Source: an uncultured Pelagibacteraceae bacterium
GTDB taxonomy: Bacteria > Pseudomonadota > Alphaproteobacteria > Pelagibacterales > Pelagibacteraceae
DNA length: 45,746 bases
Assembly: GCA_902570785.1 (NCBI GenBank)
Contig: CACFZK010000009.1
Coordinates: forward strand, 1 to 45,746
Direction: 5' to 3'
The notes beneath the pieces were generated by a model that was not told where the DNA came from, made no database searches, and worked only from the letters and a program-made list of their open reading frames with translations. Shown one piece after another: positions 1 to 45,746 of the stretch (position 1 is the first letter of the stretch; the number at the start of each line of letters is the position of its first letter). Both the position numbers and the translations under genes were made by a program.

Positions 1-1
1 G

Positions 2-1114
2 GTTTTAACAAAAAGTGGAAAAAAATTTGTAACTTCATTATCCTTGTCCTCATTGTCAAAAAATAAAGTTTTTGAGGAAGTATTTGACAAAAAAAATAAG
101 GGAAATATTGATCACATCTCATTATCTAGATGGGCTGACTTAATATTAGTTTTGCCCACGACAGCAAATTTTATGTCTAGATTAAGCAAAGGAAATGCTG
201 ATGACCTTGCTTCAACCATAATTCTGGCATCAAACAAGGAAATATTTTTAGTTCCAGCCATGAACGTAAGAATGTGGGAGCATAAAGCTACACAAAAAAA
301 TTTAAATTCTCTCGTTGATTATGGGTACAAATTTATTGGTCCAGAAGATGGTGAGATGGCTTGTGGAGAGTATGGAAAAGGAAAAATGTCAAGTCCACGT
401 CAAATTTTATCTTTTTTGTCGAGATTTTTTAAAAAAAAAGATTTTCTTAAATTTAAAAAGATTAAAGCTATAGTTACAACTGGTCCAACAAAAGAATATA
501 TTGATCCGGTTAGATTCATATCAAATGAATCGAGTGGAAAACAAGGTTACGAAATTGCTTTGGAATTAAAAAGGCTGGGAGTCAAAACCACATTAATATC
601 AGGTCCAACACAGTTGAAATATGATAATGAGATCAAAGTTAAGAGGGTAATAACTGGCAAACAAATGTTGGAAGAAGTAAAAAAAAAGTTACCTACTCAT
701 ATTGCTGTGTGTGCGGCAGCTGTATCTGATTTTAAACCAATATCTTCAGAAATAAATAAAATAAAAAAAAATCAGATAAAGGAGATTAAAATAGAAAAAA
801 ATCCAGATATTTTAAGTTTCCTTGGAAAAAATAACAGATTTAGACCAAAACTTTTAATTGGTTTTTCTGCTGAGACACAAAACTTAATAAAAAACTCTAA
901 AATCAAATTACAAGAAAAGTTTTGTGATATGATAATTGCTAATGATGTTTCAAAAAAAGACAGGGGCTTCCACAGTGAGTATAATGAGGTAATTATAATT
1001 GAAAAAAATGGAAAAACAGAGAGAGTTAAAAAGAATTCAAAAAAATTTATTGCTTCAATCGTTGCTCAAAAAATTGTAGATTCATTTCTCGCCAATGAAA
1101 AAAACCTCAATTAA
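2..1114 (+). CDS. coaBC: CoaBC, phosphopantothenoylcysteine decarboxylase/synthetase (5' end cut by window)
   Basis: Bifunctional enzyme of coenzyme A synthesis. CoaB joins 4'-phosphopantothenate to cysteine using CTP, and the flavoprotein CoaC decarboxylates the product. The frame is open to the left edge and the first codons already read as CoaC sequence (VLTKSGKKFV), so a TTG at 44 is not the real start and roughly the first 50-60 residues lie outside. Visible CoaC motifs are PAMNVRMW and the catalytic-Cys region GEMACGEYGKG. The CoaB half begins at TTGPTKEYIDPVRFISN and continues with CAAAVSDFKP, KNPDIL and GFSAET. The 3' end overlaps the next gene by 20 bases. In many alphaproteobacteria dut follows coaBC; here it is absent. 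Confidence 0.95.
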   Translation, partial: VLTKSGKKFVTSLSLSSLSKNKVFEEVFDKKNKGNIDHISLSRWADLILVLPTTANFMSRLSKGNADDLASTIILASNKEIFLVPAMNVRMWEHKATQKNLNSLVDYGYKFIGPEDGEMACGEYGKGKMSSPRQILSFLSRFFKKKDFLKFKKIKAIVTTGPTKEYIDPVRFISNESSGKQGYEIALELKRLGVKTTLISGPTQLKYDNEIKVKRVITGKQMLEEVKKKLPTHIAVCAAAVSDFKPISSEINKIKKNQIKEIKIEKNPDILSFLGKNNRFRPKLLIGFSAETQNLIKNSKIKLQEKFCDMIIANDVSKKDRGFHSEYNEVIIIEKNGKTERVKKNSKKFIASIVAQKIVDSFLANEKNLN

Positions 1115-1856
1115 AGGTGAAGATTATCAGAAATATTATAAACAATTAATTCTAAAAAAAATTGGGATTATTGGACAAAAAAAAATTTTTGATTCGAAAG
1201 TTTTAGTGATTGGCGCGGGTGGACTTGGCTGTCCTTTAATTTTATATCTTGCATACTCTGGGGTCGGTAATATTGGAATTGTGGATCATGATATTATAGA
1301 AATCTCAAATTTGAGTAGGCAAATTTTATTTACAAAAAGGGATATTGGTAAAAAAAAGGTATTAGTCGCTAAACAAATGATAAAAAACATAAATAATAAA
1401 ATATCTATTAATATTTATAAAAATAAAATTGATAAGAATAATATTAAAAGAATAGCAAAAAATTATTCTATAATTTGTGATGGAACAGATAACTTCAAAA
1501 CAAGGTATTTAATCAATGATTACTGTATCGAAAATAGAAAAGTACTTATTTCTGCAGCTATAAATAAGTTTGATGGTCAGTTATTTAATTTTGATTTCAG
1601 AAACAAAACTGCTTGTTTTAGGTGTTTTATGCCAGAAACTCCGAATGATGAAGTTAACTGTCAAACAGATGGTATCATGACGACTCTAGCAGGAGTCGCA
1701 GGCTCGCTGCAAGCTAATGAAGTTATAAAATCAATACTTAATATTAAAAATAAAAAAAAAGGCAACATAATGATATTCAATTCTCTTAATTCTGATTTTA
1801 GAGTTGTTAAGTTATTAAAAAATCCTGACTGTAAAAATAAAAATTTACATGGTTAA
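1095..1856 (+). CDS. MoeB/ThiF/HesA-family adenylyltransferase (E1-like)
   Basis: E1-like enzyme that adenylates the C-terminal Gly-Gly of a small sulfur-carrier protein (MoaD or ThiS type), for molybdopterin, thiamine or tRNA thiolation; the partner cannot be told from this window. The nucleotide-binding loop is GAGGLGCP, followed by the typical NLSRQILF, GTDNFKTRYLIND and a zinc CxxC in ACFRCFMPETP. The protein is about 253 residues, usual for a MoeB without a rhodanese domain. The usual C-terminal CxxC is incomplete: the end reads NPDCKNKNLHG with a single Cys. It overlaps coaBC at its start and the SH3 gene at its end, so the three genes look like one operon. Confidence 0.85.
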   Translation: MKKTSIKGEDYQKYYKQLILKKIGIIGQKKIFDSKVLVIGAGGLGCPLILYLAYSGVGNIGIVDHDIIEISNLSRQILFTKRDIGKKKVLVAKQMIKNINNKISINIYKNKIDKNNIKRIAKNYSIICDGTDNFKTRYLINDYCIENRKVLISAAINKFDGQLFNFDFRNKTACFRCFMPETPNDEVNCQTDGIMTTLAGVAGSLQANEVIKSILNIKNKKKGNIMIFNSLNSDFRVVKLLKNPDCKNKNLHG

Positions 1857-2295
1857 AACATTAGTCCTTTTTATTTTATTTATTTTTTTAGTTAACAACC
1901 TACATGCGGAGACAGAATATTATCTAACTCTAAGAAGTAGTAAGGTTAATTTAAGACAAGGCCCATCTTTAAATCATCCTATAAAATTAGTTTATAATAA
2001 AAAATTTTTACCAGTGTTGGTTTTGGACAAATCATATAATTTTAGAAAAATCATAGATCATGAAAATAACTCTGGGTGGATACATATTTCGCAATTATCG
2101 AAAAAAAAGGCTGCACTAAACAATAAAGATAAATCAATTCTTTTTAACAAATCTTCAGAATATTCCAAACGTCTGGCTGTAGTAGAAAAAGGAAGATTAT
2201 TTTTAATACAGAAATGTAAAACTGATTGGTGTAAAGTTAAAACAGGAAAATTTAAAGGTTGGGTGAGGAGGGAAAATTTAATTGGTAGACTTTAA
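1849..2295 (+). CDS. Exported SH3-domain protein
   Basis: Small secreted protein of 148 residues. It has a hydrophobic signal peptide (MVKTLVLFILFIFLVNNLHA, likely cleavage after HA) and two bacterial SH3-like segments. The first contains KVNLRQGPSLNHPI and GWIHISQL; the second contains WCKVKTGKFKGWVRRENLIG. Such domains usually bind cell-wall peptides or mediate periplasmic contacts; the target is unknown. The start overlaps the MoeB-like gene by 8 bases. The stop lies 1 base from the convergent DUF2061 gene, leaving no room for an intergenic terminator. Similar SH3 proteins often sit next to this E1-like gene in alphaproteobacteria, which I recall rather than verified. Confidence 0.75.
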   Translation: MVKTLVLFILFIFLVNNLHAETEYYLTLRSSKVNLRQGPSLNHPIKLVYNKKFLPVLVLDKSYNFRKIIDHENNSGWIHISQLSKKKAALNNKDKSILFNKSSEYSKRLAVVEKGRLFLIQKCKTDWCKVKTGKFKGWVRRENLIGRL

Positions 2296-2296
2296 T

Positions 2297-2545
2297 TTAT
2301 CTTTTCTTCATTACTTTTGAGGCCCAAAACTTATCTAATAAAAAATACCAAACAGAATTGGCTAAGGGCTCAACTATTGCATCTGTTAAAGCTATATAAA
2401 AAGATACATCTGCAACCAACATTAATACAGTAATTGCGATCGCAAAGTGACCAATAGTATAAACAATTGTTCTTAATATTGATCCTCTATTTGTGTCGTA
2501 GATTTTTTTAGAGGCATTAAATATGCCAGAAGTTAATTCTGTCAT
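2297..2545 (-). CDS. DUF2061 small membrane protein
   Basis: An 82-residue predicted inner-membrane protein with the DUF2061 pattern: SILRTIVYTIGHFAIAIT, a second hydrophobic stretch (YIALTDAIVEPLANSVWYFL), then a basic tail (DKFWASKVMKKR). The family has no established function. It starts one base after the katG stop codon, so the two are almost surely cotranscribed. That link suggests a role alongside peroxide defence, but nothing in the sequence shows it. Confidence 0.75.
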   Translation of the reverse strand: MTELTSGIFNASKKIYDTNRGSILRTIVYTIGHFAIAITVLMLVADVSFYIALTDAIVEPLANSVWYFLLDKFWASKVMKKR

Positions 2546-2546
2546 A

Positions 2547-4724
<2,178 letters not shown>

Positions 4725-4751
4725 TTAATTTTATTTTATAATTTTATAATT

Positions 4752-4772
4752 ACTTTATAATTATTCTAAAGT
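4752..4772 (-). promoter_or_regulatory. Candidate Irr box (iron control element) in the katG promoter
   Basis: Near-palindrome of 21 bases. Read on the minus strand it is ACTTTAGAAT, a central A, then ATTATAAAGT; only one base pair of the arms mismatches. The core TTTAGAA-N3-TTATAAA resembles the iron control element bound by alphaproteobacterial Irr, as I remember it (TTTAGAA-N3-TTCTAAA type). It lies between the -35 and -10 elements of the katG promoter and about 30 bases from the end of irr. Binding is inferred, not shown. Confidence 0.5.
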
Positions 4773-4781
4773 ATGTGTCAA
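4754..4781 (-). promoter_or_regulatory. katG promoter (sigma-70 type)
   Basis: On the minus strand a perfect -35 TTGACA (4776-4781) is followed after 16 bases by TATAAA (4754-4759). This puts the start of transcription near 4747, about 23 bases before the katG ATG. It is one of the best sigma-70 matches in the window, and the spacer is filled by the Irr-box-like palindrome. Confidence 0.6.
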
Positions 4782-4804
4782 TACAACAACGTCTGATTTT
4801 GAGA

Positions 4805-5227
4805 TTAATTATTATTTTCTAATCTTATTACAACTTCAACGTTTTTGATTTTCTTGCCTTTTGGGGCCTCTGGAAGTTTTTGAAAGGTAATTTTGTCGCT
4901 CTTAATATCAATCACCTTTCCATTATCGAAGAAGTGATGATGAGAAGTTACATTTGTATCATAATATGATGTATTGTTTTCTAATGAGAATTCCTTCAAA
5001 TACCCTGCGCTTTTTAGTGCATGTACGGTGTTGTAAAAAGTTGCTGTAGAAATTTTTTTTGACCTTTTTAAATTCATAGAGTTTTTTAATTGTTCAACTG
5101 TGAAATGAAATGTTTTTTTTCTATTAAAGAGAAATTTGCTTATTTCTACTCTTTGATTTGTGGGTCTCAGGCCAGAAGATCTGAGTTTGTCTATAAAAAT
5201 CTTGTTTTTACTATTCATTTTTTGCAT
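4805..5227 (-). CDS. irr: Irr, Fur-family iron/heme response regulator
   Basis: Fur-superfamily repressor/activator of 140 residues. In alphaproteobacteria Irr senses heme or iron and controls heme synthesis and iron genes. The winged-helix part contains GLRPTNQRVEISKFLF and the recognition region ISTATFYNTVHALKSAGYLKE. The HHHFF motif is the Irr/Fur metal- or heme-contact region, and the end (LPEAPKGKKIKNVEVVIRL) is Irr-like rather than Fur-like. The position divergent from fabA-fabB-fabI is a conserved alphaproteobacterial arrangement as I recall. An alternative ATG lies at 5218. The neighbouring katG promoter carries a possible target site. Confidence 0.85.
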   Translation of the reverse strand: MQKMNSKNKIFIDKLRSSGLRPTNQRVEISKFLFNRKKTFHFTVEQLKNSMNLKRSKKISTATFYNTVHALKSAGYLKEFSLENNTSYYDTNVTSHHHFFDNGKVIDIKSDKITFQKLPEAPKGKKIKNVEVVIRLENNN

Positions 5228-5251
5228 TAACTTACTGTATAATTTTTCAAT

Positions 5252-5279
5252 TTTATATATGATATTGCTAAAAACTCAA
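5252..5279 (-). promoter_or_regulatory. Candidate irr promoter
   Basis: On the minus strand TTGAGT (5274-5279) and TATAAA (5252-5257) are separated by 16 bases, in the 71-base gap between irr and fabA and 25 bases upstream of the irr ATG. In such AT-rich DNA chance matches are common, so this is moderate evidence only. Confidence 0.4.
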
Positions 5280-5298
5280 GCAATTGTTAACTTTCAAA

Positions 5299-5805
5299 AT
5301 GAAACAAAAAAACAGTTATAACTATAATGAATTAATCGATTGTGCTAACGGTGACTTGTTTGGTGAAGGTAATGCACGTTTACCATCACCACCAATGTTA
5401 ATGTTTGATAGAATTACACAAATTAAATTAGATGAAGGAAAATTTAAAAAAGGGACTATTAAAGCTGAGTTAGATATAAAGGATAATATGTGGTTTTTTG
5501 ATTGTCATTTTAAAGCTGATCCTGTTATGCCAGGATGTCTGGGATTGGATGCAATGTGGCAGTTAGTTGGATTTTTCTTAGGCTGGATTGGAGAGCCAGG
5601 TAAAGGACGTGCTTTGGGTGTAAATTCTGTTAGATTTACAGGTGAGGTTATAAAAAAAGTTAAAATGGCAACTTATGAAGTAGATATGAAAAAAGTTTTA
5701 AAAACGGAAGGTGGAACTGTTGGTTTTGCAGATGGGATTTTGAAAGCTGATGGCAAACAAATATATACTGCAGAAAATTTGAAAGTAGGAGTTTATAAAC
5801 AATGA
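5299..5805 (+). CDS. fabA: FabA, 3-hydroxydecanoyl-ACP dehydratase/isomerase
   Basis: Dehydrates 3-hydroxydecanoyl-ACP and isomerises trans-2- to cis-3-decenoyl-ACP, the branch point to unsaturated fatty acids. From the ATG at 5299 the protein has 168 residues and the catalytic residues fall at H70 (WFFDCHFKADPVMPG) and D84 (LGLDAMWQ). These numbers match E. coli FabA exactly, which decides this start over an upstream TTG at 5284. The stop overlaps the fabB start (ATGA), and fabA-fabB-fabI form a tight operon. Confidence 0.96.
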   Translation: MKQKNSYNYNELIDCANGDLFGEGNARLPSPPMLMFDRITQIKLDEGKFKKGTIKAELDIKDNMWFFDCHFKADPVMPGCLGLDAMWQLVGFFLGWIGEPGKGRALGVNSVRFTGEVIKKVKMATYEVDMKKVLKTEGGTVGFADGILKADGKQIYTAENLKVGVYKQ

Positions 5806-7013
5806 AAAGAGTTGTTGTAACAGGTATTGGCATTGTTTCTTGTCTGGGGAATAATCAAAACGAAGTTTACAATTCACTTATAAATAGTAAATCAGGAATT
5901 TCTTTTGCAGAAGAATATAAAGAGCATAATTTGAAGAGTAATGTACACGGAAAACCAAATATAAAGCTTGAAGATCATGTTGACAGAAAAGCATTAAGAT
6001 TTATGGGGAAAGGATCAGCATATAACTATGTAGCGATGAAAGAAGCAATTGCAGACTCGGGCTTGGAAGATAAAGATATAAGCAATGTTAATTCAGGTAT
6101 GGTCATGGGGTCGGGTGGACCTTCAATTGAGAATGTTATTTTGGCTGCTGATAAAACTAGAGAAAAAAATCCAAAAAAAATGGGGCCATTTATTGTACCA
6201 AGAACTATGGCAAGCACTGCTTCTGCAACTTTAGCAGTTCCTTTTAAAATAAAAGGAGTTAATTACACAATAAGTTCTGCATGTGCTACTAGTGGTCACT
6301 GTATTGGCAATGCAATGGAACTTATTCAATTTGGAAAACAAAAAATTATTTTTGCAGGAGGAAGTGATGAAATTCATTTTGCAATGACTGCAATGTTTGA
6401 TGCAATGACTGCACTTTCTTCAAAATATAATGATAATCCACAAAAGGCGTCTAGACCTTACGACAAGACAAGAGATGGTTTTGTAATTGCAGGTGGAGCA
6501 GGGGTTTTAGTTTTAGAGGAACTTGAGCATGCTAAAGCAAGAGGAGCAAATATTTATGCGGAACTGACAGGATATGGGGCAACTTCAGATGGTTTTGATA
6601 TGGTTGCACCATCAGGAGAGGGTGCAACAAGATGTATGAACCTAGCATTAAAGACAACTAGAAATAAAATTGATTATATCAATACACACGGTACTTCAAC
6701 TCCGGTTGGTGATATAACAGAATTAAAAGCTATACAGGATGCATTCAAAGATAAAATACCAAAGATTAGCTCAACAAAATCTCTATCTGGTCACCCATTA
6801 GGTGCTGCTTCAGTTCATGAGGCAATTTATTCATTAATAATGATGAAGAATAACTTTATTGCAGCATCTTGCAACGTTAATGAAATGGATGAATCAGCTC
6901 AAAAATTTCCAATAGTTACCAAGGTTGAAAAGGACGTAAAATTAAATTCTGTTATGTCAAATAGTTTCGGTTTCGGTGGGACGAACGCTACATTAATTTT
7001 CGAAAAGGTTTAA
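5802..7013 (+). CDS. fabB: FabB, 3-oxoacyl-ACP synthase I
   Basis: Condensing enzyme that elongates acyl-ACP with malonyl-ACP and is required for unsaturated fatty acids together with FabA. The 403 residues hold the Cys-His-His triad: C161 (SSACATSGHCIG), H296 (NTHGTSTPVGD) and H331 (LSGHPLGAAS). The C-terminal glycine-rich SNSFGFGGTNATLIF is also typical. The gene overlaps fabA by 4 bases, and fabI begins 1 base after its stop, indicating translational coupling. Confidence 0.96.
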   Translation: MKRVVVTGIGIVSCLGNNQNEVYNSLINSKSGISFAEEYKEHNLKSNVHGKPNIKLEDHVDRKALRFMGKGSAYNYVAMKEAIADSGLEDKDISNVNSGMVMGSGGPSIENVILAADKTREKNPKKMGPFIVPRTMASTASATLAVPFKIKGVNYTISSACATSGHCIGNAMELIQFGKQKIIFAGGSDEIHFAMTAMFDAMTALSSKYNDNPQKASRPYDKTRDGFVIAGGAGVLVLEELEHAKARGANIYAELTGYGATSDGFDMVAPSGEGATRCMNLALKTTRNKIDYINTHGTSTPVGDITELKAIQDAFKDKIPKISSTKSLSGHPLGAASVHEAIYSLIMMKNNFIAASCNVNEMDESAQKFPIVTKVEKDVKLNSVMSNSFGFGGTNATLIFEKV

Positions 7014-7014
7014 A

Positions 7015-7800
7015 ATGGATTTAGTTAAGGGTAAAAAAGGTTTAATCATGGGTGTTGCAAATGAAAGGTCTATAGCATGGGGCATATCAAAAAAACTTGC
7101 TGAAAATGGTGCTGAGTTAGCTTTTACATATTTTGGTGATGCTCTAAAAAAAAGAGTAACACCTTTGGCAGAGTCTATAAATTCAAATTTTCTTTTAAAT
7201 TGCAATGTAGAAAATAAAGAGGATATCGTTAAAACTTTTGAACAGGTCAAGAGTAAATGGAATGAAATTGATTTTATCGTTCACGCAATTGCATTTTCAG
7301 ATAGAGCAGAACTATCAGGTCAATATATTGATACTTCAAGAGAAAATTTTGCAAAAAGTATGTTGGTATCGTGTTTTTCATTTACTGAAATCGCTAAAGA
7401 AGCATCGAAAATAATGAAGAGTGGTTCAAGCATGTTAACTTTAACTTATGAATCTACAAAAGTAATACCAAACTATAATGTTATGGGAGTTTGTAAGGCA
7501 GCGTTGGAGTCAAGTGTGAAGTATATTGCTAAAGATTTAGGTACTAAAGGTATAAGAGTAAATGCAATAAGTGCAGGTCCAATTAAAACATTGGCAGCTT
7601 CTGCAATTGGTGATGCAAAATTTTTATATAAGTGGAGTGCTGACCATTCCTTTTTAAAAAGAAATGTAGATATAAATGATGTGGGAAAATCTGCTTTATA
7701 TTTATTAAGTGATCTAAGTGCAGGTGTAACTGGTGAAATTCACTATGTAGATGCGGGTTACAACAAAGCAGGAATGCCGGATCCAAAAAATTTCACCTAA
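7015..7800 (+). CDS. fabI: FabI, enoyl-ACP reductase (NADH)
   Basis: Last step of each fatty acid elongation cycle, reduction of trans-2-enoyl-ACP. It is a short-chain dehydrogenase-like protein of 261 residues with the FabI-type cofactor region KGLIMGVANERSIAWGI. The catalytic Y154-x6-K161 lies in IPNYNVMGVCKAALE, and a second conserved tyrosine is Y145. The C-terminal LSAGVTGEIHYVDAGYN is typical. It is the third gene of the fabABI operon. Its FabI signature distinguishes it from FabV, FabK or FabL types. Confidence 0.96.
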   Translation: MDLVKGKKGLIMGVANERSIAWGISKKLAENGAELAFTYFGDALKKRVTPLAESINSNFLLNCNVENKEDIVKTFEQVKSKWNEIDFIVHAIAFSDRAELSGQYIDTSRENFAKSMLVSCFSFTEIAKEASKIMKSGSSMLTLTYESTKVIPNYNVMGVCKAALESSVKYIAKDLGTKGIRVNAISAGPIKTLAASAIGDAKFLYKWSADHSFLKRNVDINDVGKSALYLLSDLSAGVTGEIHYVDAGYNKAGMPDPKNFT

Positions 7801-7824
7801 ACAAAAAAAATCTAAAATAATTAA

Positions 7825-8343
7825 ATGGCAAAATTTAATAAAAAAATTAAAGAAAAATTTGAAAATTTTTTTGATTGGATAAAGGGAGCTGAATTAGTTG
7901 AACTTGATTCTTGTGATGTAAATGAAGATCCAATTAGGCCAGAACTTGATGTAAAATTTAGAACTAGCCATGGACGAAAAATTTATGGTGTAAAATATAA
8001 AAAAGAAATATGTGCAATAATGTGCTTTGGTTTCACAAATGAAATTCCAAAAACAATTGAAGAATTTGATTTAATGACTCGAGACGCACAATTGCAAAGT
8101 GCCTCGTGGAGAAATCAAAAAGTTGGTAAAATAGCGATTGCGTACACTGTTTGGTCTAAGAAAAAAGGTGGGGGGAAATTGATTGTTAAAGAGGCATATA
8201 AAAAAATAAAGAAATCAAACCATTTAAATAGATTGGTTACTTTGTCTCCTTTAACAGAAATGGCAAGAAATTTTCACTTGAGAAACGGAGCAAAAGAACT
8301 TCGTGTCAATGAGAAAACTCAAAATTTTGAGTATCAAATTTAA
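7825..8343 (+). CDS. Putative GNAT-fold acyltransferase
   Basis: Protein of 172 residues that I recognise only at fold level. The C-terminal half looks like a GNAT acetyltransferase: IAYTVWSKKKGGGKLIVKEA resembles the acetyl-CoA pyrophosphate-binding loop and helix. It is followed by RLVTLSPLTEMARNFHLRNG and a final NFEYQ. The N-terminal 60 residues are acidic and basic by turns and unassigned. Similar proteins occur in marine bacteria and phages as far as I remember; the substrate is unknown. It follows fabI by 24 bases and may be read from the same transcript. It converges on pnp with only 6 bases between the stop codons. Confidence 0.55.
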   Translation: MAKFNKKIKEKFENFFDWIKGAELVELDSCDVNEDPIRPELDVKFRTSHGRKIYGVKYKKEICAIMCFGFTNEIPKTIEEFDLMTRDAQLQSASWRNQKVGKIAIAYTVWSKKKGGGKLIVKEAYKKIKKSNHLNRLVTLSPLTEMARNFHLRNGAKELRVNEKTQNFEYQI

Positions 8344-8349
8344 ATAGGA

Positions 8350-10419
8350 TTAAACAGCTTCTTTTATTGAAAGTTTAACTTTTCCTCTATCAAATCCTAT
8401 TACCTTTACTGAAACTTCGTCACCCTCTTTGACTACATCTGTAACTTTTTGAACTCTTTTTGCAGCTAACTGTGAAATATGAACAAGTCCGTCTTGTTTT
8501 CCTAAAAAATTTACAAAAGCACCGAATTCCATAATTTTTACTACTTTTCCTTTATATGTTTTTCCCATCTCAGGTTTTGCAACAAGGTCGTTTATCATTT
8601 GAACTGCCATTTTTCTTGTCTCTTCATTCGCAGCCGCAACAGTAACTTCTCCCGCATCATTAACGTCAACTTTTGCTCCAGATTTTTCAACAATTTCTCT
8701 TATTGTTGCACCACCTTTTCCTATAACAGTTGCAATATCTTTTTTATCAACTTTTATTTTCTCCATTTTTGGAGTGTGCTTTCCTACTTCTTTTCTAGAA
8801 GATTTAATAGTTTTATTCATTTCTTGTAGAATGTGAACACGTCCATCTTTTGCTTGAGCAAGGGCTTTTTCCATAATCTCAAAAGTAATACCAGTTATTT
8901 TAATATCCATTTGAAGAGATGTAATCCCATCCTTAGTTCCGGCAACTTTAAAATCCATATCTCCCAAATGATCTTCATCTCCTAAAATATCTGATAAAAT
9001 TGAAAAATCATCTTTTTCTTTAATTAACCCCATTGCTATTCCCGCAACTGGTTCAGCTATTGGAACAGCTGCATCCATTAATGCAAGGGAAGATCCACAT
9101 ACCGTCGCCATAGAAGATGATCCATTTGACTCAGTAATTTCAGATACAATCCTTAATGTATAAGGGAAGTTTTCTTTTTTTGGAAGAGACGAGTTCAATG
9201 CTCTCCAAGCTAGTTTACCGTGTCCCACTTCTCTTCTACCTGTTCCTATCCTTCCAGTTTCTCCTACAGAAAATGGTGGAAAATTATAGTGCAACATAAA
9301 TCTTTGTCTTTTTAATCCTTCCAAACTTTCGATTCTTTGTTCGTCGTCAGTGGTCCCCAAAGTGGTTGTAACTATTGCCTGTGTTTCACCCCTTGTAAAT
9401 AATGCTGAACCATGAACTCTAGGCAGTATACCTACTTGACATTTTATTGGTCTTACATCTGAAAGGCCCCTGCCATCAATTCTTTTTTTGCTTTTTAAAA
9501 TTCTTGTTCTAACAATATCTTTTTCTAAGTTTTTTAGTTGTGTCATTACTTCGTGTTCTAGTAGAGTTTCATCATCTTTGAACAATGATTTACATGTTTC
9601 TCCAGCTAAACTTATTAGGTCGGATCTTTTCTTTTTATCTTTTTCTGAAAATGCTTTTTCTAAATCTTTTGTGAGCTCTTCTTTTATTTTTTTAGAAACC
9701 TTGCTAAAGTCTTTTTCTTCAATTTTCCATTTTTCTTTTGAGGCTTTTTTTGCTAACTTTTCTATACCTTTTATTACATTGGCAAAACTCTCGTGACCAA
9801 ATTTTACAGCATCTAACATTTCTTTTTCTGTTAAACCAGAAGCTTCAGACTCTACCATTAAAACTGCATCTTTTGTTCCAGCAACAACTAGGTCCAGCTT
9901 AGAGTTTTCCAATTCTTTTTTTGTCGGGTTTAAAACATTTTTATTATCTATAAAACCAACTCTTGAGGCTGCTATAGGTCCTTTAAAAGGTAATCCCGAA
10001 ATTGATAGCGCGGCTGAACAAGCTATTATTGAGAGTATATCAGCTTCATTTTCATTATCATATGAGAGCACCGTAGGTAAAACTTGTACCTCATTTTTAA
10101 AATTTTCTGGAAATAAAGGTCTAATCGGTCTGTCTATTAATCTTGAAATTAAAGTTTCAGACTCTGTTGGTCTCGCTTCTCTTTTAAAATACCCGCCTGG
10201 AATTTTTCCTGCTGCATAATATTTTTCTTGGTAGTTTACTGAAAGAGGAAAATAATCTAAATCAGGATTAACTTTTTTAGCACCAACTACAGTAGCTATT
10301 ACAACTGTTTCTCCACAAGTAGCGATAATAGCTCCATCAGCTTGACGGGCGATTTTTCCTGTTTCTAATGTTATTTTTTTACCGCCAAAATCTATTTCTT
10401 CTTTGAATTCTTTAAACAT
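8350..10419 (-). CDS. pnp: Pnp, polynucleotide phosphorylase
   Basis: 3'-to-5' phosphorolytic exoribonuclease and degradosome component that processes mRNA and small RNA ends. The 689 residues show the full domain order: RNase PH domain 1 starting at the N-terminus ([20 protein letters not shown]), a helical linker and RNase PH domain 2 ([40 protein letters not shown]). These are followed by a KH domain ([16 protein letters not shown]) and an S1 domain to the end ([18 protein letters not shown]-type RNA contact [10 protein letters not shown]). It starts immediately after rpsO, the common bacterial order. Confidence 0.97.
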
Positions 10420-10677
10420 TTATTTCCTCAAATTAAGTTTTTTTATTATATCTGAATATGCTTTTGGATTATTTTTGCTTAAATATTGCAGAAGCTTCTT
10501 CCTTCGATTTACAGATTTGGTTAGTCCTCTGGTTGAATGCTTATCCTTTTTAAATTTTTTAAAATGTTCAGAGAGATTTTTTATTTTTTCGCTTAATATT
10601 CCAATTTGAACCTCTGTTGATCCGACATCATCTTTATGTGTTGCTAATAGTTTTATTATATTTTTTTTCGATTTCAT
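10420..10677 (-). CDS. rpsO: RpsO, 30S ribosomal protein S15
   Basis: Primary 16S rRNA-binding protein of the small-subunit platform. At 85 residues it is close to the standard length and has the S15 signature: HKDDVGSTEVQIGILSEKI, LSEHFKKFKKDKHSTRGL and RRKKLLQYL. It overlaps rbfA by 4 bases upstream and abuts pnp downstream. truB, which normally lies between rbfA and rpsO in proteobacteria, is missing. Confidence 0.96.
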   Translation of the reverse strand: MKSKKNIIKLLATHKDDVGSTEVQIGILSEKIKNLSEHFKKFKKDKHSTRGLTKSVNRRKKLLQYLSKNNPKAYSDIIKKLNLRK

Positions 10678-11048
10678 CTATTTTTATTTTCTTTTATAAG
10701 TTTTTCAATTCTTTCTGCATAATCAAATGACTTGTCTTCAACAAAGTATAAACGCGGAAGATATTTAATGTCTAGTTTTTTTGATAGAGCCTTTCTAACA
10801 AGATAAGAAAACTCGGTCAATATATTTACTGTTTTTTTCGTCTCTTTGCCGCCAAGTGGTATAACATAGGCTCTTGCTGATTTTAGATCTGAGCTCATTT
10901 TTACCTCGGTTACAGTTACCATTTTTGTATTTAAAGAAGGTATCTTGGCCTCATTTCTTATAAAAATTTGTCCTAAATTTTGCTTCACAAGCTCACCAAC
11001 TCTAAGATGTCTATGATTTATATTCCCCTCGATTGAATTTTTAATCAT
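10674..11048 (-). CDS. rbfA: RbfA, 30S ribosome-binding factor
   Basis: Cold-shock-associated assembly factor that binds the 5' helix region of 16S rRNA during 30S maturation. The 124 residues form the single KH-like RbfA domain: HLRVGELVKQNLGQIF, VTEVKMSSDLKSARAYV and KYLPRLYFVEDKSFDYAERIEKLI. It overlaps infB upstream by 8 bases and rpsO downstream by 4 bases, so it is translationally coupled on both sides. Confidence 0.94.
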   Translation of the reverse strand: MIKNSIEGNINHRHLRVGELVKQNLGQIFIRNEAKIPSLNTKMVTVTEVKMSSDLKSARAYVIPLGGKETKKTVNILTEFSYLVRKALSKKLDIKYLPRLYFVEDKSFDYAERIEKLIKENKNR

Positions 11049-13179
11049 TAATTTGTCTTTCTATCATATCAACTTTGTATGACTCGATCATATCTTTTTC
11101 CTTGAAATCGAGGAAATTTTTAAAGGTGATCCCACATTCAAGTCCGCTTTTAACTTCTTTGGCAGCATTTTTTTCTCTGAAAATGCTTGTTATTTGTCCA
11201 TCGTATACAACTTTGCCATCTCTAATTATTCGCGCCTTAGCATTATTTTTTATTTCTCCATCAGTAACTTTTGATCCAGCAACTTTTCCGGATTTTGAAA
11301 GTTTAAAAATTTTAAGTATTTCAGCTGTGCCCTCGATTTTTTCTTTCCTTTCAGGCTCAAGAAGGCCGGATAAAGATTGTTCAACAAATTCTATAGCTTT
11401 ATAAATAACATTAAAAAATTCTATTCTTACTTTTTGAGCTTCAGATAATTTTTTTGCTTCCTTATTTGGTTTTACATTAAAACCTATAACAATTGCATTA
11501 GATGCTTTTGCTAAAGATATATCTGTTTCATTTATCATTCCAATATCTGATAAAACAATTTTAGGACTGACCTCAGAATGATTAATTTTATTGATTGCAT
11601 TTCTTAATGCTTCGCTTGATCCTTGTACGTCTGATTTTAAAATAATATTTAATTCTTCTTTTGTTGCTTGTTTGTCGAATAATTTTGTATTGTCTTGGTA
11701 AATGATATTTGGGTTTTCCTTTGTTCCTGTTTTTTCAAAATCATTAATTTTTTTAGCCTCTTCTTCACTTTCCACTACAAAAAATTCATCTCCAGCTTTT
11801 GCTGACTCTTGCATACCCAGTATTTCAACCGGCATTGACGGTAGTGCAGTTTCAAGGTTTTTTCCTTCGTAACTTATCATGGCACGAATTTTTCCTAAAG
11901 TTTTGCCACACACAAAATGATTTCCTCTTTTTAAAGAGCCTTCTGTTACTAAAATTGTTGAGACCGGGCCTTTCCCTTTATCTATTTTAGATTCTAGAAC
12001 TACCCCTCTTGCTTGACCGTCTTTTGACGCCTTTAAATCTAGAATTTCTGCTTGAAGCAAAATTATTTCTTTCAGTTTATCAAGATTTTTTTTCTTAGTT
12101 GCTGATACTTCCACAAATAAAGTATCTCCGCTCAAGTCTTCAGCTACTAATTCGTAACGCATAAGATCGTTCTTTATTTTACCAATATTAGAATTTGGTA
12201 AATCACATTTATTTATTGCAACAATTATTGGAACTTTTGCTGCTTTTGCGTGTTGAATCGCTTCGACTGTTTGTGGTTTAACGCCATCATCAGCAGCAAC
12301 TACTAAAACAACTATGTCTGTAACTTTTGAACCTCTTGCTCTCATCTCTGTGAATGCTGCATGACCCGGTGTATCAATAAAAGTGATTACTTTACCATCT
12401 GCATTTCCAACTTGATAAGCTCCTATGTGTTGTGTTATTCCACCGTGTTCACCAGAAACAACATTTGTACTTCTTAAAGAGTCTAGCAATGAAGTTTTTC
12501 CGTGGTCGACATGTCCCATAATAGTCACTATTGGTGACCTTGTAGATAAATTTTTCCCATTATTTTTAGTGACCTTATTTAAAATTTTTTCAGGAACACT
12601 TTCAAAAATTGGATTGTGACCAAACTCCTTAACAATATATTCTGAGGTATCTTTATCAATAGTATGATTTATTGTTGCCTTCACTCCCATATTCAACAAA
12701 AATTTTATTATATTAGCCGATTGTTCAGCCATCCTATTTGACAGCTCTTGGATAGTAATTTGTGATGGAATTTTGACTTCTCTTATAACTTTCTTGAATT
12801 CCTTTTTTTCGTCTGTGTTTAACCCTTTTTTATCTTTTAGTCTTGCTCTCTTAACTGAAGCCAAGCTTCTTTGTTTAATTTCAAATTCTTCAACATTCAT
12901 TGCAGTTGAAATTGTCATCTTTGACTCTCTTTTGCTACTAAAGTTCTTATCGCGGAAATTTACTTTTTCTTTTGTTCTATCAGCTTCGTCTTTTTTACTT
13001 TTATCTGATCTTATGAATCTTTTTGTAGCCTGCTGTTCTATGAATTTTCTATTAAAATTTCTAGTATTTTGACTACTTTTAAAACCAGAATTTGATGAAA
13101 AATTTTTGTTTGATTTTAATGAAGGTTTAATATTTTTTTTCTTATCAACAACATAAGATTTTTTTTGAAGTCTTACCAT
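11041..13179 (-). CDS. infB: InfB, translation initiation factor IF-2 (N-terminus apparently out of frame)
   Basis: GTPase that brings initiator tRNA to the ribosome. The open frame of 712 residues holds an IF2_N-like segment ([19 protein letters not shown]), the GTPase motifs [16 protein letters not shown] and NKCDLP, and the beta-barrel and C-terminal domains. The ATG at 13179 is probably not the natural start. An upstream ATG at 13255, three bases after the nusA stop, encodes the typical IF2 beginning (KKKTLTISSSF). That frame runs into a stop at 13145 because an A8 run (13159-13166) holds one base too many. With seven A residues the two parts would join as [11 protein letters not shown]. 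Confidence 0.93.
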
Positions 13180-13258
13180 ACGTACTGGGATTAAATTTTT
13201 TAGTAAAAGAGCTTGATATTGTTAATGTTTTTTTTTTACTTTTATCTTTTTCCATATT

Positions 13259-14812
13259 TTAATCTGCGAACACAATCTTTCTTGCACCCATTATTAGATT
13301 GTCAGCTTCTTCTTTAGTTAAATTAAATTCTTCCAAATACCCATCAATCTTTACTCTTTTGCCTTTAATTTCATCCATACCACCAATCAGTTCATCAGAA
13401 GAAAGTTCAGCAAAATCTTTTAGTTTTTTTATATTTTTTTCACCCAAAACAACTAACATTCCTTGTGTCATCCCTTCAAGTTTGGTTAATTCATCTTCTA
13501 CTCCAAGTTTTTTCAATTTTTCTGAGATTTCTTGTTTTTCTTTGATTAGATATTCTTTTCCTCTTTCGATTAACTCTTTTGCAGTTGACTCTTCTATACC
13601 TTCAATTTTTGAAATATCTTCAACATTGGATTGTGCTATCTCTTCAATGTTTTGAAAATTTTCAGATACTAAAAGTTGTCCAAGTGTTTCGTCTACCTCC
13701 AGAGCTTTTACTAGAAGTTCAGTTCTTTCCTTAAATTCTTTTTGTCTTCTCTCTGAATCTTCCGCATCCGTAAGTATGTCAATTTCATAATTTATGAGTT
13801 TGGATGCAAGCCTCACATTTTGGCCTCTCCTTCCAATAGCTTTACTTAAGTTTTCCTCTGTTAAAATTACTTCTATTCTTTTATTTTCCTCATCAATCAA
13901 AACTTTTTGAATTTCAGCTGGTGATAAAGACTCTGCAACTAATGTTGGAAGGTCTTCTGTCCATTTAATTATATCAATTTTTTCACCTTGAAGTTCATTT
14001 ACGACTGTTTGAACTCTACTTCCTCGCATCCCCACACATGCGCCTACAGGATCTAATGAAGAGTCTTTTGAGTTAACACATATTTTTGCTCTACTACCTG
14101 GATCTCTTGATACTGATTTTATTTCAATTACACCTTCGTAAATTTCAGGAACTTCTTGAAAAAATAGTCTGGCTAAAAACTGCGGGTGTGCTCGTGAAAG
14201 AAAAATTTGGTGCCCTTTTGCATCCTGTTTTACCTCAAAACAGTAAGCTTTTACTCTGTCACCATTCTTAAGAACTTCTCTTTGAATTAACTCCTCTTTC
14301 CTAATAATTCCCTCAGCTCTTCCTAGATCAACAATAACGTTTCCGTATTCTGTTCTTTTTATAATCCCGCTAAGAATTTGGCCTTGTTTATCTTTAAAAT
14401 CTTCAAATTGTCTATTTTTTTCTGCTTCTCGAACCTTTTGAGAAATAACTTGTTTGGCACTCTGTGCTGCTATTCTACCAAAATCAATTTGAGGCAATTC
14501 TTCGTAAATCTTGTCTCCAATTTTTAGATTTTTATTTTGTTTATCTAAATTCTCTGCTTGTTTAAGTGTAATCTGCTTTACAGGATCCTCAACACTCTCA
14601 ACGATTTCTAAAACTTTTTGAATTTTTATACTTCCATCTTCTCTATTTATTGTAGCTTCGATCGCATTTTCAAAACCAAATTTACTGTATGCAGCTCTTT
14701 GTATCGCTGTTTCCATAGAATTAAGGATTAACTCCTTATCTATGGATTTTTCATTAGCTACAGAATCTACAATTCTTAAAAGTTCTTGCTTATCTAAACC
14801 TCTATTTAGCAT
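13259..14812 (-). CDS. nusA: NusA, transcription termination/antitermination factor
   Basis: RNA polymerase-associated factor controlling pausing, termination and antitermination. The 517 residues comprise the N-terminal RNAP-binding domain, an S1 domain (QGQILSGIIKRTEYGNVIVDLG) and two KH domains (VGACVGMRGSRVQTVVNEL and KAIGRRGQNVRLASKLI). C-terminal acidic helix-hairpin-helix repeats follow (including DISKIEGIEESTAKELIERG). infB follows directly, as usual, but neither rimP upstream nor ylxR downstream is found. A Shine-Dalgarno-like AGGTAAG (14821-14827) lies 8 bases before the ATG, directly behind a terminator-like hairpin. Confidence 0.96.
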   Translation of the reverse strand: MLNRGLDKQELLRIVDSVANEKSIDKELILNSMETAIQRAAYSKFGFENAIEATINREDGSIKIQKVLEIVESVEDPVKQITLKQAENLDKQNKNLKIGDKIYEELPQIDFGRIAAQSAKQVISQKVREAEKNRQFEDFKDKQGQILSGIIKRTEYGNVIVDLGRAEGIIRKEELIQREVLKNGDRVKAYCFEVKQDAKGHQIFLSRAHPQFLARLFFQEVPEIYEGVIEIKSVSRDPGSRAKICVNSKDSSLDPVGACVGMRGSRVQTVVNELQGEKIDIIKWTEDLPTLVAESLSPAEIQKVLIDEENKRIEVILTEENLSKAIGRRGQNVRLASKLINYEIDILTDAEDSERRQKEFKERTELLVKALEVDETLGQLLVSENFQNIEEIAQSNVEDISKIEGIEESTAKELIERGKEYLIKEKQEISEKLKKLGVEDELTKLEGMTQGMLVVLGEKNIKKLKDFAELSSDELIGGMDEIKGKRVKIDGYLEEFNLTKEEADNLIMGARKIVFAD

Positions 14813-14827
14813 ATTTTTGTCTTACCT

Positions 14828-14853
14828 AAAAAAAAATGGGCAAAAGCCCATTT
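14828..14853 (-). terminator. Intrinsic terminator between metK and nusA
   Basis: On the minus strand a perfect 8-bp stem AAATGGGC/GCCCATTT with a TTTT loop is followed by a run of T (9 in total, 3 of them in the stem). It lies 47 bases after the metK stop and ends just before the nusA ribosome-binding site. It fits a rho-independent terminator for the upstream lnt-metK transcript, or a leader attenuator for nusA. Confidence 0.7.
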
Positions 14854-14900
14854 GGTCTTCCAAGTATTTAATACTAATTTAATTTAAAAATTCATTATTT

Positions 14901-16070
14901 TCAAGAATTTTTTTGGAAAATAGATATTTTATCAGTTTTTTCCCATGAAAAAGAACCATCTTGTCCTGGTTTTCTTCCGAAATGTCCATATGAGGCTGTA
15001 GGCTCATAAATGGGTCTATTAAGATTTAACATTTCTCTAATTCCTCTAGGGCTAAGATCAAAATTATTTTTTATCAATTTTTCTACGTGTTTCTCTTTTT
15101 CCAAATCCCCATCAAAAAGATTTACATAAATGGATAATGGCTTTGAAACACCAATAGCATAAGAAAGTTGTATTTCGCATTTTTTTGCAATTTTTGATGC
15201 TACGATGTTTTTAGCAACATATCTTGCTGCATATGCAGCGGACCGGTCAACTTTACTTGGGTCTTTTCCTGAAAAAGCTCCACCACCGTGACGTGCTGCG
15301 CCGCCATATGTATCAACAATAATTTTTCTTCCTGTTAATCCAGTGTCTCCATCTGGTCCACCAATAATAAATTGTCCTGTTGGATTTACATAAAAATCTT
15401 TTTCACTAAGGTTTGTTAACAATTTTTTTGGAATTGCTTTTTCTAGATATGGTCTTACAATTTCTTTAACTTGGGATTGTGTAACTTCAGGTGAATGTTG
15501 TGTAGAGATAACAACAGCACTAACTTTTGATGGAACGCCATTCTCATACTGTAAAGTTACTTGACTTTTAGAATCTGGTTCTAACTTATCAGCTTTCCCA
15601 TTTTTCCTATCAATTGCCATCAATTCTAAAATTTTATGTGAATAAAAGATTGGTGCAGGCATTAAAACATCTGTTTCGTCACATGCGTAGCCAAACATTA
15701 TACCTTGGTCTCCAGCTCCTTCGTCTTTGTTACCTTTAGAATCAACACCCATTGCTATATCCGATGACTGTGAGTGTAAATTTATGTCTACATTACAATT
15801 CTTCCAATGGAATCCCTCTTGCTCATAACCTATGTCCTTAATACAACTTCTAACTTTTTCCTCAAGATGATTTTTATTAATCTCTGGGCCTCTTGTTTCT
15901 CCTGCTAACACTACTTTATTAGTTGTTGTCAAGGTTTCACAAGCCACTCGGGAAAAAGGGTCTTTTGAGAGATAACTGTCAACAACCATGTCAGAAATTC
16001 TGTCACAAACTTTGTCTGGGTGACCTTCTGAAACTGACTCACTAGTAAAAAGATAATTTTTCAGATTCAT
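14901..16070 (-). CDS. metK: MetK, S-adenosylmethionine synthetase
   Basis: Makes S-adenosylmethionine from methionine and ATP. The 389 residues carry the hallmark motifs: [20 protein letters not shown] at the N-terminus, [14 protein letters not shown], and the P-loop-like [19 protein letters not shown]. The C-terminal region [20 protein letters not shown] is also standard. The start codon overlaps the lnt stop (TAATG), so it is coupled to lnt. No SAM riboswitch can fit upstream, because there is no leader. Confidence 0.97.
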
Positions 16071-17620
16071 TAGATTTTAAATTTTCTTAAAATTAAAAAT
16101 GTAATTATAAATGTAATTAAAACTGACAAAAATATCAAATCCTTTTTAATTTGTTTTTTATTATTCTTAAGTATCGGCAAACTTAATTCTATATTTCCTA
16201 TTTCATTTGGTTGTAAATTTTTCAAAATTTTTCCCTCAGGACTTATAAACGCACTTACACCCATATTTGCAGCTCTAAGTGTAAAAACATTAGACTCGAT
16301 TGATCTAAAGATTGCCTTTGCAAAATGCTGATGTGGTCCAATACTTTTTCCAAACCAAGCATCCTCTGAAATATTGATTAAAAAATTATATTCATTATTT
16401 TCTTCTACTAAATCCGGAAAAATTATCTCATAACAAATCAAAGGAAGTATATTTATTTTTTTTTTATTATACTCAAATTCTAATAAAGAGTTATCTTTAC
16501 CACTCGAAAAAGAATTATAACCGCTAGTAATTTTTTTAAGACCTAAAGAATTAAAAATAAATTCAAAAGGTAAAAATTCTCCAAATGGCACGAGTTTTCT
16601 TTTATCATATTTCGATATAAACTGTAGATTATTATTTGAAACAAGCATGCTATTGAAATATTTATTCTGAGATAGAACTTTTTTTGATGTATTAGCACCA
16701 AATATAATTAAATGATTTTCAGAAAAATTTTTTTTAAATAATTCTTTGATTTTTTTATTTTTATAAAAATTCTCATCTACAAAAACACCTTCGGGCCAAA
16801 TAAAGACAGTTTTTAAATTCTTATTTGGTTCACTATATTTAATTAGTTTGGATGCAACACTTTCTTCATCCTTAAAATTTGTCATATCAATTTTCGCTGA
16901 AACAATCTTAAAATTAATTTTTTCTGATGGATATTTTTTAAGATAATTAATGTTATAAGAACCATAAAAATAATTTGAAAAAGTCAGAATAATGAATATT
17001 GGTATTAAATAATATTTCAATTTATTTTTAAAAAAAATTAATGCTGGTAAAAAAAAAATTAAAATGGCAAAAAAATTAAATGAAAAAATTCCAATTATTT
17101 TTAGAATTTGAAGACTTTCAATTGACCATGAAAAACTATAGCTCCAGATATTCCATGGGAAGCCAGTTAAAATTTTACTTCTAATAAAATCTGAAAAAGA
17201 AAATGCTAAACTAATAAGAATAATCGATGACAAATTTTTTTCACAAAAATTACCAATTAAAGCTATTGGTACTGAAAAAAATAAAGATAAAAATAAAGGA
17301 ATCAAAAATAAACTAAACGGTATTAAAATTTTAAATATTGGATCAAAAGTTAATGAATTTGCAATCCAAAAAATACCACAAAAGAAAAAGCCAAAACCGA
17401 AGGATGAACCGAGTACAAACAAATTTTTAATAAAAGGCTTTTTTCTATAAGTACTTTTAGATTTTTTTTTTACATAAATTATTATAAAAAATAATAATGG
17501 TAATGATAAAAAATTAACAAAAAATAAATTGAAAGGTTGAAAACCTAACACAGTTATACCTCCTAAAATTAAAGGAAATATGAAAATTATAAAAATTCTT
17601 TTGTTAAAAAAATCCAACAT
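16070..17620 (-). CDS. lnt: Lnt, apolipoprotein N-acyltransferase
   Basis: Inner-membrane enzyme that adds the third acyl chain to the N-terminal cysteine of lipoproteins before Lol sorting. The 516 residues have several hydrophobic N-terminal helices, a periplasmic nitrilase domain and a final membrane helix. The catalytic Glu-Lys-Cys set is visible in [22 protein letters not shown] and [10 protein letters not shown]. It overlaps ybeY and metK by single bases. corC/ybeX, which usually separates ybeY and lnt, is absent. Its likely clients in this window are LptE, the DUF3576 protein and the BON lipoprotein. Confidence 0.94.
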
Positions 17621-18072
17621 TAATTTTTTTTAATTTTATTAAATATTAATTTTTCAACTTTGTGCATTTTGTAATAATCGCTGTTTTTTTTGTGCTTATG
17701 TCCAAGTAAATGTAAAAAACCATGAATCCATAATTTGTTGAAATTTTCTTTAAAATTTTTTTTTTCAATTTTATAGTAATTTAAAATTACGTCTCCTAAA
17801 TAAATGTTTTTTTTTTTTAATTTTTTAATTTTATTAGAATCATAAAATGGAAAAGAGAGAATATCTGTAGACTTGCCTTTTTTTCTAAATTTTTTATTAA
17901 GTAACTTTATTTCTTTATTGCCTGCTAATAAAATTGAAAAATTTACATCTTTATTTCTTAAAAAACTTATAGAATTTTCTATATTTTTTACTTTTCTATT
18001 TAAATATTTGTGTGGATTGGATATTTTCTTTTTCCAATTTTTATTTTTAATGAAAACATCAATTTTTATCAT
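17620..18072 (-). CDS. ybeY: YbeY, endoribonuclease/rRNA maturation factor
   Basis: Metal-dependent RNase involved in 16S rRNA 3'-end maturation and ribosome quality control. It has 150 residues with the zinc site H-x3-H-x5-H in HGFLHLLGHKH, and the upstream strand KSTDILSFPFY is typical. The first 14 bases overlap the end of phoH and the stop overlaps lnt. The phoH-ybeY-lnt order is conserved in proteobacteria. Confidence 0.94.
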   Translation of the reverse strand: MIKIDVFIKNKNWKKKISNPHKYLNRKVKNIENSISFLRNKDVNFSILLAGNKEIKLLNKKFRKKGKSTDILSFPFYDSNKIKKLKKKNIYLGDVILNYYKIEKKNFKENFNKLWIHGFLHLLGHKHKKNSDYYKMHKVEKLIFNKIKKN

Positions 18073-19069
18073 CTGTTTTTAGTTGGTAGGCTTGTATAAT
18101 TTTAGATACTAGTGGATGCCTTACAACATCAGTATGATCAAATTCAATACATTTTACTTCTTTAATATCTTGAAGAATCCTTTTTGACTGAAGCAAACCT
18201 GAGTGATTTTTATTTATAAGATCTACTTGTGAAGGATCACCATTTACCACTATTTTAGAGTTTTCACCAATCCTTGTTAAAAACATTTTGATTTGAGTTA
18301 ATGATGCATTTTGCGCCTCATCAAGTATTGCGAATGAATTTTTTAAAGTTCTTCCTCTCATAAATGCTAAAGGAGCGATTTCTATTTCTCCAGTCTCAAT
18401 TTTCTTTTGAACTTTTTCATATCCAAAGAAATCATATAAAGCATCATACAATGGCTGAAGATATGGATCGACTTTCTCTTTTAAATCTCCAGGTAAGAAA
18501 CCTAATCTCTCACCTGCTTCTACTGCTGGCCTTGATAAAATAACTTTTTCTACTTTCTTTTCCATTAGCATATTAACTGCTGCGGATACTGCCAGATAAC
18601 TTTTGCCTGTACCAGCCGGACCTAGGGATAAAACTATATCCTCTTTTAACAAGGCTCTTAAGTATTCAGACTGTTTTTTTGACTTTGGTATCACAGATCT
18701 TCTTGGGGTCTTTATCACTTGGTCAATAGATCTTATATTGCTTTTGTCCATTAAATTTTGGCTTTCAATTTTTTTTATAGAGTAATCTACATCATTATCT
18801 TCTAAAGAACCAGTTACAAGAAATTTATTTACTAAAAATACAAGAGCATTTGATACTGAAAGAACTGATTCCCTTTCACCTTTTATAATGAGAGAATTAC
18901 CTCTAAAAAAAATTTTCGTTTTAGTTAATTTTTCAATTTTTATTAAATTTTTATTAAATTCACCAACTATTTGAGACAGAATATTATTGTTGAAAATTTT
19001 TATATTAGAAGTTTCGTTATCAATTTTTTTTATAGAAATTTCTTTATTTAAATTTTTTGCTTCTAACAT
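18059..19069 (-). CDS. phoH: PhoH-like ATPase (YbeZ family)
   Basis: Cytoplasmic P-loop ATPase of the PhoH family, thought to act with YbeY in RNA metabolism. It has 336 residues. The N-terminal third is KH-like (LIIKGERESVLSVSNALVFL). The ATPase core has Walker A LGPAGTGKSYLA, the conserved SRPAVEAGERLGFLPGD, Walker B FAILDEAQNAS and the sensor-like VVNGDPSQVDL. It lies between miaB and ybeY, the standard cluster order. Confidence 0.95.
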   Translation of the reverse strand: MLEAKNLNKEISIKKIDNETSNIKIFNNNILSQIVGEFNKNLIKIEKLTKTKIFFRGNSLIIKGERESVLSVSNALVFLVNKFLVTGSLEDNDVDYSIKKIESQNLMDKSNIRSIDQVIKTPRRSVIPKSKKQSEYLRALLKEDIVLSLGPAGTGKSYLAVSAAVNMLMEKKVEKVILSRPAVEAGERLGFLPGDLKEKVDPYLQPLYDALYDFFGYEKVQKKIETGEIEIAPLAFMRGRTLKNSFAILDEAQNASLTQIKMFLTRIGENSKIVVNGDPSQVDLINKNHSGLLQSKRILQDIKEVKCIEFDHTDVVRHPLVSKIIQAYQLKTDDKN

Positions 19070-19102
19070 TAAGCTGCTACTTCTCTTTGATTAGAACATT
19101 TG

Positions 19103-20404
19103 TTACCAAACAGTGATTTTTTTATCAGATTTATTAATTCTAACTTTAATAAGGTTTCCAATATCAACATCGCTTACATCATTTAGTATCACTGGTGTTA
19201 GATCTTTAGTTCGTCCAAAATATTGAATTTGATTTTTTAATCGATTTTCAACTAAAACCTCCTCTACTTTTTCAATTTTATCATTATTTTTTTGCATTTG
19301 AATTTTTTCTAATAAGTTTTGTAAAATTATTAGTCTTTTCTTTTGTACTTTTGTGTCTACCATTTTCATTTTGGAGGCTGGTGTGCCAGGTCTTGGACTA
19401 TAAATAAATGAAAATGAGTTAATAAAATTTACTTTTTTAATAAGTGAAATTGTATCGTTAAAATCTTTTTCACTTTCCCCAGGATAACCAACTATAAAAT
19501 CACTCGAAAATTTTATTTCTGGATTAATTTTTTTTAGTTTATCTATCGAGTCTAAGTATTCCTCTCTGGTATGTTTCCTGTTCATGTTTTTAAGTATTTT
19601 ATCTGAACCACTTTGTACAGGCAAATGAAGAAATGGCATTAATTTTTTTTCTTGTTTGTAACAATTGATTAAGTCATCCGTCATATCTTTAGGATGTGAT
19701 GTTGTATATCTAATTCTTTTTAATTTTTTATTTTTACCTATTTTTAAAATTAAGTCTGAAAGTCTGAATTTTTTTTTATATAAATATGCATTAACATTCT
19801 GACCTAACAATGTTATCTCTTTTGCTCCATTTAAAACTAAATGATCAACTTCTTTTAATATTTCTTCTGGGGATCTTGAATATTCACTTCCCCTTGTATA
19901 AGGAACCACACAAAAATTGCAGAATTTATCACAGCCCTCCTGAATAGTCACAAAAACCGAAACGTTTGTATCAGAATTTTTTAAACTATTTAATTTATCA
20001 AATTTTTCTATTACATCAAAATCAGTTAAATTAAATTTCTTTATTTTTTTATTTAGAGAAAATAATATATTAGGAATATTTTGATATGACTGTGGCCCAA
20101 TCACGGCATCTATATAAGGTTCTCTTCTAATCATTTCATCATTTTCTGCTTGAGCAACACAACCTGTAACTAAAACTAATGGTTTAGTTTTATTCCTATA
20201 GTTTTTTTTTAGTCTTCCAATATCCGAATATACTTTCTCTGTTGCTTTTTCTCTTATGTGGCAGGTATTCAAAATGTAGCAATTTACATTTTGAGAGTCA
20301 AAACTTCGCAAATATCCATTTGATTTGAATAGATCAGAAATACGATTACTATCATATTCATTCATTTGACATCCGAAAGTTTTAATGAAAAATTTTTTTG
20401 ACAA
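19103..20404 (-). CDS. miaB: MiaB, tRNA i6A37 methylthiotransferase
   Basis: Radical-SAM enzyme that adds a methylthio group to N6-isopentenyladenosine at position 37 of tRNAs. It has an N-terminal UPF0004 domain (FFIKTFGCQMNEYDSNRI, with further Cys in LNTCHIREKA and VTGCVAQ) and the radical-SAM cluster motif CDKFCNFC. A C-terminal TRAM domain follows (VLVENRLKNQIQYFGRTKDL). The frame stays open to a TTG at 20443, which would overlap fur by 35 bases. I prefer the TTG at 20404, just after the fur stop, because it begins SKKFFIKTFGCQ. No ATG precedes the conserved region, so a non-ATG start seems unavoidable. Confidence 0.93.
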   Translation of the reverse strand: MSKKFFIKTFGCQMNEYDSNRISDLFKSNGYLRSFDSQNVNCYILNTCHIREKATEKVYSDIGRLKKNYRNKTKPLVLVTGCVAQAENDEMIRREPYIDAVIGPQSYQNIPNILFSLNKKIKKFNLTDFDVIEKFDKLNSLKNSDTNVSVFVTIQEGCDKFCNFCVVPYTRGSEYSRSPEEILKEVDHLVLNGAKEITLLGQNVNAYLYKKKFRLSDLILKIGKNKKLKRIRYTTSHPKDMTDDLINCYKQEKKLMPFLHLPVQSGSDKILKNMNRKHTREEYLDSIDKLKKINPEIKFSSDFIVGYPGESEKDFNDTISLIKKVNFINSFSFIYSPRPGTPASKMKMVDTKVQKKRLIILQNLLEKIQMQKNNDKIEKVEEVLVENRLKNQIQYFGRTKDLTPVILNDVSDVDIGNLIKVRINKSDKKITVW

Positions 20405-20408
20405 ATTA

Positions 20409-20837
20409 TTAATTTTTTTTAATTTTAGATCCGTAGAGTTCAAGTTTATGGTCTACAAGTTTATAACCTAACTTTTGGGCAATTTTATTTTGTAGTACCT
20501 CAACTTCTTTATCAACAAACTCTACTATCTCACCAGAGTTTATATCAATAAGGTGATTATGGTGTTCTTCAGTCGTTGGCTCATATCTTGACTTACCTTC
20601 TTTGAAGTCATGTCTAATTAAAATGCCAGATTCCTCGAATAGCTTAATTGTTCTATAAACTGTAGCTATGCTAATTTTTTTATCAATTAATGAAGCTCTT
20701 TTATGAAGCTCATCAACATCAGGATGATCTTTTGATCCAAAGGTTTGTTTCGAGTCTGATATGACCTTAGCAATAATTTTTCGCTGATCAGTTAACCTAA
20801 CTCCCTTTTCTTTACATTTTTCTTCAATTTTACTCAT
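20409..20837 (-). CDS. fur: Fur/Mur-family metalloregulator
   Basis: Second Fur-superfamily regulator of the window, 142 residues. The DNA-binding part contains GVRLTDQRKIIAKVI and KKISIATVYRTIKLFEESG, and the metal-sensing HHNHLIDINSGEIVEFVD is close to Fur. The C-terminal zinc cysteines of E. coli Fur are missing, as in alphaproteobacterial Mur/Fur proteins that respond mainly to manganese. Whether it senses iron or manganese cannot be read from the sequence. It lies directly upstream of miaB, a conserved alphaproteobacterial position. Tracks with Irr, encoded 15 kb away, as the window's pair of metal regulators. Confidence 0.9.
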   Translation of the reverse strand: MSKIEEKCKEKGVRLTDQRKIIAKVISDSKQTFGSKDHPDVDELHKRASLIDKKISIATVYRTIKLFEESGILIRHDFKEGKSRYEPTTEEHHNHLIDINSGEIVEFVDKEVEVLQNKIAQKLGYKLVDHKLELYGSKIKKN

Positions 20838-20853
20838 TTAATAATTTCCTAAT

Positions 20854-21237
20854 TTAACTTAAATATATGGGTTTAATCAATTTATTTTGTATTAAGTTTT
20901 TTTTAATTAATAATTCAATATTTTTTAGGTTAAAATCGTTGAGATCTGCATCTTTATACCCGTATAAATTGGCCCCAGTTGCTATTTTAATCCCTTTTGC
21001 CGCGGCAATTGATATTCTTATTCCAGTAAAGCTACCTGGGCCAATATTAACCAGGACTGAAAAATTTTTATCAATTTTAACTTTTTTTTCCTTAATTAAC
21101 TTATAAATACTATTAACAAGTAAGTCTTTTTTTCTAATATTTGTTTGAAGTTTTTTGACAAAAAAATTATTATTCACTTTTAAACCAATTGAGTCATTTT
21201 TGCCTGTGAAACTAATTATAAAAAAATTTTTTATCAT
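20854..21237 (-). CDS. tsaB: TsaB-like protein, shortened (t6A tRNA modification)
   Basis: Resembles TsaB/YeaZ, the partner that stabilises TsaD in making N6-threonylcarbamoyladenosine in tRNA. Visible landmarks are the ASKHA-type start (KNFFIISFTGKNDSIGLKV), the hallmark NIGPGSFTGIRISIAAAKGI and the terminal PIYLS that matches the usual C-terminal PxYLR. From the ATG at 21237 it has only about 127 residues, against about 210-230 in typical TsaB, so most of the C-terminal subdomain is missing while both ends are kept. An ATG at 21273 is also possible. The 5' end overlaps the divergent deacetylase gene. rimI, usually next to tsaB, is absent. Confidence 0.8.
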   Translation of the reverse strand: MIKNFFIISFTGKNDSIGLKVNNNFFVKKLQTNIRKKDLLVNSIYKLIKEKKVKIDKNFSVLVNIGPGSFTGIRISIAAAKGIKIATGANLYGYKDADLNDFNLKNIELLIKKNLIQNKLIKPIYLS

Positions 21238-22255
21238 CTTTGTTTTTATATTTTCTATAAATATTTTTTTCAATTCCTACTCATATTCAAAAAATATTGA
21301 AGATTACGGTATTATTAGCATTATGTATCACCGATTTGAAGAAAATAAGTATCCATCTACTAATATAAGAATTAAAGATTTTAAAGCTCATATAGATGAA
21401 ATAAAAAATTCTGATCTAAAATTTATTACACTAGAAGAATTTGAAAAATCTTTTAATAAAAATAATGTAACTAGAAAAATTTTATTAACTATTGATGATG
21501 CTTTTTCATCTTTTTATAAAAATGCTTGGCCTATTTTAAAACGAGATGAGATACCATTTATAATTTTTGTAAATACTGAAACAGTTGGATCTAGGGGATA
21601 TATGAGTTGGGAACAAATACAAACTATTTCAAAACATGATTTTGTACATATTGGAAATCATAGCCATAGTCACGGTTATTTAGTAGATAAAACTGATGAA
21701 GAGATAAGAAAAGATCTTACTATTGCAAAACAAATTCTAAAAAAAAAATTAGATTACGAAACAAAAATTTTTGCATATCCATTTGGTGAATATAAAAATT
21801 CTTATATTGAAATAGTGAAAGAGCTTGGTTTTAAATACGCTTTTGGTCAACATTCCGGAGTTATTGATAAAACTAAGAATAGATATGAGCTTCCAAGATT
21901 TCCAATGAATGAAAAATATGGTGAAATAAAAAGATTTAAAAGTTTACTAAAAAATATTGCTTTTCCTTATAAGAAAATATTGCCAGAGGAGAAGTACCTT
22001 ACAGATAGAAATAACCCACCAAGTGTAAGTATCCAATTTTTTGAAAATCAAAAAAATTTAGAAAATATTAATTGTTATTCTAATGAACAAAACAAATGGA
22101 GAAAATCCAAGTTACTTTTCACCAATAAAAATGAATTAAAAGTAATTTTAGATGGAAAATTTATTACTGAAAGGGGTAGAGTGAATTGCTCACTTAGAGA
22201 TAAAAGTGGATATTGGAGATGGTTAGGAATACAGTTTGTTATTGCAGATTTGTAA
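21206..22255 (+). CDS. Exported polysaccharide deacetylase (NodB/CE4 family)
   Basis: Carbohydrate esterase family 4 protein, likely removing acetyl groups from a cell-envelope or exported polysaccharide. From the GTG at 21206 it begins with a positively charged, hydrophobic signal sequence (KLIIKKFFIIFVFIFSINIF). CE4 motifs seen are KILLTIDDAFSSFY (motif 1 with the catalytic Asp pair), GNHSHSHGYL (metal His, H-x3-H) and FAYPFGEYKNSY (motif 3). The C-terminal 90 residues are unassigned and may form a carbohydrate-binding beta domain. A TTG at 21155 is an alternative start. It is the only + strand gene inside the long minus-strand cluster and overlaps tsaB head to head. Confidence 0.82.
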   Translation: MKLIIKKFFIIFVFIFSINIFFNSYSYSKNIEDYGIISIMYHRFEENKYPSTNIRIKDFKAHIDEIKNSDLKFITLEEFEKSFNKNNVTRKILLTIDDAFSSFYKNAWPILKRDEIPFIIFVNTETVGSRGYMSWEQIQTISKHDFVHIGNHSHSHGYLVDKTDEEIRKDLTIAKQILKKKLDYETKIFAYPFGEYKNSYIEIVKELGFKYAFGQHSGVIDKTKNRYELPRFPMNEKYGEIKRFKSLLKNIAFPYKKILPEEKYLTDRNNPPSVSIQFFENQKNLENINCYSNEQNKWRKSKLLFTNKNELKVILDGKFITERGRVNCSLRDKSGYWRWLGIQFVIADL

Positions 22256-22263
22256 ATTACAAA
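22249..22263. repeat. Palindrome across convergent stop codons
   Basis: TTTGTAA-A-TTACAAA is a perfect 15-base palindrome that contains the stop codons of both the deacetylase gene (+, 22253-22255) and the Bax-like gene (-, 22257-22259), one base apart. It is too short and AT-rich to be a convincing terminator. Confidence 0.4.
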
Positions 22264-23441
22264 GTTAGAGACTTTGATCTACTAGAGTTCATTAGTGTGG
22301 AACTGTCAAAATCAGTTAAATTATTTTGTTGTATAATTTTTTTAAGAGTTTTAACGTATTCTGATCCTGTTTGTGCATAATTATAGAGATAATCAACAAG
22401 ATCTACTCCTATAATTTTTTTATTACTTTCTCTTTTCTCAGCTCTTTCTTTCCTGAATTCTGTATAACCTCTATGCGTATTTAAATTTTTCATATAGGCG
22501 CTTACAGAAGATTGAAGCTTGGGAAACTTAAGAATTTTATGTTCTTTCTTCTTGTCTTTTTGTGATGGTTCAATACCATCTCCGTCCCAAGTCCACTGAC
22601 CGTACATGGCGTTACCTTCTAATGCAAATCTAGATGTCCCCCAACCACTCTCTTTTGCTGCTTGTGCAATAGCAATAGAAGTAGGAATGATATCCATTCT
22701 TTGTTTGAGTTCTGTAACATCCTCTCCGTTTACATCGTAATCTTTAAATCTTCTTTTAAGCCAGACTTTTTCACCCATTGAATTAGACTGTTTGCTTAGA
22801 ATTTTAAATAGTTTATTTCTGTCTTCTAATATTTTTTCATTTTCATTTAAAATTAAAGGCATAATAATTTTTATGAATGTGTCTTTTCTTTTATTTGTGC
22901 TTCTAATTTTTTTTAAGTCTTTTGGTAATTTAGTTAAATATACTGGTTTTACCGATTGACCTAATCTAATACTTTTTAAATCGTATTTTAAGTTTTCAAA
23001 TAAATTTAGCGTAATTTGTGTGTCAATGCCTATATAGTTTTCATCATTTTTTTTATTATTTGAAAACTCAGTATTATCTTTTTTTGTGTGATTATCACTT
23101 TTAAAATTAGATTTATATTCTTTTGCTACATATGTGAATTTTATCTCAGTGGTAACGGTCTTTATAAATGGTCTCACAGAGATCAAACTAATTGCAAATG
23201 TAATTAAAAATAAAGTTATTAAAATATTTGTTAAGACTTGTTCTTTGAATTTTATTTCAGCAATTTTTTTTTTATTATAACTTTGCTCAGGTAATCTGAT
23301 TTTGTTTTTTAATAAGATTAGTTCAATTTGAGAAGTTGTTAATTTCTTTTTTGATTTAGCATACAACTTAAGTTCGTCTATTTTATAAAGTTTGCCTAGC
23401 TCTAATAATTGTTCCAAATAAGGTGTTACTTTCAACTTCAT
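22257..23441 (-). CDS. Bax-like glucosaminidase-domain membrane protein
   Basis: Predicted membrane-anchored peptidoglycan hydrolase of 394 residues. The first 70 residues are cytoplasmic and charged, followed by one membrane helix (LTNILITLFLITFAISLIS) and a periplasmic part. The C-terminal 150 residues match the Bax/GH73 N-acetylglucosaminidase fold. The key stretch is IPTSIAIAQAAKESGWGTSR with the catalytic Glu, then NAMYGQWTWDGDGI and FPKLQSSVSAYMKNLNTHRG. It follows the NifU-like gene by 4 bases. A role in cell-wall turnover is inferred. Confidence 0.82.
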   Translation of the reverse strand: MKLKVTPYLEQLLELGKLYKIDELKLYAKSKKKLTTSQIELILLKNKIRLPEQSYNKKKIAEIKFKEQVLTNILITLFLITFAISLISVRPFIKTVTTEIKFTYVAKEYKSNFKSDNHTKKDNTEFSNNKKNDENYIGIDTQITLNLFENLKYDLKSIRLGQSVKPVYLTKLPKDLKKIRSTNKRKDTFIKIIMPLILNENEKILEDRNKLFKILSKQSNSMGEKVWLKRRFKDYDVNGEDVTELKQRMDIIPTSIAIAQAAKESGWGTSRFALEGNAMYGQWTWDGDGIEPSQKDKKKEHKILKFPKLQSSVSAYMKNLNTHRGYTEFRKERAEKRESNKKIIGVDLVDYLYNYAQTGSEYVKTLKKIIQQNNLTDFDSSTLMNSSRSKSLTL

Positions 23442-23445
23442 TAGA

Positions 23446-23997
23446 TTAGATTGCTTCTACATTTTTTACATCTTTTATGTAATGTCGCAATAAATTTTGA
23501 ACTCCATTTTTAAGAGTAACTATTGAACTTGGGCAACCAGAGCAGCTTCCCCTCAGCTCAACTTTAACTGTACCTTCTTGGAAGGATATAAATTTTATAT
23601 CACCACCGTCTTTGGCTACAGCAGGTCTTATTTTACTATCTAGAACTTTTTTAATTTCCTCTTCTATTGTATTAGTCTCTTTTTTTGGTCGCTCATTAGC
23701 TAAAGCCTCTTTTAGAAGGATCGGTTTTTTATCTTTTTCTAAATGATCGTTAATCTCTGATATTATTGAAGGTTTCAAACTATCCCAACTAGCGGCTTCT
23801 GTCTTTTTAACACTTATAAAGTTATCTGAAACTAATACCAATTCCACCCCATCGAAATTTAGCAAGTTCTTGATTAAATTATTTGTAATTGATTTAATAT
23901 CCTTTTTTTGAAACTCCTTGGCACCAATTTCAGAAAATTTATTATTTGAAATAAATTTTAAAGCATTTGGATTAGGAGTTATTTCAGTTTGTATCAT
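23446..23997 (-). CDS. NifU-like iron-sulfur scaffold protein (Nfu type)
   Basis: Fe-S cluster carrier of 183 residues with two parts. The N-terminal Nfu_N domain (TEITPNPNALKFISNN, KNLLNFDGVELVLVSDNFISV) is typical of alphaproteobacteria and mitochondria (NFU1). The C-terminal NifU domain has the cluster ligands in LRGSCSGCPSSIVTLKNGV. It delivers 4Fe-4S clusters to target enzymes; the radical-SAM enzyme MiaB and Nth encoded nearby need such clusters. The position between trpS and tsaB follows the conserved alphaproteobacterial order. Confidence 0.93.
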   Translation of the reverse strand: MIQTEITPNPNALKFISNNKFSEIGAKEFQKKDIKSITNNLIKNLLNFDGVELVLVSDNFISVKKTEAASWDSLKPSIISEINDHLEKDKKPILLKEALANERPKKETNTIEEEIKKVLDSKIRPAVAKDGGDIKFISFQEGTVKVELRGSCSGCPSSIVTLKNGVQNLLRHYIKDVKNVEAI

Positions 23998-24022
23998 TAT
24001 AATTTATAATATATATGAATTA

Positions 24023-25033
24023 TTAAATAAATCCCACAATTTCTTTAATTTCTTTTAGATTTTTATCTGCAATTATTTTTGCTTTTTCTGCTCCGTTTCT
24101 TAAAATGTTAAGCAAAAGAGACTTATCCTTATTTAATTCTTTTATTTTTTTTCCAATGGGACAAATTGTTGCAATTAGTACGTCGGAAAGGTTTTTTTTA
24201 AATTTCGAGAAATCCTTTCCTTCCATTTCTTTTAATGTTTTTTCCAAAGAGGTATTGGTTATTGATGAATATATATTAAGAAGATTTAATGCTTCCGGAC
24301 GCTTTTCCAAATCCTTTTTATCTGATGTTATTAGTGAAGAGTCTGTTTTTGCTTTTTTAATTTTTTTTTCTATTTGATCCTCACTATCCTGGAGATTTAT
24401 TCTAGAATAATCGGACTCCTCTGATTTGCTCATTTTCTTTTTTCCGTCTCTTAAACTCATAACTCTAGAAAATTTTTTTTGTATTAAAGGTTCGGGGATT
24501 GGAAAAAAATTTGATTTATTAAAATCATTATTAAATTTATTTGCTATATCTCTGCAAAGTTCAAGATGTTGTTTTTGATCATCCCCAACAGGTACGTGGG
24601 TTGCCTTGTATAAAAGTATGTCAGCTGCCATCAAATTTGGATAAACATATAATCCAACGCTTGCATTTTCTTTGTTGCTCCCAGCTTTCTCCTTAAATTG
24701 TGTCATCCTATTAAGCCAACCTAACCTTGAAACACAATTAAAAATCCAAGCCAACTCTGCATGACCACTTACTGACGACTGATTAAAAATTATACTTTTT
24801 TTAAAATCTAATCCGCACGCAATAAAACTTGAAAGAGTTTCAAAAATACTATTTTTAAGTTCTTTAGGATCTTGAAATACAGTAATCGCATGAAGATCAA
24901 CGATTGAATAAATACAATCCGTTTTTTTTTGGAGTTCGACAAAATTTTTAATAGCACCTAGATAATTACCTAAATGTAAATTTCCAGTAGGTTGAACCCC
25001 CGAAAAGACCAAATCTTTAAAATTTTTATTCAT
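24023..25033 (-). CDS. trpS: TrpS, tryptophanyl-tRNA synthetase
   Basis: Class I aminoacyl-tRNA synthetase that charges tRNA-Trp. The 336 residues include the HIGH-type motif GVQPTGNLHLGNYLGAIKNF, the tryptophan pocket region DLHAITVFQDP, and the signature loop KKMSKSEESD. It overlaps the murJ stop by 4 bases, so the two are translationally coupled. Confidence 0.96.
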   Translation of the reverse strand: MNKNFKDLVFSGVQPTGNLHLGNYLGAIKNFVELQKKTDCIYSIVDLHAITVFQDPKELKNSIFETLSSFIACGLDFKKSIIFNQSSVSGHAELAWIFNCVSRLGWLNRMTQFKEKAGSNKENASVGLYVYPNLMAADILLYKATHVPVGDDQKQHLELCRDIANKFNNDFNKSNFFPIPEPLIQKKFSRVMSLRDGKKKMSKSEESDYSRINLQDSEDQIEKKIKKAKTDSSLITSDKKDLEKRPEALNLLNIYSSITNTSLEKTLKEMEGKDFSKFKKNLSDVLIATICPIGKKIKELNKDKSLLLNILRNGAEKAKIIADKNLKEIKEIVGFI

Positions 25034-26556
25034 TTTATTTTGTAACTTTTTAGGTTTAATATTCCCAATATTTTAGCAGTAATTAGGTACAAAGTTGATG
25101 ATAAACCTACCATAATTAACAAATAAATTAATTTAAATTCATTTGAATATTCAAACTTATCCTCAAAATAATTTAGACCATTATAAAGAAAAATGGACAT
25201 TAAAAATGTTGAAGCCAAAATTTTAAATAGATTTGATGTCAAAATATTTTTTAAGAATAATATTTTATTTCTTCTTAAATAAATTAGATAAATTATAACT
25301 CCAACCCAAGTAGATAAAGAAGTCGCAATCGGTATAATAACAAAGCCGTATTTTTTAAAAAGTGATAAACTAATGACAATATTAATAAACATAGTAATAA
25401 AAGAAATATAAAACGGTAGTTTAGTATTATTCCTTGCAAAATAAAAATTTGACAAAACTTTTATTAAGGCAAAAGCTGGGACTCCAAAAGAAAAAAACAT
25501 TAAAGCTTGGGAAGTATTATGAACATCTTCCTTATTAAATGATCCATAACCAAATAAAGAATTAACTATTTGTTCTGATGCTATAAATAATCCTAACGCC
25601 GCAGGAAGTGATAGCAGTAAACACAATTCAATAGATTTATTTTGCAATTTTTCAACTAAAGTTTGTTTTTTTAATTTAATACATTTTGTTAAATTAGGTA
25701 AAGCAACAGTACCAATTGCAATACCTGCAATCGCTAGGTTAATTTGGTAAATTCTATCTGCGTAGTATAAATAAGACACAGCACCAGATTGAAATGATGC
25801 AATTATTGTTCCAATTAAAATGTTAATCTGAGTTATGCCAGAAGAAAAAATACTTGGAAGTAATTTTTTAAAAAAAGCTCTTATATTATTACTAATTTTT
25901 TTTAAAAATAATATTGAAGGAAAATAAAATCTACGTGTAACAACAATAAGAACAATAAATTGAAATATTCCAGCTAATGTTACTCCGATGGATAAACTTT
26001 TTGCAATGTTAAGATTATTATTAAAGGCCAGAAAAAGTGATAGAATTAGAACTACATTTAAAATTATTGGCGCCGCAGCTGCTGCCGCAAACTTATTATT
26101 AGTGTTTAAAATACCTGACAATAAAGAAGATAAAGTTACAAAAAGTAAAAATGGAAATGTTATTCTGGTAAATTCCACTGCTAAATTAAACTTTTCTGAA
26201 TTTTCATAAAAACCTGGCGCTATGATATAGATTATAAAAGGAGTGAAAATTTCGACTATGATAATCAGAAATATAAGAAATATTGAAATTATACTTAAAA
26301 CTTCATCCGCAAATTTTTTTGCAAATTTTTTTCCCTTAATTTTTTGGTCTGAGTAACTTGGTATAAATGCAGCATTAAATGTACCTTCAGCAAATAATCT
26401 TCTAAAAGTGTTTGGAAGTCTAAAAGCAACAAAGAAAGCATCAGCGTAAATACTTGTGCCTAGAAAAATTGCTATTAAAATATCTCTTAAATAGCCCAAA
26501 ACCCTACTTACTAAAGTATAAAACCCAAAAACTGATGTAGAAGACAATAAATTCAT
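25030..26556 (-). CDS. murJ: MurJ, lipid II flippase
   Basis: MOP-superfamily membrane protein that flips lipid II to the periplasm for peptidoglycan synthesis. The 508 residues form about 14 hydrophobic segments. The conserved N-terminal half includes STSVFGFYTLVSRVLGYLRD, ADAFFVAFRLPNTFRRLFAE and the start of the next helix, GTFNAAFIPSYS; these match MurJ closely. It heads the long minus-strand run (trpS and the NifU-like gene follow). The promoter must lie in the 56-base gap shared with maeB. Confidence 0.95.
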   Translation of the reverse strand: MNLLSSTSVFGFYTLVSRVLGYLRDILIAIFLGTSIYADAFFVAFRLPNTFRRLFAEGTFNAAFIPSYSDQKIKGKKFAKKFADEVLSIISIFLIFLIIIVEIFTPFIIYIIAPGFYENSEKFNLAVEFTRITFPFLLFVTLSSLLSGILNTNNKFAAAAAAPIILNVVLILSLFLAFNNNLNIAKSLSIGVTLAGIFQFIVLIVVTRRFYFPSILFLKKISNNIRAFFKKLLPSIFSSGITQINILIGTIIASFQSGAVSYLYYADRIYQINLAIAGIAIGTVALPNLTKCIKLKKQTLVEKLQNKSIELCLLLSLPAALGLFIASEQIVNSLFGYGSFNKEDVHNTSQALMFFSFGVPAFALIKVLSNFYFARNNTKLPFYISFITMFINIVISLSLFKKYGFVIIPIATSLSTWVGVIIYLIYLRRNKILFLKNILTSNLFKILASTFLMSIFLYNGLNYFEDKFEYSNEFKLIYLLIMVGLSSTLYLITAKILGILNLKSYKIK

Positions 26557-26568
26557 ATTTAAGACAAA

Positions 26569-26596
26569 TTGTTAGTGATTTAATATCATTTATATT
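26569..26596 (+). promoter_or_regulatory. Candidate maeB promoter
   Basis: TTGTTA (26569-26574) and TATATT (26591-26596) are spaced by 16 bases in the 56-base gap between divergent murJ and maeB, 16 bases before the maeB ATG. This is a reasonable sigma-70 match in AT-rich DNA and not proof of activity. Confidence 0.4.
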
Positions 26597-26612
26597 ACAT
26601 AATTAGTTTTTA

Positions 26613-28907
26613 ATGACAAAAAAATCAAAAATTGACCATTATACAGATAAAGAAGCACTGGAGTTTCATAATAGAGGGAAGTCTGGCAAAATTGAGATAA
26701 TTTCCTCTAAATCTTTGACAACAAAAAGAGACCTTTCTCTTGCTTATTCTCCTGGTGTTGCAGTTCCTGTTTTAGAAATATCAAAAAATCCTGACGCAGC
26801 GTATGAGTATACTAGCAAAGGAAACTTAGTTGCGGTTATAAGTAATGGTTCAGCCATTCTTGGATTAGGAAATTTGGGTGCTTTAGCGTCTAAGCCTGTT
26901 ATGGAAGGAAAAGCTGTGTTATTTAAAAGATTTGCTGATATAGACGCCATAGATATAGAAATAGATAATAAAAATTCTGATGAGATAATTAAATGTATCA
27001 GGAATATTGGAAATAGTTTTGGCGGGATTAATTTAGAGGATATAGCTGCACCTGATTGTTTTATAATTGAAAAAAAACTAAAGGAGAGTTTAGATATTCC
27101 AATTTTTCATGATGATCAGCATGGAACAGCAATTATTACTTCTGCTGCTCTTATAAACGCATTGGACTTATCAAATAAAAAGCCAAGCGACGTAAAAATT
27201 GTTATAAATGGGGCTGGCGCTTCTGCATTAGCTTGTGCAAATCTTTTTAAAAGTATTGGTATAAAAACTGGAAATATAATTATGCTTGATAGAAAAGGAG
27301 TTATTTATAAGGGAAGGGATAATGTTGATCAATTTAAATCAGTATATGCAGTTGAAACAAAATTAAGAACGCTTAAAGACGCAATGAAAGGTGCAGATGT
27401 ATTTTTAGGTTTATCGGCAAAAAATGTTTTAGACAAAGATATGGTAAAATCTATGGCTAAGAATCCTATAATATTTGCATGCGCAAATCCTGATCCTGAG
27501 ATAAAACCTGAGTTAGTTGATGAAGTAAGAACAGACGCAATAGTCGCAACTGGTAGATCAGATTATCCAAACCAGGTTAATAATTTAATTGGTTTCCCCT
27601 ATATATTTCGAGGTGCTCTGGATGTTAGGGCAAAAGAAATTAATGAAGAAATGAAAATAGCAGCAGCTAAAGCTATTGCCACGCTTGCAAGAGAGGAAGT
27701 TCCTGACGAAGTGGTAAATGCCTATGGAGGAGAGAGGCCACATTATGGAAGAGAATATATCATTCCATCTACTTTTGATCCGAGATTGATCAGTCGAATA
27801 CCTGCTGCTGTTGCACAAGCTGCTATGGAAAGCGGTGTTGCTAGAAAAAAAATATTAGATATTGAAACTTACAAAGATCAATTAACTAACAGACTCGATC
27901 CATCCATGAGCATTATGCAAGGTATTAATGCTCAAGTAAAAAAAAGACCCAAGACAGTTGTTTTTGCAGAAGGAGAAGACCAAAATATGCTTAAAGCTGC
28001 AGTTGCCTATAAAAATAGTCGATTAGGAAACCCAATTGTAATTGGAAATGAAAAGAGAGTAAAAGAGCAATTAAAAGAAATAGGACTAGACGAAAACTAC
28101 AAAATAAAAATTGTTAATTCGACTGATAAAGAAAAAAGAGAGATGTATACGAAAAAATTGTACGCAAAATTGCAAAGAAAAGGCCTATTAGAAAGAGATG
28201 TGGACAGATTAATAAGAAATGACAGAGTTATTTGGGGATCTTCTATGGTTGAATGCGGAGATGCAGATGCAATGGTAACAGGAAATATCAGACATTACGC
28301 TGCATCAATTGAGAGTTTAAAAAAAGTTGTTGAGGCTAGACCTGGTGAAATACTATTCGGTCTAAACTTACTAATTACTCCTAAAAAAACTGTTTTCATT
28401 GCAGACACACAAGTAAATGACTTTCCATCTGCAGAACATTTGATAAAAATTGCTACATCAAGTGTGAGGGTGGCTAGATTATTCGGATTTGACCCTAAAG
28501 TTGCTTTTTTATCTCATTCTACATTTGGCAAACCTTCATCCAGAAATACTAAACATGTAAGAGAAGCTATTGAAATTTTAAAAAAGACTAATGTTGATTT
28601 TGATTTTGATGGGGAGATGCAGCCTGATGTAGCTTTAAATCCAAAATATAAGGAAACCTATCCTTTTTCTAAAATAGTAGGTAATGCAAATATTCTAATA
28701 ATGCCTGCTCTTCATAGTGCTGCCATATCAACTAAACTTATGAGAACTATTGGGGGCGCAAAAACAATTGGGCCACTTTTAATTGGATTAGGTTTACCAA
28801 TTGAAATAGCTCCTTTGAGATCGTCACCAAATGATATTTTAAATTTAGCATCAGTCGCTGCCTTCTCTTCTGAAGTAATAGATTACAAAAATAAGAAAAA
28901 GAATTAG
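26613..28907 (+). CDS. maeB: MaeB, NADP-type malic enzyme with phosphotransacetylase-like domain
   Basis: Decarboxylates malate to pyruvate, giving NADPH and linking the TCA cycle to pyruvate. The 764 residues split into a malic enzyme part (SLAYSPGVAVPVLEI, GNLGALASKPVMEGKAVLFK, IFHDDQHGTAIITSAAL, VINGAGASALACANLFK) to about residue 430 and a C-terminal phosphotransacetylase-like domain from about residue 440 (VVFAEGEDQNMLKAAVAY). The latter domain usually regulates rather than catalyses. This long hybrid form is typical of Gram-negative MaeB. It converges on the BON lipoprotein gene with a 4-base overlap of stop codons. Confidence 0.95.
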   Translation: MTKKSKIDHYTDKEALEFHNRGKSGKIEIISSKSLTTKRDLSLAYSPGVAVPVLEISKNPDAAYEYTSKGNLVAVISNGSAILGLGNLGALASKPVMEGKAVLFKRFADIDAIDIEIDNKNSDEIIKCIRNIGNSFGGINLEDIAAPDCFIIEKKLKESLDIPIFHDDQHGTAIITSAALINALDLSNKKPSDVKIVINGAGASALACANLFKSIGIKTGNIIMLDRKGVIYKGRDNVDQFKSVYAVETKLRTLKDAMKGADVFLGLSAKNVLDKDMVKSMAKNPIIFACANPDPEIKPELVDEVRTDAIVATGRSDYPNQVNNLIGFPYIFRGALDVRAKEINEEMKIAAAKAIATLAREEVPDEVVNAYGGERPHYGREYIIPSTFDPRLISRIPAAVAQAAMESGVARKKILDIETYKDQLTNRLDPSMSIMQGINAQVKKRPKTVVFAEGEDQNMLKAAVAYKNSRLGNPIVIGNEKRVKEQLKEIGLDENYKIKIVNSTDKEKREMYTKKLYAKLQRKGLLERDVDRLIRNDRVIWGSSMVECGDADAMVTGNIRHYAASIESLKKVVEARPGEILFGLNLLITPKKTVFIADTQVNDFPSAEHLIKIATSSVRVARLFGFDPKVAFLSHSTFGKPSSRNTKHVREAIEILKKTNVDFDFDGEMQPDVALNPKYKETYPFSKIVGNANILIMPALHSAAISTKLMRTIGGAKTIGPLLIGLGLPIEIAPLRSSPNDILNLASVAAFSSEVIDYKNKKKN

Positions 28908-29515
28908 TTTTTATTTCTACTTAAATCCTCAACTAAAATAATACTTGGGATGGCCTCCTTCAATCCATAAATATTTTGAGTTTCATTGATTACCTGTTTT
29001 TTTTCATCTTTTGTCATTGAAATTCCAAATATATATGTTTTGGCATTAATAGTATCGATATTGTAATTCGAAGCTCTTATTGATTTGTTAAAGATGAATG
29101 CAGTTCTTAACTGGGATGTTATAAAAATATCTTTAGCTGTGCTTTTAAAATTAGTTTGTCCTTTTATTTTTATTGCGCTTTTTACAGATCGCACTCCTTT
29201 TGTTTCCCAAGCTAACTTGGTAATTTTAAGTTTTTCTTCAGGCTCATCCACTTTACCTGATAGAAAAATATTACCATCCAAGACTTTAATATCTATTGAG
29301 ATAAAATATTTCTTTTCATTCAATGCTAGTCTTCCCATTAAGTTCTTTTGCATAATTGAGTCATCAATTTGCATTCCAACTGTTCTGGGATCAAAAGCTA
29401 TACTGACACCTGAGCCAAATACACCGACTGATGAAGTTCCTACACAGGAGTATAGAAGCGAAGAAATTAAAATTATTTTAAAAAATAATAAAATTATTTT
29501 TTTAATTTTAAACAT
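28904..29515 (-). CDS. BON-domain outer-membrane lipoprotein (DolP/YraP-like)
   Basis: Lipoprotein of 203 residues with a signal peptide ending in a lipobox-like LLYSC and two BON domains. BON1 is about residues 50-115 (DDSIMQKNLMGRLAL, VLDGNIFLSGKVDEPEEKLKI, KGVRSVKSAIKI) and BON2 is the remainder (YNIDTINAKTYIFGISMTKDE). E. coli DolP supports outer-membrane integrity and BAM function. In E. coli dolP lies in the rsmI-lpoA-yraN-diaA-dolP group, and here too rsmI and an LpoA-like gene are neighbours, which supports the assignment. It overlaps the start of rsmI by about 22 bases. Confidence 0.82.
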   Translation of the reverse strand: MFKIKKIILLFFKIILISSLLYSCVGTSSVGVFGSGVSIAFDPRTVGMQIDDSIMQKNLMGRLALNEKKYFISIDIKVLDGNIFLSGKVDEPEEKLKITKLAWETKGVRSVKSAIKIKGQTNFKSTAKDIFITSQLRTAFIFNKSIRASNYNIDTINAKTYIFGISMTKDEKKQVINETQNIYGLKEAIPSIILVEDLSRNKN

Positions 29516-30333
29516 AAATCGTAAATTTCTTTTTTTGGCAATTTGTTTTTTTGTGAGATCAAATTTACTACATCGCGCACAGAATATCTTTTTAAATATT
29601 TGCTTATTTCTAATTTTAGGGTTTTTTTATCAACATTATTGTCTTCTAAAACATTTCTTTTGCCTATATTTGATAATACAACTGTTAATTCACCTTTGAT
29701 TTTACTTTTAAAACCATCAAAGTCCTTTAAATTCTTTCTATAAAACTCCTCATGTATTTTGGTCATTTCTTTAGCAATTAATATCTCTCTATTTGCAAAA
29801 TATTTTTTAAAGAATTTTATATAATAATTAATTTTTATTGATGGTACAAAAAAAACGATACAAAAATTGTGATCTCTCAGGGCATTTAATTCTTTTTCAA
29901 TTTCTTTATCTTTCTTTGGTAAAAAACCATAAAAAAAATACTTTTCATTGAAGCCTGACACACTTGTTGCTGTTGTTATAGCAGAAACACCAGGAATTGG
30001 AAAAATTTTAATATTTTTTTTAATACATTCTCTTAAAAGTAATAAACCAGGATCCGACAAAATAGGCGTTCCAGCATCTGAGATGAGAGCAACTTTTTCA
30101 CCTTCCAAGATCGAGTTAACGGCAAATGGTAATAATTTTTTCTCATTAAATTTATGATAAGAAAATAGTTTTTTTTTAATTTTGTAAAAGTTCAATAATT
30201 TTATTGATCTTCTTGTATCCTCACACAAAATTTTATCAGAATTTTTAAGTACATTTAAAGCTCTTAATGTAATATCTTCTAAATTACCTATTGGAGTTGA
30301 AACAATATATAAACCTGGTAAAAAATTATTCAT
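29494..30333 (-). CDS. rsmI: RsmI, 16S rRNA C1402 2'-O-methyltransferase
   Basis: SAM-dependent methyltransferase of the tetrapyrrole-methylase fold that modifies C1402 in the decoding centre. The 279 residues begin FLPGLYIVSTPIGNLEDITL. The family blocks LCEDTRRSIKLLNFY, ALISDAGTPILSDPGLLL and PIPGVSAITTATSVSGF follow, and the C-terminal helical part ends in KNKLPKKEIYDLCLKLK. The first ATG is four bases from the ATG of the divergent LpoA-like gene. yraN, commonly next to rsmI, is not present. Confidence 0.95.
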   Translation of the reverse strand: MNNFLPGLYIVSTPIGNLEDITLRALNVLKNSDKILCEDTRRSIKLLNFYKIKKKLFSYHKFNEKKLLPFAVNSILEGEKVALISDAGTPILSDPGLLLLRECIKKNIKIFPIPGVSAITTATSVSGFNEKYFFYGFLPKKDKEIEKELNALRDHNFCIVFFVPSIKINYYIKFFKKYFANREILIAKEMTKIHEEFYRKNLKDFDGFKSKIKGELTVVLSNIGKRNVLEDNNVDKKTLKLEISKYLKRYSVRDVVNLISQKNKLPKKEIYDLCLKLKK

Positions 30334-30337
30334 ATTT

Positions 30338-31501
30338 ATGAAAAAAATTATTTTATTAATTTTATCTTATCTGCTTATAAGTTTTAATACTTATGTTTTT
30401 TCGGCTGAGGATAAAAATCAAAACTTATTAGAAATTGGTGTTTTAGCACCTTTTTCTGGAGAACTAAAAGATTTAGGAGAAGAAATACTTTATTCTGTCA
30501 ATCTCGCTTTACATGATTTAGGAAATCCAAATATAAAAATATTTCCAGAGGACTCTGGATCACAAAATGAAAAAATAGTTGAAGCGTGTGAAAAATTCGG
30601 AAACAAAGGAGTCAAAATTGTTATCGGTCCGGTACAATCAAAGCAAACAAATAAGCTTTATGATTGCAATGAGATAATTTTTCTTTCTTTATCAAACATG
30701 AGCTCTAACATTAATAAAAATATTATAATGCTAGGTATCAATCTTGAATCACAACTTCTCTCAATAAAAAATTTTATAGAAACTAAAAAGAAAAAGAAAA
30801 CGCTAATATTATTTCCAAAAAATATCTATACAAAACATATAGAAAAAAATATTTCGCAGATCAATTTTACTAATTCAAAAATATTTAAATATGATCAAGA
30901 TCCAGAAAAATTAACGAAACAAATTGAAAGACTAACAAATTATAAACAAAGGAAAATAAATTTGGAATCAAGAATCAAAAAGTTAGAAGGATCAGAACAA
31001 CCAAAGGATTTAAGAGAATTAAAAAATTTAAAACAAAAATACACACTTGGAAAAATAAATTTTGACTCAATTATAATTTTAGATTTTGGTGACAGTCTAA
31101 AAAGTGTTCTGACTTCTCTAGCTTATACAGATATATCTGGTGAAGAAATATTAATTGTAACTAGCAATCAATGGTTTGATCAAAGTCTTCTATCAGAAAC
31201 CTCGATTAAAAGTTTTTATTTCCCATCAATTAATTTTAAAAATTTTAAAAATTTTAAAAAAGAATTTTTTAATATTTATAAATATAATCCCGCGGAAATA
31301 TCTATCTTGAGCTACGATGCTGTTGGTTTAATATATTATACATGGAAACAACGGGGTGAAATAAAAACTGTAAATCATTTTAATTTTAAAAAAGATATCA
31401 AAGGTAAAGTGGGAAAATTTAATATTACGGACAATAAATTAATTCAAAAATTAAAAGTTTACAGAATAAAAGATGGAAATTTTACTGAATATAAGTTTTG
31501 A
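30338..31501 (+). CDS. LpoA-like periplasmic protein (penicillin-binding protein activator type)
   Basis: Exported protein of 387 residues with a clear signal peptide (MKKIILLILSYLLISFNTY, cleavage near VFSA). It has the type-1 periplasmic binding fold (IGVLAPFSGELKDLGEEILY, GVKIVIGPVQSKQTNKLYD, EILIVTSNQWFDQ, PAEISILSYDAVGLIYY). Because the gene lies next to rsmI, as lpoA does in many proteobacteria, it is more likely a cell-wall synthase activator than an amino acid transporter subunit. No transporter genes are nearby. A charged, coiled-coil-like insert lies at about residues 195-240. The 3' end overlaps rdgB by 20 bases. Confidence 0.72.
   Translation: MKKIILLILSYLLISFNTYVFSAEDKNQNLLEIGVLAPFSGELKDLGEEILYSVNLALHDLGNPNIKIFPEDSGSQNEKIVEACEKFGNKGVKIVIGPVQSKQTNKLYDCNEIIFLSLSNMSSNINKNIIMLGINLESQLLSIKNFIETKKKKKTLILFPKNIYTKHIEKNISQINFTNSKIFKYDQDPEKLTKQIERLTNYKQRKINLESRIKKLEGSEQPKDLRELKNLKQKYTLGKINFDSIIILDFGDSLKSVLTSLAYTDISGEEILIVTSNQWFDQSLLSETSIKSFYFPSINFKNFKNFKKEFFNIYKYNPAEISILSYDAVGLIYYTWKQRGEIKTVNHFNFKKDIKGKVGKFNITDNKLIQKLKVYRIKDGNFTEYKF
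31232..31258 (+). repeat. Three tandem 9-base repeats inside the LpoA-like gene
   Basis: The unit AATTTTAAA occurs three times in direct succession and in frame, coding (Asn-Phe-Lys)x3 just before a KKEFF segment. It is probably a slippage-prone low-complexity stretch within a surface helix or loop. Confidence 0.6.
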
Positions 31502-32075
31502 TTTTTTTCTCTAATTTTTTATAGGCTATATATCTATGGTCAATAAGAAGTTTTTTTTTGTAATCCATCTCAGCAAAGGTTTGTGAATATCCGTCAGGGA
31601 TAAATATTGGGTCATAACCAAAACCATTTAAGCCTCTTTTTTCAGATATATTGCCCTCAATTTTTCCAACTTCTGTTATAAATTTTTTATTTTTCCAATA
31701 AATCGTCAGACTGCTAATAAATCTTGCTTTAGTACCCTTGTTGGTTTCTCTAACTTTTTTTAAAATTTCATTCATTGCGTTATCAAAACCACCGAATTGT
31801 TCTGCCCATCTTGCTGAGTAAATACCAGGTTGATTATTTAAACATTCGATTTCCAATCCCGAGTCATCGGATAATGTAACCAATTTTGATTTTTCACAAA
31901 AAAATTTTGCTTTTAGCAAAGAATTATCTGAAAATGTTTTTCCTGTTTCATCTGGGCTTTCAATTTTCAAACTATTCGGTGAAATTTTTACTATTTCAGG
32001 AGGTAGTAAGTCTGAAATCTCTCTAAATTTGCCCATATTATGGGTCCCAATCAATATTTTATCAATTTTATACAT
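31482..32075 (-). CDS. rdgB: RdgB, dITP/XTP pyrophosphatase
   Basis: House-cleaning nucleotidase that hydrolyses dITP, ITP and XTP so they are not built into nucleic acids. The 197 residues show the Ham1 motifs IGTHNMGKFREISDLL, TLSDDSGLEIECLNNQPGIYSARWA and GLNGFGYDPIFIPDG, and end with the usual KKLLIDHRYIAYKKLEKKI. It is divergent from grpE with a 39-base gap and convergent with the LpoA-like gene. Location beside grpE follows the common alphaproteobacterial rdgB/hrcA/grpE neighbourhood, but hrcA itself is absent. Confidence 0.95.
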   Translation of the reverse strand: MYKIDKILIGTHNMGKFREISDLLPPEIVKISPNSLKIESPDETGKTFSDNSLLKAKFFCEKSKLVTLSDDSGLEIECLNNQPGIYSARWAEQFGGFDNAMNEILKKVRETNKGTKARFISSLTIYWKNKKFITEVGKIEGNISEKRGLNGFGYDPIFIPDGYSQTFAEMDYKKKLLIDHRYIAYKKLEKKIKTYIQ

Positions 32076-32114
32076 ACATCTAGAAATTAAATAATTTGTA
32101 ACTATATAGCAATT

Positions 32115-32681
32115 ATGAATGATTTAAATGACGAAAGTAAGTCAGATAAAGAAAAGGGAAATCAGGAAGATAAATTATCTATTGAGGATCAACTAAAAAA
32201 CTCAGAGGATAAATTATTAAGATCGTTAGCAGAAATAGAAAACCAACGTAATAGGTTTGAAAAGGAGATTAAAGAAGCTATCGACTTCGGAAGTTTTAAT
32301 TTTGCACGAGAGAGTTTGGCTATTTTAGATAACCTTAGAAGAGCGTATAATTCAATTAAAAATGATGAATCATTTAAGAATAATAAAGATTTGAATAAAT
32401 TTTTAAAAAATATTGAAATTATTGAAAAAGATATTCTTTCAATTTTTAAAAAGAACAAAATTGAAAAAATTGATACTGATAAAAAAAAATTTGATCCCAA
32501 TTTTCATCAAGCAATGACTGAAATAGAAGATGAGAAGGTTGAGCCTGGAAAAATAATTCAAGAAATACAGGCGGGCTATATGTACGGTAATAGATTACTT
32601 AGACCTTCTTTAGTAGCTGTTTCAAAAAAAATTGAGCAAAAAGATCAAGAAATTAAGGAAAAAAGTGAAAAAAAATCCTAA
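32115..32681 (+). CDS. grpE: GrpE, nucleotide exchange factor for DnaK
   Basis: Releases ADP from DnaK in the chaperone cycle. The 188 residues begin with a charged, disordered segment and a long coiled coil ([20 protein letters not shown]). The beta domain follows, with [20 protein letters not shown] and [20 protein letters not shown]. dnaK and dnaJ follow on the same strand, making one heat-shock chaperone locus. Confidence 0.95.
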
Positions 32682-32687
32682 AACCGC

Positions 32688-32715
32688 CTTGTATAAAGAA
32701 AAACAAACACCATAT
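32688..32715 (+). promoter_or_regulatory. Candidate RpoH (sigma-32) promoter for dnaK
   Basis: CTTGTAT (32688-32694) and CACCATAT (32708-32715) are 13 bases apart and resemble the heat-shock consensus (CTTGAAA / CCCCATnT). They sit in the 44-base grpE-dnaK gap, and the predicted start would leave a leader of only a few bases before the dnaK ATG at 32726. No CIRCE element was seen and hrcA is not in the window, so sigma-32 control is plausible but unproven. Confidence 0.4.
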
Positions 32716-32725
32716 ATGGATAATT

Positions 32726-34660
32726 ATGAGTAGAGTAATTGGAATAGACTTAGGAACAACAAATTCATGTGTCGCCATAATGGACGGCAAACAAGCAAAG
32801 GTCATTGAAAATGCCGAGGGTCAAAGAACAACACCATCAGTTGTTGCCTTTATTGAAAAAGATGAAAAATTAGTTGGTCAACCAGCGAAGAGACAAGCAG
32901 TAACCAATCCTAATGATACTATTTTTGCTGCAAAAAGACTTATAGGAAGAACCTTTGATGATCAATCAGTAAAGAAAGACGTAGAAAAAGTTCCTTTTAA
33001 GATAGTTAAATCAGATAAAAACGATGCGTGGATAGAGGCTAAAGGTAAAAAATATTCCCCATCACAAATATCAGCTTTTATTCTTCAGAAAATGAAAGAA
33101 ACGGCAGAAAAATATTTAGGTCAGCCAGTTACACAAGCTGTGATAACTGTTCCAGCGTATTTCAATGATGCTCAAAGACAGGCAACAAAAGATGCAGGCA
33201 AAATTGCTGGTCTTGAAGTTTTAAGAATTATAAATGAACCAACCGCAGCCTCATTAGCATATGGTTTAGATAAAAAGGGTGGACAGAAAATTGCTGTGTA
33301 TGATTTAGGTGGCGGTACTTTCGATGTTTCCATTTTAGAAATAGGTGATGGTGTGTTTGAAGTTAAGTCTACTAATGGTGACACTTTTTTAGGTGGAGAA
33401 GATTTTGACGATACAATTGTAGACTACTTGGTTTCAGAATTTAAAAAAGATAGCGGTATTGATTTAAAAACTGACAAGCTTGCTTTACAAAGATTGAAGG
33501 AAGCAGCAGAAAAAGCTAAAATTGAGTTATCATCTGCAACTCAAACTGAAATTAATTTACCTTTTATTACGGCTGATAAAACAGGTCCAAAACATATAAA
33601 TTTAAAGTTCACAAGAGCTAAACTTGAAGCTTTAGTTGAAAGCTTAGTAGAAAGAACTTTGGAACCTTGTAAAACAGCTCTTAAGGACTCTGGTTTTTCA
33701 GCAGCAGAAATTAATGAAGTCGTTCTTGTTGGTGGAATGACAAGAATGCCAAAAATAGTTGAAACTGTAAAAAACTTCTTTGGCAAAGACCCAAACAAAA
33801 GTGTAAACCCGGATGAGGTAGTTGCGATGGGGGCAGCTATTCAGGCAGGAGTTTTACAAGGCGACGTAAAAGATGTTCTATTGTTAGATGTAACTCCATT
33901 ATCTCTTGGAATTGAAACTCTTGGAGGTGTTTCTACAAAATTAATTGATAAAAATACAACTATACCTACAAAGAAAAGCCAAACATTTTCGACTGCTGAA
34001 GACAATCAGCCGGCGGTATCTATAAGGGTGCTTCAAGGTGAGAGGGAGATGGCTACAGATAATAAAGTTTTAGGTAATTTTGAACTTGTGGGTATTACAC
34101 CTGCACCAAGAGGTGTTCCCCAGATTGAAGTAACTTTTGATATAGATGCTAATGGTATAGTTAACGTGTCTGCAAAAGATAAAGGCACAGGAAAGGAACA
34201 AAAAATACAAATTCAAGCCTCTGGTGGACTGTCCGATGATGAAATAAAAAATATGGTTAAAGACGCTGAAGCGAATAAAGAGACTGATAAGAAAAAAAGA
34301 GAGTCAGTAGATGCTAGAAACCAAGCAGATACCATGATTCATTCAACAGAGAAAAACCTTAAAGAGCATGGATCTAAAATAAGTGAAACTGAAAAAAAGG
34401 CCATAGAGACGGCTGTTTCAGATTTAAGAAATTCATTAAAAGGTACTAACACTGAAGAAATTAAAAAGAATACACAGTCTTTAATTCAAGCTTCAATGAA
34501 GTTAGGTGAGGCAGTTTATAAAAATCAACAAAAGGGTAGTGAGAAACCAGGCAAAGATCAGAATGATAAAGTTAATAAAAACAATGACAATAAGGATAAA
34601 GATAATGTTGTCGACGCTGAGGTTGTAGACTCAAAAGAAGATAAAGAAAAAAGAGCCTAA
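32726..34660 (+). CDS. dnaK: DnaK, Hsp70 chaperone
   Basis: ATP-driven chaperone for folding and rescue of proteins. The 644 residues are full length. The nucleotide-binding domain starts with [18 protein letters not shown] and includes [20 protein letters not shown] and [17 protein letters not shown]. The interdomain linker is [20 protein letters not shown], and the substrate domain and helical lid follow. The tail is highly charged and Asn/Lys-rich and ends in DKEKRA. Partner genes grpE and dnaJ flank it. Confidence 0.98.
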
Positions 34661-34688
34661 GACTAATATAGTAGGAGCAAAGCTTCTT

Positions 34689-35822
34689 ATGTCAAAAAGA
34701 GATTATTATGAAGTCTTAGGTGTTGATAAATCCGCACAAAAAGAAGAAATAAAGAAAGCATATAGAAAATTAGCACTTAAATTTCATCCAGATAAAAACA
34801 AGGGTGATAAAGCTGCTGAAGAAAAATTTAAAGAAGCTAGTGAGGCCTATCACATCTTGTCAGATGAAAAAAGGAAAGCTAATTACGATCAGTTTGGTCA
34901 CGCAGCTTTTCAAGGCAGTGGTCAAGGAGGATTTGGTAATTTCGATTTTTCTTCGTCATTTTCAGATATTTTTGAGGACGTATTTGGTGACTTTGGTGAT
35001 TTTGGATTTGGAGGTGGAAGATCTAGAAGAGGTAAAGCAAATTACAGAGGTAGCGATTTGAGATACGACCTTTCAATCGAACTTGATGATGCATTTGTAG
35101 GTACAGAAAAAAATATTAATTATACAACTTATAAAAAGTGCAAAACATGTTCTGGTAGTGGTGCTAAACCAGGATCTAAACCAACTTCTTGTAAATACTG
35201 TAATGGGCAAGGTAAAGTAAGATCTAGTCAAGGATTTTTTACGATTCAACAAACTTGTCCGGAGTGTAGTGGTGAGGGTGAAAAAATTTCTAACCCATGC
35301 ACGAGTTGTGCTGGTGCAGGTAAAACTCAATCAAATGAGTCTATTTCAGTTAAAATACCAAAAGGAGTTGATGATGGCACGAGAATAAGACTTGCAGGAA
35401 AGGGTGAGGCAGGAACTAAAGGTGGATCAAACGGTGACCTATACTTGTTTATTTCAATAGAGCCTCATAGTATTTTTAAAAGATCAGAAGAAAATCTTTA
35501 TTATGAACTGCCAATTTCAATAGCAGATGCTGCTTTAGGAACAACTGTTGAGGTACCTTCAATAGATGGGGGTAGAACAAAAATTAAAATTCCATCTGGT
35601 ACACAAAGTGGCAAGCAATTGAGGCTTAAAGATAAAGGTATGCCGATATTGAGGCGAAATGCAACTGGTGATCTTTATATAAGAATTATTACAGAAGTAC
35701 CAACATCTTTGACGAAGAAACAAAAAGAATTACTTGTTGAATTTAAAGCTTTAGAGGATACTAAATCTAATCCTCTGATTAAAAGCTTTTTTGAGAAAGC
35801 AAAAAAATTTTGGAGAAGTTAA
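34689..35822 (+). CDS. dnaJ: DnaJ, Hsp40 co-chaperone
   Basis: Stimulates DnaK ATPase and delivers substrates. The 377 residues show the class I layout. The J domain is [20 protein letters not shown] with the HPD of KFHPDKN. A Gly/Phe-rich linker follows, then four zinc CxxCxGxG repeats ([32 protein letters not shown]) and the C-terminal beta domains. An AGGAG ribosome site lies 11 bases upstream (34673-34677). dapB begins on the base after the stop codon. Confidence 0.98.
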
Positions 35823-36599
35823 ATGAAAAAAATTAATTTAGCTATAACTGGCGGTCTAGGGAGAATGGGTCAACAAATTATTAAATCTTGTAAAAAAGAT
35901 AAGAATATTAGAATTATCTCAATAACGGAAAATAGAATATATAAAAAAAAAATCTCTGGGCTTAAACTTCAAACGAATAGTAAAAATTCATTAAAAAATG
36001 CCCAAGTTATTATAGATTTTTCAGTACCCAAATGTACTCTTGAAATTATCAAAATTGCTTCAGAGTTAAAAAAAAGAGTTGTCATAGGAACAACGGGGTT
36101 TTCTAAGAATGAAGAAAAAATAATAGAAAAGTATTCAAGGAAAGTCCCAATTTTAAAAGCTGGAAATATGAGCTTAGGAGTTAATTTATTAGTTTATTTG
36201 ACAGAAATTGCATCTAGATCACTAGATAATAATTTTTTAAGCAAAGTTTACGAAGTGCATCACAAGCAAAAAAAAGATCATCCATCAGGCACAGCTCTAA
36301 TGCTTGGCAAAGGTATAGCAAGAGGAAAAAATAAGGATCTTAATAAGATAATTGGTAAAAAATATTTAAATAAAAAATCATTTCCATTTAGCAATAAAAT
36401 TAATTTTAATTCTCTTAGAAAAGGTAAAATTGTAGGGGAGCATGAGGTTAGTTTTTCAAGCGGAAAAGAAATAATTACTTTAAACCACGAGTCTTTTGAC
36501 AGAGCTTTATACGCTGAAGGTGCTTTAGCAGCTGCAAAATGGTTAATAAATAAAAAACCAGGTTTATACTCTATGAGAAATGTTTTAAATTTTAAATAA
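35823..36599 (+). CDS. dapB: DapB, 4-hydroxy-tetrahydrodipicolinate reductase
   Basis: Lysine and diaminopimelate synthesis, reducing the DapA product with NAD(P)H. The 258 residues start with the dinucleotide-binding LAITGGLGRMGQQIIKS. They also include VVIGTTGFSKNEE, AGNMSLGVNLLVYL and the signature YEVHHKQKKDHPSGTALML with the catalytic His and Lys. The gene begins directly at the dnaJ stop (TAAATG), so it is part of the chaperone transcript. Confidence 0.95.
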   Translation: MKKINLAITGGLGRMGQQIIKSCKKDKNIRIISITENRIYKKKISGLKLQTNSKNSLKNAQVIIDFSVPKCTLEIIKIASELKKRVVIGTTGFSKNEEKIIEKYSRKVPILKAGNMSLGVNLLVYLTEIASRSLDNNFLSKVYEVHHKQKKDHPSGTALMLGKGIARGKNKDLNKIIGKKYLNKKSFPFSNKINFNSLRKGKIVGEHEVSFSSGKEIITLNHESFDRALYAEGALAAAKWLINKKPGLYSMRNVLNFK

Positions 36600-36609
36600 A
36601 TTTAAAACA

Positions 36610-37263
36610 ATGAGCCGAATAAAAAGAGCAAAAATAGTTTTGAGGATTTTAAACAAAATCTATCCTAAAACACCTATTCCTCTCAAACATAAAAACACAT
36701 TTACGTTATTAATATCTGTTGCTTTATCTGCCCAAACAACAGACCTAAATGTAAATAATGTTACGAAAAGTATTTATAAAAAATATTATAAACCTTCACA
36801 TTTTGTAAAATTAGGAAGAAAAAAAATTGAAAAATTAATTAAAAAAATTGGGCTTTTTAGAAATAAGGCTAAAAGCGTTTACTTGTTGTCAAAACAATTA
36901 ATAGAAAAGCACAATAGCAAAGTCCCAAAGACTTTTGAAGATCTAGAAAATTTACACGGAGTTGGACATAAAACTGCGAGTGTTATTATGTCACAAAAAT
37001 TTGGAATACCTGCTTTCCCAGTAGATACACATATTCATCGTTTGGCGCAAAGGTGGGGTTTAACAAATGGGAAAAATGTTATTCAAACAGAAAAGGATCT
37101 TAAAAGACTTTTTCCAAAAAAGTCATGGATAAAGCTTCATCTACAAATTATTTATTATGGAAGAGAATATTGTAAAGCAAGGGAGTGTTATGGTGTTGCT
37201 TGTAAAATCTGTACCACTTGTTATCCTAATAGAAAAAAACCAATTGAAACAAAAAAGGCTTAG
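36610..37263 (+). CDS. nth: Nth, endonuclease III (variant Fe-S ligand spacing)
   Basis: Base-excision repair glycosylase/AP lyase for oxidised pyrimidines. The 217 residues contain LISVALSAQTTDLNVN, the helix-hairpin-helix with catalytic Lys (LHGVGHKTASVIM) and the catalytic Asp in FPVDTHIHRLAQRWGL. The C-terminal cluster region is CKARECYGVACKICTTC, with cysteines at relative positions 0, 5, 10, 13 and 16. The E. coli C-x6-C-x2-C-x5-C spacing (0, 7, 10, 16) is not followed. The pattern is closer to the CPARGHD...CPIC form that I recall from Bacteroidetes and Chlamydiae. Confidence 0.93.
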   Translation: MSRIKRAKIVLRILNKIYPKTPIPLKHKNTFTLLISVALSAQTTDLNVNNVTKSIYKKYYKPSHFVKLGRKKIEKLIKKIGLFRNKAKSVYLLSKQLIEKHNSKVPKTFEDLENLHGVGHKTASVIMSQKFGIPAFPVDTHIHRLAQRWGLTNGKNVIQTEKDLKRLFPKKSWIKLHLQIIYYGREYCKARECYGVACKICTTCYPNRKKPIETKKA

Positions 37264-37264
37264 T

Positions 37265-38194
37265 ATGAAAGTTATAGGAATAGGAAATGCAATTATTGAT
37301 GTTATATGCAAGGTAGATGATAACTTTTTAATTAAAAATAATCTCACAAAAAGTACAATGAAACTAGTAAATGAAAATGAATTTAATAGTTTAGTGTCAA
37401 ATTTAAAAATTGAGGAAACTGTTTCTGGAGGATCTGTAGCAAATTCTATTGTTGGTCTCTCACAATTAAACAATGACGTAGGTTTTATTGGCAAAATTAA
37501 TAATGATAAATTTGGAAAAAAATATGAGGAAGGCCTTAAAAAAGAAAAAGTTAAATTTTTCTATACCAAAAAAAATGAAAATACTCCTACTGGTACTTGT
37601 TTAATTCTTATAACTCCTGACTCTGAAAGAACAATGTGTACTTTCTTGGGTGTTGCTGGACAAATAAAAGATATCGATATTGATATCGGCGTAATAAAAA
37701 ATAGTGAGATAACATTTTTTGAAGGCTACCTTTTTGATGAGGGATATCCAAAAAAGGCATTTGAAAAGGCTATTAAAAATTCCAAAAAAACTGCGATGAC
37801 ACTTTCTGATAAATTTTGCGTAGATAGACATAAGGTAAATTTTTTGAACTTGGTAAAAAATTCTTTAGATATTACATTTGCAAATGAACAAGAAATTTTA
37901 TCTTTGATTGATGCAAAAAATATTGAAGATGTGGTTTCATTCGGAAAAAATCTAAAAAAAATAATTGTTATTACACGTGGTGATAAGGGAAGTTTAGCAA
38001 TAAAAAATAACGAAGTTGTTGAATTTGGTATTGAAAAAAATTTGAAAGTTATTGACTTAACAGGTGCCGGTGATCTTTTTGCAGCAGGTTTTTTGCATGG
38101 TCATATAAATAATTTATCTGCCAAAGAGAGCTTAAAAAAAGGCACTGAAATGTCATCAAAAATTATTCAAAAAATAGGCGCTAGACTTTCTTAA
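37265..38194 (+). CDS. PfkB-family sugar kinase, probably adenosine kinase
   Basis: Ribokinase-fold enzyme of 309 residues, most like alphaproteobacterial adenosine kinases that phosphorylate adenosine to AMP. It has IGIGNAIIDVICKVDD at the start, the substrate-side EETVSGGSVANSIVGLSQL, and the ATP-site/anion-hole motif LTGAGDLFAAGFLHG with the catalytic Asp. The frame stays open upstream into nth, but the ATG at 37265, two bases after the nth stop, gives the correct family N-terminus. The 3' end overlaps the convergent ArfA-like gene by 14 bases. Confidence 0.85.
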   Translation: MKVIGIGNAIIDVICKVDDNFLIKNNLTKSTMKLVNENEFNSLVSNLKIEETVSGGSVANSIVGLSQLNNDVGFIGKINNDKFGKKYEEGLKKEKVKFFYTKKNENTPTGTCLILITPDSERTMCTFLGVAGQIKDIDIDIGVIKNSEITFFEGYLFDEGYPKKAFEKAIKNSKKTAMTLSDKFCVDRHKVNFLNLVKNSLDITFANEQEILSLIDAKNIEDVVSFGKNLKKIIVITRGDKGSLAIKNNEVVEFGIEKNLKVIDLTGAGDLFAAGFLHGHINNLSAKESLKKGTEMSSKIIQKIGARLS

Positions 38195-38297
38195 ATTTTT
38201 TTCTACTGTAACTTCCTTTACCTTTTTTTGGTTTCACTACTCTTTTTTTATATTTTGAGGAAAATAAATCCTTGGCAAATACATTTCTTTTTTTCAA
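38181..38297 (-). CDS. arfA: ArfA-like alternative ribosome-rescue factor (38 residues, TTG start)
   Basis: A very short gene. It reads MKKRNVFAKDLFSSKYKKR and then VVKPKKGKGSYSRKKFKKV from a TTG that overlaps the regulator's stop codon (TTGA). The segment RVVKPKKGKGSYSRK matches the conserved ArfA core (E. coli RVEKNKKGKGSYMRK). ArfA recruits release factor 2 to ribosomes stalled on messages without a stop codon, as a backup for tmRNA. E. coli ArfA is about 72 residues; here only the N-terminal active part exists, and it ends at a normal stop. The assignment rests on this motif, and coupling to the upstream regulator gene is inferred from the overlap. Confidence 0.72.
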   Translation of the reverse strand: MKKRNVFAKDLFSSKYKKRVVKPKKGKGSYSRKKFKKV

Positions 38298-38923
38298 AGG
38301 GTATACCCACTTTTAATGTTTTTAATAAAAGTTTGGTCTCCAAATGTTTCCTTAACTTTTTGTCTCAATCTGTAAATGTGAGTTTCAATTGTGTGTGTTT
38401 CTGTTCCTGAGGAATATAACCAAATTTTTTCTAGGATGTATTTTTTACTTAGCGCTGATTTTGAGTTTTTTAAAGTACAGATAAAGTTAATCTCTTTTTC
38501 AGTAATTTTAAGAGTCTTGTCTCCTTTCTTTAATATCCTCTCATTCTTATCAAGGGTATAATCTTTTATTTTAATGATAGAGTTTTTATGAAATTCACTT
38601 TTTTTGCATAATTCAACAATCTCTTTGTTAAACCTAAAAATATTTAACGGTAATTTAAATGATATTTCAGCTAAATTTGTTTGATTTTTTAAATTTTTAT
38701 TTTTTTTTATTAAAATTTTAGGTAAATTTATAAAATTTTCTGGAATTTTATTTAACATCTCACTGTCTACAATTATTGCATCAAAATTTGATACACTATC
38801 GTTTTTTATGTCTGCATCAATTATAAACATTTTAAAGGTAAAAAAAGATTTAATTTCTTCTAAATACTTGTTAAAGTTTTTGTTACACAAGCAGGCAACA
38901 TTAACTGAATAGTTATTATGCAT
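38294..38923 (-). CDS. OmpR-type winged-helix regulator with degenerate receiver
   Basis: Transcription factor of 209 residues. The C-terminal 100 residues are a clear OmpR/PhoB DNA-binding domain (LKITEKEINFICTLKNSKSA, TETHTIETHIYRLRQKVKET, FIKNIKSGYTL). The N-terminal half has receiver-like secondary structure with an Asp in FDAIIVDSEML. It lacks the acidic pair near the N-terminus (VACLCNKNF instead) and a convincing switch Thr/Lys, so normal phosphorylation is doubtful. No histidine kinase gene is nearby. Its ATG lies in an ATGCAT palindrome shared with the divergent L,D-transpeptidase gene, which is a plausible target. Confidence 0.82.
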   Translation of the reverse strand: MHNNYSVNVACLCNKNFNKYLEEIKSFFTFKMFIIDADIKNDSVSNFDAIIVDSEMLNKIPENFINLPKILIKKNKNLKNQTNLAEISFKLPLNIFRFNKEIVELCKKSEFHKNSIIKIKDYTLDKNERILKKGDKTLKITEKEINFICTLKNSKSALSKKYILEKIWLYSSGTETHTIETHIYRLRQKVKETFGDQTFIKNIKSGYTL

Positions 38924-39409
38924 ATAATCTTAAAAAAAAAATATCTCTACTTTTATAACTATAAAATAAAATGCTCAATAGGAAAAAAGGGGTTAACCTC
39001 TATGAAAAAGGAGGGAGATAAAAAAACACCTAAGGGAAAGTTTAAGTTTATAATGCTTCTTTATAGAAAAGATAGGAATCATAATTTTCATTGCAAAATT
39101 AAAAAAAAAGTTATTAGAAAGAATATGGGCTGGTGTGATGATCCTGACTCAGTTTATTATAATAAGTTAATAAATTTTCCTTTTAAATACAGTGCAGAAA
39201 AATTGTATTTAAAAAAAAATATATATGATTTGATTTTAGTGTTAGATTTTAATATGAAACCAATTAGAAAGGGAGCTGGTAGCGCAGTTTTCTTTCATCT
39301 TTCAGATAAAAACTTTAGGAAAACAAAGGGATGTGTTGCGACAAGAAAAAAAGATTTTTTGAAAATCTTAAGTAAGGTTTCAAATAAAACACGTTTAATA
39401 ATTAATTGA
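38918..39409 (+). CDS. L,D-transpeptidase family protein (YkuD domain)
   Basis: Protein of 163 residues resembling the short alphaproteobacterial YkuD proteins. The region GLTSMKKEGDKKTPKGKFKF (K-x-EGDxxTPxG) and the active-site block FHLSDKNFRKTKGCVATRKK with His and catalytic Cys are present. Such enzymes form 3-3 peptidoglycan cross-links or attach lipoproteins. No signal peptide is visible from the ATG at 38918. This is usual for this subgroup as I recall, but leaves its location uncertain. The start shares ATGCAT with the divergent regulator, and the end overlaps the YggS gene by 15 bases. Confidence 0.83.
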   Translation: MHIILKKKYLYFYNYKIKCSIGKKGLTSMKKEGDKKTPKGKFKFIMLLYRKDRNHNFHCKIKKKVIRKNMGWCDDPDSVYYNKLINFPFKYSAEKLYLKKNIYDLILVLDFNMKPIRKGAGSAVFFHLSDKNFRKTKGCVATRKKDFLKILSKVSNKTRLIIN

Positions 39410-40066
39410 CTTTCTTTGCCCTAGTATAGCTGAACCAATTCTTACAAAAGTAGATTTATATTTTATTGCAAGACTATAGTCATTGGACATACCTAAACTT
39501 AAATGTTTTAAATTAAAACTTGAATTTAGAACTGAAATTTCACTAAAGTATTTTTCTGGTTTTTCATCGTATGGCGGTATGGCCATGAGTCCAATTACAT
39601 TAATCTTAAGCTCATTTTTGCAGTAAATTATAAAACTTTCTGCTTCCTCTCTATTGACACCCCCTTTTTGACTTTCGTTTCCAAGGTTTATTTGGATAAA
39701 ATAAGATAGTTTTCTATTAATCTCCTCTTCTCTTTTTTTTAAATTATCAGCCAATTTTTTGCTATCCACTGAATGAATAAAATCAAAAATTTGCACTGCT
39801 TTTTTAACTTTATTAGTTTGTAACCTCCCAACCATATGTAATTTAAGGTTTTTATTTCTTTTTTTGAGATCAGACCATTTTTCTTCGGCCTCTTTCACTT
39901 TATTTTCACCAAAATGAAAGTGACCAAAATTAACTAAAGGTAAAAGTTTTGATAATGGAAATGTTTTAGAAACACATATTATCTGAGCGGGTATGTCATT
40001 TTTGATATTCAAATTTTTTATATTTTCTTGAATTGAAATTAATTTATTTATAGCTTGATCTCGCAT
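39395..40066 (-). CDS. YggS/PLPBP-family pyridoxal phosphate homeostasis protein
   Basis: PLP-binding single-domain TIM barrel of 223 residues that buffers pyridoxal phosphate and affects amino acid homeostasis. The PLP lysine is in IICVSKTFPLSKLLPLV. Also seen are HFGENKVKEAEEKW, HMVGRLQTNKVKKAV, FIQINLGNESQKGG and the phosphate-binding end LSLGMSNDYSLAIKY with VRIGSAILGQR. Its ATG overlaps the divergent ThiE-like start in a CATG palindrome. Confidence 0.94.
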   Translation of the reverse strand: MRDQAINKLISIQENIKNLNIKNDIPAQIICVSKTFPLSKLLPLVNFGHFHFGENKVKEAEEKWSDLKKRNKNLKLHMVGRLQTNKVKKAVQIFDFIHSVDSKKLADNLKKREEEINRKLSYFIQINLGNESQKGGVNREEAESFIIYCKNELKINVIGLMAIPPYDEKPEKYFSEISVLNSSFNLKHLSLGMSNDYSLAIKYKSTFVRIGSAILGQRKSINY

Positions 40067-40640
40067 GACATTTAAAAAAATATATTTTTTTATTAATAGA
40101 ACAAATGAGATTAACCTAGATTACGCAAAAAAGACAGGTGCTATTTTGATTTTAAGAAATTTAAAAGAAACCAATATCAAAAAGTTAAAAACGTTTGCAA
40201 TAAACTGTAAAAAAAACAAAATCACCTTTTTTGTTGCTAATAATTTAAAGCTACTATTTCTATTAAAAACAAATAATTTTTATATATCCTCTTGGAATAG
40301 AAAAAATTATAAACATATTAAAAATTTTAATAATAATTTTAATATTATTGGAAGTGCGCATAATGCAAAGGAAATAAGGGAAAAAATAAGACAAGGATGT
40401 TCCCAGATTTTCTTATCGAGGATTTTTAAAACTAATTACAAGTTTAAAAAAAGCTTTCTAGGAAGCATAAAGTTTAATTTATTAACTAAGAACTTTAAAA
40501 GTAGATATGTAGCTCTTGGAGGTATAAATTATAAGAATTTTAATCAAACAAAAAATTTAAATATCGTTGGCTGTGCCCTATCTTCGGATAAAAAAAAAGC
40601 CGGTAATTACTTACCGGCTTTTTTTAAAAAAACTTATTAG
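40065..40640 (+). CDS. ThiE/TenI-like TIM-barrel protein
   Basis: Protein of 191 residues related to thiamine phosphate synthase/TenI. It contains GSAHNAKEIREKIRQGCSQI, a SRIFKT strand and YVALGGINYKNFN, the phosphate-binding loop. The residues ThiE uses for the pyrimidine diphosphate (a DD/HLGQ-type block) are not recognisable; NNLKLLFLLKTNNFYISSWN stands there. It may therefore be a diverged TenI-like protein rather than an active synthase. Genes of this type often sit beside yggS in alphaproteobacteria. The last 17 codons contain a bidirectional terminator hairpin coding KKKAGNYLPAFF. Confidence 0.65.
   Translation: MTFKKIYFFINRTNEINLDYAKKTGAILILRNLKETNIKKLKTFAINCKKNKITFFVANNLKLLFLLKTNNFYISSWNRKNYKHIKNFNNNFNIIGSAHNAKEIREKIRQGCSQIFLSRIFKTNYKFKKSFLGSIKFNLLTKNFKSRYVALGGINYKNFNQTKNLNIVGCALSSDKKKAGNYLPAFFKKTY
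40591..40625. terminator. Bidirectional intrinsic terminator inside the ThiE-like gene
   Basis: A perfect 8-bp stem GCCGGTAA/TTACCGGC (40599-40606 and 40611-40618) with a 4-base loop is flanked by A8 on the left and T7 on the right. It can therefore work on both strands. It serves the ThiE-like gene, whose stop comes 15 bases later, and the convergent porin gene, whose stop is 19 bases away. The strongest terminator seen in the window. Confidence 0.85.
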
Positions 40641-40643
40641 TCT

Positions 40644-41654
40644 TTAGAACGCAATTGACATTGAAACTGATCTTGCAGATTGTGTTCTACCTACTGTGTA
40701 AGCAGCATTGTCCGCTTCAGCATCTACGATACCAATAGTCATTCCACCCATTGTGTATGAAAGACTTATTGAATCCATGTCTTGTTCTACAAACGTACCT
40801 TCTTGTGATTTTTCTGATTCAATTTCATTGTATGAAAGTGAAAGATTATCACTTACGGCATATGAAATACCTAGGTATGTGCTATCAAATGATTGGTCGT
40901 TAGCTCCGGCAATCGCAACTACACCTCTTTGAACACCTACACTTAGAGCACCAACGCTGTATTTAGCGTACATCGTACCTTCGTGTGTGTCCAGGTCGTC
41001 AGCGTTAGCTGTACCTTCGGCACTTTTATCAAGTTTAGCATAACCAGCTCCAAGACTTAGTCCATCAACCATAGGAACTGAACCTTGTAGGGTAATTTCG
41101 TAACCTTCTTCGTTACCGTTGTCAGCAGAAGCTGTAGCGTTGTCGGCGTTAGCATCTCCTGCACCGTGTTGGAAGAAGTACATTGCATCAACTTTTACTC
41201 CAGAACCAAGAGCGTCAGCTAATGTATATCTGATACCATAAGTACCATCTGAACCATTAACATCGTCAATTGATCCAACTGTAGCATTCGCTTCTTCGAA
41301 AGCTGTTGGAGTTACGTCATCGATCGCACTGATTGGTGAACCAGTTGATGTCATCGCAATTGAAGCATCGCCTAGCATTGGAACGTTCGTGAACACAAGT
41401 TCTGAATCGCTAAATGCTAAAGCATCTGTTGTTGTTTGTTTGTATGCAACACCAACTCCATTATCTAATTCTCCTGAACCAGTAATTGAAAGTTCTTTGT
41501 CCATACCAAGTGGGTTTGAGCTTGTATTATGCCCACCTTTTTTTGTGTAGCTACCTTCCATTGAACCAGATATTGACATTTCACCTGCGTTAACAGATGT
41601 AAATGCAAGTGCTCCAGCTAATGCCGATAGACCTACTTTTGTTATGTTTTTCAT
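40644..41654 (-). CDS. Major outer-membrane porin
   Basis: Beta-barrel protein of 336 residues that admits small solutes through the outer membrane. It has a signal peptide (KVGLSALAGALAFTSVNA, then GEMSISG), many alternating strands, acidic Asp/Asn-rich loops, and ends in SVSMSIAF with the terminal Phe needed for assembly. The start is the ATG at 41654, not 41666, because GGAG (41661-41664) lies six bases before it. The gene has few long A/T runs and far more Ala, Gly and Asp than its neighbours, which suits a very highly expressed protein. It has its own long leader and a strong terminator. Confidence 0.87.
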   Translation of the reverse strand: MKNITKVGLSALAGALAFTSVNAGEMSISGSMEGSYTKKGGHNTSSNPLGMDKELSITGSGELDNGVGVAYKQTTTDALAFSDSELVFTNVPMLGDASIAMTSTGSPISAIDDVTPTAFEEANATVGSIDDVNGSDGTYGIRYTLADALGSGVKVDAMYFFQHGAGDANADNATASADNGNEEGYEITLQGSVPMVDGLSLGAGYAKLDKSAEGTANADDLDTHEGTMYAKYSVGALSVGVQRGVVAIAGANDQSFDSTYLGISYAVSDNLSLSYNEIESEKSQEGTFVEQDMDSISLSYTMGGMTIGIVDAEADNAAYTVGRTQSARSVSMSIAF

Positions 41655-41660
41655 GTTTAT

Positions 41661-41664
41661 CTCC
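41661..41664 (-). promoter_or_regulatory. Shine-Dalgarno site deciding the porin start
   Basis: On the minus strand ATGGAGATAAACATG places GGAG six bases upstream of the ATG at 41654. The other in-frame ATG at 41666 overlaps the GGAG itself, so the downstream ATG is the start. Clear Shine-Dalgarno sites are rare in this window. Confidence 0.75.
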
Positions 41665-41720
41665 ATGTTATGTTTATTTAAATAAACTGTTAGGAAATTA
41701 GCTAAAATTGCTAGTTTTTT

Positions 41721-41754
41721 CAGATTTATATGCTATAAATCAGTTTTTTTTCAA
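41721..41754 (-). promoter_or_regulatory. Porin promoter with operator-like palindrome
   Basis: On the minus strand TTGAAA (41749-41754) and TATAAA (41725-41730) are 18 bases apart, leaving a leader of roughly 65 bases. The -10 region is covered by an inverted repeat at 41721-41743: arms CAGATTTATA and TATAAATCAG around TGC, 10 bp with one mismatch. The repeat could be an operator for a repressor or a small stem in the leader. No other function is evident. Confidence 0.45.
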
Positions 41755-41839
41755 TTAGTGTTGTATAAAAACCACACAAAAATAAAGCTTTTTTGGTGTT
41801 ATTCTACAACCTTTGAGATTATATAAAAATTATCAAACT

Positions 41840-42382
41840 ATGAAGATTTTAAACAGACTTTTATTAATTTTTTTCCTTACCATATTTTTAAGTTCATGCG
41901 GAGGAGGTTTAAAACTTCCAAAACCTGGAGACGCAAGAAATATCCCTTCTGAAGGAAGAGAAAGAGCCAGACAAAATATTGAGGAAGGCAGAGGTGTAAG
42001 TGCTAAAGATTTGTTTGGCGGAAACAAAAGTACAAACTATGAATTTAGTACATCGAACCCTTTATGGAGAGCAACATTTGATGTTATAGATTTTATGCCT
42101 TTAGTAACAGTGGATTATTCAGGAGGTATGATAGTAACTGATTGGTACACAGACTCCAATACTACTAACGACTCATTAAAATTCACTATTAGATTTTTAT
42201 CAAACCAGATTAGAGCTGATAGTTTAAAAATAATTATTCATAAAAAAACCTGTAAAGGACAAACAAATTGTATAGTAACAAAAATAACTTCTAACAGACT
42301 AGAAGATACAATTAGATCAGATATAATAAAAAAAGCAGCTTCATTAGATGCAGAGTCAAGAAAGAAGAAAAAGAAAAGTTAA
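41840..42382 (+). CDS. DUF3576 lipoprotein
   Basis: Lipoprotein of 180 residues with a signal peptide ending in the lipobox LSSC (MKILNRLLLIFFLTIFLSSC) followed by GGG. It matches the alphaproteobacterial DUF3576 family: NPLWRATFDVIDFMPLVTVD, GGMIVTDWYTD, and KFTIRFLSNQIRADSLKII. A basic tail (ESRKKKKKS) ends the protein. Function unknown, but the gene regularly precedes leuS-lptE-holA, suggesting an envelope role linked to LPS assembly. The ATG at 41840 places the signal peptide correctly, unlike a TTG at 41813. Confidence 0.85.
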   Translation: MKILNRLLLIFFLTIFLSSCGGGLKLPKPGDARNIPSEGRERARQNIEEGRGVSAKDLFGGNKSTNYEFSTSNPLWRATFDVIDFMPLVTVDYSGGMIVTDWYTDSNTTNDSLKFTIRFLSNQIRADSLKIIIHKKTCKGQTNCIVTKITSNRLEDTIRSDIIKKAASLDAESRKKKKKS

Positions 42383-42414
42383 TAAAAAATATAATTTTTT
42401 AAAATTTGATTTCT

Positions 42415-44955
42415 ATGGATAAAATCAACATTTCAGACATAGATAAAAAATGGCAATCTTTTTGGTCAAAGAAAAAAAATAAATTCAAAAAAACAGACAA
42501 AAAAAAGAAATTTTACTGTCTTGAGATGTTTCCTTATCCTTCGGGCAAAATACATATGGGCCACGTAAGAAATTATGCAATTGGTGATGTTATTGCTAGA
42601 TATAAAATGATCAATGGATTTAATGTTTTGCATCCAATGGGATGGGATGCATTTGGTCTTCCAGCTGAAAATGCAGCGAAAGAAAATAATTTAAATCCTA
42701 AGGATTGGACAAAAAAGAATATATCTACAATGAAATATCAACTTCAATTATTAGGCCTTTCTATCGACTGGGATCTTGAAATTTCTACTTGTGATGAAGA
42801 GTATTATAAACATCAACAAGAGTTATTTATAGATTTTTATAACAAAGGATTGGTAGTAAGGAAAGAAACTTATGTAAATTGGGATCCGGCAGAAAAAACT
42901 GTTTTAGCTAATGAACAAGTTATTGACGGTAGAGGTTGGCGTTCAAATGCATTAGTTGAAAGAAAGAAATTACATCAATGGTTTTTTAATATTTCAAAAT
43001 TTTCAAATGAACTTCTTGAAGATTTAAATACTCTAAAGGAATGGCCAGAGAGAGTTAAACTGATGCAGAAGAATTGGATAGGAAAATCTGTCGGTTGTGA
43101 AATAGATTTTAAAATTTCTGAAAACGATAATTCAGTGAGAGTTTTTACGACACGTCCAGATACTATTTTTGGTGCAACTTTTTTAGCAATATCTGCGGAC
43201 CATCCACTATGTGAAAGCTATATTAAACAAGCAAAATTTATAGAATTTAAAAAAAAATGTTCCCGAGTTGGAACTACCGAAGAAGCCATTGCTAATGCAG
43301 AAAAGATAGGCTTCAAAACAGATTTAGAGGCCGAACATCCTTTCATTATCGGAAAGAAAATTCCCATCTATGTTTCTAATTTTATTCTTATGGATTATGG
43401 AACAGGTGCGATATTTGGATGTCCTGCACACGATCAAAGAGACTTTGATTTTGCAACAAAATACAAAATTGAAATAATACAAGTTGTAAAATCAAAAGAT
43501 TTTGAAAAACTAAAGACAGAAAAAAAGGCTTTTACTGGTGATGGTTCAATAATAAATTCTGATTTTTTAAATGGTCTTACAATTACCGAGGCTAAAGAAA
43601 AAATTGTAAAAGAAATCGAAAAAAAGAAAATTGGAAAAAAGAAAGTAACATTTAGACTTAAAGATTGGGGCGTATCAAGACAAAGATATTGGGGTTGTCC
43701 AATTCCAATGATTTATCTTAAAGATGGATCAGTAGTTCCTGTAGATAAAACTGAACTTCCAATTAGATTGCCAGATGATATTGATATAAATTCCAAAGGT
43801 AATCCTCTTGATAACCATCCCACGTGGAAAAAAACTAAGCACAAAAAGACTGGAGAAGACGCGATAAGAGAAACTGACACTTTAGATACCTTTGTGGATT
43901 CCTCGTGGTATTTTTTAAGATTTTGTTCTCCGAAATTAAAATCTAAACCATTCGACGATGAAGCTTTTAAATACTGGATGCCAGTAGATCAATATATCGG
44001 TGGGATCGAGCATGCTATTTTACACTTGCTTTATTCGAGATTTTTCATGAGAGCAATAAAGTTTTGCAAAAAGGATATTAAAATTAAGGAACCGTTCAGA
44101 GGATTATTTACTCAGGGGATGGTTTGTCATGAAACTTATAAAGATGAGAAAGGTAAGTGGCTTAGTCCTGATCAAATTGAAAATACAAAACTTGGTAAAA
44201 AATCAAAAATTGATGGATCCAAGGTAAAAGTAGGTCCGTCAGAGGCAATGTCAAAATCTAAAAAAAATATAGTTGATCCTGAAAGTATGATTAAGATATT
44301 TGGCGCTGATGCAGTTAGATGGTTTATTCTTTCGGATAGCCCGCCAGAAAGGGACGTTCAATGGTCTACTGCTGGAGTATCTGCCTCGCACAAATTTATT
44401 CTAAGAATATGGAACATTAATCAGAAAATTTTAGATAGAAAACAAACTGAAATAAGCTCTGATGATGAAAAAAAGTTTGAATTAAAGTTTAATGAATATA
44501 TTTTTAAAATTACAGATTTAATTGAAAATTTTCAATTAAATGTAGCTATAGCCAAAATTTATGAGGTAGCATCACTTATGGAAAGTAATATTGACAAAAA
44601 AATTGGCAATAAAAATCTACTGGTTTCACAGATAAAATTTATGAAAATGCTACTACCTTTTGCTCCACATTTGTCATGTGAATGCTTATCTAAACTTGAG
44701 GGAAAAAACTTCTTCGAAGAAATTCAATGGCCAAAAATTGATAAAACATTGTTAGAAAAACAAGAAGTTACATTAGTTGTACAAATTAATGGTAAAAAAA
44801 GGGGCTTATTTGTTGCAAAAAAAGATCTTTCAGAAAAGGATGCGTTAAGCGAGGCAAAAAAAATAGAAAATATTAAAAAAAATCTTAAAGATAAAAAAAT
44901 CTTAAAAAATATTTTTGTTAAAAATAAAATCATAAATTTTATTGTCACTGGATGA
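42415..44955 (+). CDS. leuS: LeuS, leucyl-tRNA synthetase
   Basis: Class I synthetase charging tRNA-Leu, with an editing domain. The 846 residues contain the HIGH motif in [20 protein letters not shown] and the CP1 editing part ([35 protein letters not shown]). They also contain [16 protein letters not shown], the KMSKS-type loop [17 protein letters not shown] and a short C-terminal domain. The ATG at 42415 is preferred over a TTG at 42406. lptE overlaps the stop by 4 bases. Confidence 0.97.
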
Positions 44956-45425
44956 ATATGAAAACACTTAATAGAATTTTTTTTAATATAATAATTTTGA
45001 TTTTTTTACAAAGTTGTGGTTATCAACCTTTGTTGACTAGTCAAAATCAAAAATTTAGTGTTAAAAATATTAATATATATGGAGATAAAAAATTAGCTAG
45101 AACCTTAGGTAATTACTTTGGTGAAATAGATGGTGTAAGTAATACTTTGATTTTTGAAATTATAGCAAAAAAGGAAAAAGTGATATCAAATAGAACGTCT
45201 ATAGGAGCTACGTCTGAATACACCGTTAATGTCAACTTTGATTTAAAAGTAATATCTGAAAAAAATAACAAAATAGTTTTTCAGCAGAACTTCTCTCGAA
45301 GTAACTCTTTCAAAACATCTAAAGTACATTTAGATACCCTTAATCGTGAAAATAAAATTGTGGATAATAGTATAAAAGATATAGCTGAACAGATATCAAA
45401 AAGGCTAAATGTTATTTTTAATTAA
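44952..45425 (+). CDS. lptE: LptE-like LPS-assembly lipoprotein
   Basis: Outer-membrane lipoprotein that plugs LptD for lipopolysaccharide insertion. The 157 residues start with a signal peptide and lipobox ([11 protein letters not shown], where CGYQPL is the usual LptE start). Further family features are the strand [20 protein letters not shown] and [15 protein letters not shown]. Assignment is supported by the leuS-lptE-holA order shared widely by proteobacteria. It overlaps leuS by 4 bases and touches holA directly. Confidence 0.9.
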
Positions 45426-45746
45426 ATGATTTTTAAAAGTTTTTTACTCGAAAAAGATTTAACTTTAATTGATAATTATAGGTTAATTTTATTTTACGGT
45501 GAAAATATTGGTTTAAAAGATGAATTTAAAACTAACCTTAAAAAAAAATTTTTCAACTATGAGCAGATACTTTTTGGTCAAGACGAAATAATAAAAAATG
45601 AAAAATTATTGTATGATCAAATTAATAACGTGTCGATGTTTAATGATAGTAAAGTAATATTTATTAATGAAGTTTCTGAAAAATTACTTCCTAAAATAGA
45701 GAATATAATTGAACAAACACCTGGTCATATAAGATTACTTTTGTTT
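45426..45746 (+). CDS. holA: HolA, DNA polymerase III delta subunit (3' end cut by window)
   Basis: Clamp-loader delta subunit that opens the beta clamp. The first 107 codons are present and open to the right edge, starting at the ATG right after the lptE stop. The beginning MIFKSFLLEKDLTLIDNYRL followed by ILFYGENIGLKDEFKTNLKK is typical of HolA (FYGxNxGLxxE). Position after leuS-lptE confirms it. About two thirds of the gene lies outside. Confidence 0.92.
   Translation, partial: MIFKSFLLEKDLTLIDNYRLILFYGENIGLKDEFKTNLKKKFFNYEQILFGQDEIIKNEKLLYDQINNVSMFNDSKVIFINEVSEKLLPKIENIIEQTPGHIRLLLF

Follow-up and report, generated by a model that had tools for sequence, protein, structure and literature searches.

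What is the near-palindrome that separates irr, the gene of a Fur-family regulator, from katG, the gene of a catalase-peroxidase, in an uncultured SAR11 (Pelagibacteraceae) bacterium, and could the neighbouring Irr act on it? The window, that is, the whole stretch of DNA that was analysed (45,746 nucleotides), comes from an assembly of 965,521 bases that is 86% complete, and the features that matter for the question are the following:

4781-4752, minus strand: irr–katG promoter stretch, TTGACACATACTTTAGAATAATTATAAAGT, as read from the sequence.
4776..4781, minus strand: -35 hexamer TTGACA, a consensus match, with a 16-base spacer to TATAAA.
4752..4772, minus strand: 21-base near-palindrome, ACTTTAGAATAATTATAAAGT, in which 9 of 10 pairs match (pairing counted on the sequence).
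4754..4770, minus strand: Irr-type box TTTAGAA-TAA-TTATAAA, TTTAGAATAATTATAAA, a putative operator that overlaps the -10 hexamer (exact in 54/54 irr-katG loci).
4754..4759, minus strand: predicted -10 hexamer TATAAA, a consensus match, within the right half of the box.
4805..5227, minus strand: irr, Fur-family regulator of 140 amino acids, cysteine-free, with HHH as residues 96-98 (open reading frame and family models).
2547..4724, minus strand: katG, catalase-peroxidase of 725 amino acids, starting 80 bases after irr (open reading frame and family models).
5299..5805, plus strand: fabA, divergent from irr and followed by fabB and fabI, all conserved neighbours (family models).
20409..20837, minus strand: fur paralogue, the contrast protein, with R and E in place of the N and D of Irr (residue comparison).

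The katG product scored 1028.6 and 1018.2 bits, above both model cut-offs. The gene directly upstream of katG had been read as irr in the first-pass annotation. IrrA was the best NCBIfam model of its product, although the score of 137.8 bits lies below the curated cut-off of 150, and it was followed by Irr (123.6 bits, cut-off 170) and PerRB (65.1 bits). A gene adjoining fabA is typical of irr in rhizobia, and irr adjoins fabA in the window as well as in the SAR11 loci. The near-palindrome upstream of katG was also real, with its 21 bases and the core TTTAGAA-TAA-TTATAAA on the minus strand. It had been described as filling the spacer between TTGACA and TATAAA; it does come after a perfect TTGACA, but its right half is the -10 hexamer itself, so that the box lies in the katG promoter over both the -10 hexamer and the spacer. 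The consensus of the Irr box, or iron control element (ICE), is the inverted repeat TTTAGAA-N3-TTCTAAA, a form that was also seen independently in irr loci of the sister family f2 and of other families, and the box of the window differs from it by one mismatch.

From its position and conservation, we consider it likely that the palindrome serves the neighbouring Irr as an operator through which katG is repressed, and that the operator type of an old switch formed by Irr and rubrerythrin (rbr) now serves katG in many SAR11. The site is very probably regulatory, and Irr would be by far its likeliest binder. An Irr dimer on the box would cover the -35 and -10 hexamers and deny RNA polymerase access to the katG promoter, and katG would be expressed once Irr loses its activity. 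The inactivating signal is the weakest step of the scheme; it may be heme or iron, as the first-pass annotation has it, peroxide acting on Irr, or a combination of the two. The old switch would consist of irr followed by the box and the rubrerythrin gene, as in many Alphaproteobacteria, and in many SAR11 katG would have taken the place of rbr under the same type of box, now lying over the -10 hexamer. In other organisms, Irr is described as repressing genes that carry its box at the start of the transcript (PMC3413700), and as binding the ICE without heme and being inactivated with heme, radical-mediated degradation having been suggested (PMC7762939).

The letters of the box were examined for chance occurrence. 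The exact sequence TTTAGAANNNTTMTAAA appeared in 0 of 5000 dinucleotide shuffles of a 106-base stretch round the irr-katG gap. Composition alone predicts about 0.5 exact sites genome-wide, and the genome holds one further exact site (G000:C1:109996), inside an open frame read as topA-like; the letters alone are therefore weak evidence, and the weight of the case rests on the position of the box and on its conservation. Genome-wide scans gave the same picture, with 67 palindromic places at up to two mismatches against 130 for the reversed control, and a scan with three mismatches that was swamped (1091 and 1042 matches). When the central YNR seen in relatives was included, the only full match in this genome was the katG site, together with two one-mismatch places, both within open frames, whereas the reversed control matched more often (5 and 3 versus 3 and 1). 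Among the 297 family genomes, 243 contained the exact box at least once, and the reversed control was about equally frequent. Motif counting across genomes as a way of defining a regulon was rejected, because the reversed control was as frequent or commoner. The first-pass annotation had counted a lack of similar sites upstream of other iron and heme genes against its own proposal, and no second box before such a gene was found by motif scanning of the assembly as a whole, which is 86% complete. This lack of further promoter sites leaves the katG site unrefuted, and suggests that Irr in this genome is a local, perhaps single-target regulator.

Conservation was assessed in irr loci of related genomes. 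The exact box was kept in all 54 irr-katG loci that were found via the Irr protein rather than via the box; katG lay behind irr in every one of them, Irr identity went down to 50% and the bases flanking the box differed. For 94 irr loci, from which the window and 15 irr loci fetched for their box were left out, the arrangement was scored as a site that has no more than three mismatches to the palindrome and keeps a set distance from TTGAC. It was present before katG in 68 of 68 loci, before rbr in 21 of 22 and in one of the four loci with neither gene, while only 1 of 5500 shuffled gaps satisfied the same rule. The exception was L228, in which irr and rbr are present and the box is absent. Conservation of the palindrome in relatives with the same gene order, to which the first-pass annotation had tied its proposal, was thus borne out. 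By the stricter rule of exact letters, a second set (L174-L193) had the box in 11 of 13 katG loci, the others carrying one and two mismatches, and in two of seven rbr loci (three with one mismatch and two with two). A TTGACA, TTGACT or TTGACC was located 15-17 bases before TATAAA in all 70 loci with an exact forward box before katG, six of which had been fetched for their box.

Behind irr, katG was found in 77 and rbr in 29 of the 110 irr loci surveyed, 106 loci together. In the window's own family, rubrerythrin occupied the place behind irr where katG was absent (24 loci seen), mostly followed by a CCG-domain protein and DUF3501; the rubrerythrin product has 137 amino acids and a Pfam E-value of 1.9e-30. 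None of the 24 genomes with an rbr locus was among the 210 of 297 that had a katG match. When 26 genomes were tested for rbr, it was found in 7/7 with an rbr locus and in 0/19 with katG, and none was found in the window's own 86% complete assembly. In a tree of 101 loci based on FabABI, with 18 of the loci in or beside the box-fetched group, the downstream gene changed at least 11 times, or at least 16 times when KatG is divided into three groups, counts that whole-locus recombination can inflate since the tree is a quick one built from linked genes. The best reading is that in many SAR11 katG stands in the place of rbr behind irr, under a putative operator of the same type.

The distribution of the two arrangements in other groups was also compared. 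With one genome per family across the class, Irr was detected at E <=1e-20 in 32 of 58 genomes, the window's own included. Outside the order, rbr was present within the 1.5-kb flanks in 21 of 29 irr loci, of which 20 had it within 700 bases behind irr, and fabA lay within 1.5 kb of irr in eight of the 29. The palindrome had no mismatch in three of those 20 irr-rbr gaps, one in three, two in six and more in eight; thus 12/20 had two mismatches at most, against 0.2% of shuffles, and TTGAC stood closely behind the best palindrome site in 17 of the 20. None of the 29 loci showed katG behind irr, so that, judging from this distribution, the rubrerythrin arrangement is probably older than the katG one. 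Among the ten loci of the sister family f2, rbr was found in five (with the box in four of them), katG behind irr in one (L226, box with two mismatches), and no co-oriented gene behind irr in three, all of which were without the box. The perfect form TTTAGAA-N3-TTCTAAA behind irr was detected in L230, L234, L247, L269 and L270; in L234 (positions 3030-3322, genome G342 of f2) it reads TTTAGAA-TTA-TTCTAAA and precedes a 61-amino-acid frame without a Pfam match. The first-pass annotation had seen in the site a link between heme supply and a heme enzyme. This part did not carry over to the relatives, in which the same type of site stands before the non-heme rubrerythrin, and most loci therefore have peroxide defence in common, not the supply of heme to a heme enzyme.

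A variant that overlaps the repressor reading is that Irr mainly senses peroxide and takes the role of PerR or OxyR; oxidation of the metal or heme site would then free the katG or rbr promoter, and iron would be secondary. We regard this as a real possibility and hold it tentatively; the presence of one or the other peroxide-defence gene behind irr in 106/110 loci would agree with it. Residues H41, N66, D90, H96, H98 and D107 were kept in 90/90 SAR11 Irr proteins in the alignment, H96 and H98 forming the HxH heme motif. In a phmmer alignment to B. subtilis PerR these residues match its metal ligands and its DNA-preference Asn, the PerR numbering being taken in part from PMC8638851. The two PerR hallmarks described in PMC8638851, an Asn in helix H4 and an Asp at the ligand that decides on H2O2, correspond to N66 and D107 in all 90 proteins, whereas R and E occupy these two places in the Fur of the window. 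The same residues were nevertheless found in 29/29 Irr proteins of other families (D90 in 28), which makes them a family trait and no proof of peroxide sensing; they allow it, but PerR identity was rejected as a conclusion from the hallmark residues. Described Irr proteins sense heme (PMC7762939). In Dinoroseobacter, the Irr protein falls under oxidative stress (PMC8007024). As for other peroxide sensors, the only LysR protein found is cysteine-free, OxyR was not among its best 25 models, and no OxyR was found in the assembly, which at 86% completeness could miss one.

Published expression data bear on the signal as well. In iron-limited Pelagibacter, rbr (SAR11_0399) was up 1.57-fold (P 0.025), and irr is reported to have responded less to iron than to stationary phase (Smith et al. 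2010, PMC2864753). The rise of rbr speaks against simple repression at low iron; it would fit a peroxide sensor, and would be reconciled with repression by a peroxide input or by indirect stress. Peroxide defence in SAR11 may, as a tentative proposal, be a self-contained switch with nearly one target, in which Irr, as sensor of both heme and peroxide, would replace OxyR and PerR beside one exchangeable enzyme; this enzyme would have been swapped repeatedly (rbr and several katG lineages), with the operator arrangement kept or rebuilt, and decaying after the loss of irr.

The sign of the control was considered from the position of the box, since Irr is described as acting either way depending on where its site lies (PMC7762939). 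In the survey of 110 irr loci, including the 15 fetched for their box, two positions were recognized: a U box that ends 3-4 bases before TTGAC, and a D box whose first base lies 10-12 bases past the start of TTGAC and which extends over the -10 hexamer. U boxes were present in 32 loci, D boxes in 88 and both in 14, the paired boxes being 30-32 bases apart, which suggests that two Irr dimers could sit on one promoter. Irr might thus activate katG from the box instead of repressing it, and the increase of rbr in iron limitation would be compatible with this. We consider activation unlikely, as a site over the -10 hexamer and spacer is in a repressor position, and 69 of the 77 katG loci have only that box. 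Some loci carried a box before irr itself: in genera g2, g3, g10 and g14 there were 27 such loci with one mismatch at most, all in the direction of irr (for example L142 and L244, the latter with rbr behind irr and two boxes), suggesting that irr may control itself there. This box has no counterpart in the window, where the best site upstream of irr has three mismatches, nor in L021-L074 (best sites with at least two mismatches) or the g1 loci examined.

A further explanation holds that the conserved letters are only those of the katG promoter (-35, spacer and -10) in an AT-rich genome, with no regulator bound, and we rate it as improbable, slightly more so than activation. The right half of the box is indeed the -10 hexamer, shuffled gaps often yield sites with three or four mismatches, and the motif is without genome-wide enrichment. 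The two locations of the box differed at its position 13, which was C in 32/32 U boxes and A in 88/88 D boxes, so that the half reads TTCTAAA in 32/32 boxes adjoining the -35 and TTATAAA in 88/88 over the -10. The reason would be that the D box also serves as the -10 hexamer, and the simplest explanation of the A in the box of the window would be that it is the cost of this double role. Of the two halves, the one towards the -35 is better conserved; TTTAGAA does not correspond to a promoter hexamer, but its G was kept in 87/88 boxes over the -10, and the palindrome also occurs upstream of the -35, free of any -10 constraint.

Genomes that keep katG and lack irr, which serve as natural knock-outs, also weighed against a promoter-only origin. 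By the -35 rule, within 200 bases, the arrangement was present in 0/21 irr-less katG loci. Together with the Irr-box type, its place in the katG promoter and its conservation with gene order, this favours the direct control of katG by Irr that the first-pass annotation had proposed. The exact box was found in 0/10 fabA-katG loci without irr and in 65/67 with irr (Fisher 6e-11, uncorrected for kinship); these ten loci had been chosen for the missing Irr, not for the box, and their best sites had 1, 1, 2, 2, 2, 3, 3, 4, 4 and 4 mismatches. Ten more Irr-less genomes of the SAR11 family (L157-L166; genera g5, g9 and g12, and one g4), with no fabA seen near katG, had no site with two mismatches or fewer in the 260 bases before katG. 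Although most genomes are incomplete, so that a missing irr could partly be a gap elsewhere, the fabA-katG loci themselves are unbroken, and in L172 (G130, reverse strand 3651-3960) a relic of irr remains between fabA and katG, consisting of the first ~20 codons followed by a stop and a deletion. One of the 21 irr-less loci, L151, which was fetched for its box, retains the exact box without a -35 at that distance; the statement that the bare box is lost in every irr-less locus was accordingly rejected, and the loss is claimed for the box at its -35 distance.

Kinship was taken into account with independent pairs on the FabABI tree, where the presence of irr changes at least nine times. With all 101 loci, a mean of 6.3 pairs were with the association, 0.2 against and 1.5 tied (median p 0.031, range 0.016-0.219). 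For katG loci alone, means of 5.8 with, 0 against and 2.2 ties were obtained (median p 0.031), and without the box-fetched loci there were seven pairs, mostly six with, none against and one tie (means 5.8, 0 and 1.2; median p 0.031, range 0.031-0.063). The test is thus weaker once rbr loci are included. The box occurs with Irr and is lost without it, L151 and L228 being the exceptions.

Eight of the ten irr-less fabA-katG genomes still show a weak Fur-family match, that of G001 scoring like the window's Fur, and lack the box, so that the box follows Irr rather than Fur. Binding by the other Fur-family protein, whose gene (20409-20837) lies in the same window, was rejected as very improbable because the arrangement is missing in these genomes, even though Fur-family boxes resemble one another. 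The window's Fur also has R, not N, at the place where the choice of box between B. subtilis Fur and PerR is set (PMC8638851).

The putative Irr operator before katG resembles several known systems. It shares with the Irr-ICE switches of R. sphaeroides (mbfA, ccpA) and Bradyrhizobium (bfr, blr7895) an Irr-family protein, a promoter palindrome of the TTTAGAA-N3-TTCTAAA type and targets in iron handling and peroxide defence; it differs in that the target katG lies directly behind irr, the box with TTATAAA lies over the -10, and the scans of this genome gave only one strong promoter site. The two Irr-box genes of R. sphaeroides have a role in oxidative defence, whereas its catalase gene katE is described as not bound by Irr (PMC3413700). 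The irr-rbr locus, which also contains an HdrD-like (CCG) gene and, in the loci that showed it, DUF3501, has its enzyme gene in the same place behind irr, the same type of box, and fabA, fabB and fabI as flanks in SAR11 (fabA within 1.5 kb in some other families), but its enzyme is a rubrerythrin of di-iron type and, outside the window's own family, the box lies just upstream of the -35. In mycobacterial FurA-KatG, katG is likewise controlled by a Fur-family gene immediately ahead of it; the binding site of FurA, however, is upstream of furA, with which katG is co-expressed (PMC2630230), whereas in SAR11 the regulator is Irr and the box is located in the irr-katG gap. The PerR switches of B. 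subtilis and Leptospira share the Fur family, the metal-site and hallmark residues and the peroxide-defence targets. In contrast to them, the window's Irr is cysteine-free and so has no CxxC zinc site, a site also described as missing in two Leptospira PerR (PMC8638851), and its best family model is Irr.

No report of an Irr site before katG in SAR11 was found in the titles and abstract openings searched, and katG under an Irr-type operator, in place of the older rbr switch, would, as far as this literature shows, be a novel form of an otherwise known type of control. SAR11 bacteria are among the commonest cells in the sea. The katG gene is described as common to most offshore SAR11 genera (PMC12636525), and the conserved putative operator makes the signal that decides on their catalase production directly testable. 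The exchange of the enzyme behind a kept operator, together with the irr-less relatives, would offer a clean case of a gene joining an existing type of regulatory site.

Other observations were made in the course of the comparisons. The distance between irr and the Fur paralogue, which share a strand, is 15 kb, and in several relatives, such as G003, G017 and G058, the two matches are likewise 15-17 kb apart. In G014, an exact box (L149, 4307-4323) was located in the region 4280-4418 between a 1-Cys peroxiredoxin gene and a divergent gene of 413 amino acids, read by eye as an oxidoreductase; it is possible that this box marks a second peroxide-defence target. The same genome carries a perfect TTTAGAA-CAA-TTCTAAA (L148, 4403-4419), some 80 bases ahead of a gene that by eye resembles one for a uracil permease.
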